Positions 1 to 64,000 of a stretch of 64,000 nt of DNA are shown here, piece by piece (position 1 is the stretch's first letter; every line of letters starts with the position of its first letter). Source of the DNA: Streptomyces sp. NBC_00536 (lineage in GTDB: Bacteria > Actinomycetota > Actinomycetes > Streptomycetales > Streptomycetaceae); contig NZ_CP107819.1 in NCBI RefSeq assembly GCF_036346295.1, positions 3,906,001 to 3,970,000 of the forward strand, read 5' to 3'. The position numbers and the translations under genes were made by a program. The notes below the pieces were generated by a model. It was not told the DNA's origin. It worked only from the letters and a program-made list of their open reading frames with translations, and did no database searches.

Positions 1-1164
1 GTCCCGTACGAGCTCCAGCGCCCAGAAGGTGCCCAGACCGCGGACCTCGCCGACCGAGGGGTGGCGCTCGGCGATCTCGGCGAGCGCCGGGCCGATCACG
101 TTCTCGCCCAGGTGCGCGGCGTGCTCGACGACCCCCTCCTCCGCCATGGTGATGATGGTGGCGACGGCGGCGGCGCAGGCGAGCGGGTGGCCGGAATACG
201 TCAGTCCGCCCGGGTAGGGGCGCGTGGCGAAGGTCTCGGCGATCGCGCCGGAGATGGCCACGCCTCCGAGCGGTACGTAGCCGCTGTTGACGCCCTTGGC
301 GAAGCAGAGCAGGTCGGGGGTGACGTCCCAGTGATCGGCGGCGAACCACCTGCCGGTGCGGCCGAAGCCGGACATGACCTCGTCCAGGATGAAGACGATC
401 CCGTAGCGGTCGCAGAGGGCACGGACCCCGGCGAGGTACCCCGGCGGCGGGGTCATGATCCCGGCCGTGCCCGGCACCGATTCGAGGATGACCGCCGCGA
501 TGGACTGCGGGCCCTCGAAGGCGATGGTGTCGGCGAGGTGGCGCAGCGCGCGCTCGCACTCCTGCTCCTCGGTCTCCGCGTGGAAGGCCGAGCGGTAGAG
601 GTAGGGGCCCCAGAAGTGCACGACACCGGCCGAGGCGGTGTCGGAGGGCCAGCGGCGCGGGTCGCCGGTCAGGTTGATCGCGGCGGCGGTGGCGCCGTGG
701 TACGAGCGGTACGCCGACATGACCTTCTGGCGGCCGGTGTGCAGCCGGGCCATCCGGACGGCGTTCTCGACGGCCTCGGCGCCGCCGTTGGTGAAGAAGA
801 TCTTGTCCAGGTCACCGGGGGTGCGCTCGGCGATCAGCCGGGCCGCCTCGGAGCGGACGTCCACGGCGAAACCGGGGGCCAGGGTGCACAGCCGGGCGGC
901 CTGCTCCTGGATCGCGGCGACCACCTTCGGGTGCTGGTGGCCGATGTTGGTGTTCACCAGCTGGGAGGCGAAGTCGAGGTAGTGCTTGCCCTCGTAGTCC
1001 CAGAAGTACGACCCCTCGGCCCCTGCGACGGCGAGCGGGTCGATCAGGGCCTGGGCGGACCAGGAGTGGAAGACGTGGGCGCGGTCGGCGGCCTTGACGG
1101 CCGCACCGGCGCCCGGGTCGGCGGACACGGCGTGGGGAGCGGCGTGCGGGACATGAGGGGTCAT
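1..1164 (-). CDS. Class III aminotransferase, C-terminus beyond the left edge
   Basis: PLP-dependent fold-type I, class III aminotransferase; 388 codons are visible from the ATG at 1164 and the C-terminus is cut by the window edge. The PLP-phosphate region FTNGGAEAVENA, the Asp motif FILDEVMSGFGRTG (Asp261) and the Schiff-base lysine in FAKGVNSGYVPLGG (Lys290) are all present, so the enzyme should be active. This family moves amino groups from omega-amines or beta-amino acids to pyruvate or 2-oxoglutarate; the substrate cannot be read here. It is divergent from the SnoaL-like gene at 1387. The 222-bp gap holds no clear operator. Confidence 0.9.
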   Translation of the reverse strand, partial: MTPHVPHAAPHAVSADPGAGAAVKAADRAHVFHSWSAQALIDPLAVAGAEGSYFWDYEGKHYLDFASQLVNTNIGHQHPKVVAAIQEQAARLCTLAPGFAVDVRSEAARLIAERTPGDLDKIFFTNGGAEAVENAVRMARLHTGRQKVMSAYRSYHGATAAAINLTGDPRRWPSDTASAGVVHFWGPYLYRSAFHAETEEQECERALRHLADTIAFEGPQSIAAVILESVPGTAGIMTPPPGYLAGVRALCDRYGIVFILDEVMSGFGRTGRWFAADHWDVTPDLLCFAKGVNSGYVPLGGVAISGAIAETFATRPYPGGLTYSGHPLACAAAVATIITMAEEGVVEHAAHLGENVIGPALAEIAERHPSVGEVRGLGTFWALELVRD

Positions 1165-1386
1165 GCGGTCAGGCTAGAAGTGCGCAGGTGGGAGGGGATA
1201 TCGGCGGTCTGTATGGGGCTGGGGGGCGCGCCTCGGCAACCTGTCCGGGTTTACGGCACCTACGCGGACTGGGAGACCGGGCACACCACCGATCATCTGA
1301 CGGGACCCGGCCGGGATTATGTCGAAGTCAATAAGCCTGCAAGTAATGCTTGTTGCCCAGTTCACAGGCGTCGCACACTGCCGCAC

Positions 1387-1785
1387 ATGGAGCCGTTGAA
1401 CGTAGTTGCAGAACTGTGGGAGCGGATCGAGGCACGCGACTGGGACGGGGTCGGCGAGCTGATCGCGCACGACGCGGTCATCGAGTGGCCGGTCAGCGGG
1501 GAGCGGATCGTCGGGCGCGCCAATTTCATCGCCGTGAACAGCGACGGCGTCACGGACGCGGACGGGGACGAGCGGTCCGTGGAGGTGCTGCGGATCCTCG
1601 CCGACGGGGACTTCGTCGTCACCGAGGTCGAAATCCCGCAGGAGCACGTCGTGTACCGTGCCGTGTCCCTGTGGACGGTACGGGCCGGGGAGATCGTCGA
1701 GGCGCGGGAGTACTGGACCAGCCCGGGCCAGGACCCGGCGCCGCGCTGGCGCGCCGGGTACGTGGAACCGCTGGTCGCGGAGTAG
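1387..1785 (+). CDS. SnoaL-like / NTF2-fold protein
   Basis: A 132-aa protein of the nuclear-transport-factor-2 / SnoaL-like superfamily, with a helical start (VAELWERIEARDWDGVGELI), the HDAVIEWP strand and a C-terminal sheet ending in EYWTSP. These small cone-shaped proteins are polyketide cyclases, dehydratases, isomerases or simple binding proteins; no catalytic pair identifies this one. The ATG at 1387 is chosen because the family begins at this point; an in-frame extension upstream runs through the intergenic region. CACACT lies 7 nt before the start, a weak match to the leaderless -10 pattern seen elsewhere in the window. Confidence 0.75.
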   Translation: MEPLNVVAELWERIEARDWDGVGELIAHDAVIEWPVSGERIVGRANFIAVNSDGVTDADGDERSVEVLRILADGDFVVTEVEIPQEHVVYRAVSLWTVRAGEIVEAREYWTSPGQDPAPRWRAGYVEPLVAE

Positions 1786-1921
1786 CCCACCCACCGTGTC
1801 ACCCATGTCATACCTGAGAGCTACGCGGAAACCCCCCTCCCTGGCGGGACGCTGACGACGGGCCTTGATCCATAACTTCGGTACCAGAGAGAACGCCCCT
1901 CTGGACCGAAGGACGACCGAC

Positions 1922-2881
1922 ATGCCGCCCAGCGCGAACAGCCGCCCCGCACGACTGCGCCGCACGCTGCTCGCCGGGCTGATCGCCACGGCGATCGTCT
2001 TCCCCGTGTCCGCCGCCGCCTCCCCGGATGTCCCCGCCCCGGCCGCCGTTCACTTCTCCGAGAGCGCGAGCGCCCCCGAGCGGTACGCCGCCAACCTCGC
2101 CAACCTCGGCGAGGCGGCCCGCATGGCGGCGGACGCCGGGCGTGTGGAGCGGGCCGCGAAGCTGCGGGCCATGACGGCGGGCGGGACGGCCCGGTTCCTG
2201 TCCTTCGACGGGCGGGGGACCGGGCGGGCCGTCGAGGTGCTGGGCGATCTGGCGACGGCGGACCGGATCGCGGTCCTCGTCCCCGGGTCCGACACCACCC
2301 TCGACACCTACCAGAGGTTCCGTGCCGGGGCTCTCGCCCTGCAGCAGCGCCTCCAGGCCGAGCATCCGCGCTCCGCCGTGGTCGCCTGGCTCGGGTACGA
2401 CACCCCCGGCACGGTCAGCACCACCGTCCTGACGGCGGACCGCGCCGATGCCGGCGCGCGCGAACTCGCCCCGTTCCTGGAGCGGTTGCGGCGCCTGAGC
2501 GGGGACGGCGCGCACCTGTCGCTGCTCTGCCACTCCTACGGTTCGGTCGTCTGCGCCCGGACCGAAACGGGACCACGGGTCACCGACATGGCGCTGTTCG
2601 GCAGCCCGGGCACCGGCGCCGACACGGCCGCCGAACTGCCCACCAGCGCCCGGGTGTGGGCGGGGCGCGGCAGCGACGACTGGATCGCGAACGTGCCGCA
2701 TGTGCGCATCGGCGGGATCGGCTTCGGCGCGGATCCCGTGGACCCGGCGTTCGGCGCCCGGGCCTTCGCCGCCGGGACGGGTGGGCACAGCGACTACCTC
2801 CGGCCCGGCACGACCTCCCTCGACAGCCTCGCCCGGATCGTTCTGGGCACGACCGCCCCCACGGAGGCCTCCCATGCATGA
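1922..2881 (+). CDS. Secreted alpha/beta hydrolase, DUF1023 family
   Basis: A 319-aa protein with an N-terminal signal peptide (RPARLRRTLLAGLIATAIVF, then an Ala-rich cleavage region near residue 32), so it is probably exported. The rest is a DUF1023-type alpha/beta hydrolase: strand IAVLVPGSDT, the nucleophile elbow LLCHSYGSVVC (Ser205) and a late GTGGHSDYL containing the probable catalytic His. The substrate is unknown; the family is described as actinobacterial esterase-like. It overlaps the acyltransferase gene by 8 bp and heads the run that includes two sensor systems, so acyl-group removal and transfer at the envelope is a reasonable guess. An AAGGA stretch lies 13 nt before the ATG. 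Confidence 0.82.
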   Translation: MPPSANSRPARLRRTLLAGLIATAIVFPVSAAASPDVPAPAAVHFSESASAPERYAANLANLGEAARMAADAGRVERAAKLRAMTAGGTARFLSFDGRGTGRAVEVLGDLATADRIAVLVPGSDTTLDTYQRFRAGALALQQRLQAEHPRSAVVAWLGYDTPGTVSTTVLTADRADAGARELAPFLERLRRLSGDGAHLSLLCHSYGSVVCARTETGPRVTDMALFGSPGTGADTAAELPTSARVWAGRGSDDWIANVPHVRIGGIGFGADPVDPAFGARAFAAGTGGHSDYLRPGTTSLDSLARIVLGTTAPTEASHA

Positions 2882-4076
2882 GCTTCGTGACCGCTGGGCC
2901 GGACTGGCCCGCCGCATCGACCGCGCCACCCCCGCCGACCGGGACCGGACCGTGGACGCGCTGCGTGCCTTCGCCATCCTCGGGGTGGTCCTGGGGCACT
3001 GGCTGGTCACCTCGCTGAACACCGCAAAGGGCGGGCTCAGCGCCAGCAGTCCGCTGTCCGCCATGCCGTGGCTCGCGCCGATGTCGTGGGTGCTCCAGAC
3101 GCTGGCCGTCTTCTTCCTGGTCGGCGGCCATGTGGGGGCCCTGAGTTATGCGACGGCCCGGGCGACCGGGGTGTCGTACGGGGAGTGGATCGGGCGGCGG
3201 CTCGCGCGGCTGTTCCGGCCGGTCGCCGCGGTCCTCGTGGTGTGGACGGTCGTGGCGGGCGCGATGCTGGCCGCCGGGGTCGAATACGGCACGGTGCGGG
3301 GGCTGGTGAAGCTGGTGCTGTCCCCGATGTGGTTCCTGCTGGTGTTCGCCGGACTGACGGCGCTGACTCCGCTGGTGGCCCGGCTGAGCCCGTTGTGGCC
3401 GCTGGCCGTCGTCGCGGTGGTGGACGTGTGGCGGTTCGCCCTGGACGGGCCCGCCTGGATCGGCTGGGTGAACGTGCTGGCCGGGTGGCTCGTGCCGTAC
3501 ACCCTGGGGGCCGCCTGGGCGCGGGGCGCGTTCGCCCGGCGCACCCCGGCCGTGCTGATGCTGGCCGGCGGGGTCGCGGCCACGGCCGCCCTGGTCATCT
3601 GGGGTGGGTACCCGGCGTCGATGGTGGGTGTTCCGGGGGCCGCGGTGTCGAACCTGAACCCGCCGACGCTGGCCGCGGTCACCTTCGGTCTGGCCCAGTG
3701 CGCGCTGGCGCTGCTGCTTCGGGAGCCGCTGGCGCGGGTCATGCGCAAGCCGGGCGCCTGGGCCTCGGTGGCCCTGGTCAACCTGTCCGCGATGACGATC
3801 TTCCTGTGGCACCAGAGCGCGATGATGTCCGTCACCGCCCTGGGCCTGCTCAGCGGGGTGGACCTGCCGGGTCTGCACACCGTCCCGGACTCGCTGTCCT
3901 GGATGGGGGCCCGGCTGATGTGGCTGCCGGTGTTCGGGGCCGCCCTGCTGATCTGCTGGGCCGCGTTCCGCACGTTCGAACAGGGCGGCCGCAAGAAGCG
4001 CCCGACCGGCACCTCGCGCATCGTGCGCACCGGCGGCACCGGAGCCACTCCCGCGAAGACCCCCACCCATGCCTAG
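2874..4076 (+). CDS. Acyltransferase 3 family membrane protein
   Basis: A 400-aa polytopic protein with about ten hydrophobic segments. The N-terminal VDALRAFAILGVVLGHWLV matches the acyltransferase-3 signature, with the conserved Arg and the His in GHW that are essential in this family. Such proteins O-acylate cell-surface sugars or secreted molecules from the membrane. The start ATG overlaps the upstream hydrolase stop (2874-2881), implying translational coupling. A basic cytoplasmic tail (KKRPTGTSR) follows the last membrane segment. The final codons overlap the promoter of the following sensor kinase. Confidence 0.85.
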   Translation: MHELRDRWAGLARRIDRATPADRDRTVDALRAFAILGVVLGHWLVTSLNTAKGGLSASSPLSAMPWLAPMSWVLQTLAVFFLVGGHVGALSYATARATGVSYGEWIGRRLARLFRPVAAVLVVWTVVAGAMLAAGVEYGTVRGLVKLVLSPMWFLLVFAGLTALTPLVARLSPLWPLAVVAVVDVWRFALDGPAWIGWVNVLAGWLVPYTLGAAWARGAFARRTPAVLMLAGGVAATAALVIWGGYPASMVGVPGAAVSNLNPPTLAAVTFGLAQCALALLLREPLARVMRKPGAWASVALVNLSAMTIFLWHQSAMMSVTALGLLSGVDLPGLHTVPDSLSWMGARLMWLPVFGAALLICWAAFRTFEQGGRKKRPTGTSRIVRTGGTGATPAKTPTHA

Positions 4077-4079
4077 GGT
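4074..4079 (+). promoter_or_regulatory. -10 element TAGGGT, leaderless promoter of the first sensor kinase
   Basis: TAGGGT followed by 7 nt and then GTG at 4087. It overlaps the stop codon of the acyltransferase. The spacing predicts transcription starting at the first base of the GTG and argues against the ATG at 4069 as the translation start. Confidence 0.6.
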
Positions 4080-4086
4080 GAGCCTC

Positions 4087-5409
4087 GTGAAAGAGCCGAC
4101 CGACACCGCGGGCAGCCGCCCCCCGAAGGTCCGCGCCATGCTGCGGACCCTGCGGGAGGACCTGCTCACCGCCCGCTGGGATCCGCTGCCGAAGCTGTCC
4201 CGGCCGCGCTGGCTGGCCTGGCTGCCGCATCTGCTGATCGGCTATGTGGCGGCCCTGTTCGGCTCGGTGGTCACCGCCCAGGTCAATGGGCACTACCAGG
4301 TGGACCGCACCCTCGCCATCCTGCTGGGCGTGCTGACCAGCGTCTCCATCGTGGTGGCGATGTGCTGGCCGATGCTGGGCTGGTGGCTGGCGCTGGGCGC
4401 GGCGGTGGCCATCGCCGTCGAGATCCACCCGACCGTCATGCTGGGACAGCCCTGGCCGTGGATCCCCATCGGGGTGTTCGCCTTCGCCCCGGTGGTGCTG
4501 CTGGTCGCCCTGCGCGTGCCGCCCCGCGTGACCGTGGGCGTCGTCACCACCACCCTCGTCCTCAGCCTGGTCGGCGAGCTGGGTTTCCGCCCGCCGCCGG
4601 GCCAGTCCACCCTCACCGAGGCCGTGCTGGTCCTCGGGGTCACCGGAGTGCTGGGGTACTCGCTGCGCGCGGTGCGGCTGGCCCGGGGGCGGCTGGTGGA
4701 GCAGGAGACCCTCACTGAGGCGGAGCGGGCGCAGCGCACGCTGCTGGAGGAGCGCAGCCGGATCGCCCGCGAGCTGCACGACGTCGTCGCCCACCACATG
4801 TCGGTCATCTCCATCCAGGCCCAGGTCGCCGTGCACCTCGCGGAGAATCCGTCCGAGGAGCTGAAGGAGAACCTGGCGGGCATCCGGGGCAATGCGCTGG
4901 AGGCCCTGACCGAACTGCGCCGGGTGCTGGGCGTGCTGCGCTCGGAGCATCCGGACGATCCGGCGAATCCGCACCACCCGCAGCCGACACTGGCCGAACT
5001 CGACGCGCTCGTCGCCAATGTGCGGGCCGCCGGGATGGAGGTCACCACGGAGGTCGCGGGCATACGGCGGCCGCTGTCGCCGGGGCTCGAACTGACCGCG
5101 TACCGGGTGGTGCAGGAAGCCCTGAGCAACTGCCTGCGCCATGCGCCCGGTTCCCGGGTGGAGGTGGGCCTGGTGTACGGGCCGCATAGTCTGCACCTGT
5201 GCGTCGCCAACTCCGCCCCGACCCGGTCGGCCTCGCCCTCGCCGGGCGCGGGGCACGGGCTGCTGGGCATGCGGGAGCGGGCGGGCATGCTGGGCGGTGA
5301 CCTGGCCGCCGGACCACGGCCCGGCGGCGGGTATGAGGTGAGCGTGGTGCTCCCGCTGGATCCGCCGGCCGACGCCCTCGCCGAGGAGAGTAGGGACCGA
5401 GACCGATGA
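4087..5409 (+). CDS. NarL-type sensor histidine kinase (HisKA_3)
   Basis: A 440-aa sensor kinase. Four to five membrane segments fill residues about 40-200, then a short coiled linker, the HisKA_3 dimerisation box RELHDVVAHHMSV with its phospho-acceptor His, and a HATPase_c domain with an N-box (AYRVVQEALSNCLRHA) and GHGLLGMRERAGMLGG. It signals to the response regulator at 5406, which it overlaps by 4 bp (ATGA). An ATG at 4069 is in frame, but the TAGGGT-N7-GTG arrangement favours 4087. No extracytoplasmic domain of size is visible, so the stimulus is probably membrane-borne. Confidence 0.88.
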   Translation: MKEPTDTAGSRPPKVRAMLRTLREDLLTARWDPLPKLSRPRWLAWLPHLLIGYVAALFGSVVTAQVNGHYQVDRTLAILLGVLTSVSIVVAMCWPMLGWWLALGAAVAIAVEIHPTVMLGQPWPWIPIGVFAFAPVVLLVALRVPPRVTVGVVTTTLVLSLVGELGFRPPPGQSTLTEAVLVLGVTGVLGYSLRAVRLARGRLVEQETLTEAERAQRTLLEERSRIARELHDVVAHHMSVISIQAQVAVHLAENPSEELKENLAGIRGNALEALTELRRVLGVLRSEHPDDPANPHHPQPTLAELDALVANVRAAGMEVTTEVAGIRRPLSPGLELTAYRVVQEALSNCLRHAPGSRVEVGLVYGPHSLHLCVANSAPTRSASPSPGAGHGLLGMRERAGMLGGDLAAGPRPGGGYEVSVVLPLDPPADALAEESRDRDR

Positions 5410-6077
5410 GCACCCCGATCCGGGTCATGATCGCCGACGATCAGATGATGGTGCGGCAGGGCTTCACCGTGCTGCTCAACGCGCAGCCGGACATCGAGGT
5501 CGTCGGCCAGGCGGTCGATGGCGCCGAGGCCATCGACAAGGTCGCCGAACTCGGTCCGGACGTGATCCTGATGGACATCCGGATGCCTGGCATGGGCGGG
5601 ATCGAGGCCACCGCGGCCATCACGTCCGCGCCGGGATCCACCGTCAAGGTGCTGGTGCTGACCACCTTCGACCTCGACGAATACGTGTATGAGGCGCTGC
5701 GGGCGGGGGCCTCCGGGTTCATGCTCAAGGACGCGTCCGCCGACCAGCTGGCCGAGGCGGTGCGGGTGGTCGCGGCCGGGGAGGCACTGCTCTCGCCGAA
5801 CATCACGAAGCGGCTGATCACGGAGTTCTCCCGGATGGGGGCCCCGCGAGCCCCCTCGAAGGAGCGGATCGCGGAGCTGACCGAGCGGGAGACGGAGGTG
5901 CTGTCGCTGATCGCCCAGGGGCTGTCCAACGGGGAGATCGCCGCGCACCTGATCGTGGCCGAGCAGACCGTGAAGACCCATGTGAGCCGGATCCTGGTGA
6001 AGCTGGGCCTGCGGGACCGGACCCAGGCCGCCGTCTTCGCGTACGAGACGGGTCTGGTCCGTCCGACGGGGTACTGA
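5406..6077 (+). CDS. NarL/LuxR-type response regulator
   Basis: A 223-aa response regulator. The receiver domain (1-120) carries the acidic pair in MIADDQMMV, the phospho-acceptor Asp in DVILMDIRMPG and Lys in GFMLKDASA; a LuxR HTH follows (ELTERETEVLSLIAQGLSNGEI, with VKTHVSRILVKLGL as the recognition part). It is the partner of the kinase it overlaps. It closely resembles the regulator at 7482, which suggests a tandem duplication. Its targets are unknown. Confidence 0.92.
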   Translation: MSTPIRVMIADDQMMVRQGFTVLLNAQPDIEVVGQAVDGAEAIDKVAELGPDVILMDIRMPGMGGIEATAAITSAPGSTVKVLVLTTFDLDEYVYEALRAGASGFMLKDASADQLAEAVRVVAAGEALLSPNITKRLITEFSRMGAPRAPSKERIAELTERETEVLSLIAQGLSNGEIAAHLIVAEQTVKTHVSRILVKLGLRDRTQAAVFAYETGLVRPTGY

Positions 6078-6153
6078 CGTCACCGGGGTAGTACTTGAGG
6101 GGGAGCTTGATAAGTCCCCATCAGCGGCGACGCGGACCAGGGGGTCGGCAGCC

Positions 6154-6159
6154 TACGGT
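6154..6159 (+). promoter_or_regulatory. -10 element TACGGT before the second sensor kinase
   Basis: TACGGT lies 6 nt before GTG at 6166, the leaderless layout. It supports GTG 6166 rather than the in-frame TTG at 6160 as the start. Confidence 0.5.
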
Positions 6160-6165
6160 TTGTAT

Positions 6166-7485
6166 GTGACCGAGACGACCACCGGGGCAGCCCCCCGGAC
6201 CCCTGAGATCCGGCTGGCGTCGGGCTTTTTGCAGAGCCTGCGCCGGGACCTGTTCACGGATGCCCTCGCCTACCGACCGCTCATGCCGTTGCGCGTGGAC
6301 AGTCCACTGATACGCCGGCTTCCCCAGCGGATCCGGCGGGAGGCCGCCTTCGCCCCGCATGCGGTGGTGATCGTGGTCGCGCTGTTCGTCGTGTTCAACG
6401 GGGGGCGCGGCGACGGCTTCGAGTCTCCGCTGCGGATCCTGGTGTTCGGGCTGATGGCCGCCACTCCGGTGGTGATGACGCTGGTGCGGCCGGTCGGGGC
6501 GTTCTGGGCCGAGCTGGCGGTCATTGCGGTCCTGGCCTCGCTCAATGGGGGCGGGACGCTCTGGCCGTGGTCGCCGGGTTCCTTCTTCGCGCACCTGGCC
6601 GTGCTGACCATCGTGGCGATCCGGACCGGACCCCGGGTGGCGGGCTGGATGTGGGCGGTCAACACAGGGGCCGGGGTCGCCCTGAGCGTGCTCCTGGGCC
6701 GTGGTCATTCGGTCGGCACCATGCCCATGGTTTTCCTGTCGGCATTGATCCTGCTGGCGGTCAGCGTCCGCCACATCCGGACGACGGCCGCCCAGGAGGT
6801 CTCGGCGCAGCAGGAGGTCACGGCGGTCGAGCGGGACCGGCGGACGCTGCTGGAGGAGCGGACGACGATCGCCCGCGAGCTGCACGACGTGGTGGCGCAC
6901 CACATGTCGGTGGTGGCGATCCAGGCGGAGGCCGCGCCCTACCGGGTGGAGAATCCGCCGCCGGAGCTGGAGGCGGCCTTCGTCACCATCCGGGAGAACG
7001 CGGTGGCGGCGCTCACGGAGCTGCGGCGGGTGCTGGGGGTGGTGCGGTCCGCGGACTATGAGGCGCCGGACGCCCCGCAGCCGACGCTGGCCTCGCTGGA
7101 CGGGCTGCTGGGCAATGTGCGGGAGGCCGGGATGACGGTGGAGAAGACGGTGACGGGCTCGGTGCGCGAGCTGCCCCAGGGGGTGGAGCTGTCGGCGTAC
7201 CGGATCGTCCAGGAGGCGCTGAGCAACACCCTGCGGCACGCGCCGGGTGCGGCGGCCGAGGTCGAGGTGTCGTATGTCCTGGGCGGGGTCGGCGTGCGGA
7301 TCGTCAATGGCGCGGGGACCGGGCACGTCCGGCCGTCGCCGGGCGCGGGGCACGGGATCACCGGGATGCGGGAGCGGGTGGCCATGCTGGAGGGGGAGAT
7401 GACGGCGGGGAGCACAGCGGACGGCGGGTATGAGGTGGCCGTGTTCATACCGGTGCGCAACCGGCCCGCCGAGGACGCGGCATGA
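6166..7485 (+). CDS. NarL-type sensor histidine kinase, second copy
   Basis: A 439-aa paralogue of the kinase at 4087: N-terminal membrane region (residues about 60-200, several segments), HisKA_3 box RELHDVVAHHMSVVAIQ, and HATPase_c with AYRIVQEALSNTLRHA and GHGITGMRERVAMLEGE. The cytoplasmic half is much better conserved between the copies than the membrane half, which suggests a shared output chemistry with different inputs. It overlaps its regulator by 4 bp. GTG at 6166 is chosen from the -10 spacing. Confidence 0.88.
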   Translation: MTETTTGAAPRTPEIRLASGFLQSLRRDLFTDALAYRPLMPLRVDSPLIRRLPQRIRREAAFAPHAVVIVVALFVVFNGGRGDGFESPLRILVFGLMAATPVVMTLVRPVGAFWAELAVIAVLASLNGGGTLWPWSPGSFFAHLAVLTIVAIRTGPRVAGWMWAVNTGAGVALSVLLGRGHSVGTMPMVFLSALILLAVSVRHIRTTAAQEVSAQQEVTAVERDRRTLLEERTTIARELHDVVAHHMSVVAIQAEAAPYRVENPPPELEAAFVTIRENAVAALTELRRVLGVVRSADYEAPDAPQPTLASLDGLLGNVREAGMTVEKTVTGSVRELPQGVELSAYRIVQEALSNTLRHAPGAAAEVEVSYVLGGVGVRIVNGAGTGHVRPSPGAGHGITGMRERVAMLEGEMTAGSTADGGYEVAVFIPVRNRPAEDAA

Positions 7486-8141
7486 GCATCCGGGTGCTGA
7501 TCGTGGACGATCAGATGATGGTTCGGGAGGGCTTCTCCGTCCTGCTGGGCGCGATGCCGGGCATCGAGGTGGTCGGGGAGGCGGTCGACGGCCGTGAGGC
7601 CGTGGAGCGGGTGGCCGAGCTGCGGCCGGACGTGGTGCTGATGGACATCCGGATGCCGGTGATGAACGGCCTGGAGGCGACGCGGCAGATCGTGGCGGCG
7701 GACGCGGACGCGAAGGTGCTGGTGCTGACGACCTTCGACCTCGATGAATACGTGTACCAGGCGCTGCGGGCCGGAGCCTCGGGGTTCCTGCTCAAGGACG
7801 CGTCCGCCCGGCAACTGGCCGACGGGGTGCGGGTGGTGTCGTCCGGCGAGGCGCTGCTGGCGCCGTCGGTGACCAAGCGGCTGATCGTGGAGTTCGCGAA
7901 GCTCGCGCAGACGCCCCGGGTGGCGGATCCGGGAATGGTGGAGGAGCTGACGGAGCGGGAGACGGAGGTGCTGATCCTGATCGCCCAGGGGCTGTCCAAT
8001 GCGGAGATAGCCGACCGCCTGGTGGTCGCGGAGTCCACGATCAAGACCCATGTCAGCCGGATCCTGGTCAAGTTGGGTCTGCGGGACCGCACCCAGGCCG
8101 CTGTCTACGCGTATGAGACCCGCCTGGTCTCCCCCTCGTAG
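7482..8141 (+). CDS. NarL/LuxR-type response regulator, second copy
   Basis: A 219-aa response regulator with receiver (VLIVDDQMMV, VVLMDIRMPV, GFLLKDASA) and LuxR HTH (ELTERETEVLILIAQGLSNAEI, IKTHVSRILVKLGLRDR). It is nearly the same protein as the regulator at 5406 in both domains, including the recognition helix, so the two may share DNA targets. It ends 28 bp before the P450 gene, which has its own leaderless promoter. Confidence 0.92.
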   Translation: MSIRVLIVDDQMMVREGFSVLLGAMPGIEVVGEAVDGREAVERVAELRPDVVLMDIRMPVMNGLEATRQIVAADADAKVLVLTTFDLDEYVYQALRAGASGFLLKDASARQLADGVRVVSSGEALLAPSVTKRLIVEFAKLAQTPRVADPGMVEELTERETEVLILIAQGLSNAEIADRLVVAESTIKTHVSRILVKLGLRDRTQAAVYAYETRLVSPS

Positions 8142-8156
8142 GGCGGTGGCGCTGCC

Positions 8157-8162
8157 TAAGGT
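8157..8162 (+). promoter_or_regulatory. -10 element TAAGGT before the P450 gene
   Basis: TAAGGT then 6 nt then ATG at 8169; leaderless layout. Confidence 0.55.
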
Positions 8163-8168
8163 GAGGGG

Positions 8169-9383
8169 ATGGACTTCGATCCGTGGGACGCCGCCTTCGT
8201 CGCCGATCCGTACCCCGCCTACCGGGAGTTGCGTGAGCGAGGCCGGGCGGTGTGGTGCGAGGCCACCGGGCAGTGGCTGATCCCGCACCACGCGGATGTG
8301 AGCGCGCTGCTGCGGGACCGGCGGCTGGGGCGGACGTACCTGCACCGGTTCAGCCACGAGGAGTTCGGGCGCGAGGCTCCACCAGCGGAGCACGAGCCGT
8401 TCCACGTCCTCAACGGCAACGGCCTGCTGGACCTGGAGGACCCCGCGCACGCGCGGGTGCGGCGGCTCGTCGCGAAGGCGTTCACCCCGCGCACCGTGGA
8501 GCGGCTCGCGCCCGCCGTGGAGCGCCTCGCCCGGGAGCTGACCGCCCGGTTCGTCGCGGAGGGCGGCGGGGACCTGCTCACCGCCGTCGCCGAACCGCTG
8601 CCGGTGGCGGTGATCGCCGAGCTGCTCGGGATCCCGGAGGCGGACCGGGGGCCGCTGCGGCCGTGGTCGGCGGACATCTGCGGGATGTACGAACTGCGGC
8701 CCGGCCCCGAGAGTGCGGCGCGGGCGGTCCGGGCGAGCCTGGAGTTCAGCGCGTACCTGCGCGGCCTGATCGCCGAGCGCCGCGCCTCCCCCGGCCCGGA
8801 CCTGATCTCGGCGCTGATCGCCGCGCACGACGACGAGGGGGGCGGCAGGCTCAGCGAACAGGAGATGATCTCCACGTGTGTCCTGCTGCTCAACGCGGGC
8901 CACGAGGCCACCGTCAACACCACCACCAACGGCTGGTGGGCGCTGCTGCGCCATCCGGCCGCGCTCGAACGGCTCCGGACCGGCGGCCCCGAAAAGTTGT
9001 CCACAGCTGTGGATGAACTCATGCGGTACGACACCCCGCTCCAGCTGTTCGAGCGCTGGGTGCTCGACGACATCCGGGTCGGGGACACGGTCATCCCGCG
9101 CGGCTCCGAGGTCGCGCTGCTCTTCGGCTCCGCCAATCGCGACCCGGCCCGCTTCGCGCACCCCGACGAGCTGGACCTCGTACGGACGGACAATCCGCAC
9201 CTGTCCTTCGGGGCCGGGATCCACTACTGCCTGGGCGCACCGCTCGCCCGGCTGGAACTCACGGCCTCCTTCGGCGCGTTGCTCGATCCCGCGGTTCCGC
9301 CCCTGCGCCTCGTGCGCGAGCCCCGGTGGCGGGACGGCTATGTGATCCGGGGCCTGCGGGAGCTGCTCGTCGAGTGCGCCTGA
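8169..9383 (+). CDS. Cytochrome P450
   Basis: A 404-aa soluble bacterial P450 of normal length. Visible are the I-helix oxygen-binding motif LLNAGHEATVN, a K-helix region (ELMRYDTPLQLFERWVLDD), and the heme loop FGAGIHYCLGAPLARLEL with the proximal Cys. It needs ferredoxin and ferredoxin reductase partners; none is encoded nearby. The surroundings (sensor pairs and an MBL-fold hydrolase) do not form a biosynthetic cluster, so the substrate cannot be inferred. Confidence 0.93.
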   Translation: MDFDPWDAAFVADPYPAYRELRERGRAVWCEATGQWLIPHHADVSALLRDRRLGRTYLHRFSHEEFGREAPPAEHEPFHVLNGNGLLDLEDPAHARVRRLVAKAFTPRTVERLAPAVERLARELTARFVAEGGGDLLTAVAEPLPVAVIAELLGIPEADRGPLRPWSADICGMYELRPGPESAARAVRASLEFSAYLRGLIAERRASPGPDLISALIAAHDDEGGGRLSEQEMISTCVLLLNAGHEATVNTTTNGWWALLRHPAALERLRTGGPEKLSTAVDELMRYDTPLQLFERWVLDDIRVGDTVIPRGSEVALLFGSANRDPARFAHPDELDLVRTDNPHLSFGAGIHYCLGAPLARLELTASFGALLDPAVPPLRLVREPRWRDGYVIRGLRELLVECA

Positions 9384-9419
9384 GCCCGTGTGCCCCTGAG
9401 CGGGTGGATGCGGGCGTTC

Positions 9420-9425
9420 TAGACT
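9420..9425 (+). promoter_or_regulatory. -10 element TAGACT before the MBL-fold gene
   Basis: TAGACT, 6 nt, ATG at 9432; a strong leaderless-type match. Confidence 0.6.
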
Positions 9426-9431
9426 CCGCGG

Positions 9432-10202
9432 ATGATCGATGACCCGCTCCGTCTGACCGTTCTGGGCTGCGCGACCCCGTATCCGAGCGTCGACAATCCG
9501 TGCTCCGGCTATCTGGTGTCCGGCGGCGGTACCCGGCTGTGGGTGGACGCGGGCACCGGAACGCTGGCGCAGTTGCAACGGCACGTCCGGCTGGACGAGG
9601 TGGACGCGATCTGGATCTCGCACCTGCACGCCGATCACAGCGCGGACCTGCTGACCGCCTACTACGGTCTGCTCTTCGCGGACATACGGCTCGCGAAGCC
9701 GATCCCCCTGTACGGGCCGCGGGGCATCGCGGACCGGCTGGCCCACTACCTGACCAACTCCGCGACCCGCAGCCCGGTCGAGTCGGCCTTCGACGTGCAC
9801 GAACTGCACGACGGGCACCGGGCGCGCGTGGGCGCGCTCACGCTGACCAGCCGGGCGGTGGCACACGGCATCCCGGCCTTCGCCCTGCGCGTCGAGGCCG
9901 CGGGCGGATCGCTGGTCTACTCCGGGGACACGGCGCCGTGCGCCGCCCTCACGAGCCTCGCCGAGGGGTGCGACGTCCTGCTGTGCGAGGCCGAGAGCGC
10001 GGAGCGCCCCGCCGAGGGCGATCAGGTCCACCACACCCCCGAGGACACCGGCGACACGGCTGTCGCGGCCCGCGCCGGCCGCTTGATCGTCACCCATGTG
10101 GGCCGCTCCCTCACCCCGCGGCAGGCCGTGAGCCGCGCCGCGGCCCGCTACCCCGGCCCCGTCGAGTACGCCGCGCCGGGCGCCACCTTCCCGATCGGCT
10201 GA
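9432..10202 (+). CDS. MBL-fold metallohydrolase
   Basis: A 256-aa metallo-beta-lactamase-fold hydrolase. The metal motif HLHADHSADL (HxHxDH) is intact, followed by downstream metal ligands in the YSGDTAP and LIVTHVGRS segments. The arrangement resembles the RNase Z / arylsulfatase-like branch (opening LTVLGCATPYPSVDNPCSGY), whose members act on phosphodiesters or cyclic nucleotides. It is convergent with the response regulator at 10262, and the gap contains a 7-bp tandem repeat. Confidence 0.87.
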   Translation: MIDDPLRLTVLGCATPYPSVDNPCSGYLVSGGGTRLWVDAGTGTLAQLQRHVRLDEVDAIWISHLHADHSADLLTAYYGLLFADIRLAKPIPLYGPRGIADRLAHYLTNSATRSPVESAFDVHELHDGHRARVGALTLTSRAVAHGIPAFALRVEAAGGSLVYSGDTAPCAALTSLAEGCDVLLCEAESAERPAEGDQVHHTPEDTGDTAVAARAGRLIVTHVGRSLTPRQAVSRAAARYPGPVEYAAPGATFPIG

Positions 10203-10237
10203 CCCGCCGCGCCCGCCGCGCCCACCACGCCCGTCAC

Positions 10238-10265
10238 GCGTCAGGCGTCAGGCGTCAGGCGTCAG
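10238..10265. repeat. Four tandem copies of GCGTCAG
   Basis: Four perfect 7-bp units. The last overlaps the stop codon of the minus-strand response regulator gene, so slippage here changes only the 3' untranslated region of that gene. Confidence 0.85.
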
Positions 10266-11005
10266 GTGGCGAAGCCCGGGACCACCAGGCCGGACTCGTA
10301 CGCGATCACCACCGCGTGGGTCCGGTTCTGCGCGCCGAGCTTGGCCAGCACGTTCCCGACGTGCGTCTTCACCGTCTCCAGGGTCACCGTGAGCGCCGTG
10401 GCGATCTCCGGGTTGGACCGCCCGGTGGCCATCGCCCGCAGCACCTCCTCCTCCCGCCCCGTCAGCGCCGCCTTCGGCAGCGCCTCGGCGGAACCGAGCG
10501 GGCGGGCGCCGACCATCCGGCGCAGGGCCGCCGGGAAGAGGATCGCCTCGCCCGCCGCCACCACCCGTACCGCCTCCGCGATCTCCTGGACCGGGCGCCG
10601 CTTGAGCACGAAGCCGCTGGCCCCGGCGCTGAGCGCGGCGGTGACGTAGCCGTCGTTCTCGAAGGTGGTGATCACCACGACCTTCGGCGGTTCGGCCGAC
10701 TCGGCGAGGAGGTGCCGGGTCGCGTCGATCCCGTTGCGACGCGGCATCCGTACGTCCATCAGGACCACGTCCGGCCGCAGCAGCAGCGCCCGCTCGACCG
10801 CCTCGACGCCGTCGGCGGCCTCGCCGACCACCGTGATCCCGGGCCGCGCCCCGAGCAGCAGGCGCAGCCCGCCGCGGGTCACCTCGTCGTCGTCCGCGAT
10901 CAGGAGCGTGACGCCAGGGGTGGCACCGGGGGTGACGTTCGAGTTGATGCCGGGGTTTACGTCGGGGTTTACGTCGGCGGCTTCGCCCGTGTCGGAGCCG
11001 GTCAT
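10262..11005 (-). CDS. NarL/LuxR-type response regulator
   Basis: A 247-aa response regulator. A non-conserved N-terminal extension of about 30 residues rich in Val-Asn-Pro and Thr-Pro repeats precedes the receiver (LLIADDDEV, VVLMDVRMPR, GFVLKRRPV), and a LuxR HTH ends the protein (LTGREEEVLRAMATGRSNPEI, VKTHVGNVLAKLGAQ). It shares an ATGA overlap with the kinase upstream and is its partner. The start at 11005 is set by that overlap, but an internal GTG close to the receiver could also serve. Confidence 0.9.
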   Translation of the reverse strand: MTGSDTGEAADVNPDVNPGINSNVTPGATPGVTLLIADDDEVTRGGLRLLLGARPGITVVGEAADGVEAVERALLLRPDVVLMDVRMPRRNGIDATRHLLAESAEPPKVVVITTFENDGYVTAALSAGASGFVLKRRPVQEIAEAVRVVAAGEAILFPAALRRMVGARPLGSAEALPKAALTGREEEVLRAMATGRSNPEIATALTVTLETVKTHVGNVLAKLGAQNRTHAVVIAYESGLVVPGFAT

Positions 11006-12252
11006 GCCGACACCCGTACCGGCAGCCGGACCGCCAACCGCCAGCGCTCCGGCCCGTCCTGGCCCACCTCGATCTCACCGTGCAGCAGCCGCACGCGTTC
11101 GGCCAGCCCGGGCAAGCCGTGCCCGGACGTCGGGAAGACGCCCGGCCCCGAACCCGTGGGCGACGGCGCCCCGGTCCGGTTGACGACGCTCAGCTCCAGG
11201 CCGTCCGGCGTGGCCGCCACCCTGACCCCGACCGGGCCGCCCGCCCCGTGCCGCAGCGCGTTCGTCAGCCCCTCCTGCAGGATCCGGTACGCCGCCCGGG
11301 ACAGCGTCCCCTGGACCCGGGCCAGTTCGCCCGACAGCTCCGTCTCCACCACGGCGCCCGCGTGCCGCAGCCGTTCCAGCAGTTCGGGCAGGTCGGCCAG
11401 GGTCCGGGTCGGCGCGGTCGCCGCCTTCTCCTCGCGCAGCACGCCCAGGACGTAGTCCAGGTCCTCCAGCGCGGCCCGGGCCGACTCCTCGATGCTGCGC
11501 AGGGCGGCCCGCGCCGCCACCGGGTCGGCGGCGAGCACCTCGCCCGCCACCGCCGCCTGGATCGTGGTCGCGGTGAGGGTGTGTCCGATCGAGTCGTGCA
11601 ACTCGTGTGCCAGACGGTTGCGTTCGGCCAGCCGCCGTTCCCGTTCGGCCGCCAGCGCGCGCCGTTCGGCCGACGACGGGCCCAGGAGCCTCGGCGCGAG
11701 CCGGCGCAGCGTGCTCGTCACCACCCCGCACGCGGACGCCGCCAGCAGCAGGCAGCCGAACGCCACCACCCAGCTCCCCCAGCCGCCCTCGACCCGCGCC
11801 GACCAGCCGAACAGGCTCACCCCCGCCTCGGCGCCCAGCCAGTTCCCCGGCAGCACCAGGCCCGCGACGATCAGCACCCCGCTCACCAGCGCCCCGGCCC
11901 ACCCCAGGGCCACGTGCAGCAGCAGCCAGAGCGGGGTGCGCCAGCGGTCGGCGCCGGGCGGATTCGGGGACGTCCCCGCGGCCACCGGATCCGGCAGCGG
12001 GACCCTCAGCAACCGCCGCGCACACGCGACCAGTACCCGCCGGGTGGTGCGGGCCAGCCCGACCGCGCCGAGCAGCGCGGCCCAGACCAGCAGGGTCAGC
12101 GCGGCCTTCGCCCCGTAGGGAGCGGCTCCCCACACCAGCCCCGGCACCATCGCGAGGGGCAGCAGCGGGATGCTCGCCAGCGCGCCGCAATAGGCGAACA
12201 GCGCACCCGCGTACGTGGAGCCGCTCAGCAGCGACCGGATTCCTTTGACCAT
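11002..12252 (-). CDS. Sensor histidine kinase (HisKA_3)
   Basis: A 416-aa kinase: two or three membrane segments at residues about 10-60 and two more at 110-190, an Ala/Arg-rich coiled linker, dimerisation box LAHELHDSIGHTLTATTIQ, and HATPase_c (AYRILQEGLTNALRHG, GHGLPGLAERVRLLHGE). The H-box differs from the two tandem kinases near the left end (DSIGHTLT against DVVAHHMS), so this is a separate lineage. An open frame continues upstream, but the first residues of real membrane character follow ATG 12252. It is divergent from the DUF4190 gene. Confidence 0.88.
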   Translation of the reverse strand: MVKGIRSLLSGSTYAGALFAYCGALASIPLLPLAMVPGLVWGAAPYGAKAALTLLVWAALLGAVGLARTTRRVLVACARRLLRVPLPDPVAAGTSPNPPGADRWRTPLWLLLHVALGWAGALVSGVLIVAGLVLPGNWLGAEAGVSLFGWSARVEGGWGSWVVAFGCLLLAASACGVVTSTLRRLAPRLLGPSSAERRALAAERERRLAERNRLAHELHDSIGHTLTATTIQAAVAGEVLAADPVAARAALRSIEESARAALEDLDYVLGVLREEKAATAPTRTLADLPELLERLRHAGAVVETELSGELARVQGTLSRAAYRILQEGLTNALRHGAGGPVGVRVAATPDGLELSVVNRTGAPSPTGSGPGVFPTSGHGLPGLAERVRLLHGEIEVGQDGPERWRLAVRLPVRVSA

Positions 12253-12387
12253 GATCGGCCAGTATGACCAGCCCGTCCGGCGGTGTCCTCCCCCGATCGA
12301 GCGAGCACTTCTTCCCCCGTTCCCGCGATGTGCTCCGGGGCCGCCGAAAGCACCATCGTGTCCTGCCCAGTTGAGGAGAGGAACCGG

Positions 12388-12807
12388 ATGAACACGCAGG
12401 GGACGGGAACACTGCCAGGTCACACGACGGCCGGGACGGAGGCGGTCGGGCCGGAGGCGGCCGGGTCGTACGCGGCCGGATCGAAGGCGGCCGGCAGGAA
12501 CGGACGGGCCGAGGCCGCCCTCGTACTGGGCGTCACCGGCCTGCTGACCTCGGTCGTCTTCATCGGCGGCCCGCTCGGCGTCGCGGGCCTGGTCCTGGGC
12601 GCCGTCGGCCTGGCGAGGGCCCGCCGGACCGGCGTCGGCCTGGGCATGTCCCTCGCCGGCCTGGTCATGTCGCTCCTCGCGATCGTGGTGTCCGTACTGG
12701 CCGCCGTCCTCCTGGCCTGGTACGCCGACCACACCCAGGAGTGCTACCAGCCCGACAGCTTCCGGCAGTACACGCAGTGCGTCCGGCAGCAGCTCTCCGG
12801 AAACTGA
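12388..12807 (+). CDS. DUF4190-type two-helix membrane protein
   Basis: A 139-aa protein. The first 40 residues are polar with an Ala-Gly-rich repeat (AAGSYAAGSKAAG), followed by two membrane helices (LVLGVTGLLTSVVFIGGPLG and the segment from GMSLAGLVMSL), which is the DUF4190 layout. A short Cys-containing tail (TQECYQPDSFRQYTQCVRQQ) may form a disulphide outside the membrane. A clear GAGGAGAGGAA ribosome site precedes the ATG. Function unknown; the family is common next to kinases and secreted proteins in actinomycetes. Confidence 0.78.
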   Translation: MNTQGTGTLPGHTTAGTEAVGPEAAGSYAAGSKAAGRNGRAEAALVLGVTGLLTSVVFIGGPLGVAGLVLGAVGLARARRTGVGLGMSLAGLVMSLLAIVVSVLAAVLLAWYADHTQECYQPDSFRQYTQCVRQQLSGN

Positions 12808-12842
12808 CCACGCGGGGCGCGGCAGGGACGAACGGCGGCGCG

Positions 12843-14441
12843 TCAGAGCGCCAGCGTGCGCCAGCCCTGGGTGATCTGGTCGCGCAGGGCCGGCGCCGCG
12901 TCCGTGGCGGCGTGGTGGGGGCTCTGGTGGGCCGTCAGTAGCTCGATCAACGCCATACCGTCCGTCGGGCGGCGCGTCGGGTCGACGGTCAGCGCACGGG
13001 CGACGGCTGCCGCGAGAGCTGGGTCAAGTGACCGTACCGCCGCCAACGCGGCCGGTTCGGGTCCGGTGTCGAGGATCCGACGGATCACGGCTCCCGTGCT
13101 GGTCGCCGCGAACGGGCTGCTGCCGTGGGCCGCGCACACCACGCTGCACGCCCATGCCCAGACGTCGGCGGTCGGGCCGACGCGCCCCTCGCCGAACTGC
13201 TCCGGCGCCATGTACGTCAGGGTTCCCGGTCCGCCGCCGGTGCGGGTGAGCCTGGTGCCGTCCACGATCGATGCGATGCCGAAATCGAGCAGGCGCGGCC
13301 CGGCGGTGGTCAACATGATGTTGGCGGGCTTGAGGTCCCGGTGGACCAGGCCTAGCCGATGCACCCCGGACAGCGCGACAGCCAGCGCCAGCGCCAGGGC
13401 CCGCAGCGCCTCGGGGGAACGGATCGGCCCCTGCTCCCGCAGATGGACGTCGAGGGGCCGCCCGTCCAGCAACTCCATGACCAGGTAAGGGCGTCCGGCG
13501 TCCACCCCGGAGTCGAGCACCCGGGCGGTGTAGGCACCGGACACCATGGCCAGCACCTCCGCCTCGCGCTCGAAACGGCGCAACAGGTCGTCATCGTCCA
13601 GCAGCTCCGGGTTGATGGTCTTCAGCGCCACCTGCGTCGCCGCCCCCTCCCGCCGGGCGAGGTACACCGTCCCCATCCCGCCGGCCCCGATGCGCCCGAG
13701 CAGGTGGTACCCGCCGATCGTCCGCGGCTCGTGCGGCCGCAGTTCCTGGTACGCGACCTGCGGCGCGGCACCGGCGCTGAACCCCCGATCGGCCTGCGTC
13801 GGCACGTACCGGGCCGGCTGTGCGGGCTGCGGCGCGGGCGCCAGCGGTCCGGCGGCGGAGCCGCCACCGGACCGGGCCCTGCTGCTCGTCACAACGGCGA
13901 CGACCTGGAACACCAGGGCGGCCAGGAGCAGACCGGCGGGTGCGAACAGGCCGAGCACGGCACGAAGGGCGAACAGGCCGGCCAGCCGAAGGCGGTCCGA
14001 GGGCGTGGCCCAAGCCCCCGCAGGCGACACGGCGGTCAGCAGGTTGCGCTGCGTCCAGAGCCACAGCAGCAGCCAGACGACCGGCGTCGCGATCGAGGCA
14101 GCGACGAACCAGGCGAGCGCTGAATCGTTGGCGTAGTACTGAGCGGCGGCCAGGGCCTGCATGAGCCCCGTCATGAGGCCGTAGCTGGAGCCAGGCTGAG
14201 AGGAAATCAGCAACACCAGGGCGACGGCGCCAATGAGCCCCACCGCCAGTTCCCCGATGAGCGCCGCAGGGACCCCCGGCGGCAGCTCGGCCCCGGTACG
14301 GGCCGCCGACGCTCGCTGGCGCAACCGTTCCTGAACACGCAACAACAGCGGCAGTGACGTCAACCGGACCACCAGAGCCGCCCCCGCCACGACCACGGTC
14401 AGGACGCCCAACTGCTCTGGGGCCACCAGAAGTCCCACCAT
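12843..14441 (-). CDS. Membrane Ser/Thr protein kinase, kinase domain at the C-terminus
   Basis: A 532-aa Hanks-type kinase. Unlike the usual PknB layout, about four or five membrane segments come first (residues about 5-190) and the kinase domain fills the C-terminal part: glycine loop GRIGAGGMGTVYLA, catalytic Lys in VALKTINPE, HRDLKPANIM, DFGIAS and MAPEQFGEG, all complete. No PASTA or other extracytoplasmic sensor is visible. The start at ATG 14441 has GGGGGACGC upstream; an in-frame ATG at 14498 would add 19 polar residues. It is convergent with the DUF4190 gene. Confidence 0.88.
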   Translation of the reverse strand: MVGLLVAPEQLGVLTVVVAGAALVVRLTSLPLLLRVQERLRQRASAARTGAELPPGVPAALIGELAVGLIGAVALVLLISSQPGSSYGLMTGLMQALAAAQYYANDSALAWFVAASIATPVVWLLLWLWTQRNLLTAVSPAGAWATPSDRLRLAGLFALRAVLGLFAPAGLLLAALVFQVVAVVTSSRARSGGGSAAGPLAPAPQPAQPARYVPTQADRGFSAGAAPQVAYQELRPHEPRTIGGYHLLGRIGAGGMGTVYLARREGAATQVALKTINPELLDDDDLLRRFEREAEVLAMVSGAYTARVLDSGVDAGRPYLVMELLDGRPLDVHLREQGPIRSPEALRALALALAVALSGVHRLGLVHRDLKPANIMLTTAGPRLLDFGIASIVDGTRLTRTGGGPGTLTYMAPEQFGEGRVGPTADVWAWACSVVCAAHGSSPFAATSTGAVIRRILDTGPEPAALAAVRSLDPALAAAVARALTVDPTRRPTDGMALIELLTAHQSPHHAATDAAPALRDQITQGWRTLAL

Positions 14442-14568
14442 GCGTCCCCCTGCGTCCCCCCTGCGGGCTGAGCAGAGAGAGTATCGATCCGCTGCCAAAA
14501 ATTGAACCGACCGAAGCGGTCCAGCCGCACCACCTCGTCAACCCCAAAGTGGTGTCCAGAGCAGACCG

Positions 14569-15015
14569 CTACGGCGTGAAGGGGCCCTCGTCGACGAAGC
14601 GGCGCAGGTGGCGGGCGAAGGAGCGCGCTTCGTCCTGGGGCCAGGAACTCAGCGAGGCCTCGATCCGGTCGGCGAGGCGCCGGCGCATGGTCTCCACCGT
14701 GCGCGCGCCCTCTTCGGTGAGGGCCAGGAGTACGGCCCTACGGTCGGCGGGGTCCGGTTCGCGCCGCACCAGCCCGGCGGCTTCGAGCCGGGACGCCCGC
14801 CTGCTGACGCCGGAACGGTCCAGGCCGACTTCGGCGGCCAGGTCGGCGGCGCTGCGCGGGCCCGTTCTGGCGAGGCCGCTGAGCACCGGGTAGGTGACCT
14901 CGTCGACGGCTTCGCCGAGGTTCTCGGTCAGCGCTTGGTAGAGGCCGGCCCGGAGGGTGCGCTTGAGCAGGTCGCCCAGGGCGTCGGCGACCTCGTGACC
15001 CGTCTCGTTTTCCAC
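14569..15015 (-). CDS. MarR-family transcriptional regulator
   Basis: A 148-aa winged-helix regulator. The HTH (RSAADLAAEVGLDRSGVSRR) and the wing (REPDPADRRAVLLALTEEG) are typical MarR, including the DxR motif in the wing. It is divergent from the SnoaL-like gene at 15124, with two identical-arm inverted repeats between them; autorepression and control of the neighbour are the simplest reading. The GTG at 15015 is fixed by TATTCT 7 nt upstream. Confidence 0.9.
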   Translation of the reverse strand: MENETGHEVADALGDLLKRTLRAGLYQALTENLGEAVDEVTYPVLSGLARTGPRSAADLAAEVGLDRSGVSRRASRLEAAGLVRREPDPADRRAVLLALTEEGARTVETMRRRLADRIEASLSSWPQDEARSFARHLRRFVDEGPFTP

Positions 15016-15022
15016 ACCTCAA

Positions 15023-15028
15023 AGAATA
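15023..15028 (-). promoter_or_regulatory. -10 element TATTCT of the marR gene
   Basis: TATTCT on the minus strand, 7 nt before GTG 15015. Operator 1 (15029-15045) abuts it on the upstream side, where it would block the polymerase. Confidence 0.6.
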
Positions 15029-15045
15029 GCGTGCGTCGCGCACGC
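15029..15045. promoter_or_regulatory. MarR operator candidate 1
   Basis: Perfect inverted repeat GCGTGCG-TCG-CGCACGC (7-bp arms, 3-bp spacer) next to the marR -10 element. Confidence 0.7.
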
Positions 15046-15053
15046 AGCCCGGG

Positions 15054-15059
15054 TATGCT
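15054..15059 (+). promoter_or_regulatory. -10 element TATGCT before the SnoaL-like gene
   Basis: TATGCT between the two operator copies; transcription starting about 7 nt later would run straight into operator 2. Confidence 0.45.
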
Positions 15060-15070
15060 CCCCTCCATAA

Positions 15071-15087
15071 GCGTGCGCGCCGCACGC
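15071..15087. promoter_or_regulatory. MarR operator candidate 2
   Basis: Perfect inverted repeat GCGTGCG-CGC-CGCACGC, with the same arms as operator 1. The two centres are 42 bp apart, four helical turns, so two dimers would sit on one DNA face. Confidence 0.7.
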
Positions 15088-15123
15088 ATCCCCGCTGGGG
15101 ACCCTCATCGACGGAGGCCACGC

Positions 15124-15564
15124 ATGACCAGCACCGACACCAGCACCAGCACCCACGCCCCCGCCCCCGCCCGCGCCCACACGGACATCGCCGCGGCGCT
15201 CGCCGACCTCCTGTTCACCCCGGAAGTCGATCTCCACACGGCCGTCGACCGGCACTTCGCTCCCGACTACCGCCAGCGCACGGACGGCACGTGGGCCGAC
15301 CGCGACGGGTTCGTCGCGCACATCGCCCATCTGCGCACGGTGCTGGCCGGGGGCAGCGTCGAGGTCCACGAGGAACTGACCGACGGGACCCTGTACGCCG
15401 ACCGCCACACCGTCCGCGCCACCAAGAAGGACGGCTCCACCGTCCGCATGGAGGTCTACGTCTTCGCCGAGTTCGCCCCCGACGGACGGTTCCGCCGCAT
15501 CGAGGAGACCACCCTGATGCTGGACGGCGCCGACGCCGACCGGAACCTCGGCAGCGCACGCTGA
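15124..15564 (+). CDS. SnoaL-like protein controlled by the adjacent MarR regulator
   Basis: A 146-aa SnoaL/NTF2-like protein after a Thr/Ser/Ala-rich leader of about 20 residues. The core (HTAVDRHFAPDYRQRTDGTW, then a run of strands to RIEETTLML) fits the family found with MarR-type regulators and thought to bind or detoxify small hydrophobic molecules. A GGAGG ribosome site precedes the ATG. It is the likely main target of the divergent MarR protein. Catalytic residues cannot be assigned. Confidence 0.8.
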   Translation: MTSTDTSTSTHAPAPARAHTDIAAALADLLFTPEVDLHTAVDRHFAPDYRQRTDGTWADRDGFVAHIAHLRTVLAGGSVEVHEELTDGTLYADRHTVRATKKDGSTVRMEVYVFAEFAPDGRFRRIEETTLMLDGADADRNLGSAR

Positions 15565-15628
15565 CCCCCCGGGCCCCCACCCGCACGCCCCACCCGCACG
15601 CGCCCACCCGTACCGCGCGCCGCCACCG

Positions 15629-17203
15629 TCAGGCGGTCATGTCGCGGCGGCGCAGTGCGGCCAGGCCCGCCACCGTCAGCAGGGCCGCCAGCCCGGTCAG
15701 GGCGAGCACCGGTATCCACTCGACGGCTTCGGGCCCGGGCAGTCGGGGCAGGTGCGCGAAGGGCGAGAGGTCCAGGGCGGCCTGCGGGAGGTTCAGCGCC
15801 GGGCCGACCCAGCCCAGGGCCAGCGCCGCCCCGGCCACCGCCCAGGCGGCCACCGCGAACCGCGGGAGCGCGCCGTGCAGCAGCACGGCCAGCGCCCCGA
15901 TCACCCACACCGCCGGGAGCTGCGCGAGGCAGGCCCCGACCGCCGCGCCCACGTCCTGACCGTGCCCGAGGCCCAGCCCGAGCCCGCCCAGGGCCAGGAT
16001 CAGCGCCGACCCGCCGAAGGCGATCGCCAGGTGCCCGCCCGCCCAGCGGATCCGCCCGACGGCGCCCGCGAGGAGCGGTTCTGCGCGCTGCGCGTTCTCC
16101 TCGCCGCCGAGCCGCAGCACCGACGCGACGATGTACAGCGCGGCCACCATGCCCAGCATCCCGGCCATCGCCGCGAGGAAGGCGTCGGTCATCCCGCTCT
16201 GCCCGCCCATCCGCTCGATGATCTCGCGGGTCTTCGCGTTGTCGCCGACCAGTTGGGCCACGCCGTCCGTCATCGCGCCGAAGGCCGCACCGGCCACGAG
16301 GAACCCGGCGCTCCACCCCAGCACGCTGCCCCGCTGGAGCCGCCACGCGAGCGCCGAGGCCACGCCGAGCCGCCCGCGCGCCGGTCCCGGCCGGGCCGCG
16401 AGGAAGCTCATGCCCAGGTCCCGGCGCCCGGCCAGGACGTAGACGAGGACCAGCAGCACCGCGCAGGCCCCGGCGAACAGGCCGAACACCCACCAGCGTT
16501 CGCGGGCGAAGGGCCGTACGTTCTCCAGCCAGCCCAGCGGCGATGCCCAGGTCAGCGCCGATCCCCCGGCGGCCCGGCCCGCGTCCCCGGCGGCGCGCAG
16601 CACGAACGCCGCGCCCAGCACCGTACCCGTGAGCCCCCTGGCGAGCCGCGCGCTCTCGGTGAGCTGCGCGGCGATCGCAGCGGTCACGGCGAAGAGCAGC
16701 CCGGTCGCGCCGAGCCCGGCCCCCAGCGCCAGCGCCCCGCCCGCGCCCCGGCCCGCCAGCCCGGCCGTCACCAGGACCACGACGAGCGCGTTGGCGACGA
16801 GGGCGGCCAGCAGCGCGGCGGTCAGCGGGGCCGCGCGCCCCACCATGGCGGCGGAGAGCATCTCCTGACGGCCGCTCTCCTCCTCCTCGCGGGTGTGCCG
16901 GACCACGATGACCAGGCTCATGACGGCGGCGCACAGCCCGGCGAAGACCCCGCCCTTCCAGGCGGTCAGGGCGCCGACCGAATCGCCGAAGACCGGCCCG
17001 TACAGGGCGCGCAGCGAGCCGTTGGCATTCATGGTGACGAGCAGCCGGGCCCGCTCGGCCGCCGTCCCGTACGTCGCCTCCAGCGAGGCGGGCATGCTGA
17101 GGACCAGCAGCGAGACGACCGCGATCCACACCGGCATCATCACGCGGTCGCGGCGCAGCGCGAGGCGCAGCAGGCCTCCCGTTCCGGCGAGCGGGTTCCT
17201 CAT
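15629..17203 (-). CDS. ABC exporter permease
   Basis: A 524-aa protein with about twelve hydrophobic segments in two halves of six, as in the fused permeases (CcmB/ABC-2 like) of actinobacterial drug and polyketide exporters. Its ATG overlaps the stop of the ATPase gene (ATGA at 17200-17203), so the two are made together. A conserved soluble stretch with [19 protein letters not shown] lies after the second membrane segment. The transported substrate is unknown; the divergent regulator suggests an inducible efflux pump. Confidence 0.86.
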
Positions 17204-18123
17204 CGCGCACCCCCGTCCGCGTTCGCGTTCGCGTCCGCGTCCGCGTCCGCGTAGTGGCGGAGGAACAGCTCCTCCAGCGTCGGCGGGGTCGAGGTCAGCG
17301 AGCGGACCCCCGACGCGGCGAGGGCGCGCAGGACGGCGTCCAGCTTGTCGGTGTCGGCCTGCAGACGGATCCTCAGCCCCCGCACCTCCACGTCGTGCAC
17401 CCCGGGCAGGTGCGCGAGTCCGTTGGGGGCGGCGGCGAGTTCGGCGGTGATCGAGGTGCGCGTGAGGTGGCGCAGCTCGGCGAGGCTGCCGCTCTCCACC
17501 GTGCGCCCCTTGCGGATGATGCTGACCCGGTCGCAGAGGGTCTCGACCTCGCTGAGGATGTGCGAGCTGAGCAGGACGGTCCGTCCGGCGGCGCGGGCGT
17601 CGGCGACGCAGCTCTGGAAGACCTCCTCCATCAGCGGATCGAGGCCGGAGGTGGGCTCGTCGAGGATCAGGAGGTCCACGTCGGCGGCGAAGGCGGCGAC
17701 GAGCGCGACCTTCTGCCGGTTGCCCTTGGAGTACGTGCGCCCCTTCTTCGTCGGGTCGAGTTCGAACCGCTCGATCAGGTCGGCCCGGCGGCCCTCGTCG
17801 AGGCCGCCGCGCAACCGCCCGTACAGGTCTATGACCTCGCCGCCCGAGAGGTTGCGCCACAGCGTGACGTCACCGGGCACATAGGCGACGCGGCGGTGCA
17901 GGGAGACCGCGTCCGCCCAGGGGTCGCCGCCGAGGAGTTCGGCGGTGCCGGAGTCCGCGCGCAGCAGACCCAGCAGGACCCGGATGGTCGTGGACTTCCC
18001 GGAGCCGTTGGGGCCGAGGAAGCCGTGGACCTCCCCGGTCGCGACCGAGAGGTCGAGCCCGTCCAGTGCGTGGGTGCGGCCGAACGACTTGTGGAGTCCG
18101 GCGACACTGATGGCCTTCGTCAT
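17200..18123 (-). CDS. ABC exporter ATP-binding protein
   Basis: A 307-aa DrrA-like ATPase: Walker [11 protein letters not shown], signature YSKGNRQKV (the LSGGQ position, degenerate as in this subfamily), Walker [13 protein letters not shown] and the switch His in [11 protein letters not shown]. The last 18 residues are a repetitive [11 protein letters not shown] tail encoded by a 6-bp repeat (17212-17253), unlikely to be structural. The ATG at 18123 follows a -10 TAGCGT by 11 nt. It works with the permease at 15629. Confidence 0.92.
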
Positions 18124-18134
18124 GTTCTGAAGGT

Positions 18135-18140
18135 ACGCTA
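18135..18140 (-). promoter_or_regulatory. -10 element TAGCGT of the ABC exporter operon
   Basis: TAGCGT on the minus strand, 11 nt before the ATPase ATG. The palindrome at 18143-18158 lies 2 bp upstream, covering the promoter spacer. Confidence 0.5.
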
Positions 18141-18142
18141 CT

Positions 18143-18158
18143 TTCACAACTTTGTGAA
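18143..18158. promoter_or_regulatory. Operator candidate between exporter and regulator
   Basis: Inverted repeat TTCACAA-CT-TTGTGAA, unusually AT-rich for this genome, in the 62-bp divergent gap. It is placed to repress the exporter promoter. Confidence 0.7.
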
Positions 18159-18172
18159 GATTGGAAATCGCG

Positions 18173-18178
18173 TAAAGT
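18173..18178 (+). promoter_or_regulatory. -10 element TAAAGT before the regulator
   Basis: TAAAGT, 7 nt, GTG 18186; leaderless layout that selects the GTG over the ATG at 18195. Confidence 0.6.
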
Positions 18179-18185
18179 CGGGAGG

Positions 18186-18737
18186 GTGGCGGACATGAAG
18201 ACGGAAACCGAGACGGCGACCGAGACGGCAACCGGGACGGCAACCGGGACGGCCGCGGCCGAGGCGCGCGACGCGGAAGCGGTCTCCCGCTTCGTGGAGC
18301 GCTTCGCCTCGCAGCTGACCGAGGCCGGCATGCAGCGCATGGCCTCGCGGGTCTTCGCCGCACTGCTGGCCAGCGACGGCGGTGCGATGACCTCGGCCGA
18401 GCTGAGCCTGGCCCTGCAGATCAGCCCGGCCGCGGTGTCGGGCGCCGTCGGCTACCTCACCCAGGTCAACATGGTCAGCCGGGAGCGCGAGCCGGGCTCC
18501 CGCCGCGACCGCTACGTCCTGCACAACGAGCTCTGGTACGAGACCTTCACCCGCCGCGACCAGGTGCTGACCCTCTGGGAGAAGACCCTGCGCGAGGGCG
18601 CGGCCGGCCTGGGCCCGGACACCCCCGCCGGGACCCGCATCGCCGAGACGGCGGCCTTCTTCGAGTTCCTCCAGGGCGAGATGCTGGCCATGATGGACCG
18701 CTGGCGCGTCCACCGCGCCACGCTCGACCTGCCATAA
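18186..18737 (+). CDS. GbsR/MarR-type winged-helix regulator
   Basis: A 183-aa regulator. The first 25 residues are a Glu-Thr-Ala repeat ([16 protein letters not shown]) from a 6-bp DNA repeat, followed by a helix and a winged [24 protein letters not shown] then [14 protein letters not shown] as the wing. This architecture is the GbsR/MarR type that represses divergent ABC exporters. It shares a 62-bp gap and one palindrome with the exporter operon, the probable target. The ligand is likely a substrate of the pump. Confidence 0.87.
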
Positions 18738-18745
18738 GGCCAGGC

Positions 18746-19339
18746 CTACCCCCGGACCCCCCGAAGCCCCCGAAGCCCCCGGACCCGCCCGCGCCCCAGC
18801 CGCCGCGCCCCCGGCGCCCACACGAAGCAGCGCTCCCCCGCCCCCGGCTCCCCCGCGAGCCACAGCACCGCGTCCGGCGCCGACCCCGGCGGCCAGGGCC
18901 GCCCCGGCACGACGCGGCGCCCGAGCGGTCCCAGCGTCACCACCCCCTGACCCTCCCCGAGCAGCAGCACCAGGGGCCGCAGCGGGCTCCGGCGCACGGT
19001 GACGTGGCACGGCCGCCAGGGGACCGGGGTCAGCAGTGCGCTCCCGGCCCGCCGGGCGGCGTACAGCTCACGCACCCCGAGCACCACCGGGCTCAGCAGC
19101 ACCACCAGCAGCAGCGCCCCCGCAGCCCGCGGCCGCACCAGCGCGCACCCGGCCACCGCGGGCCACCAGAACACCGGCAGCAGGCACAGCAGCACCCCGT
19201 CCCGCCGCCACCCGCCCACGGCCTCCCGCAGCGCCTCCTCATCGGGCCCCGAGCCCGCGCACGAACCAACGCCCACGCCCGAACCGGAACCCACACCCGA
19301 ACCGGAACCCACACCCGCGCCCACACCCACCTCCCTCAC
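18746..19339 (-). CDS. Membrane protein of unknown function with Gly-Val-Ser repeat N-terminus
   Basis: A 197-aa protein I do not recognise. The first 30 residues alternate Gly with Val and Ser (encoded by 12-bp repeats), then two membrane segments (LLCLLPVFWWPAVAGC and the stretch from GALLLVVLLSPVVLGV), then a basic beta-rich soluble half. The C-terminus is again repetitive (GRVRGLRGLRGVRG). It ends 8 bp from the regulator stop (convergent) and lies 16 bp downstream of the diacylglycerol-kinase-like gene, probably in one transcript. The GTG start is uncertain; the repeat may not be translated. Confidence 0.6.
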   Translation of the reverse strand: MREVGVGAGVGSGSGVGSGSGVGVGSCAGSGPDEEALREAVGGWRRDGVLLCLLPVFWWPAVAGCALVRPRAAGALLLVVLLSPVVLGVRELYAARRAGSALLTPVPWRPCHVTVRRSPLRPLVLLLGEGQGVVTLGPLGRRVVPGRPWPPGSAPDAVLWLAGEPGAGERCFVWAPGARRLGRGRVRGLRGLRGVRG

Positions 19340-19355
19340 CGGGCAGCTCCAGTCC

Positions 19356-20339
19356 TCACCGGGGCAGCGTCAGCCCCCACGCCCCCGGCCGCAGGGTCCA
19401 CGTCCGGCGGCGCACCGGACCGGTGTCGGCGTGGTCGGCGCGGTAGCGGAAATCCGCCCCCGAAACCGTCACGGACAGCCCCCGCCCGATCACCGCGGGT
19501 CCGGCGTCCACCATCCGGACAACGACTTCGACCAATCCGTCGCGGGCGGCCACGGCCACGTCCGCCACCGCCTGGTCCACATCGCTGACCAGCACTCCGT
19601 CCGCCTCCACCCGCAGCCGCAGCCGCTGCACGGGAGCCGCGCCGCGGCCCACGGGCGGCCGCACCAGGGTCCGCACCAGCGACCGGCACGCGCTCCACAC
19701 GGACAGCGCACCGCCCGCCCCGGGCGCCCCCGGCGCGGCGGCCCGCGCCACCGCGAGCCCGGCCACGGCGCCCGTCCCGGATCCCGATCCGGAACCGGAA
19801 TCAGCCGCTCCAAAACGACCACCCGCGCCACCCGCACCCCGCGCGCCCCCCGGGAAACCACCCGGCGGCCCCGGCGCCCCGGCGATCCGCAGACCCCCCA
19901 GCACCACCCCGTCGCTGTCGTCAACCAGCAGGTCACGGCTGCGCACGACCCCGTCGAGCACCGCCCGCGCCCCGGCCACCGCCCCCACCGGCACGCCCAG
20001 CGAGCGCGCCAGCGACAGCGATCCGGCGGCCCCCACGGGCACCAGCGCGAGCGCCGCGTCGGCCAGCTCGCGGCGCCGGTGCAGCAGCCCCACGGCGCGC
20101 ACGAGCGCCTGGTCGTCACCCACGATCACCGGCTGCCGATGACCCCGGCGGGCAAGGGCCCGCGCAAACTCCTCAAGGCTCTCGGGGAGGCAGATCTTCG
20201 CCGCCGCCCCCGCCGACAAGACATCCTTCGCGATCCGCACGGACTCGCCGTCGAGGCGGCGGGCGACCGGGTCGACGAGCACGAGCAGGCCGCCTACCGG
20301 CGCGCCCGCATGGCTCATGGTGGGCTCTGGAGCCGACAC
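19356..20339 (-). CDS. Diacylglycerol-kinase-like protein with lost motifs
   Basis: A 327-aa protein with the outline of the diacylglycerol kinase catalytic family: an N-terminal nucleotide-binding half, a linker (here Gly/Ala-rich with SGSGSGSGTG), and a C-terminal beta-sandwich. The key motif GGDGT reads VGDDQAL and the following GTGND segment reads GAAGSLSLA, so ATP binding and catalysis are doubtful. GTG 20339 is chosen for its AGGAAGGA ribosome site; ATG 20318 is the alternative. It is divergent from purA. Confidence 0.7.
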   Translation of the reverse strand: MSAPEPTMSHAGAPVGGLLVLVDPVARRLDGESVRIAKDVLSAGAAAKICLPESLEEFARALARRGHRQPVIVGDDQALVRAVGLLHRRRELADAALALVPVGAAGSLSLARSLGVPVGAVAGARAVLDGVVRSRDLLVDDSDGVVLGGLRIAGAPGPPGGFPGGARGAGGAGGRFGAADSGSGSGSGTGAVAGLAVARAAAPGAPGAGGALSVWSACRSLVRTLVRPPVGRGAAPVQRLRLRVEADGVLVSDVDQAVADVAVAARDGLVEVVVRMVDAGPAVIGRGLSVTVSGADFRYRADHADTGPVRRRTWTLRPGAWGLTLPR

Positions 20340-20356
20340 CTCGGTCCTTCCTCGGG

Positions 20357-20362
20357 TAGCAT
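20357..20362 (+). promoter_or_regulatory. -10 element TAGCAT of purA
   Basis: TAGCAT about 140 nt before the purA start, giving a leader of roughly 130 nt that begins just before the stem-loop at 20375-20400. Confidence 0.4.
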
Positions 20363-20374
20363 CTTTGTGCAAGA

Positions 20375-20400
20375 GGCCCTTGCGCTATTGCGCCAGGGCC
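20375..20400 (+). promoter_or_regulatory. Stem-loop in the purA leader
   Basis: GGCCCTTGCGC and GCGCCAGGGCC pair over 11 positions with one mismatch around a TATT loop. It lies at the start of the predicted purA transcript and may stabilise it or act as an attenuator. Confidence 0.5.
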
Positions 20401-20502
20401 TTCGTCTATTCCGGGGTACCGGTCCGACGGCTCAGCCTGCGGTGTACATCGTCGTACGCCCCCTGACCTTGGACATGCCCCATCCGGAAGAGGTGTACGC
20501 CT

Positions 20503-21786
20503 GTGCCCGCTCTTGTGCTGCTCGGAGCTCAGTGGGGTGACGAGGGCAAGGGAAAGGCCACCGACCTGCTCGGTGGATCCGTTGACTATGTAGTGCGCTA
20601 CCAGGGTGGCAACAACGCCGGCCACACGGTCGTCGTGGGCGACCAGAAGTACGCACTGCACCTTCTCCCTTCCGGCATCCTCTCCCCCGGATGCACCCCG
20701 GTCATCGGCAACGGTGTCGTCGTCGACCCGGCCGTCCTGCTCTCCGAGCTGCGCGGCCTGAACGAGCGCGGCATCGACACCTCCAAGCTGCTCCTGAGCG
20801 GCAACGCGCACCTCATCACGCCGTACAACGTCACCCTCGACAAGGTCGGCGAGCGCTTCCTCGGCAAGCGGAAGATCGGCACGACCGGCCGTGGCATCGG
20901 CCCGACGTACGCGGACAAGATCAACCGCATCGGCATCCGCGTCCAGGACCTCTACGACGAGTCGATCCTCACCCAGAAGGTCGAAGCGGCGCTCGAAGGC
21001 AAGAACCAGCTGCTCGCGAAGCTGTACAACCGCCGCGCGATCGACGCAGCCCAGATCGTCGACGAGATGCTCGGCTACGCGGAGCTGATCAAGCCCTACG
21101 TCGCCGACACCACCCTCATCATCAACAACGCGCTCGACGAGGACAAGGTCGTGCTGTTCGAGGGCGGCCAGGGCACGCTGCTCGACGTCGACCACGGCAC
21201 GTACCCCTTCGTCACCTCCTCGAACCCGACCGCGGGCGGCGCCTGCACGGGTGCGGGTGTCGGCCCGACGAAGATCTCGCGCGTCATCGGCATCCTGAAG
21301 GCGTACACGACCCGCGTCGGCGCGGGCCCGTTCCCGACCGAGCTGTTCGACGCGGACGGCGAGGCGCTGCGCCGCATCGGCGGCGAGCGCGGCGTCACCA
21401 CCGGCCGTGACCGCCGCTGCGGCTGGTTCGACGCCCCGATCGCCCGCTACGCGACCCGCGTGAACGGCCTGACGGACTTCTTCCTCACCAAGCTCGACGT
21501 CCTCACCGGCTGGGAAGAGATCCCGGTCTGCGTGGCGTACGAGATCGACGGCAAGCGCGTCGAGGAGCTGCCCTACTCGCAGACCGACTTCCACCACGCG
21601 AAGCCGATCTACGAAACCTTCCCGGGCTGGTCCGAGGACATCACCAAGGCGAAGACCTTCGACGAGCTGCCGAAGAACGCCAAGGCGTACGTCAAGGCGC
21701 TGGAGGAGATGTCGGGCGCCCCGATCTCCGCGATCGGCGTCGGCCCCGGCCGCACCGAGACGATCGAGATCAACTCGTTCCTGTAG
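20503..21786 (+). CDS. purA: Adenylosuccinate synthetase
   Basis: A 427-aa enzyme of normal length that joins IMP and aspartate using GTP, the first committed step to AMP. The P-loop signature QWGDEGKGK is at residues 10-18, with the catalytic Asp and the second signature GIGPTYADK near 130; later [14 protein letters not shown] and [11 protein letters not shown] follow the family. It starts at GTG (20503) with GGAAGAGG upstream, after a leader with a stem-loop. It ends in two strong hairpins. A housekeeping core gene with conserved neighbours in Streptomyces. Confidence 0.98.
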
Positions 21787-21795
21787 CCGGACCCC

Positions 21796-21814
21796 GGCGG
21801 CCCCATGGGCCGCC
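21796..21814 (+). terminator. Short hairpin after purA
   Basis: GGCGGCCC-CAT-GGGCCGCC, a perfect 8-bp stem 10 bp after the purA stop, upstream of a longer hairpin. Confidence 0.5.
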
Positions 21815-21825
21815 ACCCCGGTACG

Positions 21826-21870
21826 ACGCCCGAGGGGCGGACCGCCACGCGCGGTCCGCCCCTCGGGCGT
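21826..21870. terminator. Bidirectional terminator between purA and the RHH gene
   Basis: A perfect 20-bp stem with a CACGC loop; no U-run follows, as is usual in Streptomyces. It lies between convergent genes and ends 6 bp from the stop of the small minus-strand gene. Confidence 0.8.
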
Positions 21871-21876
21871 GGCGGG

Positions 21877-22053
21877 TCATGGGCCCCTCCGTAGCTCCGC
21901 TTCGGCGGCGGCCATTTCAGCCTCGGTGAAGGCCCCGTGCTCCTTCTCGTACCGGTCCAGATCCTGGCCGAGGAGCGCGTTGCGGATCTGACGATCCACG
22001 GCCTCCGCCTGCTCGGTCGGCAACGTGACGGTGATGCGCGTGGTTCCCGGCAT
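21877..22053 (-). CDS. Small ribbon-helix-helix protein (antitoxin-like)
   Basis: A 58-aa protein translated from 22053. It begins MPGTTRITVTLPTEQAEAVD, the beta strand plus first helix of a ribbon-helix-helix fold, then a charged helix (RQIRNALLGQDLDRYEKEHG) and a Glu/Ala tail (TEAEMAAAEAEL), the layout of ParD/CopG-type antitoxins. TAGGCT lies 6 nt before the ATG, strong support for a real leaderless gene. No toxin is adjacent; the nearest toxin-like gene (23656) is 1.6 kb away. It could be a solitary regulator or an orphan antitoxin. Confidence 0.75.
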   Translation of the reverse strand: MPGTTRITVTLPTEQAEAVDRQIRNALLGQDLDRYEKEHGAFTEAEMAAAEAELRRGP

Positions 22054-22059
22054 GGCGCG

Positions 22060-22065
22060 AGCCTA
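22060..22065 (-). promoter_or_regulatory. -10 element TAGGCT of the RHH gene
   Basis: TAGGCT on the minus strand, 6 nt before ATG 22053. Confidence 0.6.
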
Positions 22066-22140
22066 TGGCGACCCGCGCCGGGCGGGCGGGCGCGTCGCAC
22101 GGACCACCCGTTCGGGTGACGGAGCACGCCACGCGCACGG

Positions 22141-22938
22141 CTACCGCGCCACCGGGCCGTCCAGGCGGTTGCGGTCGATGGTGAGGGTCTCGCCGCCCCA
22201 GGTCTCCTTCACGTTGCCCGCGAACTGGTGGATGCGCGCGTCCTTCGGCCACAGGCCGGCGGTCAGCGGGCCCTGGTCCGCCGTCGTCTCCTGCTGGTCC
22301 CAGCGCGCGTACCAGAGGGCCTCCGGGAGCGGGGAACGGCCCGCGCGGGCCGCTTCGGCGAGGTCGCGGACGCCGGAGCCGAGGCTGGAGTAGAACCCGG
22401 CGCGGTAGCCGGAGGCCTTGAGTTCCCGCGTCCACCCGACCACCGCGTCGACGACGGCCCGGCCGCATTCCGCGGGCGCGTCCTTGACGGCGTACGACTC
22501 GATGTCGAGGTAGACGGGGCTGTCCTTCCCGATGCCGAGCGCGGTGAGCGCCCGTACCGCCTCCCGCGCCTGGTCCCGCCCCTGGTCGGCGGCGCGGGCG
22601 GGCGCGAAGCGCTCGGTCTTGTGCGGGTAGTCGTTGCAGGGGGCCTGCATGCCGACGTGCGCGGGAACCAGCCGCCAGCCCATCGCCCGTACCTGACGGA
22701 CCCACTCGGCCGTCAGTTCCGGCTGCGCGCAATGCCGTTGGCTGCCGCTGACGTAGATGCCAACGGTCCGGTAGGGGGACGTGCCGTACCACGCGCGCAT
22801 GGCCTTCAAGGGAGGCGCGGCGCAGGCGTCGAAGCCCAGGCCGTGCATCACCTCGGTGGGCGGCGGGGCGGGGGTGGTCGCCCCGAGGAGGGCGAGGGAG
22901 GCGGCGGTCAGGCCGAGGTTCCGCAGAAGAGTGCGCAC
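22141..22938 (-). CDS. Secreted DUF1906 (glycoside-hydrolase-like) protein
   Basis: A 265-aa protein if started at GTG 22938, where a signal peptide follows directly (RTLLRNLGLTAASLALLGA). The mature part begins with GLGFDACAAPPLKAMRAW, has YVSGSQ, the DIESY strand and a C-terminal AGFYSSLGSG/LWYARWDQQ pattern: a DUF1906 TIM-barrel like Rv2525c, related to lysozyme-like glycoside hydrolases. Asp and Glu of the DIESY strand are the likely acidic residues. The open frame continues upstream to ATG 23178, but that part looks non-coding. The target is probably a cell-wall or extracellular glycan. Confidence 0.82.
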   Translation of the reverse strand: MRTLLRNLGLTAASLALLGATTPAPPPTEVMHGLGFDACAAPPLKAMRAWYGTSPYRTVGIYVSGSQRHCAQPELTAEWVRQVRAMGWRLVPAHVGMQAPCNDYPHKTERFAPARAADQGRDQAREAVRALTALGIGKDSPVYLDIESYAVKDAPAECGRAVVDAVVGWTRELKASGYRAGFYSSLGSGVRDLAEAARAGRSPLPEALWYARWDQQETTADQGPLTAGLWPKDARIHQFAGNVKETWGGETLTIDRNRLDGPVAR

Positions 22939-23300
22939 TCGCCGGAACCCTGCCGCCGCACTGCGGCCAAGTGGGGGACCCGTACGGCGTGTCGGTGCGC
23001 GATCACCCCATCCGGGGGCGGGGGCCTGGGCCTTGACGCGGGCCTGCTTTTTGTACGTCGCCCGCGCGCCCGGCGTCGGACCTGCCGGGGCACGGCTCCG
23101 CGGGGCGTGGAGCCGGATCCCCGCACCCCACGGGCCGGCTGAGCGGCCCGGCACGACCAGGCGGCGGCCCTCGGACATCGGGTGTCCGGTCCGCTGGCCG
23201 CCGTCCGTCCGCTGTGGGTGGGCGGGATCACCGTGGACCGGAATCAGCGAACCTCGGCAGTCGGGGCCATCCACCAGTCGAGGGTGTTCCCGGTCCGACC

Positions 23301-23515
23301 CGGCCCCTCAAGGGCGCTCCTTCGTCGCGTCGCTACGCGATGTCGCTGCGCTCCACCCTTGACCGGCCGCGCCGGACCGGCAGGCATGCAATGCCTGGCG
23401 GACGACCCCGACAAAAGACGCCCAGGGGGAGCGGTTCCCGACGACCGGGGTCTCCAGCAGTGCGGCCGGGCAGGGGGCGCCCACGATCGCTACGCGCTCC
23501 TCCCGGCCCGGCGAC
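23301..23515 (+). repeat. ~215-bp repeat element, left copy
   Basis: The first 42 bp (23301-23342) match the reverse complement of 24256-24297 with two mismatches, and the last 32 bp (23484-23515) match the reverse complement of 24081-24112 with two mismatches. The two conserved ends are the same distance apart in each copy, so these are two diverged copies of one element. Confidence 0.75.
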
Positions 23516-23527
23516 CACAGGTCACAT

Positions 23528-23559
23528 GGGGTTGGGGCTGGGGCTGGGGCTGGGGCTGG
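23528..23559 (+). repeat. GGGGCT microsatellite
   Basis: About five tandem 6-bp units GGGGCT/GGGGTT inside the gene-poor stretch. Confidence 0.8.
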
Positions 23560-23612
23560 ACAGAAGCCGCCCACCCGCCGATTGCCGCTTCTCCCGGCTC
23601 TGCGACCGCTGA

Positions 23613-23636
23613 TCCGAAGTGGATCCGGGTCAGGGG
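23613..23636 (+). repeat. 24-bp direct repeat, left copy
   Basis: Matches 24003-24026 at 20 of 24 positions on the same strand; the pair brackets the toxin-like gene. Confidence 0.5.
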
Positions 23637-23655
23637 ACAGGACCGCACCGAGGGA

Positions 23656-23925
23656 CTAGTACTCGTTGAAGCCGCGCGACGCGTCGTAGACGTCGGTCTC
23701 TATGACGACCACGAAGGAACGTGTCACGACGTAGTGGACCATCACGTGGTCTTCCCACGCCCCACGCGTCACAGGGTCGTTCGTGTAGACGAGGTGCGTA
23801 CCTTCGCCCTCGGGCTCATCCGTGATCCTGTCGACGATCCGCAGGAACGTCTCCCGGTCCGACGCCGGCATGTAGTCGTCAACGAACCGCGCGACCTGCT
23901 CCGTGTACTGCACACGTCTGTTCAT
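23656..23925 (-). CDS. Small RelE/ParE-like protein (toxin candidate)
   Basis: An 89-aa protein: an N-terminal pair of helices (YTEQVARFVDDYM, DRETFLRIVDRITDEP), then strands THLVYTND and HVMVHYVVTRSFVVVIETDVYD. This helix-hairpin followed by a sheet resembles RelE/ParE toxins, though no catalytic residue can be assigned and the start of the sheet is unusual. No antitoxin gene touches it. TACGCT lies 8 nt before the ATG. It is flanked on both sides by repeat copies, which suggests it arrived by transfer. Confidence 0.55.
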   Translation of the reverse strand: MNRRVQYTEQVARFVDDYMPASDRETFLRIVDRITDEPEGEGTHLVYTNDPVTRGAWEDHVMVHYVVTRSFVVVIETDVYDASRGFNEY

Positions 23926-24002
23926 CGCATCAGAGCGTATGGACGGGAGAAGATCCCTGCCCGGAATATCGGGAGCACCAGACCCGCCTCCAGACCCGTC
24001 CG

Positions 24003-24026
24003 TCCGAAGTAGGCCCGGGTCAGAGG
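24003..24026 (+). repeat. 24-bp direct repeat, right copy
   Basis: Partner of 23613-23636; four mismatches, same orientation. Confidence 0.5.
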
Positions 24027-24080
24027 CCGCAGGGCGACCGGATCCGGTCGTCTGCGGGCCCCGGCCACCCTCGGGCCGCA

Positions 24081-24297
24081 GTCGCCGGGCAGGGAGAAGC
24101 GCGTAGCGATCGGTCGCGGTCTGTCGAGCGAACACGGCGGGTGCGGGAGGGACGGCGGGCGGCGACAGCGGTCCTGCCGCCCGGCCCCGCCCCCGGCGGA
24201 CCGGACAGCCCGTGGCTTTCCGGGACGTGCCGGTCGGTCAAGGGTGGCCGTAGGCCATCGCGAAGCGACGCGACGAAGGAGCGCCCTTGAGGGACCG
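24081..24297 (-). repeat. ~215-bp repeat element, right copy (inverted)
   Basis: Inverted partner of 23301-23515; only the two ends and a short CACCCTTGACCG core are well conserved, while the interior has diverged. Confidence 0.75.
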
Positions 24298-24389
24298 GTA
24301 CGGCCCGGAAGGACACTCGGATGCCCGGGACGCCTCCGGTCACTTCTCGATCCGGGCCCGGCGGAGCACTGGCACCCCACCCACCGGGC

Positions 24390-24719
24390 TCAACGGGCCT
24401 GTTCCCGCCGTGCGCGGCGGCGGGCCTGGTGCCGGTCTTCTTCGGCGAGCAGGTCGCGGATCGCTTCGGCGAGGGCGACGGCCTTCGGCCAGCCGGGCGG
24501 GAGGCGGGTCGCGATGTGCCATGCGGCCAGGGCGGCCGCGGCCTCCATGGTCCGGCGGCCCTCCGCTTGGAAGTGGAAGCACCGGACCCCGTGGGCGGCG
24601 AGGCTGCCGCCGTCGGTCAGGTACGCCAGCCACTGCGCGGTGACCGCGCTGTCCGGCGGCTGCTCCGCGTGGGCGAGCACGTACGCCACTTCCTGAGCGA
24701 GCCGCGACTCCCGGCTCAC
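24390..24719 (-). CDS. Small helical protein of unknown function
   Basis: A 109-aa mostly helical protein I do not recognise: SRESRLAQEVAYVLAHAEQ, QWLAYLTDGGSLAAHGV and a very basic C-terminal helix (EEDRHQARRRARREQAR). Its GTG at 24719 overlaps the stop of the preceding small gene (GTGA), which supports a real, coupled gene. It is the last of three overlapping genes transcribed away from the XRE regulator. A conserved stretch EAAAALAAWHIATRLPPGWP looks like a buried helix pair. Confidence 0.6.
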   Translation of the reverse strand: MSRESRLAQEVAYVLAHAEQPPDSAVTAQWLAYLTDGGSLAAHGVRCFHFQAEGRRTMEAAAALAAWHIATRLPPGWPKAVALAEAIRDLLAEEDRHQARRRARREQAR

Positions 24720-24877
24720 CGCGCGGCCCGCCGGACCTGATTGCACGCCGGGTCCCGGACGTCGTGCACCCAGTCCGACGGCCGGGCCCCGGACGCCGAG
24801 TGCCTGATGAACTCCCACCCGCCTGACTGGATGGGGCGGTCACAGACCGCGCAGATCCGGACCGTGGCCGCGCTCAC
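24716..24877 (-). CDS. 53-aa protein with CxxC motif
   Basis: A 53-aa protein beginning SAATVRICAVCDRPIQSGG and ending VHDVRDPACNQVRRAAR: the CAVC pair plus a later His and Cys could bind one zinc. It overlaps genes on both sides by 4 bp, in a chain of three small reading frames. It is probably a small zinc-binding accessory of the XRE locus; the family is not identified. Confidence 0.55.
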   Translation of the reverse strand: MSAATVRICAVCDRPIQSGGWEFIRHSASGARPSDWVHDVRDPACNQVRRAAR

Positions 24878-25104
24878 AGCCGCACCAGGGTGTCCGGCGC
24901 CACGGTGAACTCCAGGCCGTTGGCCGCCCGGACGTATGCGGTGCGGGTGTAATGCCGGCGCCCGGCGACCTGCCCCAGGGGCTCGCACACCACGGCCATC
25001 AGCTCACCCTCTCGGTCCGTTTTGGGGTCACGGACCCGCTGGTGCAAGAGGGGGTGTTCCTCGTAGACGAAAGCTGTGCTCGGGACGGTCTCCCTGACGT
25101 CCAT
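24874..25104 (-). CDS. 76-aa protein of unknown function
   Basis: A 76-aa mostly beta protein (TAFVYEEHPLLHQRVRDPKT, ELMAVVCEPLG, TRTAYVRAANGLEFTVAPDT). The strand-rich layout with charged turns resembles a small SH3-like barrel; no domain is assigned. It is the first gene of a three-gene overlapping operon downstream of the XRE gene, with a perfect 18-bp palindrome 66 bp upstream. An AGGGAG ribosome site precedes the ATG. Confidence 0.6.
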   Translation of the reverse strand: MDVRETVPSTAFVYEEHPLLHQRVRDPKTDREGELMAVVCEPLGQVAGRRHYTRTAYVRAANGLEFTVAPDTLVRL

Positions 25105-25169
25105 GCCGGTGCTCCCTACCGTCGTCAGCGGGTGATGACCCCACCGTGTCGGAACGGCAAGCACTGATT

Positions 25170-25187
25170 ACTCACAGATCTGTGAGT
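25170..25187. promoter_or_regulatory. Perfect 18-bp palindrome upstream of the small-gene operon
   Basis: ACTCACAGATCTGTGAGT, just after the XRE gene stop (25189) and 66 bp before the 76-aa gene. A good operator for a dimeric regulator; it could also be a weak terminator hairpin. Confidence 0.6.
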
Positions 25188-25188
25188 G

Positions 25189-26364
25189 CTACAGACCGAC
25201 CCAACGCGCCATCCCGCCCAAACTGTCCGGCGCCCGCCGCGACATGTGCACCAACCCCCGGATCGTGGCCCGAGTCCCTGGCAGGTGCCGGGTCTGCTCT
25301 GGTGCCACCCTTCGCGCCTCGGCCAGGAACTTGAGCGATGTCGCCGCCGAGCCCGCCTCCATCTCCACAAGCGCCCGGTCCACGAGGTAGCGGGCACGCC
25401 GCGACGTCAGCGTCGAGGCCGGCAGCTTGAGCGTCCGGGCCCGGCCGAGGGCCTCATCGAAGTTGCCCATCGTGATTGACGTGCCCAGTTCGTGGAGCTT
25501 GACGTTGACCTGCCCGAAGCTGAGCCAGTGCACATCGCCCGCCTCGCCCCCGACACGGGCGGCCATCTCTCGTGCCGCAGCGAGGTGAGTCTCCACCGCG
25601 GTGGGGTCGTTGTTCTTCGCAGCCACGGTTGCAAGCCCGAGGTGTAGTTGCCCGTTCACGGCAAGGGCCTCGCGGCTCGTTTCCCTCGCGAGCAACGCCT
25701 GTCCGGAGGTGATGAGCGGAGCGCTCGTCGCACAGCGCCACAGGGTCGCTCGCTTGTACCGCTGCACTGCCTCGATGCACGGGTCCGAGGCCCGGTCAGC
25801 GGCCCAGCCCATGCGGTCCAGGGCCACGCGGGCGAGATCCGGGTGGTCCAGCTTCAACGCCACATCGTGCGCAGTCCGATACGCGGAAGCGAGGGCTCCC
25901 CATGCGGGGGTCGACGGAGCCGACCACACCGTGTGCGTCAACTCGACGATCAGCGGCGGCAACGTCTTCGCCGCAGCCCGGAGGTGGGTGGCACGTACCT
26001 GCTGGCACACGGCGTCCGCCTCGGCAATCAGCCGCGGCGTCGCACGGAGCGCGGTGAGGTCGTGGTTCGGTCCGAGGTCGAACCGGTCGAGCGCTTCCCT
26101 GATCGGGGCGACCAATGCGAGCAGCCGGTCGGGAGGGAGAGCGGTCGCCGCTGGGGGGCCTGTCAGTTTGGATGTGTCCACCCGTAGCGCGGCCGCCACC
26201 GCCGCCACGAAACCGGGAGTCGCGGGGCGCGCGCCGCACTCGACTTGGTTCAGGAGACTGAGGCTGTACGGGATCCGGTCGGCCAACTCGCGCTGCGTCA
26301 GGCGGGCGAGCCGCCGCTGCTCCCGGATCCGGGAACCGATGTGGTCATCGTCAGGTAGAGGCAT
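25189..26364 (-). CDS. XRE-type HTH regulator with TPR-like C-terminal region
   Basis: A 391-aa regulator. The XRE HTH is at residues about 10-65 (RIREQRRLARLTQRELADRI, LSLLNQVECGARPATPGFVA). The remaining 300 residues are helical repeats of TPR type (ALASAYRTAHDVALKLDHPD, ARVALDRMGWAADRASDP), as in actinobacterial developmental regulators that bind peptides or proteins. It is divergent from a flavoprotein gene, with which such regulators are often paired. A 16-bp inverted repeat lies between them. The first small gene of the adjacent operon lies 85 bp downstream. Confidence 0.85.
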   Translation of the reverse strand: MPLPDDDHIGSRIREQRRLARLTQRELADRIPYSLSLLNQVECGARPATPGFVAAVAAALRVDTSKLTGPPAATALPPDRLLALVAPIREALDRFDLGPNHDLTALRATPRLIAEADAVCQQVRATHLRAAAKTLPPLIVELTHTVWSAPSTPAWGALASAYRTAHDVALKLDHPDLARVALDRMGWAADRASDPCIEAVQRYKRATLWRCATSAPLITSGQALLARETSREALAVNGQLHLGLATVAAKNNDPTAVETHLAAAREMAARVGGEAGDVHWLSFGQVNVKLHELGTSITMGNFDEALGRARTLKLPASTLTSRRARYLVDRALVEMEAGSAATSLKFLAEARRVAPEQTRHLPGTRATIRGLVHMSRRAPDSLGGMARWVGL

Positions 26365-26395
26365 GCTCGTCTCCGTCCAAGACTCGTCATCGAAG

Positions 26396-26401
26396 ACGCT
26401 A
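26396..26401 (-). promoter_or_regulatory. -10 element TAGCGT of the XRE gene
   Basis: TAGCGT on the minus strand, 31 nt before the XRE ATG at 26364. Confidence 0.4.
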
Positions 26402-26414
26402 CTCGTGCACAGCA

Positions 26415-26430
26415 GATCGGATTACCGATC
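26415..26430. promoter_or_regulatory. Inverted repeat between XRE gene and flavoprotein
   Basis: GATCGG-ATTA-CCGATC in the 112-bp divergent gap, about 50 bp upstream of the flavoprotein transcription start; operator candidate for the XRE protein. Confidence 0.55.
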
Positions 26431-26463
26431 GGCCCGACTCCACGCAGATCCACGACGATTGCC

Positions 26464-26469
26464 TAGGCT
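26464..26469 (+). promoter_or_regulatory. -10 element TAGGCT of the flavoprotein gene
   Basis: TAGGCT, 7 nt, ATG 26477; leaderless. Confidence 0.6.
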
Positions 26470-26476
26470 CGGGCTC

Positions 26477-27010
26477 ATGACGACGAGGACGCTGTATCTG
26501 CTCTGTTCGGCCGCGCCGCCCGTTTTTGAGATCGCCGGGGTCATCGAGGAGGCGCAGCGGCGTGGGTGGGACGTGTGTCTTGGGTTGACGCCTGCGGCCG
26601 CCGAGTGGCTGGAGGAGAGTCTTCCGGGGCTCGCCGCGCTGACCGGGCATCCTGTGCGTTCGCGGTACAAGCAGCCCGGGCAGGCGGATGTGTGGCCGGT
26701 GGCGGACGCGGTGCTCGTGGCTCCGGCGACGATGAACACCGTCAACTGCTGGGCGCTGGGGATCACCGGGTCGTGGCTCGTCGGGTTCGTCGCGGAGGGC
26801 ATCGGCAAGGGGATTCCGATGACGGTGATGCCGTGCGTGAACTCGGCGTACGTACGGCATCCGCAGTTTCCGCTGTCGCTGGAGACGCTGCGTACGGCGG
26901 GGGTGCGGGTGTTGTTCGGGGCGGGAGGGTTCGAGCCGAACGAGTCCGGGGAGAAGCGGCCTTATCCGTGGGGGCTGGCGCTGGACGCGGTCGGTGAGCC
27001 GGTTCTGTAG
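26477..27010 (+). CDS. HFCD-type flavoprotein
   Basis: A 177-aa protein of the homo-oligomeric flavin-containing Cys decarboxylase family (Dfp/EpiD-like). Visible are the opening TRTLYLLCSAAPPVFEI, ADAVLVAPATMNTVNCWALGI (flavin-binding PATMNT motif) and MPCVNSAYVRHPQF. The His that acts as base in CoaC-type decarboxylases is not evident, so it may bind FMN for another reaction. It is divergent from an XRE/TPR regulator, a pairing I recall as recurrent in Streptomyces. The transcript should be leaderless. Confidence 0.85.
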   Translation: MTTRTLYLLCSAAPPVFEIAGVIEEAQRRGWDVCLGLTPAAAEWLEESLPGLAALTGHPVRSRYKQPGQADVWPVADAVLVAPATMNTVNCWALGITGSWLVGFVAEGIGKGIPMTVMPCVNSAYVRHPQFPLSLETLRTAGVRVLFGAGGFEPNESGEKRPYPWGLALDAVGEPVL

Positions 27011-27028
27011 GGCGCAGGGCGCCCTTTG

Positions 27029-27904
27029 CTACCAGGCCAGTTGGGCGATCTCCTCTGAGACCACCGCGCAGGCGTCGGCGGAGGGGTCGATCAGGGGGAA
27101 GTGGCCCACGCCGTCCAGGATGGTGAGGCCGACCATTTCGCCCGCGTGGGCGGCGGCGGCCACGTAGGCCTCCGCGACCTCGTGCGGCACGACGATGTCG
27201 TCGCGGCCCTGGACTACGGCCGTGGCGATGCCGGTCGGGAGGAGGGAGGCCGGGTCGGCGTACGGGAGGCGGGTCACAAAGCGCTGTGGGCCGCCCAGGA
27301 GTTGGGATGTCGCGCCGCCGCAGACGTTGCGGGATTCCGCTTCGGTGAAGTGCGCGATGGGGGCCAGGGCCACCACGCCGCGCAGTTGCGGCGGGGCGGG
27401 GAGGCGCCAGGGGGCGTCGGCGGGCAGGACGTGGCGGGCGGCGGCCCACAGGGCGAGGTGGCCGCCCGCCGAGTGGCCGGTGATCACCATGCGGCGCGGG
27501 TCGATGCCGGGGAGGGCGGTCGCCGTCAGGGTGGGGAGGGCGTCCATCGCGGATGAGATGTCGTCGAAGGTTTCCGGCCATCGGCCCGCGATCGGGGCCT
27601 CCGCGTGCTGGTGCGGGACCGAACTGCCTCGGCGGTATTCGACGTTGGCCACCGCGAAACCCTGGCGGGCCAGGAAGTCCGCGAAGGGGGTGATGTGGTG
27701 GCGGTCGTACGGGGCGCGCCAGGCGCCGCCGTGCAGGACGACGACCAGCGGTGCGGGGCCGGGGCCCGGGGCGCGGGGGGCGTAGAAGTCGATGATCTGG
27801 TCGGGGTGGTCACCGTAGGCGGCGGTGATGTCGGGCTCGACCGGCGGATGGGAGAAGGCCGACGCGGCCTCGGCAGCGTCACGTTCCACTGCGGGGTCCG
27901 TCAT
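27029..27904 (-). CDS. kynB: Alpha/beta hydrolase, probable kynurenine formamidase
   Basis: A 291-aa alpha/beta hydrolase with the oxyanion motif LHGGAWR (HGGxW), nucleophile elbow ITGHSAGGHLAL, the acid in VVQGRDDIVVP and the catalytic His in DGVGHFPLIDP. HGGxW is typical of the esterase-like kynurenine formamidases that hydrolyse N-formylkynurenine. It is third in line after kynA and kynU, exactly the missing step between them. A GGAGG ribosome site precedes ATG 27904. A strong hairpin between kynU and this gene may reduce its expression. A generic esterase is the alternative. Confidence 0.75.
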   Translation of the reverse strand: MTDPAVERDAAEAASAFSHPPVEPDITAAYGDHPDQIIDFYAPRAPGPGPAPLVVVLHGGAWRAPYDRHHITPFADFLARQGFAVANVEYRRGSSVPHQHAEAPIAGRWPETFDDISSAMDALPTLTATALPGIDPRRMVITGHSAGGHLALWAAARHVLPADAPWRLPAPPQLRGVVALAPIAHFTEAESRNVCGGATSQLLGGPQRFVTRLPYADPASLLPTGIATAVVQGRDDIVVPHEVAEAYVAAAAHAGEMVGLTILDGVGHFPLIDPSADACAVVSEEIAQLAW

Positions 27905-28040
27905 CAGCTCAACCTCCGGTAACGCGTGGGACAGCGGGGACAGCAGAGCCGGCGGGTACATGTGTTCCGGGCAGAGCGGGACCGTATCAGGCTGGAACCG
28001 GCCGTTCCGTGCCACCCCGGGCGTACGGGGGCGCATACGC

Positions 28041-28074
28041 GGGGGCGGGCGGAGCCGTAGCCCCGCCCGCCCCC
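28041..28074. terminator. GC-rich hairpin between kynU and the formamidase gene
   Basis: GGGGGCGGGCGG pairs with CCGCCCGCCCCC (12 bp) around a small inner stem. It lies in the 194-bp gap of a same-strand operon, so it probably attenuates rather than ends transcription. Confidence 0.6.
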
Positions 28075-28098
28075 CTGCCGTGACGTTTCGCCGCGACA

Positions 28099-29415
28099 TC
28101 ACTCGTATATGTGACCCAGTACGTGACTCAATGTCCGGGCGGCCCGCTCCGCGTCGGCGAAACCGACGTACAGCGGGGTGAAGCCGAAGCGCAGCACGTC
28201 GGGGGCCCGGAAGTCCCCCACGACGCCGCGCGCGATCAGTTCGGCCATGACGGCCGAGGCGTTCTCGGTGCGCAGCGACACCTGGCTGCCGCGCTCCGCG
28301 TGCGCGGCCGGAGTGACCGGCTCCAGCACGCCCTGGGGCACGTACGCCGCCACGCATTCGAGGAAGAAGTCGGTCAGGGCGAGGGACTTGGCGCGGACGG
28401 CCTCGACCGTCACGCCCTCCCAGACGTCCAGGGCCGCTTCGAGGGCGAGCATGGACAGGATGTCCGGGGTGCCGACCCGGCCGCGGAGCGCGCCCTCGGC
28501 GGGCGCGAAGCCGGGGGTCATCGCGAAGGGGTCCGCGTGACCGTTCCAGCCGGGCAGCGGCGAGTCGAAGTCCTGCTGGTGGCGGGCCGCGATGTACAGG
28601 TACGCGGGGGAACCCGGGCCGCCGTTCAGGTACTTGTACGTGCATCCCACGGCGAGGTCGACGGCGTGCTCGTCGAGACCCACCGGCAGGGCGCCCGCGC
28701 TGTGGCACAGGTCCCAGACCGTGATCGCGCCCGCCGCGCGGGCCGCCGCCGTGAGACCGGGGAGGTCGTGCAGGCGGCCGGTGCGGTAGTCGACGTGGTT
28801 GAGGAGGACGACCGCGGTGGACGGGCCGAAGGCCTCGGCGGCGCGGTCGGGGTCGACGGGGACGACGTTCAGGCCGGTCATGCGGGCTGCGGAGGCCGCT
28901 ATGTAGCCGTCGGTCGGGAAGGTGGCCGCGTCGACCAGCAGGTCGGTGCGGCCCTCGCCCGCGAGGCGGGCGGCGCCTACCAGGGCCTTGAAGAGGTTGA
29001 CGCTGGTGGAGTCGCCCACGACGGTCTGGCCGGGGGCCGCGCCGATGAGGGGGGCGATGCGGTCGCCGATCCGCTCGGGGGCGGTCCACCAGGTGCCGTC
29101 CGACCAGGAGCGGATGAGGTTTTCGCCCCACTCCTGGGTCACTACCTCGGCCATGCGTTCCGCTACGCCTGTCGGGAGGGCGCCGAGGCTGTTGCCGTCC
29201 AGGTAGACGAGGTCCTCGGGGAGGGTGAAGCGGGTGCGGAGCTTTGCCAGGTCGTCGGCGGTGTCCAGGTCGGCGGCGCGGGCCCGGAGGTCGGCTGCGC
29301 CGGGCGTCTCGGGGCTCCGCCCCGAACCCCGCTCCTCAAACGCCGGAGGGGCTGAATTCGCTCCCGCCGGATGTGCCGGGTCAGGGGCTGGATGTGCTGC
29401 GTGCGTCTCAGACAT
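28099..29415 (-). CDS. kynU: Kynureninase
   Basis: A 438-aa PLP enzyme that cleaves kynurenine to anthranilate and alanine. Family landmarks: LVYLDGNSLGALPTG, GDSTSVNLFKAL, VWDLCHSAGALPVGLDEH and the PLP lysine in GCTYKYLNGGPGSPAY. The start overlaps the kynA stop by 8 bp (29408-29415). Residues about 20-35 are not conserved protein: their DNA (29311-29358) is a copy of the repeat found at 61777-61820, inserted in frame ahead of the catalytic domain. No kynurenine monooxygenase is nearby, so the product should be anthranilate. Confidence 0.95.
   Translation of the reverse strand: MSETHAAHPAPDPAHPAGANSAPPAFEERGSGRSPETPGAADLRARAADLDTADDLAKLRTRFTLPEDLVYLDGNSLGALPTGVAERMAEVVTQEWGENLIRSWSDGTWWTAPERIGDRIAPLIGAAPGQTVVGDSTSVNLFKALVGAARLAGEGRTDLLVDAATFPTDGYIAASAARMTGLNVVPVDPDRAAEAFGPSTAVVLLNHVDYRTGRLHDLPGLTAAARAAGAITVWDLCHSAGALPVGLDEHAVDLAVGCTYKYLNGGPGSPAYLYIAARHQQDFDSPLPGWNGHADPFAMTPGFAPAEGALRGRVGTPDILSMLALEAALDVWEGVTVEAVRAKSLALTDFFLECVAAYVPQGVLEPVTPAAHAERGSQVSLRTENASAVMAELIARGVVGDFRAPDVLRFGFTPLYVGFADAERAARTLSHVLGHIYE
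29311..29358. repeat. Streptomyces-type palindromic repeat half inside kynU
   Basis: 44 bp match the reverse complement of 61777-61820 with about five differences. It is translated in frame within the kynureninase N-terminus. Confidence 0.75.
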
Positions 29416-30256
29416 GGCTGCGGGCCGTCCAGAGTTCCGGGAAGACGTTCTTCGTGGCGCGCTTCTCCAGCCAGGTCACGCCGGCCGAGCCGCCCGTGCC
29501 CGTCTTCGCGCCCATCGCGCGGCGGGTCGCGACCAGGTGGTCGTTGCGCCAGCGCCAGACCAGTTCGGCGACGTCGGTGAGGACCTCGCCGAGGCGGTGC
29601 AGGTCGCCGTGGGTGTCCGGGGCGGCGTACAGCTCGGTCCAGACGGCCTCGACGACCGGGGAGGGCTCGTAGCGCTGGGTCAGGTCGCGGGACAGGACCG
29701 AGGCGGGGATCCGCAGGCCGCGGCGGGAGAGCAGGCGCAGCACCTCGTCGTAGAGGCTGGGCTCGGCCAGGGCCTTCTCCAGCTCGGCGTGGACGCGCGG
29801 CGCGCCGCGGTGCGGGACCAGCATCGACGCGGACTTCTCGCCGAGGAGGAACTCCATGCGGCGGTACATCGCGGACTGGAATCCGGAGCCCTCGCCGAGG
29901 GCGCCGCGGTACGCGTTGAACTGGCCCGGGGTCAGCTGGGCGAGGGGGCGCCAGGAAGCATTGAGGGCCTCCAGCTCGCGGAGGGATCGTTTCAGCGCGT
30001 CCATCGCGACGGGGATGTCGTCCTCGCGCAGGGCGCGGGCCGCGGTCTCCCACTCGTGGACGATGACCGTGAACCACAGCTCCATGACCTGGGTGGTGAC
30101 CAGGAAGACCATCTCGCCCGGATCGTCGGAGCGCAGGTGCTGGAGGTGGGTGAGGACGTCCGCCTGGACGTAGTCCTCGTAGGGGGTCGTGCCGGCGAAG
30201 TCGAGGTTCGGGGTGTCCGAACCGCTCGCTCCGGAGGCATCAAGGGATTCCGACAT
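29408..30256 (-). CDS. kynA: Tryptophan 2,3-dioxygenase
   Basis: A 282-aa heme dioxygenase that opens the indole ring of tryptophan to N-formylkynurenine. It shows TTPYEDYVQADVLTHLQ, FLVTTQVMELWFTVIVHEW, SGFQSAMYRRMEFLLG and the C-terminal heme-ligand His region WRWRNDHLVATRRAMGAKTG ending in SAGVTWLE. Length is normal. GAGGAGACAGCG precedes ATG 30256. It leads the operon kynA-kynU-formamidase, for tryptophan breakdown or anthranilate supply. A TATGAT -10 lies at 30337-30342. Confidence 0.96.
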   Translation of the reverse strand: MSESLDASGASGSDTPNLDFAGTTPYEDYVQADVLTHLQHLRSDDPGEMVFLVTTQVMELWFTVIVHEWETAARALREDDIPVAMDALKRSLRELEALNASWRPLAQLTPGQFNAYRGALGEGSGFQSAMYRRMEFLLGEKSASMLVPHRGAPRVHAELEKALAEPSLYDEVLRLLSRRGLRIPASVLSRDLTQRYEPSPVVEAVWTELYAAPDTHGDLHRLGEVLTDVAELVWRWRNDHLVATRRAMGAKTGTGGSAGVTWLEKRATKNVFPELWTARSHV

Positions 30257-30336
30257 CGCTGTCTCCTCGACATGAACTTCCGGGTAGCGGTCCGCCCCTT
30301 CCTGCTGGGTGAGTGGAGCTCCGGTCCCCTGTTCGC

Positions 30337-30342
30337 ATCATA
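30337..30342 (-). promoter_or_regulatory. -10 element TATGAT of the kynurenine operon
   Basis: A near-consensus -10 on the minus strand, predicting a leader of about 75 nt. No good -35 is visible, so an activator may be required. Confidence 0.45.
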
Positions 30343-30357
30343 AGCCGGGGGCCCACG

Positions 30358-30406
30358 GGGCCCGCCAGTGGAAGGTGACCACGTTCACACCCTCCCCGGC
30401 GGGCCC
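30358..30406. terminator. Long-loop hairpin after the DUF3151 gene
   Basis: GGGCCCGCC pairs with GGCGGGCCC, with an inner GGTG/CACC pairing, between the DUF3151 stop and the kyn promoter. Confidence 0.4.
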
Positions 30407-30436
30407 ACGGGCGACGGGAGCCTCGGTTCGGGCCGG

Positions 30437-30850
30437 TCAGTTCAGGGTGTCGGCCGCGGTCGCCGAGGAGTCGCGCAGGAAGGTCGAGCAGCGCTCGTAC
30501 TCCGCTTCCTCGCCGATGGCCTGCGCGGCGCGCGCGAGGGCGTGCAGGGCGCGCAGGAAGCCGCGGTTCGGCTCGTGCTCCCACGGCACCGGGCCGTGGC
30601 CCTTCCAGCCGGCCCGGCGCAGCGAGTCCAGGCCGCGGTGGTAGCCGGTGCGGGCGTAGGCGTACGACTCCACGGGGCGGCCGGCCTCGAACGCGTCGTC
30701 GGCCAGGCGCGCCCAGGCGAGCGAGGAGGTCGGGTACTTCGCGGCCACCTCGGCCGGGTCGGTGCCCGCGGCGAGGGCCTCGCGCGGCTCGGGGTCGTCG
30801 GGCAGGTGGGTCGGGGCAGGGCCGCCGAGCAGGTTCTCGTGAATCGACAT
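30437..30850 (-). CDS. DUF3151 protein
   Basis: A 137-aa helical protein with the DUF3151 pattern: MSIHENLLGGPAPTHLPDD, VAAKYPTSSLAWARLADDA and RGLDSLRRAGWKGHGPVPW, then a TPR-like pair of helices. No biochemical role is known to me; it is conserved across actinobacteria. CAGACT lies 6 nt before the ATG, a near match to the leaderless pattern. It is upstream of and in line with the kyn operon but separated by a hairpin and promoter. Confidence 0.88.
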   Translation of the reverse strand: MSIHENLLGGPAPTHLPDDPEPREALAAGTDPAEVAAKYPTSSLAWARLADDAFEAGRPVESYAYARTGYHRGLDSLRRAGWKGHGPVPWEHEPNRGFLRALHALARAAQAIGEEAEYERCSTFLRDSSATAADTLN

Positions 30851-30996
30851 GCCCCCAGTCTGCGGTACTCGCGGGCCCGTGGTGGGGGGCCCACCACACC
30901 GGACGTGATGTGTGTGCCCGGCACACCTCCCCCCGCGCGGGGGGTGCACACGACGGTGGGAGGCGAAGGTCGGCAGTCGACTTACGGGGGAAGACA

Positions 30997-32226
30997 GTGA
31001 CCACCAGCACCATGATCAGGAGCCAGGTACCGACACGCCCGCGCAGCCGTACGGGCGCCGGGCACGGCGATGCGGGGAACCGCGCCCACGAGGCGGCGGA
31101 GGACCTGTGCGGGGCGGTCTTCGGATCGCTGCGGCGCCGGGACCAGCGGGAGAAGGGCCTGCAGTACGTGCGGGGCCTGCTGGCGACGCCCGGCCGCAAG
31201 TCGATCCGCAACATCGCGCAGCAGATCGGCGGGCCCGCCGCCGAGCAGAGCCTGCACCACTTCATCGCCGGTTCCACCTGGGACTGGCAGCCGATCCGCA
31301 CGGCGCTGTCGCAGTACCTGGAGCAGTCCTCGCCGCTGACGGCCTGGGTGGCCCAGCCGATGGCGATCCCCAAGGGCGGGGAGCACTCGGTGGGGGTGGG
31401 CCGCCAGTACGACCCGCACCGCGGGCAGATGTTCCGCGGCCAGCAGGCCTTCGGGATCTGGTTCACCTCGGCCGATGTGGTCACGCCCGTCGGCTGGCGG
31501 CTGTACCTGCCGGAGGAGGGGACGGGCGCGAGCGCCGAGGGCACCGGTTTCGAGGGCGGTGAGCGGTCCGGGGAGACGTACGAGGAGTGCGCGGTGACCG
31601 GGGTCCTGGACGCGGTGCGCCAGGTCGCGGTGCCGCCGCGGCCCGTGCTGCTGGACATCCAGAACATCGGCACCCGGTCCACGATGAACCGTTTCGCCGA
31701 CGCGAAGCTGCCGGTGCTGGCCCGGATCAGCCCGGCGGCCCGGCTGCTGGTGACCGACCCGGCGCTGCCCGGGCACGGCGCGGGCACCCTGGCGGCCCGG
31801 GACGTGCTGCAGAACGTACGGGCGCTGCGCACGCCGGTCGAGTGGGCCGACCCGATGTACCCGGGGCAGCGGCGCACCTCGCTGGTGGCCGCGGTGCGCG
31901 TGATGATGCCGGACCCCTCGCCCGCGCGGCGCCGCCACCTGACCCTGCTCGGCGAGTGGACCGACGCGCGCAGCATGCCCTCGCAGCTGTGGGTGACGGA
32001 CCTGGCCCGGCCGGTGCCGGTGACCCCGGCGGTGCTGCTGCGGATGACGAAGCAGGCGCGGCGGGTGTCGGTGACCTCGGCGCGCAGCGTGCAGGAGGTC
32101 GGGCTGCGGGACTTCGCGGGGCGCTCGCTGCCGGGCTGGCACCGGCACGTGACGATGGCCTCGGTGGCGCACGCCGCGCGCTGCCTGTCGGAAACCGGGA
32201 TGCCGGTCGGGCGCGATCTTGTCTAG
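30997..32226 (+). CDS. IS701-like transposase relative, probably inactive
   Basis: A 409-aa protein that follows the IS701-type DDE layout: LQYVRGLLATPGRKSIRNIA, an RQY-containing block (IPKGGEHSVGVGRQYD), GWRLYLPEE and a C-terminal RHVTMASVAHA. The first catalytic block, normally DDTGFPKKG, reads QPMAIPKGG (residues 120-128), so the acidic pair is gone, although the later Asp in LLDIQNIG remains. No terminal inverted repeats or target duplications are visible, and it has a good ribosome site. This points to a retained, domesticated protein rather than a mobile element. Confidence 0.75.
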   Translation: MTTSTMIRSQVPTRPRSRTGAGHGDAGNRAHEAAEDLCGAVFGSLRRRDQREKGLQYVRGLLATPGRKSIRNIAQQIGGPAAEQSLHHFIAGSTWDWQPIRTALSQYLEQSSPLTAWVAQPMAIPKGGEHSVGVGRQYDPHRGQMFRGQQAFGIWFTSADVVTPVGWRLYLPEEGTGASAEGTGFEGGERSGETYEECAVTGVLDAVRQVAVPPRPVLLDIQNIGTRSTMNRFADAKLPVLARISPAARLLVTDPALPGHGAGTLAARDVLQNVRALRTPVEWADPMYPGQRRTSLVAAVRVMMPDPSPARRRHLTLLGEWTDARSMPSQLWVTDLARPVPVTPAVLLRMTKQARRVSVTSARSVQEVGLRDFAGRSLPGWHRHVTMASVAHAARCLSETGMPVGRDLV

Positions 32227-32247
32227 GGTCGGCGCGTAATGGGCTGG

Positions 32248-32289
32248 TCGGTCTGTGATGCGTTCGGATCGGTCTGTGATGCGTTCGGA
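32248..32289 (+). repeat. Perfect 21-bp tandem duplication before the fusion gene
   Basis: Two exact 21-bp units (32248-32268, 32269-32289) end 18 bp before GTG 32308. The two-turn period places equal bases on the same DNA face, suiting a regulator. Confidence 0.85.
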
Positions 32290-32307
32290 AATTGACGGGG
32301 GTTCGTC

Positions 32308-33465
32308 GTGCACAGTGCTGTGGTGACCGGGGAGGGCGACCGGATCCGGTGGGTCGAGCTGGCCGGTGAGGAACCGGCGCGGGTCTACCTGCACGGGCTG
32401 GGTGCCACCTCGCCCGCGTATTTCGCGGCCGCCGCGACGCACCCCCGGCTCGCCGGGCGGCGCTCCCTGCTGCTGGACCTGCTGGGGCACGGGCACAGCG
32501 ACCGGCCCGAGGAGTTCCCGTACACGCTGGAGGCGCACGCCGACGCCGTGGCCGACGCGCTCATCGCGGCGGAGGTCGCCGGGGCCGAGGTGATCGCCCA
32601 CAGCATGGGCGGAGCCGTGGCGATCGTGCTGGCCCACCGGCATCCGGGGCTGGTGTCCCGGCTCGTGCTCGTCGACGCCAACCTCGACCCGGCACCGCGG
32701 CCGGTGCCCGGCGCTCCGGTTCCGGCCGGGAGCAGCGGGATCTCGCGCTACAGCGAGGAGGAGTTCCTCGCGGGCGGCTGGGCCGAGGTGCGGGAGCGGG
32801 CCGGGGAGCACTGGTGGGCGACGATGCGGCTGGCGGGGCGGACCGCCCTGTACCGCAGCGCCGTTCACCTCGCGGCGGGGACCAAACCCACGATGCGGGA
32901 GCTGCTGGTGGGGCTGCGGATCCCGCGCGCCTTCCTGTATCCGGCCGAGGACGGCGCGCTCGCCGGGGCCGCGGAGCTGGAGGCGGCCGGGGTGTGCGTC
33001 GTACCGGTCGACGACTGCGGGCACAACATCATGCTGGACGTCCCGGACGCGTTCGCGGAGGCGGCCGCGGCGGCCCTGGGCACGGCGGTGTACGTGCTCG
33101 ACGGGCGGCGGATCGGGACGCTGGAGGACTTCTGGCGGGAGATCGGCGAGGCCGTGAACGGGCCCGAGGGGTACTTCGGGGGCAATCTCGACGCTTTGAA
33201 CGATTGTCTGCGCGGCGGGTTCGGAACGCCCGACGACGATGACTTCCGCTTCGAGTGGTACGACCACGCGCGCTCCCGGGAGCGGCTCGGGCACGCCGAG
33301 ACCGCCCGCCAGCTGGAGCTGCGCCTGACCCGCTGCCACCCCGCCAACCGCGAGCGGGTGGCCGGGGAGCTGGCGGCGGCGCGGCGCGGGGAGGGCCCGA
33401 CGGTCTTCGACTGGCTGATCGAGATCATGGAGGGCCAGGCGCCGGGGGCGCTGCGCCTGCGCTGA
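32308..33465 (+). CDS. Alpha/beta hydrolase fused to a barstar domain
   Basis: A 385-aa protein in two parts. Residues 1 to about 258: an alpha/beta hydrolase with YLHGLGATSP, DLLGHGHSDRP, nucleophile elbow IAHSMGGA (Ser99) and a late DDCGHNIMLD with the catalytic His. Residues about 260-385: a barstar-like RNase-inhibitor domain, VYVLDGRRIGTLEDFWREIG followed by YFGGNLDALNDCL, which keeps the two Asp that contact barnase. No RNase gene is adjacent. The join is continuous, with no frameshift or stop. Start GTG 32308 has GGGGG upstream and a 21-bp tandem repeat just before it. Confidence 0.85.
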   Translation: MHSAVVTGEGDRIRWVELAGEEPARVYLHGLGATSPAYFAAAATHPRLAGRRSLLLDLLGHGHSDRPEEFPYTLEAHADAVADALIAAEVAGAEVIAHSMGGAVAIVLAHRHPGLVSRLVLVDANLDPAPRPVPGAPVPAGSSGISRYSEEEFLAGGWAEVRERAGEHWWATMRLAGRTALYRSAVHLAAGTKPTMRELLVGLRIPRAFLYPAEDGALAGAAELEAAGVCVVPVDDCGHNIMLDVPDAFAEAAAAALGTAVYVLDGRRIGTLEDFWREIGEAVNGPEGYFGGNLDALNDCLRGGFGTPDDDDFRFEWYDHARSRERLGHAETARQLELRLTRCHPANRERVAGELAAARRGEGPTVFDWLIEIMEGQAPGALRLR

Positions 33466-33495
33466 CGGCTCCCGGATGCCGGCTCCCGCCTCCCG

Positions 33496-35520
33496 CTATG
33501 TCGGGGGGCGGGTGCGGACGAGGACCTCGCGGGTGCGGCGCAGCCGCAGTGCCATCTGGATCTCCAGGGCCTGGGCGGGCTTCTGCCAGCCCTCGCCCAG
33601 GAGTTCCGCGATCCGCTCCAGCCGGCGCGACACCGTGTTGGCGTGGACGTGCAGCGCCTCGGCGGCGTGCGTGGGGCTGGCGCCCGATTCGAAGTACGCC
33701 TCCAGGGTGCGGGCCAGCTCGGTGAAGCGGGCCGCGTCGTACTCCAGGACCGGGCCGAGGGCCTGCGCGATGAAGGCGTCCACGTCGTGGTCCGCCGACA
33801 GGAGCAGTCCCAGGAAGCCGAGTTCGCGCAGGGAGGCGGTGCCTCCGGCGCCGTCGAGCGCGGTCAGCGCGTCGAGGCAGCGCGCGGCCTCCTCGTACAC
33901 GCCGGCGACCGCGGAGGGGCCCCTGGCCGGGCCCGCCGCGCCGGTGGAGACCGGGTGGCCGAGCAGCGGGGTGACCTCCATCGAGACCTGCCGGGCCGCG
34001 GCGGAGGCGTCGTCGCCGGGCAGCAGCAGCACGATGCAGCCGCGGCGGACGCCCTTGAGGCCGCCGACCCGGTAGGCGTACGAACTCGCCCACGCGACGG
34101 CGCGGCCCAGCTCCCCGCCCTCCGGCCGGACCACGACCACCACGTGCGGCACGTCGAGGTCGATGCCCAGGCGCCGGGTGCGCTCGCGCAGGTGCAGGTC
34201 GGAGGAGTGGTGCGGGCGGTCCAGCAGCTCCTGGAGCAGCTCGTCGTGGACGGGGCCCTCCGCGGCCGCCGTACCGCGCTGGATCAGCATGAGGGAGGCC
34301 ACTGACAGCGCCGCCAGCTCCAGCAGCCGTACGTCCTCCTCGGTGAGGGGCTCGGCCGCGTGCAGCACCAGCACGCCGAGGTCCTCGGCCCCGGCGGTGA
34401 CGGGCGCGACCCACACCTCGCCCGCGTCGGCGCCCGTGTCGGCGTTCAGGTCATCGTCCGCGCCCGCGGCGGCCGGGGCCTCGCGCGGGAGGCGGACCGG
34501 GCGGCGGGCGGTGTGCGCGTGCAGGGCGCCGCGGGTGACGGCGGCCTCGTCCAGGCCGACCGGCCCCGGCCCCTGGGTCAGCGGGCGGCCGCCGGGATCG
34601 CGGACCTGGAGTACGCCGTCCAGCGCGTCCGCGGTGGTCCGGGCGAGGGTGGCCAGCCCGGCCCCGTCCAGCACCAGGCGCGCGAGGCGGGCGTGGCAGT
34701 CCCACAGGTAGCGGACCCGGGTGAGGGTGGTGTCGGTGACGGTGCCGAACCGTTCCAGCTCGCTCGCCTCGTCGCGGGCCCGCTCCAGCAGCCGTGCCTT
34801 CTCGATGGCGACGGCGGCCAGGTCGGCCAGCGACAGCAGCATCCCCACCTCGGCCGGGGTGAAGGACCGCACGCGGCGGTCCGCGCCGTAGAGCACGCCG
34901 AGGATGCCCTCGCGGTGGCGCAGCGGGACGGCCAGGACGGCGCGCACGCCCTCGGCGCGGACCGCGGTGTCCACGCCGGAGGCGTGCGCGAGGGTGGTGT
35001 CGTGCGGGTAGTCCGCGCTCCACACGGGGGCGCGGCGCTCGCGGACGAGCGCCCCCAGCCCTTCGGCGGAGCCGATCCCGAGCCCGGCCTCGTACCCGGC
35101 GGCGGTGCCGTCGGACAGGTGCGGGTAGGAGGTCCCGTCGGGCCGGGTGAAGGTGACGCAGACCACGTCGAGGCCGAGCAGCCGCCGGGCCCGGCGCGCG
35201 ATGACGCGCAGCAGGCTGTCGAGGTCGTAGGCGGAGGTCAGGTCGTGCGCGGTGTCGACGAGGGCGACCAGCCCGTCACCGCCCGCCGGGCCGTCGTCCT
35301 CCGGGGGGTCGGCCGCCACGGGGTCCGCGGCCGCGACGGGCCCCGTGCGGGTGCGGATCTCGTGGGCCAGGGCCACGGCCCGGGTCAGCCCGGGATCCGC
35401 CGTGGGCAGGAGCGCGTCGAAGGCGGCCGCGGGCGCGCCGGCGGCCAGCAGCTCCAGGACGGCGAGTGCCGCCGCCGTGCCCCCGGCGGCGTTCCCGGCG
35501 GTGTCCGCCGCTCGTTCCAT
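33496..35520 (-). CDS. GAF and PucR-type HTH transcriptional regulator
   Basis: A 674-aa regulator: an Ala-rich N-terminal part, a GAF domain at about 85-245 (LVALVDTAHDLTSAYDLDSL, VLAVPLRHREGILGVLYGA), a second GAF-like region (EVWVAPVTAGAEDLGVLVLH), a GGDEF-like middle and a C-terminal PucR HTH (SPTHAAEALHVHANTVSRRL). Such proteins sense small molecules and control catabolic genes. It is convergent with the hydrolase-barstar gene. A 12-bp palindrome GAACCTAGGTTC lies 50 bp before the start. Confidence 0.88.
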   Translation of the reverse strand: MERAADTAGNAAGGTAAALAVLELLAAGAPAAAFDALLPTADPGLTRAVALAHEIRTRTGPVAAADPVAADPPEDDGPAGGDGLVALVDTAHDLTSAYDLDSLLRVIARRARRLLGLDVVCVTFTRPDGTSYPHLSDGTAAGYEAGLGIGSAEGLGALVRERRAPVWSADYPHDTTLAHASGVDTAVRAEGVRAVLAVPLRHREGILGVLYGADRRVRSFTPAEVGMLLSLADLAAVAIEKARLLERARDEASELERFGTVTDTTLTRVRYLWDCHARLARLVLDGAGLATLARTTADALDGVLQVRDPGGRPLTQGPGPVGLDEAAVTRGALHAHTARRPVRLPREAPAAAGADDDLNADTGADAGEVWVAPVTAGAEDLGVLVLHAAEPLTEEDVRLLELAALSVASLMLIQRGTAAAEGPVHDELLQELLDRPHHSSDLHLRERTRRLGIDLDVPHVVVVVRPEGGELGRAVAWASSYAYRVGGLKGVRRGCIVLLLPGDDASAAARQVSMEVTPLLGHPVSTGAAGPARGPSAVAGVYEEAARCLDALTALDGAGGTASLRELGFLGLLLSADHDVDAFIAQALGPVLEYDAARFTELARTLEAYFESGASPTHAAEALHVHANTVSRRLERIAELLGEGWQKPAQALEIQMALRLRRTREVLVRTRPPT

Positions 35521-35569
35521 GCGCCCCGTTCCCCCGCTCCCCGACGTACTGGTACGAATCAAGCCATCC

Positions 35570-35581
35570 GAACCTAGGTTC
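35570..35581. promoter_or_regulatory. Palindrome GAACCTAGGTTC upstream of the PucR gene
   Basis: A perfect 12-bp palindrome about 50 bp before the ATG; TAGGTT within it could be the -10 on the minus strand, so a binding protein would cover the promoter. Confidence 0.4.
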
Positions 35582-35691
35582 CGCCGTGTTCGTGGTCAAG
35601 TGAGCTTCCCGCCGGACTTCCGCTGGTCAGAGCGGGTGCACGGGCGGGACGGGGACCGGGGCGGCGGGCGGGGCGGGGTTCCGCCCCCGGG

Positions 35692-36447
35692 TCACGGCGG
35701 GCTCAGCGTGTCGCCCCGCAGCGGCGGCAGGCACTGGACCGCCCGCAGCGTCAGGGCCGCCGAGGTGCCCCAGCCGATCAGGCCGGGGAGGTCCTCCGCG
35801 CGGTCGCCCAGCTCCGTCCACATCAGCCGGTGCGGGCGGGCGCCCGCCGCCGCCAGGGCCCGCCACCGCATCCCGCCGAGCGCCCGGTCGTAGCGCGCGT
35901 ACAGCAGCCGGGCCGTCGGCACGGCCAGCGGACCCAGCTCGCGCACGCACAGCGACGCGAACGCCGGGAGCTCCGCCAGGTCGAGGCCGCGCTCCCGGGC
36001 CCGCTCCAGACCGCCCAGCCAGGCACCCAGGACCCCCTCGTACGTCCTGGGACCCGTCATCTGCCCGAAGCAGACCCCGATGCCCTCCCCGAGCAGCCGC
36101 GCACCGGCCGCCGGCCCCTCCCCCGAGGCGGACAGCACGACGATCAGGTTGGGCCGGTCCACGGCCGCCACCAGCGCGCGGGCCGCCGCGTACGAGGTCC
36201 CGTCCCCCGGTGGCGGCGCCGCCACCAGCCCGCCCAGCGGAAGCAGTACGTCGCACACCGCGCCGACGGCCGCGGGCCGCCTCGGCACCCCGTACAGCAG
36301 GTTCCGTACCCCCAGCCGGTCCGCGAACTCCCGCATCCCGTCGGGCCGCACGCCCGGCATTCCCTCCAGCCACGGCGTGACCCCCTCGGCCACGAGGCGG
36401 CGCACGGCATCCGCGGCGCCGGGCTCTTCCACAAACGCAGCACCCAT
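35692..36447 (-). CDS. Transaldolase-like protein lacking the catalytic lysine
   Basis: A 251-aa protein with the shape of the transaldolase C-terminal two thirds: LLGEGIGVCFGQ (where the family has EGISVNVTLIFS), YEGVLGAWLGGLERARERGL, and ARLLYARYDRALGGMRWRAL followed by GARPHRLMW. The Schiff-base motif, normally NLFIKIPAT, reads NLIVVLSAS, so the lysine is Val104. It is about 120 residues shorter than Streptomyces transaldolases. A binding or regulatory role is more likely than catalysis. It lies upstream of nothing obvious, between a PucR regulator and a flavodoxin-like gene. Confidence 0.7.
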   Translation of the reverse strand: MGAAFVEEPGAADAVRRLVAEGVTPWLEGMPGVRPDGMREFADRLGVRNLLYGVPRRPAAVGAVCDVLLPLGGLVAAPPPGDGTSYAAARALVAAVDRPNLIVVLSASGEGPAAGARLLGEGIGVCFGQMTGPRTYEGVLGAWLGGLERARERGLDLAELPAFASLCVRELGPLAVPTARLLYARYDRALGGMRWRALAAAGARPHRLMWTELGDRAEDLPGLIGWGTSAALTLRAVQCLPPLRGDTLSPP

Positions 36448-36503
36448 ATCCAGCGAGTGTGCTGCGCCGGAGCCCGCCGCACACGGCCGGTCCCGGCCGT
36501 GTG

Positions 36504-37019
36504 TCAACTCACCCCACCGGGCGCGGCGCCCGCGAGCCGGGCCATCCGGGCCATCCGCGAGCCCAGTCGGCGCACGGCGTCCAGCACCGGATCCGGGCCG
36601 GGGCCGACGAACCGCCCCGGCGGCCCGGCCGGTCCGATCCAGGACATGCCCAACGCCTCCGCCATGGCGGCCAGTTCCCGCAGCCGCCCCTCCGCGTCCC
36701 CGTCCGGGCGCACGAACCCGGCGGCTGGCTTCCCCTGCCAGCCGCCCCGCGCGAGCGCCTCCGGCAGCGGCAGCGGCGCGCCGAACAGGATGCCGTCGGC
36801 CTCGGCCAGCAGCTCCCACTGCTCCTCACCCGGGCCCCCGGAGCCCGGGCCCCCGGAGCCCGGGCCCCCCGAGCCCGGGTCCCCGACGGCCAGGTCCGCG
36901 ACCGCGACGAGGCGGCTGCGCGCACCGGCTTCCGCGGCGCCGTCGCGCGCCACGAAAGCCTGTGCGCAGGCCCGCCCTCCGTGGACCACCACGATCAGCG
37001 GAGGTGGGGTCAGAGCCAT
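36504..37019 (-). CDS. Flavodoxin/NAD(P)H-quinone-reductase-like protein
   Basis: A 171-aa protein resembling WrbA-type flavodoxin-like reductases: an opening strand PPPLIVVVHGGRACAQAFV, EQWELLAEADGILFGAPLPL (the AD(G/A)xxFGxP flavin region) and a late MAEALGMSWIGPAGPP. A Gly-Ser-Pro repeat (GSGGPGSGGPGSGGPG) from 15-bp DNA repeats interrupts the fold at residues about 49-64. The flavin phosphate loop is weak, so FMN binding is uncertain. It is transcribed away from the SARP gene side. Confidence 0.65.
   Translation of the reverse strand: MALTPPPLIVVVHGGRACAQAFVARDGAAEAGARSRLVAVADLAVGDPGSGGPGSGGPGSGGPGEEQWELLAEADGILFGAPLPLPEALARGGWQGKPAAGFVRPDGDAEGRLRELAAMAEALGMSWIGPAGPPGRFVGPGPDPVLDAVRRLGSRMARMARLAGAAPGGVS
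36832..36884. repeat. 15-bp tandem repeat in the flavodoxin-like gene
   Basis: Three 15-bp units encode GSGGP repeats; a length-variable site inside a coding region. Confidence 0.75.
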
Positions 37020-37212
37020 CCCGTGTCACTCGCGGACGGGTGGCCGGGAACGGTGGCCCGGCAGGCGCGGGAGGAGGTGCGGTGGTTCATGAGGTGACAC
37101 TTTCCACTAGAAACATACCTGCCGGAATGATGACTCATCCGGCGGGGCGACGAAAAAGGACCGGATCGCAGGAAACGGCCCAGAAGACCTGCCGCATGAT
37201 GAACGCCGCAGG

Positions 37213-37935
37213 TCAGGCGGCCATGGGGACGAGTGGGGGCGGACCTGGCAGCAGGACCCGGCGCAGCGCGCGGGTGGTGTCGGCCGGACAGGACCCCAGG
37301 TCCGAACCGAGTGCATCTGCCAGGGTTCGGTATGTTTCGAGGGACTTTCCGGCCATCACGGCCCGCAATTCGGTCCGCAGCTCCGGGTGCCGGCCCAGCG
37401 CCAGCTCGGCCTCCACCCACTGCTTCAGTGCCGAGAGCCGGGTCGCCTCCAGGTCCGCGATCCGCGCGGCGAGCCGCGGACCGGCCTCGATCCCCTCGAA
37501 GGCCGGACCCCGCCACAGCCCCAGCGCCCCGCGCAGCCGCCGGGCGGCGGCGGCGAACTCCCCCCGGGCCATGGCCCGGTAGCCCGCGCCGGTCTCCCGG
37601 GCGAATTCGCCCTGGTCGCTGCGGCCGCCATCGGTGTCCAGTAAGAATCCGCCGGGCAGCGAGACCAGTACGGCCTCGGGGGTGCGCCGCCCGGCGGAGT
37701 CGGCGGCTCCCGCGAGGAGTTCACGGATCTGGCGGATCGAGGTCAGCAGCACCGAGCGGGCGTGTTCGCCGTCCGGTGCGTACGCCGACAGCTCGGCGGC
37801 CAGCACGGTGGTGGGCACCATCTGGTCGGCGTAGGCGGCGAGTACGGCGAACACCTGACGGGCGGGCTGGGTCTGGGGGACCACGGGCACGCCGTTCTCC
37901 AGGGCGCGAAGCCCGCCGAGCACTTCGATGTCCAT
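37213..37935 (-). CDS. SARP-family transcriptional activator
   Basis: A 240-aa SARP: an OmpR-like winged HTH at 1-90 (MDIEVLGGLRALENGVPVVP, VLLTSIRQIRELLAG) and a BTAD domain (FARETGAGYRAMARGEFAAA, LWRGPAFEGI, EATRLSALKQWVEAELALGR). SARPs switch on antibiotic clusters and are classic targets of butyrolactone receptors. Start ATG 37935 has GGGGAGGGG upstream. It lies last in a minus-strand series with a receptor, SDR and HAD gene, and divergent afsA, so it is probably the output of the signal. Its own target cluster is outside the window. Confidence 0.9.
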   Translation of the reverse strand: MDIEVLGGLRALENGVPVVPQTQPARQVFAVLAAYADQMVPTTVLAAELSAYAPDGEHARSVLLTSIRQIRELLAGAADSAGRRTPEAVLVSLPGGFLLDTDGGRSDQGEFARETGAGYRAMARGEFAAAARRLRGALGLWRGPAFEGIEAGPRLAARIADLEATRLSALKQWVEAELALGRHPELRTELRAVMAGKSLETYRTLADALGSDLGSCPADTTRALRRVLLPGPPPLVPMAA

Positions 37936-38049
37936 GAATCCCCTCCCCAGGGTGCGACGCGTCAGGATCCGCGCGAATACCGGACCTTGCTCAAAAAATA
38001 ATACCCGGAAGTTTTTTTCAAGGGAACGCTCTGCGCAGCACGAGTCACG

Positions 38050-38087
38050 TGAGCCGGGGCACAAAAAATGAGCCGGGGCACAAAAAA
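38050..38087. repeat. Two tandem 19-bp units next to the receptor terminator
   Basis: TGAGCCGGGGCACAAAAAA appears twice in a row; the second A-run becomes the U-tract of the terminator on the minus strand. Confidence 0.85.
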
Positions 38088-38088
38088 A

Positions 38089-38122
38089 CCGGCCCTCCCC
38101 GCCGTGAGGCGGAGAGGGCCGG
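38089..38122 (-). terminator. Intrinsic terminator of the receptor gene
   Basis: A 15-bp stem with one mismatch and a 4-nt loop, followed on the minus strand by seven T. One of the few classic U-tract terminators in this window. Confidence 0.85.
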
Positions 38123-38142
38123 CGAAAAGCGCGCCGGTGAGG

Positions 38143-38856
38143 TCAGGCGACGTGCTCCTCGGCATCGCCGGGGAACTGCCGCAGCCCGTCGCAGTCACAC
38201 AGGTGCGCCCCCTGCGCACCGTGCAGCGCGCGGCCGCCACGGCCGGGAGCCGTGTCGAGCCGGATCGCCACGGCCGAGACGACCAGGCTCGGCATCACGC
38301 TCGTGTACAGCGCCGAAACCTCCTCGTCGAGGGTGAGGCCGAGGGTCTGCGACATGACGTTGAGTCCGGCGAACGAGCCGACGATCAGCCGGGACGGCTG
38401 CCCCGGATCCACGTGCGAGAGCAGCTCGCCGCGGGCCTTGGCCTCCGTCATCAGCTCGGTGTGCAGGTCGATCCACCCCTGGTAGGGCGCCGCCCGGTCC
38501 AGGGACCGGCCGTTCTGCTCCAGCGTGAGCCGTGCGCTGCCGCGCATCAGCACATCGTGCTGGAGGCGGTGCGAGAAGATCATGCCGATGTCGACGAACT
38601 GCTGTGCCTTGAATTCCTGCGGCGTGAACGCGGGGTCGACACTGACCTGTGCGTCGATGACCGCCTGCGCCAGGTCTTCCTTCGAGTCGAAGTGGAAGTA
38701 CAGGGCGCCCTTGGTGACTCTGGCGATCTTGACGATGTCCGTCAGCTTCGCCGCGTCGTAGCCCCGGTCCTCGAAGACCAGGGCGGCAGCCTCCAGGATG
38801 GCCTGGCGCGTCCGCACCGCGCGGTCCTGCTTCACCTGGGGTCGTTCAGTCCTCAT
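38143..38856 (-). CDS. Gamma-butyrolactone receptor-type TetR regulator
   Basis: A 237-aa TetR protein close to ArpA/ScbR receptors. The HTH is at 13-60 (RQAILEAAALVFEDRGYDAA, TKGALYFHFDSKEDLAQAV); the ligand half keeps the conserved Trp (Trp128 in PYQGWIDLHTEL), which lies over the butyrolactone pocket in CprB. Such receptors repress until the signal binds. It is followed by a strong terminator. The palindrome GGTACGTACC at 38910-38919 in its promoter fits autoregulation. Length includes a basic, Gly-rich C-terminal tail. Confidence 0.9.
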   Translation of the reverse strand: MRTERPQVKQDRAVRTRQAILEAAALVFEDRGYDAAKLTDIVKIARVTKGALYFHFDSKEDLAQAVIDAQVSVDPAFTPQEFKAQQFVDIGMIFSHRLQHDVLMRGSARLTLEQNGRSLDRAAPYQGWIDLHTELMTEAKARGELLSHVDPGQPSRLIVGSFAGLNVMSQTLGLTLDEEVSALYTSVMPSLVVSAVAIRLDTAPGRGGRALHGAQGAHLCDCDGLRQFPGDAEEHVA

Positions 38857-38882
38857 CAGTCGTTCTGTCCCTCTCCATGCCC

Positions 38883-38894
38883 CCGATCGATCGG
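38883..38894. promoter_or_regulatory. Palindrome CCGATCGATCGG in the receptor leader
   Basis: Perfect 12-bp palindrome 27 bp before the receptor ATG. Confidence 0.4.
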
Positions 38895-38909
38895 CATTAC
38901 ATGCCCCCG

Positions 38910-38919
38910 GGTACGTACC
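38910..38919. promoter_or_regulatory. GTACGTAC-core palindrome before the receptor gene
   Basis: GGTACGTACC, 54 bp before the receptor start. The same GTACGTAC core lies before afsA; candidate receptor box. Confidence 0.5.
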
Positions 38920-38932
38920 TCTGAGTACAGCT

Positions 38933-39700
38933 TCACACCATGGTGAAGCCTCCGTCCACAGGCATCGTGACGCCTGTGACGAAGGAGGCACGCGAGCTGA
39001 GGAGCCACGCGGCCGCTTCCGCGATCTCCGCGGGCTCCGCCGTCCTGGGCTGCGGGGTCGCCGCGTGCAGCTGGGCCTCGACGCCTGGAACGGCGGCGAA
39101 CCACTGTTCCACCACCTCGGTCCGGGTGGTCCCCGGGGCCACGGCGTTGACCCGGATCCCCTGGGCGGCGTACTCGGCGGCGGCGGCCTTGGTCAGGCCG
39201 ATCACCGCGTGCTTGGCGGCGACGTACGGTGCGGCCACCGGGGTGGCCAGCAGGCCGCCGACGCTGCTGTTGTTCACGATCGTGCCGCCGCCGGTCTCCA
39301 GCATGGCCGCGATCTCGTCCCGCAGGCAGTTCCACGTGCCCCGGACGTTCACGTCCATGATCTGGTCGTACAGGTCGTCGCCCATCTCGTGCAGCGGCGA
39401 ACGCCCGACGCCCCAGCCCGCGTTGTTGAAGGCGCAGTCCAGCCGGCCGAAGCGGCGCACCGCCACGGCCACCGCCTCGGCCGTGTCCCCCGCACGGGTC
39501 ACGTCGGTGACGGCGTACTCGACCTCCGCGCCCTGCGCCCGCAGCTCGTCGGTCAGCTCCTTGAGGCGGACCTCGCGACGTGCGGCCAGCACGAGCCGGG
39601 CCCCCTCCCGGGCGAACACCCGGGCCGCGGCGGCTCCGATGCCACTGCTGGCCCCCGTGATCAGCGTGACCTTGCCGTCGAGCATCCGCTCTCCTGCCAT
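38933..39700 (-). CDS. Short-chain dehydrogenase/reductase of the butyrolactone locus
   Basis: A 255-aa classical SDR. Rossmann motif TGASSGIG, NNAG, catalytic Ser in NNSSVGG, and YVAAKHA (Tyr and Lys) are complete, and the PGTTRTEV segment follows. In butyrolactone clusters an SDR (BarS1-type) reduces the side-chain ketone or the butenolide precursor; that role is inferred from position between receptor and HAD genes. Start ATG 39700 has GGGGACAGCA upstream; ATG 39712 is the alternative. Confidence 0.9.
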   Translation of the reverse strand: MAGERMLDGKVTLITGASSGIGAAAARVFAREGARLVLAARREVRLKELTDELRAQGAEVEYAVTDVTRAGDTAEAVAVAVRRFGRLDCAFNNAGWGVGRSPLHEMGDDLYDQIMDVNVRGTWNCLRDEIAAMLETGGGTIVNNSSVGGLLATPVAAPYVAAKHAVIGLTKAAAAEYAAQGIRVNAVAPGTTRTEVVEQWFAAVPGVEAQLHAATPQPRTAEPAEIAEAAAWLLSSRASFVTGVTMPVDGGFTMV

Positions 39701-39823
39701 TGCTGTCCCCATTCCACGTTTCACGTTTCTGTTCGTCCGGGTCGTCCGGATCGTGCGGCTCGTCCGGCGCGGCTGGCTTGATCTGCCCGGTCCGCGCACG
39801 CCCCCCGGTCCGTCCCGGAGGGC

Positions 39824-40537
39824 TCAGGCGGCCCAGGAAAGACCCGCCGCGGCCTCGCCGTCGAGAGTACGCAGCAGCTCCTCGCCGATCTCCTCCAGGG
39901 AGCCGACCAGGTGCCGTACGCCCGCCTCACGCATCAAACCTGCTTGGAAGCCGTACTTGAAGGGGCTGGGGTGGCCGATGAAGGGCACCCGCAGCGCGCG
40001 GGCGGCCTCGGAGACCCGCGCGACGTCGTCGATGAAGACCGCCTGGTCGTAATCGACCCCGAAGGTGTCGACGGCGATCTCGTGGATGCCCGGCCGGAAA
40101 TCGTTGGTGCAGATGTAGCCCGGCTCGTCGAAGAGGTGCGCGTAGCGGCCGAGGTAGGTGTCGAAGTGGGACCGGTCCAGGCCTCCGTAGCAGACCGTCC
40201 GCAGGCCCAGGGCGCGCAGCCGGTGCAGGAGCTGCTCGGCGCCGGGGAGCACCTCCAGGGGGTGCTCGGCGAGGTACGCGGCGCGCTCCTCGAAGTACAC
40301 CTCCAGCACCTTCTCCGGGGTCCAGTCGACGCCGGCCGCGGCGCCGAGCGCCCGGGCGGCGACGGTGCGGGACTGCGAGAAGACCGCGCGTTCCACGTCC
40401 GCGTCGTAGACGCCACCGCGGCTGGTGACGAACCGGTGGATGACCGGGCTGAACGTGTCGTTGAGCAGGACCCCGTCGATGTTGACGGCGGCGAGCCGCA
40501 GGTGGTCCAGCGGGCGGACGGCGTGGCGGGCGGGCAT
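39824..40537 (-). CDS. HAD-superfamily protein of the butyrolactone locus
   Basis: A 237-aa HAD-like protein. Motif I reads LAAVNIDGVLLND: the first Asp, the usual nucleophile, is Asn (AAC codon), while the second Asp is present. A cap region follows, then motif IV FIDDVARVSEAA and a C-terminal substrate stretch (FIGHPSPFKYGF). AfsA products need dephosphorylation, and MmfP-type HAD phosphatases sit in AfsA clusters, so this gene is a natural candidate, but the lost nucleophile makes activity doubtful. GGGAGACACCG precedes ATG 40537. Confidence 0.85.
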   Translation of the reverse strand: MPARHAVRPLDHLRLAAVNIDGVLLNDTFSPVIHRFVTSRGGVYDADVERAVFSQSRTVAARALGAAAGVDWTPEKVLEVYFEERAAYLAEHPLEVLPGAEQLLHRLRALGLRTVCYGGLDRSHFDTYLGRYAHLFDEPGYICTNDFRPGIHEIAVDTFGVDYDQAVFIDDVARVSEAARALRVPFIGHPSPFKYGFQAGLMREAGVRHLVGSLEEIGEELLRTLDGEAAAGLSWAA

Positions 40538-40697
40538 CGGTGTCTCCCATCGGCGGGGGCCGCTTGGGGTGGCAGGTGGTGCGGGTGCGGGACGCCGCGG
40601 GCGGCGGCGGGACCGTTCCGAACAGTTGCAGCCACCGGCGTACCAGGGGACCCCCAAAAAATACTCCCAAGTACGCGGAGGCTGCTGAGTAAAAGAT

Positions 40698-40715
40698 ACC
40701 GGACGCATGTCCGGT
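40698..40715. promoter_or_regulatory. Inverted repeat ACCGGACGCATGTCCGGT
   Basis: 7-bp perfect arms and a 4-bp spacer in the middle of the afsA/HAD divergent region; the ACCGG..CCGGT outline is like known butyrolactone receptor boxes. Confidence 0.55.
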
Positions 40716-40895
40716 TCCACCTCATCGGCTGAAAATCGACGCAGGGTGACGGAATGTTCGCTTCCTAGTCACTGACCTGCGGAAACCTTGCTGCATGCGG
40801 CTGGTTCCGCTACCCATGACGGTGTGGAGTATGTCACTTCCGAGTCCCAAACTCCGTGATCATCGGGTAATCCTCTGACTGTCAACCAAACCCGG

Positions 40896-40907
40896 AAGTA
40901 CGTACTT
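40896..40907. promoter_or_regulatory. AAGTACGTACTT palindrome before afsA
   Basis: Perfect 12-bp palindrome preceded by CCCGG, 48 bp before the afsA start. Confidence 0.55.
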
Positions 40908-40955
40908 GGCGACGGCAATCCCGAGCGACTTCCGGCCATGATCTCGAGGGGCATC

Positions 40956-41951
40956 ATGATCACGACCCTGGAACCGACGACCGCGCCCGCCACCCTGCCC
41001 TTCCTCTCCCCGGACTGCGTCTGCCCGGACGGGTCGGGACGGACCCTGACCAGCACGGTCCCCCGAGAGCTCGTGCACCGGGCGGCCGTCGCCGAGGTCT
41101 TCCTCACGGGTATGTGCCGGCCGGGCCCCGACCGCTTCCACGTGCGCGCCCAACTCCCGCGCGGGCACAGCTTCTTCAGCCCGATCGCCGGTACGCACTA
41201 CGACCCGATGATGATCTGCGAGACCATCCGCCAGGTCGGCTCCTACATCGCGCACGAGGCCTACGGGGTCCCGCTCGGCCACCAGTTCCTGCTCTGGGGC
41301 CTCGACTACGCGACGATGCCCGAGAACCTCGTGATCGGGGACGCCCCGGCCGACCTCGACCTCGAAGTGCGCTGCTCCGATATCCGCATGCGCGGTACGC
41401 AACTCCAGGCACTGCGGTACGAAGTGACCATGCTGCTGAACGGCACGGTGATCGCCACCGGTGACGTCGGGTACACCGTGACCTCTCCGGCGGTCTACCG
41501 GCGGCTGCGCGCCGAGCAGTTGGACCGCAGACCGATGCCCTCCCTGCCCATGGCACCCCTCATGCCCGCGCAGGTCGGCCGCTTCTCCCCCTTCGACGTG
41601 GTCCTCGCCGCCACCGCGCAGGCCACGACGGGCGTCACCTGGCAGCTCCGGTACGACACCCGGCACCCGGTGCTCTTCGACCACCCCGGGGACCACCTGC
41701 CGGGCATGGTCCTGCTGGAGGCCGCCCGCCAGGCCGCGGTGGCCCTGACCCCCGCACCCGCCGTCATGCCGGTCTCGGTCGTCAGCACCTACCAGCGGTA
41801 CGCGGAGTTCGGCATACCGCTGTGGATCCAGGCCGAGCGCACGGGCCCGACCACGGTCCGGGTGACCGGTACACAGGAGGACGAGCAGGTCTTCCTCGCG
41901 ATCGTGGGCACCGGCCAGGTGCAGGCGATGCCGTTCGGGATGACGGCCTGA
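40956..41951 (+). CDS. afsA: AfsA-family gamma-butyrolactone biosynthesis protein
   Basis: A 331-aa protein with two AfsA hotdog repeats: residues about 20-165 (VPRELVHRAAVAEVFLTG, HYDPMMICETIRQVGSYIAH) and 185-325 (FSPFDVVLAATAQ, HPGDHLPGMVLLEAARQAAV). The double MxxxExxRQ pattern is the family signature. AfsA condenses a beta-ketoacyl-ACP with dihydroxyacetone phosphate, making the butenolide precursor of A-factor-type signals. ATG 40956 is preferred over 40938 because GAGGGG lies just before it. It ends in a long terminator facing fba. Confidence 0.93.
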   Translation: MITTLEPTTAPATLPFLSPDCVCPDGSGRTLTSTVPRELVHRAAVAEVFLTGMCRPGPDRFHVRAQLPRGHSFFSPIAGTHYDPMMICETIRQVGSYIAHEAYGVPLGHQFLLWGLDYATMPENLVIGDAPADLDLEVRCSDIRMRGTQLQALRYEVTMLLNGTVIATGDVGYTVTSPAVYRRLRAEQLDRRPMPSLPMAPLMPAQVGRFSPFDVVLAATAQATTGVTWQLRYDTRHPVLFDHPGDHLPGMVLLEAARQAAVALTPAPAVMPVSVVSTYQRYAEFGIPLWIQAERTGPTTVRVTGTQEDEQVFLAIVGTGQVQAMPFGMTA

Positions 41952-41976
41952 GGCCGATAGCACGGGGGAATGACGC

Positions 41977-42025
41977 AGAAGGGCCCTGATCCACCGCTGA
42001 CCACGCGGTGGAGCAGGGCCCTTCT
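41977..42025. terminator. Bidirectional terminator between afsA and fba
   Basis: A 21-bp stem with one mismatch: AGAAGGGCCCTG plus TCCACCGC on the left arm, loop TGACCAC. It serves convergent genes. Confidence 0.85.
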
Positions 42026-42030
42026 CTGGT

Positions 42031-42089
42031 TTCCGGTGAGACCGTCTCCGGTCAAACGACCGCCGGTGAAACGGTATCCGGTGAAACGG
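42031..42089. repeat. Four imperfect 15-16 bp units after fba
   Basis: Units around CCGGTGAAACGG repeat four times in the fba 3' untranslated region, between the terminator and the fba stop. Confidence 0.6.
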
Positions 42090-43112
42090 CTACTTCAGCT
42101 TGGTGCCGGTGGAGCGCAGGTTCGCGCACGCCTCGGTGACGCGGACGGCCATGCCCGCCTCGGCGGCCTTGCCCCAGGTGCGGGGGTCGTACTTGGACTT
42201 GGTGCCGACCTCGCCGTCGACCTTCAGGACCGCGTCGTAGTTGCGGAACATGTGGTCCACGACCGGGCGGGTGAAGGCGTACTGGGTGTCGGTGTCGAGG
42301 TTCATCTTCACGACGCCGTTCTCCAGCGCGGTGGCGATCTCCTCGGCGGTGGAGCCGGAGCCGCCGTGGAAGACGAAGTCGAACGGCGAGGACTTGCCGT
42401 ACTTCTCGCCGACACCGGCCTGCAGGTCCTTGAGCAGCTCGGGACGCAGGACGACATTGCCCGGCTTGTAGACGCCGTGGACGTTGCCGAAGGAGGCGGC
42501 CAGCAGGTAGCGGCCCTTCTCGCCCAGGCCCAGGGCCTCGGCGGTGCGCAGCGCGTCGTCGACGGTGGTGTACAGCTCGTCGTTGATCTCGTGGCTGACG
42601 CCGTCTTCCTCGCCACCGGTCGGGGTGATCTCGACCTCAAGGATGATCTTGGCGGCCGCGGCCTTGGCCAGCAGCTCCTGGCCGATGGCCAGGTTGTCGG
42701 CGAGGGTCTCGGCGGAGCCGTCCCACATGTGCGACTGGAACAGCGGGTTCAGGCCACGGGCCACGCGCTCGGCGGACACGTCGAGGAGCGGGCGGACGTA
42801 GCCGTCCAGCTTGTCCTTCGGGCAGTGGTCCGTGTGCAGCGCGACGGTGATGTCGTACTTCGCGGCCACGATGTGCGCGAACTCGGCCAGCGCGACCGCG
42901 CCGGTCACCATGTCCTTGTTGTACTGGCCACCCAGGAACTCCGCACCACCGGTGGAGATCTGGATGATGCCGTCGCTCTCGGCCTCCGCGAAGCCGCGCA
43001 GCGCAGCGTGCAGGGTCTGGGTCGAGGTCACGTTGATCGCCGGGTAGGCAAACTTGCCTGCCTTCGCCCGGTCGAGCATCTCGTTGTAGACCTCGGGGGT
43101 TGCGATGGGCAT
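42090..43112 (-). CDS. fba: Class II fructose-bisphosphate aldolase
   Basis: A 340-aa zinc aldolase that splits fructose 1,6-bisphosphate in glycolysis and runs backward in gluconeogenesis. Zinc and catalytic landmarks: VALHTDHCPKDK (Asp and His), EVEITPTGGEEDGV, FGNVHGVYKPGNV (zinc His) and FVFHGGSGST (zinc His), NLDTDTQYAF. The ATG at 43112 has AAGGAGCGG upstream; an open frame further upstream is not protein-like. A housekeeping gene, single transcript, with a parS site in its upstream region. Confidence 0.97.
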   Translation of the reverse strand: MPIATPEVYNEMLDRAKAGKFAYPAINVTSTQTLHAALRGFAEAESDGIIQISTGGAEFLGGQYNKDMVTGAVALAEFAHIVAAKYDITVALHTDHCPKDKLDGYVRPLLDVSAERVARGLNPLFQSHMWDGSAETLADNLAIGQELLAKAAAAKIILEVEITPTGGEEDGVSHEINDELYTTVDDALRTAEALGLGEKGRYLLAASFGNVHGVYKPGNVVLRPELLKDLQAGVGEKYGKSSPFDFVFHGGSGSTAEEIATALENGVVKMNLDTDTQYAFTRPVVDHMFRNYDAVLKVDGEVGTKSKYDPRTWGKAAEAGMAVRVTEACANLRSTGTKLK

Positions 43113-43253
43113 CTGTCCGCTCCTTGGATGTGCGGGGAGTGTGCTTATTGCGGGCCCTGACCTGGGGGCGACGTTGCCGTCGGGGCCATCTTTCCAGACT
43201 CCGCACGACACTCCACCTCGACGGCGGCCCGGCACGGCCCCAGCCGGGGGGAG

Positions 43254-43269
43254 TGTTTCACGTGAAACA
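43254..43269. promoter_or_regulatory. parS centromere site for ParB
   Basis: TGTTTCACGTGAAACA, identical to the bacterial parS consensus; the palindrome extends to 18 bp (43253-43270). It lies between fba and pyrE. Streptomyces parS sites cluster around the replication origin, so this places the window in that region. Confidence 0.95.
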
Positions 43270-43341
43270 CCCCACCCCGCGGGAAAGACCCAGGTCAGGA
43301 CCGTTCCAGAGAATTCCGGGGACCTAAGTCACCAGTTCCGG

Positions 43342-43881
43342 TCAGGAGAGGCCGAGGTCACCGAGCTGGTAGCCCGTGAGGTACGACAGTCCGGCGGCGG
43401 CGATGGCGTCGGCGGCGCCGCGGTCGACGATCGTGGCGACGGCCACGACCTCACCGCCGGCCTCCCGGACGGCCTCGACGGCGGTCAGCGGGGAACCACC
43501 GGTGGTCGAGGTGTCCTCGACCACCAGGCAGCGACGGCCCTTCACCTCGGTGCCCTCGATCCGGCGCTGCATGCCGTGGGCCTTCTGCGCCTTGCGCACG
43601 ACGAAGGCGTCCAGGCGCTGCCCGCGCGCGGCGGAGGCGTGCAGCATCGAGGTCGCGACCGGGTCGGCGCCCAGGGTCAGACCGCCGACGCAGTCGAAGT
43701 CGAGGTCGGCGGTGAGGTCGAGCATGACCTGGCCGACCAGCGGAGCGGCTTCACCGTCCAGGGTGATCCGGCGCAGGTCGATGTAGTAGTCGGCCTCCCG
43801 CCCGGAGGAAAGCGTCACCTTGCCGTGCACCACGGCCTTGTCCTTGATCTGCTGGAGCAGCTCACCACGTACGTCACTCAT
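43342..43881 (-). CDS. pyrE: Orotate phosphoribosyltransferase
   Basis: A 179-aa enzyme making OMP from orotate and PRPP in pyrimidine synthesis. The PRPP loop CLVVEDTSTTGGSPLTAVEAV is complete, with VTLSSGREADYYIDLRRI near the N-terminus and FVVRKAQKAHG (active-site Lys). The start is ATG 43881: TAAGCT lies exactly 7 nt upstream, so the ATG six bases earlier (43887) falls between promoter and transcript start. Last gene of a minus-strand series. Confidence 0.95.
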   Translation of the reverse strand: MSDVRGELLQQIKDKAVVHGKVTLSSGREADYYIDLRRITLDGEAAPLVGQVMLDLTADLDFDCVGGLTLGADPVATSMLHASAARGQRLDAFVVRKAQKAHGMQRRIEGTEVKGRRCLVVEDTSTTGGSPLTAVEAVREAGGEVVAVATIVDRGAADAIAAAGLSYLTGYQLGDLGLS

Positions 43882-43888
43882 GCCCATG

Positions 43889-43894
43889 AGCTTA
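43889..43894 (-). promoter_or_regulatory. -10 element TAAGCT of pyrE
   Basis: TAAGCT on the minus strand, 7 nt before ATG 43881; leaderless. Confidence 0.65.
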
Positions 43895-43922
43895 GGGCCC
43901 GCCCGGGAAGTCGGTCACAGCG

Positions 43923-44717
43923 CTAGAGGCGGCGCCAGGTCCAGGTGGTGGAAAGCTCCAGCGGGTCGACGGGAGTGACCAGGCGCGGCGCGGTGTTCAG
44001 GCCGTTGGGCGGGCCGGACTGCGGCTCGACGCAGACGTAGTCCTCGGGCTGGTCGTAGACGACCAGCCATTCGGCTCTGCTGGTGAGGCGCAGTTCCAGG
44101 GCGCCGGGCCAGGTCAGGGTGACGTCGACGCCGTACGGCATGCCGAAGCAGTCGTCCCAGGGGCCGGGCAGCGGCTCGATGCGCCGGCCGGTCGGGAGGT
44201 AGTCCTCGCCGCGCTCCTCCTGCCAGGCCGGCTCGAAGGTGATCCGTACGTCCTCCCCCACGCCGAGGTTGCGGCGGAACCAGGGGTGCCAGCCGACCTG
44301 GGCCGGGAAGGAGTCGTCGTACGTCTCCACGCCCATGGCCAGGGTGAGCGCGTCCGCGGTGAGGCCGAAGGTCTGGGTGACCCGGCCCGGGAACGGCCAC
44401 GGCGCGGTGAGGTCGTAGGTGAAGGAGGCCTCGGCGGTGCGGTCGTCGGTGCCGGTTCCGGCGGGGCTCCAGGCGGCGTGGCGGCCGAAGCCGTGGATGG
44501 CGTGCGGCGGGTGGTCCAGCGGCATCTGGTGGAGCACGCCACCGTCCCGGAAGCGGCCCTCGCCGAGCCGTCCGCACCACGGGACCATCGGGAAGGACCC
44601 GAAGTCATCGCCCTGGCGCAGCAGTTCCAGTCCGCCGACGCGCAGACTGCTGATCCGGCAGCCGTTCTTCTGGTCGACGGTCAGTTCGGCGCCACCGGCG
44701 CTCAGTCGCGTACTCAT
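43923..44717 (-). CDS. Aldose 1-epimerase family protein
   Basis: A 264-aa galactose-mutarotase-like protein. It has the beta-sandwich landmarks FPMVPWCGRLGEGRF, DHPPHAIHGFGRHAAW (first catalytic His), PAQVGWHPWFRR (second His) and the late acidic residue in YVCVEPQSGPPNGLN. It interconverts sugar anomers; the exact sugar is not readable. TAGTGT lies 7 nt upstream of ATG 44717. Located between pyrE and the SRPBCC gene, each with its own leaderless promoter. Confidence 0.9.
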   Translation of the reverse strand: MSTRLSAGGAELTVDQKNGCRISSLRVGGLELLRQGDDFGSFPMVPWCGRLGEGRFRDGGVLHQMPLDHPPHAIHGFGRHAAWSPAGTGTDDRTAEASFTYDLTAPWPFPGRVTQTFGLTADALTLAMGVETYDDSFPAQVGWHPWFRRNLGVGEDVRITFEPAWQEERGEDYLPTGRRIEPLPGPWDDCFGMPYGVDVTLTWPGALELRLTSRAEWLVVYDQPEDYVCVEPQSGPPNGLNTAPRLVTPVDPLELSTTWTWRRL

Positions 44718-44724
44718 GCCCCTG

Positions 44725-44730
44725 ACACTA
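44725..44730 (-). promoter_or_regulatory. -10 element TAGTGT of the aldose epimerase gene
   Basis: TAGTGT on the minus strand, 7 nt before ATG 44717. Confidence 0.6.
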
Positions 44731-44734
44731 CGTG

Positions 44735-45616
44735 TCAGCGGCGGCGGCGCAGGGCACGTCCGACGACGACCGCCGAGGCGAGGGCGAGGGCCGCGGCGGG
44801 GGCCAGCCAGCGCAGGTTCAGGGCCTGGGAGCCGGAGTCCGGCGCGGGGACCGGGGCGTAACGGCCGCGCGGGGGCGCGTGGTCGACCTCTTCGGCGCTG
44901 CGGCCGATCATCGTGCGGCGCGCGTGGGCGGCTTCGGCGGGCGGCCGCGGGGTGTCCCCGAGATCGCTGAACTCGCCGAAGTCGTGGTCGAGGAAGGGGT
45001 CCAGCGACGGCGGCGGCACCTCGGTGTCGAACACCGTGGCGGAGACTTCGATGACCTCCGGCCCGTCCGGCCCTTCGGTCTCGTCCGCCTCCTCGGCCTC
45101 CTCGGGGGACTCCACCGCGTCGTCGCGTGGCCCGTCCGTGGCCAGTGCGTCCATGACCGGCGCGTCCATGACCGGCGCGGGCGGGGTCGTGGCGGCGGTC
45201 GTCAGGTTCGCGGCGGTCCGGTCCAGCAGCCGGTGCACCGCGGTGGCGGTGGCCTCCGGGGCGAACCCGGCGGCGCGGCCGTCGGCGCTGCCCCCGGCGG
45301 TGACGACCAGCCGGGTGCCGCCGTCCGCCGGGACGAGCCGCAGCGAGAGCGAGACCTTCACGGAGCCCGGGCCCCGGACCTCCGTGCCCTCGCCGCCGGC
45401 CTCGAAGGTGTCCTCGTCCCGTTCGGTGACGGACAGCGCGCACCGGTAGGTCACGGTGTTGCCGCCGACCCGCAGCTTGAGCCGCCCGGCCAGCGGCCCG
45501 GAGGCGTCGTCGGCGTCCTGCTGGAAGCCGGGTACGCACCGGGCCAGGCTGGCGGGGTCCCGCAGCACCGCTCGGAGGTCGGCTGCCGGTACCGGAACGA
45601 ACACCTGATGCTCCAT
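44735..45616 (-). CDS. SRPBCC-fold (CoxG-like) protein with C-terminal membrane anchor
   Basis: A 293-aa protein: an SRPBCC domain at 1-150 (MEHQVFVPVPAADLRAVLRD, SLARCVPGFQQDADD, the CoxG-like pattern), a long acidic and Pro-rich linker with an APVMDAPVMDA repeat, and one C-terminal membrane helix (WLAPAAALALASAVVV) ending in basic RALRRRR. It should bind a hydrophobic ligand at the inner membrane face. TAGGCT is 7 nt before the ATG. No CO-dehydrogenase genes are nearby. Confidence 0.82.
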   Translation of the reverse strand: MEHQVFVPVPAADLRAVLRDPASLARCVPGFQQDADDASGPLAGRLKLRVGGNTVTYRCALSVTERDEDTFEAGGEGTEVRGPGSVKVSLSLRLVPADGGTRLVVTAGGSADGRAAGFAPEATATAVHRLLDRTAANLTTAATTPPAPVMDAPVMDALATDGPRDDAVESPEEAEEADETEGPDGPEVIEVSATVFDTEVPPPSLDPFLDHDFGEFSDLGDTPRPPAEAAHARRTMIGRSAEEVDHAPPRGRYAPVPAPDSGSQALNLRWLAPAAALALASAVVVGRALRRRR

Positions 45617-45623
45617 GGCGCCG

Positions 45624-45629
45624 AGCCTA
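45624..45629 (-). promoter_or_regulatory. -10 element TAGGCT of the SRPBCC gene
   Basis: TAGGCT on the minus strand, 7 nt before ATG 45616. Confidence 0.65.
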
Positions 45630-45764
45630 CCGAGGGCCCGGCCCGGCCGTGGGCTTTCCGGGCCCGGGGCCGTCGTTTTCGCGGGCGGTCGGACGGACAC
45701 CAGGAACGAGTGACGCCCAGAACGAGTGGCACCCGGAACGAGTGACGCCCATGACGCGTGACGC

Positions 45765-47408
45765 TCAGAACGAGTAGCGCGGGTGCGGGAGGGTCGAGGG
45801 GGGCAGGCCCCGCATGCGGACGCGTTCGGTGTCGCGGGCCGCGTCCTGGAGGGCGCGGGTGGACAGGGAACGCAGCACCGGGGCGTCGCTCTCGACCCGC
45901 AGCAGGGGGGTCCCCTCCCGGGCGGACAGGACGAAGCCCCAGTCCTGCGGCGGGGTGGCCGAGCCGCCCTGCGCGCGGTCGGGGCCCGCCGCGAAGCCGG
46001 TGAGCCTGCCGCCCGCGCTGTACGGCGCGGTGCACAGGCCCGCGGCGCGCAGGGTGGCCTCCACGGTCCAGTAGGTGCGGGGGCGGGAGGTCAGCGGGCC
46101 CGCGTGCACCGCGAGCCGCCCGCCGGGGCGCAGCGCCCGTGCGGCCAGCCCGTAGAACTCCTGGGAGTACAGCTTGGTGCTGGGGGTGATCCCGGGGTCG
46201 GGCAGGTCGGACACGATGACGTCGTAGCGGCCGGCCGCGCCGGGTCCGCGCAGCCAGTGGAAGGCGTCCGAGGTCACCACACCGATCCGCGGGTCGGCGT
46301 ACACGTGCGCGTTGAGCTGCGAGAGCATCGGGTCGGTGCGGGCGAGCCGGACCACGCCGGGGTCGAGTTCGACGACGGTGACGGATTCGACGTCGGGATA
46401 GCGCGCGACCTCGCGGGCGGCGAGCCCGTCGCCGCCGCCGAGGACGAGCACGCGGGCGTGCGGGCCCGCCATCGCGGGGTGCACGAGGGCCTCGTGGTAG
46501 CGGTATTCGTCGTAGCCGCTGACCCGCAGCCGCCCGTCGAGGTACAGGTCGAGGGAGCGCGGCGAGCCGGTGGGCGGGCCGGTGACGACGAGTTCCTGGA
46601 CGCCGGTCTGGACGGCGACCCGCACCTCGTCCCCGTAGACCGCGCGCCGGGCCACCCGTTCGAAGTCCCCGGCCAGCACGGTCGCCGCGGCGAGGACGAG
46701 CAGCACGCTCACATTGGCGGCGACCAGCAGCCAGCGGCCGCGGCGGCTCAGGTCGCGGCGGAAGAGCCACAGGACAAGTGCCCCGCCCGCCACCGCGTTG
46801 ACGGTTCCGGTGAGCATGGCGCCGGTGAGCTGGCCGAGCAGCGGCAGGAGCAGGAAGGGGAAGGCGAGCCCGCCGACGAGCGCGCCGACGTAGTCGGCGG
46901 CGAAGAGGTCGGCGACGGCGCCGCCCGCGTCCTGGCGCCGGACCCGCTGGATGAGGGTCATCAGCAGCGGGATCTCGGCTCCTATGAGGATGCCGATGGC
47001 GAGGGAGAAGGCGACCAGGGCCGGTCTGGACTCGCCGAACCAGGCGAAGCTCGCGTACAGCGCTATGGCGGAGAGTCCCCCGACCAGGGCGAGCAGCGCC
47101 TCGACGGCGCCGAAGCCGAAGGCGGGGCGTTCGCGCAGGCGTTTGGCCAGCAGGGAGCCGACGCCCATGGCGAAGACCATGACGGAGAGCACCACGGACG
47201 CCTGGGTGACGGAGTCACCGATCAGGTACGAGCCGAGGGCGAGCAATTCCAGTTCGTACACGAGCCCGCAGGCGGCGCAGACGAACACGGTGGCCAGGAC
47301 GAGGAGCCTGCCGGTCCGGGGCCGTACGGGGAGGGCGGCCGGGACGGTGGCCCTGCCCCTCGGCTCCGCTGCCGGGAGCACTCCGCCGGGGGCGGAACGG
47401 TCGATCAT
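45765..47408 (-). CDS. Membrane-fused spermidine-synthase-like protein
   Basis: A 547-aa protein: seven or so membrane helices in residues 25-235 (from [20 protein letters not shown]), then a soluble aminopropyltransferase-like domain ([53 protein letters not shown]). The usual DSxDP gate is replaced by SDLPDPG, in which the Asp needed for polyamine binding is partly kept, so the real substrate may differ. It lies downstream of DUF2617, a pairing I recall from other actinobacteria. ATG 47408 overlaps the end of a possible small reading frame. Confidence 0.88.
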
Positions 47409-47656
47409 GAAGCGAACCGTACGTCACTGCCTGCCTGCACCCCGTCACCCACATGGGTGCAAGTGGCGTACTGTTCCAGCCAGTTGGCGTAACCACGGAG
47501 CACCGCGCAAGCGATCGCACGCCGGACTGCGGCGCCGCCCGGTGCGGAACCGGCCCGGATGCCGGCCCGGAGATCGGCCCGGAGATCGGCCCGGAGATCG
47601 GCCCGGAGATTGGTTCGGAGATCGGCCCGGAGATTGGTTCGGGACCGCTCCGACAC
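47405..47656 (-). CDS. Possible 83-aa coupled reading frame with LRAD repeats
   Basis: An open frame from GTG 47656 whose TGA overlaps the ATG of the spermidine-synthase-like gene (ATGA). The N-terminal half is LRAD/LRTN repeats made by the 12-bp DNA repeat; the C-terminal half ([20 protein letters not shown]) looks more like protein but has lower third-position GC than its neighbours. It may be a leader frame coupled to the next gene, or just chance. Confidence 0.3.
47554..47637. repeat. Seven tandem 12-bp units
   Basis: CCCGGAGATCGG and close variants repeat about seven times between DUF2617 and the spermidine-synthase-like gene. Confidence 0.9.
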
Positions 47657-47671
47657 GCGTAGGACAGCGCC

Positions 47672-48193
47672 CTACAGCGCGGCGGCCGACATCCGTACGC
47701 CCACCCGCGTCCGGGTCGCGACCAGTTGCCCCTCCTGCGGGTACGCGTGCCAGGTGCGCCACCTCACCTGTCCCTCGCAGCGCTGGGCGAGCAGCGCCGT
47801 GAAGGCGTGCGGGCTGCCGGGAAAGGTGCCGGCGAGCCCGTTCGGGTGGTCCGCGACCAGGGCGAGCAGCTCCTGCGCCCGCCCCGCGAAGGAGCCCTCG
47901 GAGAGGGTCTCGACGCGCGCGGCGAACTCGTACTCCCAGTCGCCCACCCGCTTGGCCACGCCGAGCGGCAGCGGTGTGCTGCTGCCCGGCATGCAGGCGA
48001 CGGTCTCCGAGCAGAGCACCTCGCCCTCCTCCAGCAGCACCTGGTGGGAGGCGCCGAGCAGGCGCAGCTCCACTTTCGCGCTCTCCAGCTCAAGGTTCAG
48101 TACGGCCAGGGCGGGCAGCCGCTCCCGACCCAGGGCCCAGGCGAGGTCGGCGGCACGCGTGTCGGTATAGGTGGTCTGGAGGGTCGTGAGCAT
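47672..48193 (-). CDS. DUF2617 protein
   Basis: A 173-aa protein with the DUF2617 pattern: MLTTLQTTYTDTRAADLAWA, LELRLLGASHQVLLE-like centre (VELRLLGASHQVLLEEGE), ETVACMPGSSTPLPLG and WRTWHAYPQEGQLVATRTRV. It has no known activity; the family travels with membrane spermidine-synthase-like genes. ATG 48193 is chosen for a GGAG ribosome site; an in-frame TTG at 48208 is the alternative. Confidence 0.88.
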   Translation of the reverse strand: MLTTLQTTYTDTRAADLAWALGRERLPALAVLNLELESAKVELRLLGASHQVLLEEGEVLCSETVACMPGSSTPLPLGVAKRVGDWEYEFAARVETLSEGSFAGRAQELLALVADHPNGLAGTFPGSPHAFTALLAQRCEGQVRWRTWHAYPQEGQLVATRTRVGVRMSAAAL

Positions 48194-48552
48194 GAGTCGG
48201 CTCCGCAAACGCGCGAGGGGAGATGGGCCGGAACCCGCCAGCGGTAATCAACGGGTGGGGGGTCACCGGCTCGGGTCCACAGGAAGTCCAGCGAGGTCCG
48301 AGGACTGGTCTACTCAACCGAGGGAATCATGAAAGGCACGGCACTCACAGCGTTTTTACCCAACTTGACGGGGTTTACATCCCCCCGGGGGCTCCACAGT
48401 TCAGGTGTTCAACCAGCGGCCCCGCGCGGCGGTCCCACACACGGCCCAACCAGGGGTTCCGCGGGAATGCGCCCGGCGAAAACCACCCCTGCCGGGCACC
48501 TTCCCAGCGCATATTCCACGCGCCTACTCCGCGTCCGCGACCCCTCGCCCGG
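48194..48552. other. Intergenic stretch upstream of DUF2617
   Basis: 359 bp. TTGACG and TTTACA at 48365-48377 could belong to a promoter. No convincing coding frame; a plus-strand frame from 48329 overlaps the opposite small gene and has poor codon use. Confidence 0.5.
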
Positions 48553-48831
48553 TCAGCTGCTCCCGCACCCGCCGCCCCCGCACGACGAGGACGATCCGCA
48601 GGAGCTGCTCGAACACGAGGACGAGTGAGAGGACGAGCAGGACGAGTGCGAGTGCGAGTGCGAGTGCGAGTGCGAGCCACCGTCCGAGGACGAGCCGCCG
48701 TCACCCGCCCACCAGCTGCCGGAACCGGAACCGGAGGACCCGCCCGACGACCCCCGCGACCCGCCCCGCGCCAGCCACCAGAAGAACCCCACCAGCAGTA
48801 CCGCGATACCGATGAAAAAGGCCAGGAACAT
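48553..48831 (-). CDS. Small membrane protein with His-Ser and Cys-Ser tail
   Basis: A 92-aa protein: one N-terminal membrane helix (MFLAFFIGIAVLLVGFFWWL), a Gly-Ser linker, then alternating His and Ser (HSHSHSHS) and a tail with six Cys in Ser/Gly (CSSSHSSSC, CGSSSSCGGGGCGSS). Such an anchored His/Cys-rich tail could bind copper or zinc, but nothing nearby confirms it. The start at ATG 48831 is the only one that gives the helix. DNA repeats encode the tail, so its length may vary between strains. Confidence 0.65.
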   Translation of the reverse strand: MFLAFFIGIAVLLVGFFWWLARGGSRGSSGGSSGSGSGSWWAGDGGSSSDGGSHSHSHSHSHSSCSSSHSSSCSSSSCGSSSSCGGGGCGSS

Positions 48832-48970
48832 GATCCCCGCCCCCCTCCTTTGCCGCCCCGGTCCCCCGGGGTGCGGGATCCCCTCGTCCCGCGTGACAAG
48901 GGGATTCCCGCGGCCCGTTCCGGCCAAAGCACACTTGAGCAACTCCAGAGCTTGGCCAAGGATGACGCCC

Positions 48971-50164
48971 ATGAGCGCACCCGTGGGCGGCAGCCGCCCC
49001 TTCCTGAACCGCCGTCTCGCCTCCTTCGGCACGACGATCTTCGCGGAGATGTCCGCGCTGGCCACGAGCACGGGATCGATCAACCTCGGGCAGGGGTTCC
49101 CCGACACCGACGGCCCCGCCGAGATCGCCGAGGCGGCCTCCCGCGCGGTGCTCTCCGGCCGCGGCAACCAGTACCCGCCCGGCCCCGGCGTCCCCGAGCT
49201 GCGCGCCGCGATCGCCCGCCACCAGCGGCGCTTCTACGGCCTGTCCTACGACCCGGACACCGAGGTCCTGGTCACCGCGGGCGCCACGGAGGCCATCGCG
49301 GCCGCCCTCCTCGCCCTCCTGGAACCGGGTGACGAGGTCATCGCCCTCGAACCGTTCTACGACTCCTACGCCGCCTGCATCGCGATGGCGGGCGCCACCC
49401 GCGTCCCGGTCACCCTGCGCCCGCACGCCGGAGCCTTCGCCCTCGACCTCGACGAGCTGCGCGCCGCCGTCACCCCGCGCACCCGGCTGCTGCTGCTGAA
49501 CACCCCGCACAATCCGACGGGCACCGTGCTGAGCGCGGACGAGCTGGCCGGGATCGCCGCGCTCGCCGTCGAGCGGGACCTGCTCGTCGTCACCGACGAG
49601 GTGTACGAGCACCTGGTCTTCGAGGGCGCGCACACCCCGCTGGCCTCGCTGCCCGGGATGCGCGAGCGCACGGTGACGATCTCCTCCGCGGGCAAGACCT
49701 TCTCCTTCACCGGCTGGAAGGTCGGCTGGGTGACGGCGCCGCCGGAGCTGGTCACGGCGGTCCGCTCGGCCAAGCAGTTCCTGACGTACGTCTCCTCGGG
49801 CCCGTTCCAGTACGCCATCGCCGAGGCCCTGGACCTGCCCGACGGGTACTACGACGACTTCCGCGCCGACATGGCCCGCAAGCGCGACATCCTCTCCACC
49901 GGCCTGAAGGCGGCCGGATTCGAGGTCTACGCCCCGGCCGGCACGTACTTCATCACCACCGACATCGCCGCCTTCGGCGAGCGCGACGGCCTGGACTTCT
50001 GCCGCCGCCTGCCCGCCCTGTGCGGGGTCGTGGCCATCCCCAACCAGGTCTTCTACGACGACAAGGCCGCGGGCGCCACCCAGGTCCGGTTCGCGTTCTG
50101 CAAGAAGGACTCCGTGCTCCAGGAGGCGGCCACCCGGCTCGGCCGCCTCTCCCGGCTCTCGTAG
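48971..50164 (+). CDS. PLP-dependent aminotransferase, class I/II
   Basis: A 397-aa aminotransferase like YbdL/kynurenine aminotransferase or DapC. Landmarks: INLGQGFPDTDGP, TAGATEAIAAALLALLEPGD, NTPHNPTGTVLS, VVTDEVYEHLVF, the PLP lysine in SSAGKTFSFTGWKVGW and VRFAFCKKD with the carboxylate-binding Arg. The usual annotations are succinyldiaminopimelate or methionine/kynurenine aminotransferase; the substrate is uncertain. ATG 48971 is chosen because AAGGA lies 8 nt upstream. Confidence 0.92.
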   Translation: MSAPVGGSRPFLNRRLASFGTTIFAEMSALATSTGSINLGQGFPDTDGPAEIAEAASRAVLSGRGNQYPPGPGVPELRAAIARHQRRFYGLSYDPDTEVLVTAGATEAIAAALLALLEPGDEVIALEPFYDSYAACIAMAGATRVPVTLRPHAGAFALDLDELRAAVTPRTRLLLLNTPHNPTGTVLSADELAGIAALAVERDLLVVTDEVYEHLVFEGAHTPLASLPGMRERTVTISSAGKTFSFTGWKVGWVTAPPELVTAVRSAKQFLTYVSSGPFQYAIAEALDLPDGYYDDFRADMARKRDILSTGLKAAGFEVYAPAGTYFITTDIAAFGERDGLDFCRRLPALCGVVAIPNQVFYDDKAAGATQVRFAFCKKDSVLQEAATRLGRLSRLS

Positions 50165-50231
50165 GGTCTCCCCTGACGGCCTTCCACCCGCGGACGGACG
50201 CACGCACGCAGGACCGGAAGGCCGGGGGGAC

Positions 50232-51407
50232 ATGACCACGGGCACCAGCACGGTGACGGCTGCGCCGCGTCCGCGGACGGCGGCCCTGTCGGCCGGGATG
50301 ACGGCGCTGGCGGTGTTCGCCGCGGTGCGCGCCTTCGGGGCACTCGTGATCGCGGTCGCCTCCTGGTGGCTGGGCAAGGACCCGCTCGCCGTCCTCGGCA
50401 CGTCCTTCGACTCCGGCTGGTACATCGCGATCACCGAGCACGGGTACGGGCGCAGCCTCGCCTGGCCCCACAGCGGCTCCGTACAGAGCGATCTGGCCTT
50501 CTTCCCGCTCTACCCCTCCCTGATGCGGCTGACGACCCTCCTGCTGCCCGTGGGGGCCGCCGGGGCGGGTCTCCTGGTCGCCTGGGGAGCGGCCGCGGCG
50601 GCCGCCGTCGGGGTGTACCGGGTCGGCGAGCGGGTCGCGGGGGCCCGGGCCGGGGTGCTGCTGGTGGCGCTGTGGGGGGCGCAGCCGCACGCCGTGGTGT
50701 TCACCATCGGCTACACGGAACCGCTGCTGGCGGCGCTGGCCGCCTGGTCGCTGTACGCGCTGCTGCGCGAGCGGTGGCTGTGGGCGGCGGGCCTCGCGGT
50801 GCTGGCCGGGCTGACCCGGCCGACCGGTATCGCGGTGGCCGCGGCGGTGTCACTGGCCGCGCTGTACGCCCTCCTGGCACGCGGGGCGCACCGGCGGCCC
50901 GAGGTGTGGGCGGCCGGGCTGCTGGCCCCGGCGGGCTGGGCGGCGTACGTACTGGCGGTGGGCGCGCACCAGGACGACCTGCTGGGCGGCTACTTCGCCG
51001 TGCAGGATTCCTGGGGCTCGCGCTTCGACTTCGGGGCGGGTGCGGTGCGCTCGGCCGCGAAGGTGCTGGCGGGGCACGGCTCGCCGCAGGCCGCGATGAC
51101 CCTGGCGGTGCTGGCCGTGGCCCTCGGGCTGATGGTGCTGCTCGTGGTGGACCGGGCGGCGCTGGGCCCGGCGGCGCTGCCGCTGCTCGTGTACTGCGCC
51201 GTGCTGCTGGTGATAACCCTCGGCGGGGCCGGGTTCTTCGAGTCCAAGCCGAGGTTCCTGCTGCCGGCCTTCCCGCTGCTGCTGCCGGCCGCGGCCGCCA
51301 TGGCGAAAGCCCGGCCGCGGACCGCGGTCGTGGTGACCGGGGTCCTGGCCGGGCTCTCGTGCGGTTACGGGGCCTACCTGATGCTCGGGCCCCACGTACC
51401 GCTGTAG
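50232..51407 (+). CDS. Polytopic glycosyltransferase, PIG-V-like
   Basis: A 391-aa integral membrane protein with about ten helices. The FDSGWYIAITEHGYG loop after the first helix matches PIG-V-like mannosyltransferases (GT-C fold), where an Asp in this loop is catalytic. A second loop has SDLAFFPLYPSLMRL. It probably moves mannose from a polyprenyl donor onto a lipid or protein outside the membrane. GGGGGGAC lies before the ATG. Function among actinobacterial glycolipids is inferred. Confidence 0.8.
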   Translation: MTTGTSTVTAAPRPRTAALSAGMTALAVFAAVRAFGALVIAVASWWLGKDPLAVLGTSFDSGWYIAITEHGYGRSLAWPHSGSVQSDLAFFPLYPSLMRLTTLLLPVGAAGAGLLVAWGAAAAAAVGVYRVGERVAGARAGVLLVALWGAQPHAVVFTIGYTEPLLAALAAWSLYALLRERWLWAAGLAVLAGLTRPTGIAVAAAVSLAALYALLARGAHRRPEVWAAGLLAPAGWAAYVLAVGAHQDDLLGGYFAVQDSWGSRFDFGAGAVRSAAKVLAGHGSPQAAMTLAVLAVALGLMVLLVVDRAALGPAALPLLVYCAVLLVITLGGAGFFESKPRFLLPAFPLLLPAAAAMAKARPRTAVVVTGVLAGLSCGYGAYLMLGPHVPL

Positions 51408-51437
51408 AACTGCTGGCGACTGCCGGCGCCTGCGGAC

Positions 51438-51995
51438 TCAGTTCTTCGAGTCGTCGTCGCCCTCGGCGTCGTCGCTCTTGTCCGCGGAGTCCGCCGAGTC
51501 GACGTCCTTCTCCAGGCCGAACTGCTCCAGGAGCCACTTGTCGAACTCGATGGACGCGCGGACCCAGCTGACCGTGGAGGACACGAAGTGCTCCAGGGAG
51601 ACGCCGGTGCCGATCAGCATCTGCGCCTCACCGATCAGACGGACCGAGCCGTCGTCGTGGGTGTGGCTGTAGACCTTCGGCCACAGGGTGCGGCGGTTCC
51701 AGTCGTCGATGGCTTCGAGGAGCTGGTGCTTGTCCTCGATGGCGTGCGGGCGGTCGTAGAACGTCCGCACCGAGAAGACCTGCTGCTCGCCTTCACCACG
51801 GAACATGAAGTACGTGCGGAAGTCCTCCCACGGCGCCGCGAGGTCACCCTCGTCGTCGACGACGTACTTCAGCTCCATCTGCTCCAGGAGCTGCTTGACC
51901 AGATCCTGGTCGGGGACGACGGGTCCCGCCGAGCCTGTGGCCTGCGGTTCGGGCTGACCCCCGAAGTTCGGAATCGAGGCCGGGTCGATGCTCAC
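51438..51995 (-). CDS. YbjN-domain protein
   Basis: A 185-aa YbjN/CesT-like protein: a helix LVKQLLEQMELKYVVDDEGD, strands through YFMFRGEGEQQVFSVRTFYD and the family stretch AIDDWNRRTLWPKVYSHTHD, LIGEAQMLIGTGVSLEHFV. The C-terminus is an acidic Asp/Ser run. These chaperone-like proteins may bind partners in stress responses. It starts at GTG 51995 with GGGAAG upstream and lies in line after clpB. Confidence 0.88.
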   Translation of the reverse strand: MSIDPASIPNFGGQPEPQATGSAGPVVPDQDLVKQLLEQMELKYVVDDEGDLAAPWEDFRTYFMFRGEGEQQVFSVRTFYDRPHAIEDKHQLLEAIDDWNRRTLWPKVYSHTHDDGSVRLIGEAQMLIGTGVSLEHFVSSTVSWVRASIEFDKWLLEQFGLEKDVDSADSADKSDDAEGDDDSKN

Positions 51996-52130
51996 CGTGT
52001 ACTTCCCTTCGTGCGGATACCTTCATCCTCCCCCATCGCGCCCACCCCGTGTCCACCCCCGTACGCCTGATCCGCTCCGGGCGGACACGCATAAGAGCTG
52101 GTTAAAGGCGGGATGCTGGTCAAGGAGGGA

Positions 52131-54716
<2,586 letters not shown>

Positions 54717-54775
54717 GTACGGCTCCTCTCCGTTCCTTCTTCCGTTCCCTCTTTGCCATGGGAAGCGTGCACAAA

Positions 54776-54796
54776 GTTGAGTCTATTCCACTCAAG
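54776..54796. promoter_or_regulatory. HAIR element (HspR operator) before clpB
   Basis: GTTGAGT-CTATTCC-ACTCAAG; 13 of 14 arm positions match the HAIR consensus CTTGAGT-N7-ACTCAAG. Confidence 0.85.
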
Positions 54797-54846
54797 GGGG
54801 AGCCAGGGGCGGAACGGGCCCCGCGAACTCGTGCGCCGCGGCCTCG

Positions 54847-54852
54847 TACGCT
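54847..54852 (+). promoter_or_regulatory. -10 element TACGCT of the PPOX gene
   Basis: TACGCT, 7 nt, ATG 54860; leaderless. It is 51 bp from the clpB HAIR element on the divergent side. Confidence 0.55.
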
Positions 54853-54859
54853 TCGGCGC

Positions 54860-55264
54860 ATGTCCCATGACGTACTCAACCCGACGGCCGACTACCTCGC
54901 CTTCTGGCGGGAACGGCACGTGTGCACGCTGACCACCCCGCGCCCCGACGGGACGCCGCACGTCGTGCCCGTGGGCGTGACGTACGACCCGGAGGCCGGG
55001 GTGGCGCGGGTGATCAGCAACAAGCACAGCAAGAAGATCCGCAACGTCCTGGCGGCGGGGCCCGAGGGGGTGCGGGCGGCGGTGTGCCAGATGGCGGGGC
55101 GTCGCTGGGCGACGCTCGAAGGGCGCGCCACGGTCCTCGACGACGGGGCGGCGGTCGCCGAGGCGGTGGAGCGCTACGCGGAGCGGTACGGACGCGTCCC
55201 GTCGCCCAATCCGGACCGGGTCGTCCTGGTGATCACGCTCGACCGCGCGATGGGCCGCGCCTGA
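54860..55264 (+). CDS. PPOX-class (split-barrel) flavin or F420 protein
   Basis: A 134-aa split-barrel protein of the pyridoxamine-5'-phosphate-oxidase superfamily, in the F420-dependent branch: VCTLTTPRPDGTPHVVPVGV, ISNKHSKKIRNV and WATLEGRATVLDD. The branch reduces or oxidises varied metabolites with F420 or FMN. It is divergent from clpB and may respond to the same HAIR region, but that is only proximity. A strong hairpin follows. Confidence 0.85.
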   Translation: MSHDVLNPTADYLAFWRERHVCTLTTPRPDGTPHVVPVGVTYDPEAGVARVISNKHSKKIRNVLAAGPEGVRAAVCQMAGRRWATLEGRATVLDDGAAVAEAVERYAERYGRVPSPNPDRVVLVITLDRAMGRA

Positions 55265-55388
55265 GGGGCGGAGCAGGGGTGTGCCCCTCGGTGCGGTGCC
55301 ATGGCGAGCGGTGCCGCCGTCAGCGGCGCCACTGATTTATTCGGGCCAATTCCGGAAGGTTTCCGGTTCAAGCACTGGACGCGGGGTG

Positions 55389-55432
55389 CACAGCGGCGCC
55401 ATCGTGTTCAGGTTCACGATGGCGCCGCTGTG
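55389..55432. terminator. Bidirectional terminator after the PPOX gene
   Basis: An 18-bp perfect stem beginning CACAGCGGCGCC with an 8-nt loop, between convergent genes. Confidence 0.85.
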
Positions 55433-55475
55433 TGGGGGAAGCGCCTGAGCGATCTGCGACGACGGGGGAATCGCT

Positions 55476-55799
55476 TCAGGCACTGCGGGGGGTGGCGGAG
55501 GTGACGGTGGTGGCATCGGGTTCGAAGAGCTGGTGGTCGCGCTGATCCAGATTGACGAAGACCATTCCGTAGCGCACCTCGCAGCGGACGGGCTGCGGCG
55601 CACCGCGCGGGCGGCGCAGGCAGCGGTAGGCGCGGACGTCCTCGTCCTCCTCGCGCACGACGACGATCGGCTGGCCGAAGAGGGTGACCATCAACGAATC
55701 GCCAGTGTGGGGGATGGCCGTGACGAGATCGATGAACTGCCATCCGGAGCGGTACGCGGATGCCATTTCGCGACGGAAGTCGCGGTCGTCGGGGGTCAT
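55476..55799 (-). CDS. Rieske-oxygenase-like fragment without cluster ligands
   Basis: A 107-aa protein that reads like the N-terminal part of an aromatic-ring-hydroxylating oxygenase: SGWQFIDLVTAIPHTGDSLM, TLFGQPIVVVREEDEDVRAY, then RCLRRPRGAPQPVRCEVRYGMVFVNLD. The Rieske pattern CxH(x~16)CxxH is not there; two Cys remain in RCLRRP and VRCEV, so a 2Fe-2S cluster is unlikely. Its ATG overlaps the stop of the repeat-peptide gene (ATGA), so the two are translated together; its job may be to bind or process that peptide. It could also be a decaying gene. Confidence 0.55.
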   Translation of the reverse strand: MTPDDRDFRREMASAYRSGWQFIDLVTAIPHTGDSLMVTLFGQPIVVVREEDEDVRAYRCLRRPRGAPQPVRCEVRYGMVFVNLDQRDHQLFEPDATTVTSATPRSA

Positions 55800-56074
55800 G
55801 AGGCCACCGCCTCGGGCTGAGAGGTCCATCCTGTGTCGCCTCCGGTGCCTTGCGGTGCATCGGTCCAGCCCGTGTCGTCCTTCAGATCGTTCTTCAGAAC
55901 CGGCGCACTGGTCCAGCCGGTGTCGAACGATGTTCCTGCCGGCGCACTGGTCCAGCCTGTGTCATAGCTGGCCCTAGCGCTCCCCGCGTCAGTGTCGACG
56001 GCGCTTATTGCACCAAAAACGGCAACGGCGGAGAAAACAACGGCAAGCGCCGAGCGAAGCATTCTTTTGTACAT
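55796..56074 (-). CDS. Secreted peptide with four DTGWT repeats
   Basis: A 92-aa protein with a Sec signal (residues 1-25, hydrophobic run ALAVVFSAVAVFGAISA) and four copies of an 8-residue motif: DTGWTSAP at 38-45 and 51-58, DTGWTDAP at 67-74, DTGWTSQP at 80-87, separated by short variable spacers. Nothing else is in the mature part. That is the layout of a multi-copy precursor (signal or surface peptide), but it is not a family I recognise. It lies between a divergent LuxR regulator and the coupled Rieske-like gene. ATG 56074 gives the signal peptide; GAGGA lies upstream. Confidence 0.7.
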   Translation of the reverse strand: MYKRMLRSALAVVFSAVAVFGAISAVDTDAGSARASYDTGWTSAPAGTSFDTGWTSAPVLKNDLKDDTGWTDAPQGTGGDTGWTSQPEAVAS

Positions 56075-56176
56075 GGTCGGCTTCGTCCTCACTTGATGGA
56101 ATCCTCTCCCCCGCGTGTCCGACGATGGCTCATTCAGGCACGTCACTGCCACAGGGACGATGCATCATGTTCTTGC

Positions 56177-57259
56177 ATGTTCAGGACCCTGGGGGGTGGA
56201 GATTTGCCCAGAAGCGGCACAAACGAGACACATCCCCACCCCGTCACGTCTCTGTGTGACGAGGGAGCGCGTCTCTACGCGGCGGCGCTCAGCACGGGCC
56301 GTATCGCAAGGGGAGAAGTTGAAAACGCCCCCTGCCTGCTTGAATTCGCTCTTCTGCAGCCCGATCCGGACGACGCGAACCAGCTGCGTCCGGTTCCCCC
56401 ATCCGTCGCATTGGCCCAACGGCTGCATCCGATTGAACGCGAGATCCAGGACCGCCGACGCAGCGCTGTAGATCTCACCGACGCTTTCGAGCCGTTCCTT
56501 ACCATCAGCGCCCAGAGTCCCGCCAACACCCACGCCATCACCGTGCTGGAGGGCTTCGAGCGGATCAACGCCGCCCTGAACCTGGCCACCGCCGAATGCC
56601 ACACCGAGGTGCTGACGGTCCAGCCCGGCGGCGCCCGGCCCTCGCTGGCCCTGACCCAGGCGCTGGAACGCGACGCGCCGCTGATCGACCGCGGGGTCAG
56701 CATACGGACCCTCTACCAGCACACCGCGCGGCACAGCCAGGGCACGCTGGCCTACGTCGACCGGATCTCCGCGGGCAAGGTGGAGATCCGCACGCTGGAA
56801 GAACTGATAGAGCGCCTCATCATCTTCGACCGCACCGTGGCCTTCATCCCCGCCAGCGACGACCGGCGGGTGGCGCTGGAACTGCGCCACCCGGGTCTCG
56901 TCGAATACCTCATCAAGGTCTTCGAGCAGCTCTGGCGGCGCGCTGTGCCCCTGCGCCAGGAAGTGACGTACCGGCACACCCCCGAGGGGATTTCGGGCGT
57001 CCAGCGCTCCATCGCGCAGCTCCTGGTGGAGGGGTACGTCGACGAGGCCATCGCCCGGCGGCTCGGGATGAACGTACGGACGGCCCGCGCGCACATCGCG
57101 AAGCTGGCCACCGTCCTGGGCAGCGGGAGCCGCGCGCAGCTCGGCTTCCTGATCGCCCAGTCGGGGATCCTCGACGGACCGGGCAGCCTGCCGGGCGGCG
57201 GCGGACTGACCGCCGAACACGACCCGGACCCGGACCTCGGCCCCGGCCACCTCGTGTGA
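56177..57259 (+). CDS. LuxR-family regulator with a PLD/TrmB-like middle
   Basis: A 360-aa regulator. N-terminal part LCDEGARLYAAALSTGRIAR, APCLLEFALLQPDPDD is a degenerate HTH region; the middle (NTHAITVLEGFERINAALNL, RGVSIRTLYQHTARHS, KVEIRTLEELIERLIIFDRT) resembles the PLD-like domain of TrmB regulators; the C-terminus is a LuxR HTH (GVQRSIAQLLVEGYVDEAIA, MNVRTARAHIAKLATVLGS). This architecture is frequent beside small secreted-peptide and RiPP genes in Streptomyces. ATG 56177 is chosen as the first that retains the family N-terminus. It is divergent from the DTGWT peptide gene. Confidence 0.8.
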   Translation: MFRTLGGGDLPRSGTNETHPHPVTSLCDEGARLYAAALSTGRIARGEVENAPCLLEFALLQPDPDDANQLRPVPPSVALAQRLHPIEREIQDRRRSAVDLTDAFEPFLTISAQSPANTHAITVLEGFERINAALNLATAECHTEVLTVQPGGARPSLALTQALERDAPLIDRGVSIRTLYQHTARHSQGTLAYVDRISAGKVEIRTLEELIERLIIFDRTVAFIPASDDRRVALELRHPGLVEYLIKVFEQLWRRAVPLRQEVTYRHTPEGISGVQRSIAQLLVEGYVDEAIARRLGMNVRTARAHIAKLATVLGSGSRAQLGFLIAQSGILDGPGSLPGGGGLTAEHDPDPDLGPGHLV

Positions 57260-57294
57260 ACACGGTCGTGTGAACGCGGTCGTGTGAACGCGCG
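57253..57294 (+). repeat. Three tandem 14-bp units at the LuxR 3' end
   Basis: CGTGTGAACGCGGT-type units, the first containing the stop codon of the LuxR gene. Confidence 0.85.
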
Positions 57295-57331
57295 AAGGCC
57301 CCGCCCCCCGGGCAGGGGGGCGGGGCCTTCG
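57293..57331. terminator. Bidirectional terminator between the LuxR gene and hspR
   Basis: A 17-bp stem CGAAGGCCCCGCCCCCC with a 5-nt loop, between convergent genes. Confidence 0.85.
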
Positions 57332-57381
57332 TGGCCGGTTTCGTGGCCGGTACGGCGTACCCGGTACGGCGTCGCCGCGGG

Positions 57382-57834
57382 TCAGTCCAGCGGCCGCTTG
57401 GGGCTGGGGCGCCAGACCACCAGGGCGTTGCCCGGCTGCGGCGGCTGGTACGGGACCAGGTCCCGCCGGTACGAAGCGTGCACCTGGGCCTCGCGCTGGC
57501 GCAGCACCGCCGCCGCTCCGTCCACAGCTGTGGACAGTTCGGCGACGCGCTGCTGGAGCGCGGCGACCTGGTTCTCCAGCTCGATGATCCGCTTGATGCC
57601 CGCCAGGTTGATGCCCTCGTCCTGGGACAGCGCCTGCACCGTGCGGAGCAGCTCGATGTCACGGGCCGAATAGCGGCGGCCGCGGCCGGCCGTCCGGTCC
57701 GGGGAGACCAGACCGAGGCGGTCGTACTGGCGGAGGGTCTGCGGATGCAGACCCGAGAGCTGGGCGGCCACCGAGATGACGTAGACCGGGGTCTCGTCGG
57801 TCAGCTGATAAGGATTGCGTCGGCGGCCGTCCAT
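57382..57834 (-). CDS. hspR: Heat-shock repressor HspR
   Basis: A 150-aa MerR-type repressor. The HTH opens with VYVISVAAQLSGLHPQTLRQ, followed by GLVSPDRTAGRGRRYSARDI and a coiled-coil (IIELENQVAALQQRVAELST). HspR binds HAIR sites and represses dnaK and clpB, with DnaK as co-repressor; that is known for the S. coelicolor protein. It starts 1 bp after dnaJ ends, last in the operon, so it controls its own supply. ATG 57834. Confidence 0.97.
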   Translation of the reverse strand: MDGRRRNPYQLTDETPVYVISVAAQLSGLHPQTLRQYDRLGLVSPDRTAGRGRRYSARDIELLRTVQALSQDEGINLAGIKRIIELENQVAALQQRVAELSTAVDGAAAVLRQREAQVHASYRRDLVPYQPPQPGNALVVWRPSPKRPLD

Positions 57835-57835
57835 G

Positions 57836-59026
57836 TCATGCTCCCTTCGCGGACTCGAACAGGATGGAGCGCGGATCCTCCGAGGCCGTGGCGTCGCGGA
57901 ACGACTCCAGCGCCTCACGGGCCTTGTCCGACAGCTCCGTCGGGACGGCCACCTCGACCGTCACCAGCAGGTCGCCGCGGGTGCCGTCCTTGCGGACCGC
58001 GCCCTTGCCACGGGCGCGCATCGTGCGCCCGTTGGGGGTGCCCGGCGGCAGCTTCAGCGTCACCGCGGGGCCGTTCAGGGTCGGCACCTTGATGTCGGCG
58101 CCCAGCGTCGCCTCGGCGAAGGTGACGGGGACGGTGACCGTGAGGTTGTCGTCCCTGCGCCCGAACACCGGGTGGCTGCCGACGTGCACGACGACGTACA
58201 AGTCGCCGCCGGGACCGCCGCGTTCGCCCGGAGCGCCCTTGCCGCGCAGCCGGATCCGCTGGCCGTCGGAGACGCCCGCCGGGATCCGGACCTGCATGGT
58301 GCGCGAGGAACGGGCCCGGCCGCTGCCCTTGCAGATGTCACAGGGGGTCTCGGCGATCAGGCCGCGGCCCTTGCAGTCCGCGCACGGGTCGGTCAGCGAG
58401 AAACCGCCGCCGCTGCCGCGCGAGACCTGCCCGGTGCCGACGCAGGTCGGGCACACCCGGGGCGTGCCGTTCTTGTCGCCGGTGCCCGAACACGCCTTGC
58501 AGGGTGCCTGCGAGGACATCCGCAGCGGCACCGTGGCCCCGTCCACCGCCTCCGTGAAGGAGAGGGTGACCTCGGACTCGATGTCCTGGCCGCGGCGCGG
58601 CTGGGTGCGGGTGCCCGCACCGGCGCCCGCGCCACCGCGGTTGAACAGGCCGCCGAAGACATCGCCCAGACCGCCGCCGAAGCCGCCGGCGCCCGCTCCG
58701 CCCCCGCCCTGGGCGCCTCCGAAGAGGTCGCCCAGGTCGAAGTTGGAGAAGCCGCCACCGCCGCCGGGACCGGGGCGGAAGCCACCGTTCCCGAACAGCG
58801 CGCGCGCCTCGTCGTACTCCTTGCGCTTCTTGGCGTCCCCGAGGATGTCGTGCGCCTCGGAGATCTCCTTGAAGCGCTCCTCGGCCGAGGAGTCACCCTT
58901 GTTGGCGTCCGGGTGGAACTCGCGGGCGAGCTTCCGGTACGCCTTCTTGATCTCGGCCTCGGTCGCGTCCTTCGGGACACCGAGGACCTTGTAGTAGTCC
59001 TTCTCGACGAAGTCCTTAGTGCTCAT
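57836..59026 (-). CDS. dnaJ: Chaperone DnaJ
   Basis: A 396-aa DnaJ of full type: J-domain at 1-75 with the HPD motif (FHPDANKGD), a Gly/Phe-rich region (PGPGGGGGFSNFDLGDLFGG), a zinc domain with four CxxCxGxG repeats (ACSGTGDKNG, CVGTGQVSRG, CADCKGRGLI, CDICKGSGRA) and C-terminal substrate domains. It stimulates DnaK's ATPase and delivers substrates. Third in the dnaK operon, 41 bp after grpE. Confidence 0.97.
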   Translation of the reverse strand: MSTKDFVEKDYYKVLGVPKDATEAEIKKAYRKLAREFHPDANKGDSSAEERFKEISEAHDILGDAKKRKEYDEARALFGNGGFRPGPGGGGGFSNFDLGDLFGGAQGGGGAGAGGFGGGLGDVFGGLFNRGGAGAGAGTRTQPRRGQDIESEVTLSFTEAVDGATVPLRMSSQAPCKACSGTGDKNGTPRVCPTCVGTGQVSRGSGGGFSLTDPCADCKGRGLIAETPCDICKGSGRARSSRTMQVRIPAGVSDGQRIRLRGKGAPGERGGPGGDLYVVVHVGSHPVFGRRDDNLTVTVPVTFAEATLGADIKVPTLNGPAVTLKLPPGTPNGRTMRARGKGAVRKDGTRGDLLVTVEVAVPTELSDKAREALESFRDATASEDPRSILFESAKGA

Positions 59027-59067
59027 CCTCGGTGGCCCTCCTCTCGTGACGTGCTGACATCAGACCT

Positions 59068-59744
59068 TCAGCCCTTGTCGGACCCGTCCGTGTCCGTACC
59101 CGGCTCGGCCGCGTCCTCGGACTTGGCCGGAGCGGCCGCGCCCGGCTGGGGCTCGGCCACCGCGACGCGCGCGGGACGGATCGTACGCTCGCCGATCCGG
59201 TAGCCCGGCTGCAGGATCGCCACGCAGGTGTCCTCGGTGACGTCCGGCGCGTACGAGTGCATCAGGGCCTCGTGGATCGTCGGGTCGAAGGGCTCGCCCT
59301 CCTTGCCGAACTGCTGCAGGCCCATCTTGGCGGCGGCCGTCTCCAGCGATTCGGCCACCGACTTGAAGCCACCGAGCAGTTCGCCATGTTCCCGCGCGCG
59401 GCCGATGTCGTCCAGCGTCGGGAGCAGTTCGGTCAGGAGGGACGCGACCGCGATCTCCTTGACGGCGATCCGGTCCCGCTCGACCCGGCGGCGGTAGTTC
59501 TGGTACTCGGCCTGGAGCCGCTGGAGGTCCGCGGTGCGCTCGCCGAGCGCGGTACGGGCCTGGTCCAGCTGAGCCAGCAGAGCGGTTTCCTTGCCGAGCG
59601 ACTCGGCTGCTCCTGCGTCCCCGGCCGGGGCCGCCTTCTCCTCCTTGGAGGAGTCGGCGGCCTTCGGCTCGGCAGCGGCGTCATCCGCCTTGTCGCCGGT
59701 GGGGACTTCGGGCTTCTCGTCGAAGCCCGGGGTCTCCTCCGACA

Positions 59745-59745
<1 letters not shown>
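59068..59745 (-). CDS. grpE: Nucleotide exchange factor GrpE
   Basis: A 225-aa GrpE with a long acidic, Ala-rich N-terminal arm, a coiled-coil (RTALGERTADLQRLQAEYQN, YRRRVERDRIAVKEIAVASL), and the C-terminal beta domain (FDPTIHEALMHSYAPDVTED, ILQPGYRIGERTIRPARVAV). It ejects ADP from DnaK. Its ATG overlaps the dnaK stop by one base. Confidence 0.96.
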
Positions 59746-61700
<1,955 letters not shown>

Positions 61701-61742
61701 TTAGGTGGCTCTTACGCTCAGTGGGTGTCGCCTCCGGCGGGC

Positions 61743-61820
61743 CCTCAAACGCCGGGCGGGCTGGATCGGGGCATTTCAGCCCCGCCGGCGTTTGAGGCGC
61801 GGGGTCCGAGGCAGAGCCCC
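61743..61820. repeat. Palindromic Streptomyces intergenic repeat
   Basis: Left arm CCTCAAACGCCGGGCGGGCTG-like and right arm ending GCGTTTGAGG form a 55-bp palindrome (61743-61797), continued by a conserved GGGGTCCGAGG tail. One half is also found in kynU (29311-29358). Confidence 0.8.
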
Positions 61821-61905
61821 GGGGCGGGCGGGGTCGCAGGGCCAGGCGGGCGACCGGCCCGCGCGCCCCCACCCCCCGCCGGGAGGCGTACGGCACGGTG
61901 CCTGC

Positions 61906-62490
61906 ATGCCGCTGCTGCTGCCCCCCGCCCCCCTGACCGCGCGCCCCGCGCTAGCCCCCCCGCCGGCCAAGCGGGTCGCCGACCTCCTCGGCGCGCTGCT
62001 CCTGCTGGCCGTGCTCGCCGTACCGCTGGGCATCGTGTGCGCGCTGCTGTACGCCGCCCCGCGCGCGGGCGTCTTCGTACGGGAGACCCGCGCCGGGCTC
62101 GGCGGCCGCCCCTTCCGCACCTGGCGCTTCCGCACGGACGGCCCGCTGCTCGGCCCCGCCCTGGACCGGTACGCCCTCGACGGCCTCCCGCAGCTGCTGA
62201 ACGTGGTGCGGGGCGAGATGTCCCTGGTCGGGCCGCGGCCGCTGGCCCGCGCGGAGCACCCCGACCGGCTGCTCGTCCGCCCCGGAATGACGGGCCTGTG
62301 GCAGGTGAGCGCGCGCTCGGACCTGCCCTGGGAGGAGATGGACCTGCTGGACCGGCACTACGTGGAGAACCACTGGCTCGGGATGGACCTGGCGATCCTG
62401 GCGCAGACCCCGCGCGCGCTGCTGCGTACGGCCGGACCGAAGCCGACATCGAAGCCCTTGGCGGCCCCCGCACCGCGAAGGGTGGCCTGA
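61906..62490 (+). CDS. Bacterial sugar transferase (WcaJ/PglC-like)
   Basis: A 194-aa monotopic sugar-1-phosphate transferase: N-terminal reentrant helix (KRVADLLGALLLLAVLAVPL), then RETRAGLGGRPFRTWRF, the catalytic acidic region LDGLPQLLNVVRGEMSLVGP and RPLARAEHP, RPGMTGLWQVSARSD. It moves a sugar phosphate onto undecaprenyl phosphate to start a surface polysaccharide. Shorter than WcaJ because the N-terminal sensor part is missing. It stands alone, with no glycan cluster in view. Confidence 0.9.
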   Translation: MPLLLPPAPLTARPALAPPPAKRVADLLGALLLLAVLAVPLGIVCALLYAAPRAGVFVRETRAGLGGRPFRTWRFRTDGPLLGPALDRYALDGLPQLLNVVRGEMSLVGPRPLARAEHPDRLLVRPGMTGLWQVSARSDLPWEEMDLLDRHYVENHWLGMDLAILAQTPRALLRTAGPKPTSKPLAAPAPRRVA

Positions 62491-62551
62491 GCGACACAGA
62501 TCACCGCGCGCTCGGCTACATTGCGGCACGGGAAATGGGTAATCTCAAGGC

Positions 62552-62557
62552 TTGACT
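62552..62557 (+). promoter_or_regulatory. -35 element TTGACT of the Fe-S protein gene
   Basis: TTGACT with 18 bp to TAAGTG (62576-62581), a plausible main-sigma promoter. Confidence 0.5.
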
Positions 62558-62558
62558 G

Positions 62559-62576
62559 ACTAAGTTACTGCTTAGT
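62559..62576. promoter_or_regulatory. Operator candidate in the Fe-S gene promoter
   Basis: ACTAAG-TTACTG-CTTAGT lies in the spacer between -35 and -10, where a repressor would block transcription. Confidence 0.6.
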
Positions 62577-62619
62577 AAGTGCCCGAGTGCCCGCCCTGGC
62601 CCGCCCGAGGAGCCTTCCC

Positions 62620-64000
62620 ATGCAACTCGCCGCGATCATCGTGTCGCTGGTCCTGACCGTGGTCGGCGTCGCGCTGCTCGCCCGAGCCGTGGCGCAGATC
62701 TACCGGTTCGTGAAAATCGGCCAGCCCGTGCCGGCGGGCAGCCGCACGGACGACCCGAAGGCACGAACGTTCACCCTGGTCAGGGAGTTCCTCTTCCACA
62801 GCCGGATGAACCGCTGGGGCATCGTCGGCTTCGCGCACTGGTTCGTCGCGATCGGCTTCCTGACGCTGCCCCCGACGCTGGCGCAGGCCTACGGCCAGCT
62901 CTTCCAGGCCGACTGGATGCTGCCGATCATCGGCGACTTCCTGCCGTTCGAGCTGTACATCGAGTTCATCGGTGTGATGACGACCGTCGGCATCCTGGTG
63001 CTGATGGCCATCCGCCTGGCCAACCTGCCCTCGCGGGCGGGCCGCAAGTCGCGCTTCACGGGCTCGAAGGCCTGGCAGGCCTACTTCGTCGAGTACATCA
63101 TCCTCACCATCGGCCTCGCGATCCTCACCCTGCGCGGCCTTGAGGGCGCGATCCACCACGTCGACCACTACGAGCCGGCGTACTTCCTCTCGTACCCGCT
63201 GGTGCTGGCCTTCAAGGGCCTCTCGGTCGGCGCGCTCCAGAACCTCATCTACTTCACCGCGATGATCAAGATCGGCACCTCGCTGATCTGGATGATCGTC
63301 GTCTCGCTCAACACCAACATGGGTGTCGCCTGGCACCGCTTCCTCGGCTTCCCGAACATCTGGTTCAAGCGGAACGCCGACGGCGCGGTCGCGCTCGGCG
63401 CGCTCCAGCCCATGACCAGCGGCGGCAAGGTCATCGACTTCGAGGACCCGGGCGAGGACGACGTCTTCGGCGTCTCCCAGGTCGAGCAGTTCTCCTGGAA
63501 GGGCATCCTCGACTTCTCCACCTGCACCGAGTGCGGCCGCTGCCAGTCGCAGTGCCCGGCGTGGAACACGGGCAAGCCCCTGTCCCCGAAGCTCCTGATC
63601 ATGTCCCTGCGCGACCACGCGCACGCCAAGGCGCCGTACCTCCTCGCGGGCGGCGGCAAGGACATGGAGGGCAACGAGAAGGCGACCCCGGAGCAGCTGG
63701 CGAACGTACCGGCGGCGGCCCTGGCGGAGGCGGAGCGCCCGCTCATCGGCACCGCCGAGGAGAACGGTGTCATCGACCCGGACGTGCTGTGGTCCTGCAC
63801 CAGCTGCGGCGCGTGCGTGGAGCAGTGCCCGGTCGACATCGAGCACATCGACCACATCGTCGACATGCGCCGCTACCAGGTGATGATCGAGAGCGCCTTC
63901 CCGAGCGAGGCCGGGACGATGCTCAAGAACCTGGAGAAGAAGGGCAACCCCTGGGGGCTGGCCAAGAAGCAGCGCGTCGAGTGGACGAAGGAGGTGGACT
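62620..64000 (+). CDS. Membrane Fe-S oxidoreductase (heterodisulphide-reductase-like), 3' end beyond the window
   Basis: 460 codons are visible. Five or six membrane helices occupy residues about 1-240 (LAAIIVSLVLTVVGVALLAR first), then two 4Fe-4S motifs: CTECGRCQSQCPAW from Cys302 and CTSCGACVEQCPVDIEH from Cys393. The CCG domains of this family would follow beyond the edge. Such proteins pass electrons between acyl-CoA dehydrogenases or other donors and quinone (FadF/HdrD type). GAGGAG precedes ATG 62620. A palindrome overlaps its promoter. It runs off the right edge. Confidence 0.92.
   Translation, partial: MQLAAIIVSLVLTVVGVALLARAVAQIYRFVKIGQPVPAGSRTDDPKARTFTLVREFLFHSRMNRWGIVGFAHWFVAIGFLTLPPTLAQAYGQLFQADWMLPIIGDFLPFELYIEFIGVMTTVGILVLMAIRLANLPSRAGRKSRFTGSKAWQAYFVEYIILTIGLAILTLRGLEGAIHHVDHYEPAYFLSYPLVLAFKGLSVGALQNLIYFTAMIKIGTSLIWMIVVSLNTNMGVAWHRFLGFPNIWFKRNADGAVALGALQPMTSGGKVIDFEDPGEDDVFGVSQVEQFSWKGILDFSTCTECGRCQSQCPAWNTGKPLSPKLLIMSLRDHAHAKAPYLLAGGGKDMEGNEKATPEQLANVPAAALAEAERPLIGTAEENGVIDPDVLWSCTSCGACVEQCPVDIEHIDHIVDMRRYQVMIESAFPSEAGTMLKNLEKKGNPWGLAKKQRVEWTKEVD

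Follow-up and report, generated by a model that had tools for sequence, protein, structure and literature searches.

In the 64,000-nucleotide stretch of Streptomyces sp. NBC_00536 DNA analysed here (the window), a set of three genes lies between clpB and hspR (Table 1). Reading the minus strand from 56074 to 55796 bore out the preliminary description of a secreted-looking precursor with four copies of DTGWT, which is 98 residues long in its protein-collection form (P0001), where it begins at the in-frame GTG at 56092. The N-terminus of the precursor is signal-like by rule of thumb only, and the leader resembles a plain signal sequence. As had also been described, the TGA of the precursor gene and the ATG of the gene for a 107-residue Rieske-oxygenase-like protein overlap as ATGA, and a LuxR/TrmB-like regulator gene diverges from the precursor gene, starting at 56177 (ATG) or 56204 (TTG), ending at 57259 and encoding 360 or 351 residues. 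The further claims, that the set is isolated between clpB and hspR and bounded by terminators, held in part. Perfect hairpins stand on both sides of it, and both are likely to act as terminators, although a terminator scan of the window, which called other sites, named neither of them. The hairpin-bounded set does not have the interval to itself, however, since the gene for an F420/PPOX-type oxidoreductase also sits between clpB and the set. In S. violaceoruber NRRL S-981 (locus L080), there is no space for the F420/PPOX-type gene at this position.

Table 1. Features of the interval between clpB and hspR, with positions counted from the first letter of the window
Feature	Position	Strand	Basis or remark
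Secreted-looking precursor	55796..56074	-	92 aa from ATG; signal-like N-terminus, then four pentapeptide cores
Core copy 1, DTGWT	55949..55963	-	Read from sequence; unit from conservation
Core copy 2, DTGWT	55910..55924	-	Read from sequence; unit from conservation
Core copy 3, DTGWT	55862..55876	-	Read from sequence; unit from conservation
Core copy 4, DTGWT	55823..55837	-	Read from sequence; unit from conservation
Rieske-oxygenase-like protein, 107 aa, without cluster ligands	55476..55799	-	Sequence, Pfam, alignment, model
Divergent regulator (winged HTH, TrmB/PLD-like sensor domain, C-terminal LuxR/NarL-type HTH), proposed receptor	56177..57259	+	Profiles, model, co-variation
Conserved intergenic element CCTGnAnnTnCAnGAACATGATG, candidate operator	56163..56185	-	Alignment of 25 sequences
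18-bp perfect hairpin 3' of the Rieske-like gene	55389..55432		Sequence
17-bp perfect hairpin in the gap from regulator to hspR	57293..57331		Sequence
F420/PPOX-type oxidoreductase gene separating clpB from the three-gene set	54758-55264	+	ORF reading

A protein search with the precursor listed 43 precursors (E ≤ 0.01), including that of the window, and the named source organisms were all Streptomyces. Scanning named genomes with the Rieske-like family confirmed at least 483 stretches, of which the best 80 were fetched; 79 came from named Streptomyces and one from an 'Actinobacteria bacterium'. In all 80, a short secreted-looking ORF with a tryptophan-containing core, read by eye, ended no more than about 35 bases from the Rieske-like start, and a divergent regulator 60.6–98.3% identical to that of the window was present. 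The expectation that the three genes stay together was thus upheld throughout the fetched loci, and neither of the sequence-based outcomes that the preliminary description had named as speaking against it, a lack of repeat-bearing homologues or their occurrence in unrelated contexts, was encountered.

The Rieske-like marker was matched at E ≤ 1e-3 in 256 of 295 Streptomyces genomes, or in about 247 once nine weak matches are discounted (six within frames of 414–551 aa, three judged on E-value alone). In sister genera none of 51 genomes matched at E ≤ 1e-6, and a class-wide survey found matches in 33 of 246 genomes, 20 of them Streptomyces with full-length matches and 13 others with partial ones (frames of 377–646 aa). 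In ten Streptomyces genomes lacking the Rieske-like gene, the top regulator match was at most 42% identical, and three of these genomes had none at E ≤ 1e-30. Because the Rieske-less genomes examined are also without a close regulator, the precursor, the Rieske-like gene and the regulator appear to be gained and lost as a unit. In four divergent loci (L143-L146) the Rieske-like protein has diverged, and the peptides, each with a single core copy, end in QDPAWD or QDPTWG. Tandem extra regulators of the same family occur at the clpB-hspR site in many Streptomyces (for example at L080:2657-5694), more than one match being present in 30 of the 80 fetched loci, and in one species an extra family regulator lies on the far side of clpB (L062:9644-10693).

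Rule-based extraction yielded 80 precursors (from 79 of the 80 loci, plus the window) containing 235 cores; locus L041, which the rule missed, was added by hand for the co-variation analysis. The extracted precursors of the 79 loci are 50–135 residues long, a few thus exceeding 100 residues, and 11 of the 80 are single-copy (55–62 residues as extracted). The core word varies by species, occurring as DTGWT, DSGWN, DSGWG, DSGWR, DLGWD, DVGWG, EPSWG, EPTWE, DSTWV, DTSWP, DPGWH, NSSWP and others, with the more deviant FTEWP in the single-copy precursor of L066. Within the 69 precursors that have two or more copies, however, the word is nearly uniform, identity among copies being 0.98 for D, 0.99 for x1, 0.98 for x2, 1.00 for W and 0.89 for x3, against 0.19–0.47 in the flanks (0.35 at -1, 0.24 at +5 and 0.47 for a partial proline at +7). 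Taken together, x1, x2 and x3 showed an identity of 0.958 within precursors (n = 330) compared with 0.293 between them (n = 24646). The constrained unit, as delimited by this conservation, is the pentapeptide DxxWx. Several identical short peptides from a secreted-looking precursor, as first proposed, remain a fitting description of the repeated word, but the octapeptide unit DTGWTxxP was rejected, since conservation stops at x3 apart from the partial proline. Recent duplication was likewise rejected as the source of the uniform cores: the spacers have diverged, and among identical core residues the third codon positions agree in 0.69 of cases while the first and second agree in 0.98. The copies are therefore old and the spacers between them have drifted, and selection preserves a single word in each precursor.

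The structural model of the regulator (pLDDT 86) consists of a winged HTH, a long helix, a PLD-like domain and a C-terminal HTH, the domain names being taken from profile and fold searches. Its relatives of known structure are TrmBL2/TrmB, members of the PLD family and LuxR/NarL-type HTHs, with TrmBL2 matched at a profile E of 1.9e-10 and a fold E of 2.4e-14, and TrmB at a fold E of 8.9e-8. Among 18 regulator family members, the Pfam TrmB family matched two and a C-terminal GerE-type HTH all 18 at E ≤ 0.01; the LuxR-type HTH of the window's regulator lies under the Pfam cut-off (17.9 versus 23.5 bits) yet is clear by profile (NarL, DevR). The regulator is like TrmB and TrmBL2 (5bpd, 3qph, 2f5t) in its N-terminal winged HTH, long helix and PLD-like effector domain, but it adds the C-terminal LuxR/NarL-type HTH and is paired with a peptide gene. 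With LuxR/NarL-type regulators it shares the C-terminal GerE-type HTH, whereas neither an autoinducer-binding nor a receiver domain was found among the families matched by the 18 members. The intergenic region (56041-56260) is unusually conserved across the genus in an alignment of 25 sequences, well past the palindrome within element CCTGnAnnTnCAnGAACATGATG. This element is a candidate operator; in L047, L054 and L075, but not in the window, its first 14 bases read as a perfect palindrome. Searching the genome with the element gave one exact match, the local one, and no regulon emerged: the 18 other matches all carried 3 mismatches, compared with 10 matches for the reversed control pattern.

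The genome of the window contains 17 regulator matches at E ≤ 1e-3 and 13 by profile at E ≤ 1e-20 (both counts including the regulator itself), and several of these paralogues adjoin secreted-looking peptides with other leaders and similar cores, namely DTSWG, ETGWG, DVGWN and, twice, DAGWQ. Under a strict rule, which accepted a peptide within 1.5 kb, 26 of 104 non-clpB regulators were paired, or 23 after removal of L156, L177 and L214, where the peptide overlaps or lies inside the regulator. About 1.5 would be expected by background, and as the rule was composed after examples had been seen, 23/104 is an enrichment over background rather than the outcome of a blind test. The background was 400 kb drawn from six Streptomyces genomes in 20 stretches of 20 kb, each placed at a round coordinate; by a first rule, 9 of its 154 signal-like ORFs carried [DE]xxW and 11 of 154 ended in W or Wx, and the strict rule accepted 2 of 326. 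Eleven of the 23 peptides end in the core, in 11 a core lies no more than one residue from an AxA-like site, loosely defined, and nine have tandem cores, among them DNNWP six times (L250) and DTSWG twice in another family (L219). The pairs occur in Streptomyces and in other families, the 23 not all being independent (L235/L236 and L248/L250 are near-copies), and the peptide genes are mostly divergent or convergent to the regulator, with L246 on the same strand. Looser peptides end in DTMGWS, DTWGWG, GNIWA, STIWG, DSGIGWD or DGIIWD.

Pairing was concentrated among the nearer regulators, occurring for 20 of 63 at E < 1e-75, 3 of 21 at intermediate values and none of 23 at weaker ones (107 rows, not deduplicated). 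No accepted peptide was present beside 81 of the 104 paralogous regulators, the very close L085, L155, L158, L160, L162 and L166 included. Fifteen loci of a remote regulator branch gave no convincing peptide, and among 20 remote-regulator loci the one convincing peptide was that of L318, a re-read of L218. A set of regions downstream of regulators, meant as a negative control (17 of 67 with the motif), was discarded as invalid because it contained convergent peptides.

We determined how the core co-varies with its neighbours in 80 of 81 sequences, one with too little clpB being left out, using 2000 permutations. Core distance correlated with distance in the middle (sensor) domain of the regulator with r = 0.78, in its N-terminal part with 0.68 and in its HTH with 0.32, and with the Rieske-like protein and ClpB with 0.31 each. 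Given ClpB, the partial correlation of sensor domain and core was 0.76 (p 0.0005) and that of the HTH weak (0.17, p 0.0005); the ClpB–core partial given the regulator was -0.22. The possibility that an E-type clade alone drives the correlation was rejected, as the sensor partial was still 0.64 without its 11 sequences (n = 69), 0.75 after dereplication (n = 40) and 0.65 with both measures applied (n = 35). In an independent replicate of 29 loci, whose regulators are less than 97% identical to the first set, the sensor partial was 0.53 (p 0.0005) and the Rieske-like partial 0.20, the cores being alike at 0.84 within and 0.25 between precursors; here precursors were extracted by rule from 53 of 54 loci, L107 giving none. 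Since the sensor domain co-varies strongly with the core and the Rieske-like protein weakly, we take the divergent regulator, ahead of the Rieske-like protein, as the peptide's most likely partner.

We therefore favour, with a probability of roughly 0.7, a locus that encodes a linear peptide signal together with its receptor, similar in logic, although not homologous, to RRNPP peptide quorum sensing, whose members include Rap-Phr, NprR-NprX, PlcR-PapR, Rgg-SHP and PrgX. The precursor would be exported by Sec, and extracellular peptidases would free from it several identical DxxWx pentapeptides, the unit marked out by conservation. An oligopeptide permease would return the pentapeptides to the cell, where they would bind the PLD-like sensor domain of the TrmB/LuxR-type regulator, the domain that co-varies with the core. 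Binding would then change how the regulator occupies the shared promoter region and other genes, those of secondary-metabolism control among them, and the Rieske-like protein may be an accessory of the clpB-locus channel. As some paralogous regulators are paired in the same way, several such channels may run in parallel within one genome.

The co-variation would be accounted for equally well if the regulator sensed unexported or partly processed precursor, as a measure of export capacity or of stress near clpB and hspR, with no peptide passing between cells. The nearby heat-shock genes, and a regulator model in which no membrane segment is apparent, are consistent with such an intracellular ligand. 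Only the five-residue cores are kept identical, however, and not their flanks, and the repeats, the C-terminal cores (11/23) and the AxA-like sites (11/23) of the paralogous peptides fit the release of a short peptide, all of which makes this reading unlikely.

A signal and receptor in contact also have to be distinguished from a linkage artefact, in which leader, core and most of the regulator have been swapped as one DNA cassette. This would be consistent with the leader following the regulator as well (partial 0.76 given clpB), and with a signal that fades along the regulator gene toward its distal, C-terminal part. In 20-residue windows of the regulator, the partial with the core was 0.34–0.52 in the first 60 residues, 0.42–0.70 over 51 to 270 and -0.08 to 0.28 past 260, where some of the sequence is nearly invariant, although residues 321–350 do vary and still gave -0.08. 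Against a cassette, the Rieske-like gene, within a few bases of where the precursor gene ends, tracks ClpB (0.81) and follows the core weakly (partial 0.10, p 0.03; 0.20, p 0.0005, without E-type sequences; 0.19–0.26 at the DNA level), whereas the sensor domain, beyond both leader and promoter, follows it strongly. Moreover, the same sensor stretches gave 0.65–0.76 for amino acids as opposed to 0.05–0.28 for synonymous sites, which add nothing once amino acids are taken into account (-0.02), a contrast made weaker by the partial saturation of the synonymous sites. We consider exchange of a cassette without contact distinctly unlikely.

The Rieske-like protein bears on a further reading. Its Pfam Rieske match is under the cut-off (17.2 versus 20.3 bits) and stops at profile position 40 of 88. 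The ligands of a Rieske [2Fe-2S] cluster are held in CxH and CxxH motifs; in an alignment of 18 Rieske-like sequences, read by eye, the cysteines are not strictly kept and histidine is absent from the ligand positions. A functional Rieske protein was accordingly rejected, in agreement with the earlier view of an oxygenase-like protein without cluster ligands. Searching with the structural model (pLDDT 74) gave oxygenase alpha subunits (four chains at E ≤ 0.001), and the alignments exceed the protein's own length, as would happen if it had lost a portion of the domain. The protein resembles the alpha subunit of Rieske non-haem oxygenases in N-terminal sequence and beta scaffold but is without part of the cluster subdomain, the ligands and the catalytic domain. 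Its C-terminus, TPRSA (55476-55493), is invariant in all 18 aligned sequences, an unusually fixed end for a small protein.

A conserved leader followed by several core copies, together with the coupled oxygenase-like gene, would suit a multi-core RiPP or antimicrobial for which the Rieske-like protein serves as a maturation helper and whose production the regulator controls. We regard this as improbable: the leader looks like an ordinary signal sequence, the ORFs read between clpB and hspR included no recognisable modifying enzyme, protease or transporter, the Rieske-like protein lacks ligands and co-varies weakly with the core, and no Rieske-like match was found in the fetched flanks of the paralogous regulator–peptide pairs. 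A modified peptide product, which the preliminary description had entertained, is for the same lack of a recognised modifying enzyme and of cluster ligands not indicated. Repeats are common among exported surface proteins, but a secreted structural or wall protein with tryptophan repeats, along which the regulator merely travels, is very improbable given single-copy precursors (11/80), cores that are species-specific yet internally uniform, and a sensor domain that co-varies far more at the amino-acid than at the synonymous level.

How does a DxxWx signal and receptor relate to known systems? The RRNPP criteria (PMC10075063) are a propeptide of 10–100 residues, Sec export with exopeptidase maturation, a receptor of 250–500 residues, tetratricopeptide repeats and adjacent genes. 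The propeptide (92 residues) and receptor (360 or 351 residues) of the DTGWT locus fall within these sizes, their genes are adjacent in 80/80 loci, and a short linear peptide is the apparent active unit. In contrast, the DxxWx receptor combines a TrmB/PLD-like fold with a LuxR-type HTH and gives no TPR match, no TPR family being among the 25 families shown for 18 regulator family members, and the system is actinobacterial, with multi-copy cores and genes that are mostly divergent or convergent. Because the receptor has a TrmB/PLD fold instead of TPRs, we do not file the system as RRNPP. PMC10075063 assigns peptide signals to Firmicutes and small molecules to Actinobacteria. In S. coelicolor, an oligopeptide signal imported by BldK, an Opp-type transporter of the kind proposed here for DxxWx peptides, controls development and antibiotics (PMC11303876). 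No description of a DxxWx peptide/regulator system was found in a search of open-licence papers, which did not cover preprints.

The locus can be connected to S. coelicolor physiology through a close relative. The locus of S. violaceoruber NRRL S-981 runs from clpB through the Rieske-like gene, the peptide gene and regulators of 338, 329 and 349 residues to a next gene, the fetched stretch ending before hspR. We take the gene after the three regulators to be ATP-grasp-like. In S. coelicolor, clpB is SCO3661 and hspR SCO3668 (PMC2631018), and the list of LuxR-type regulators in PMC3282765 gives SCO3665 and SCO3666, with 327 and 394 residues, and not SCO3664. Because two genes separate clpB from the regulator in the relative, the gene count points to SCO3664 as most likely the S. 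coelicolor orthologue of the divergent regulator. In PMC6585502, a transposon insertion in SCO3664 ('regulator') is among the mutants with more than 50-fold, some with more than 200-fold, higher actinorhodin; complementation restored 12 of 16 regulator mutants tested, a figure for the group and not for SCO3664 itself. SCO2686, a LuxR-type regulator of 338 residues, is another down-modulator (PMC6585502; PMC3282765).

In conclusion, we put at slightly better than even the chance that DxxWx peptides constitute an unrecognised class of ribosomal pheromones in Streptomyces and some related actinobacteria, species-specific and uniform within each precursor, read by receptors of a kind new to peptides (a TrmB-like sensor joined to a LuxR-type HTH) and present as several channels per genome, with the clpB-hspR channel of most Streptomyces helping to gate antibiotic production. 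The co-variation of core and receptor makes the reading of the signal directly testable with cheap peptides. If the proposal is true, the DxxWx cores would be sequence candidates for the BldK-imported oligopeptide signal, five-residue synthetic inducers or inhibitors could be made for silent clusters, and a peptide channel in most Streptomyces would amount to a second language for the main antibiotic producers.
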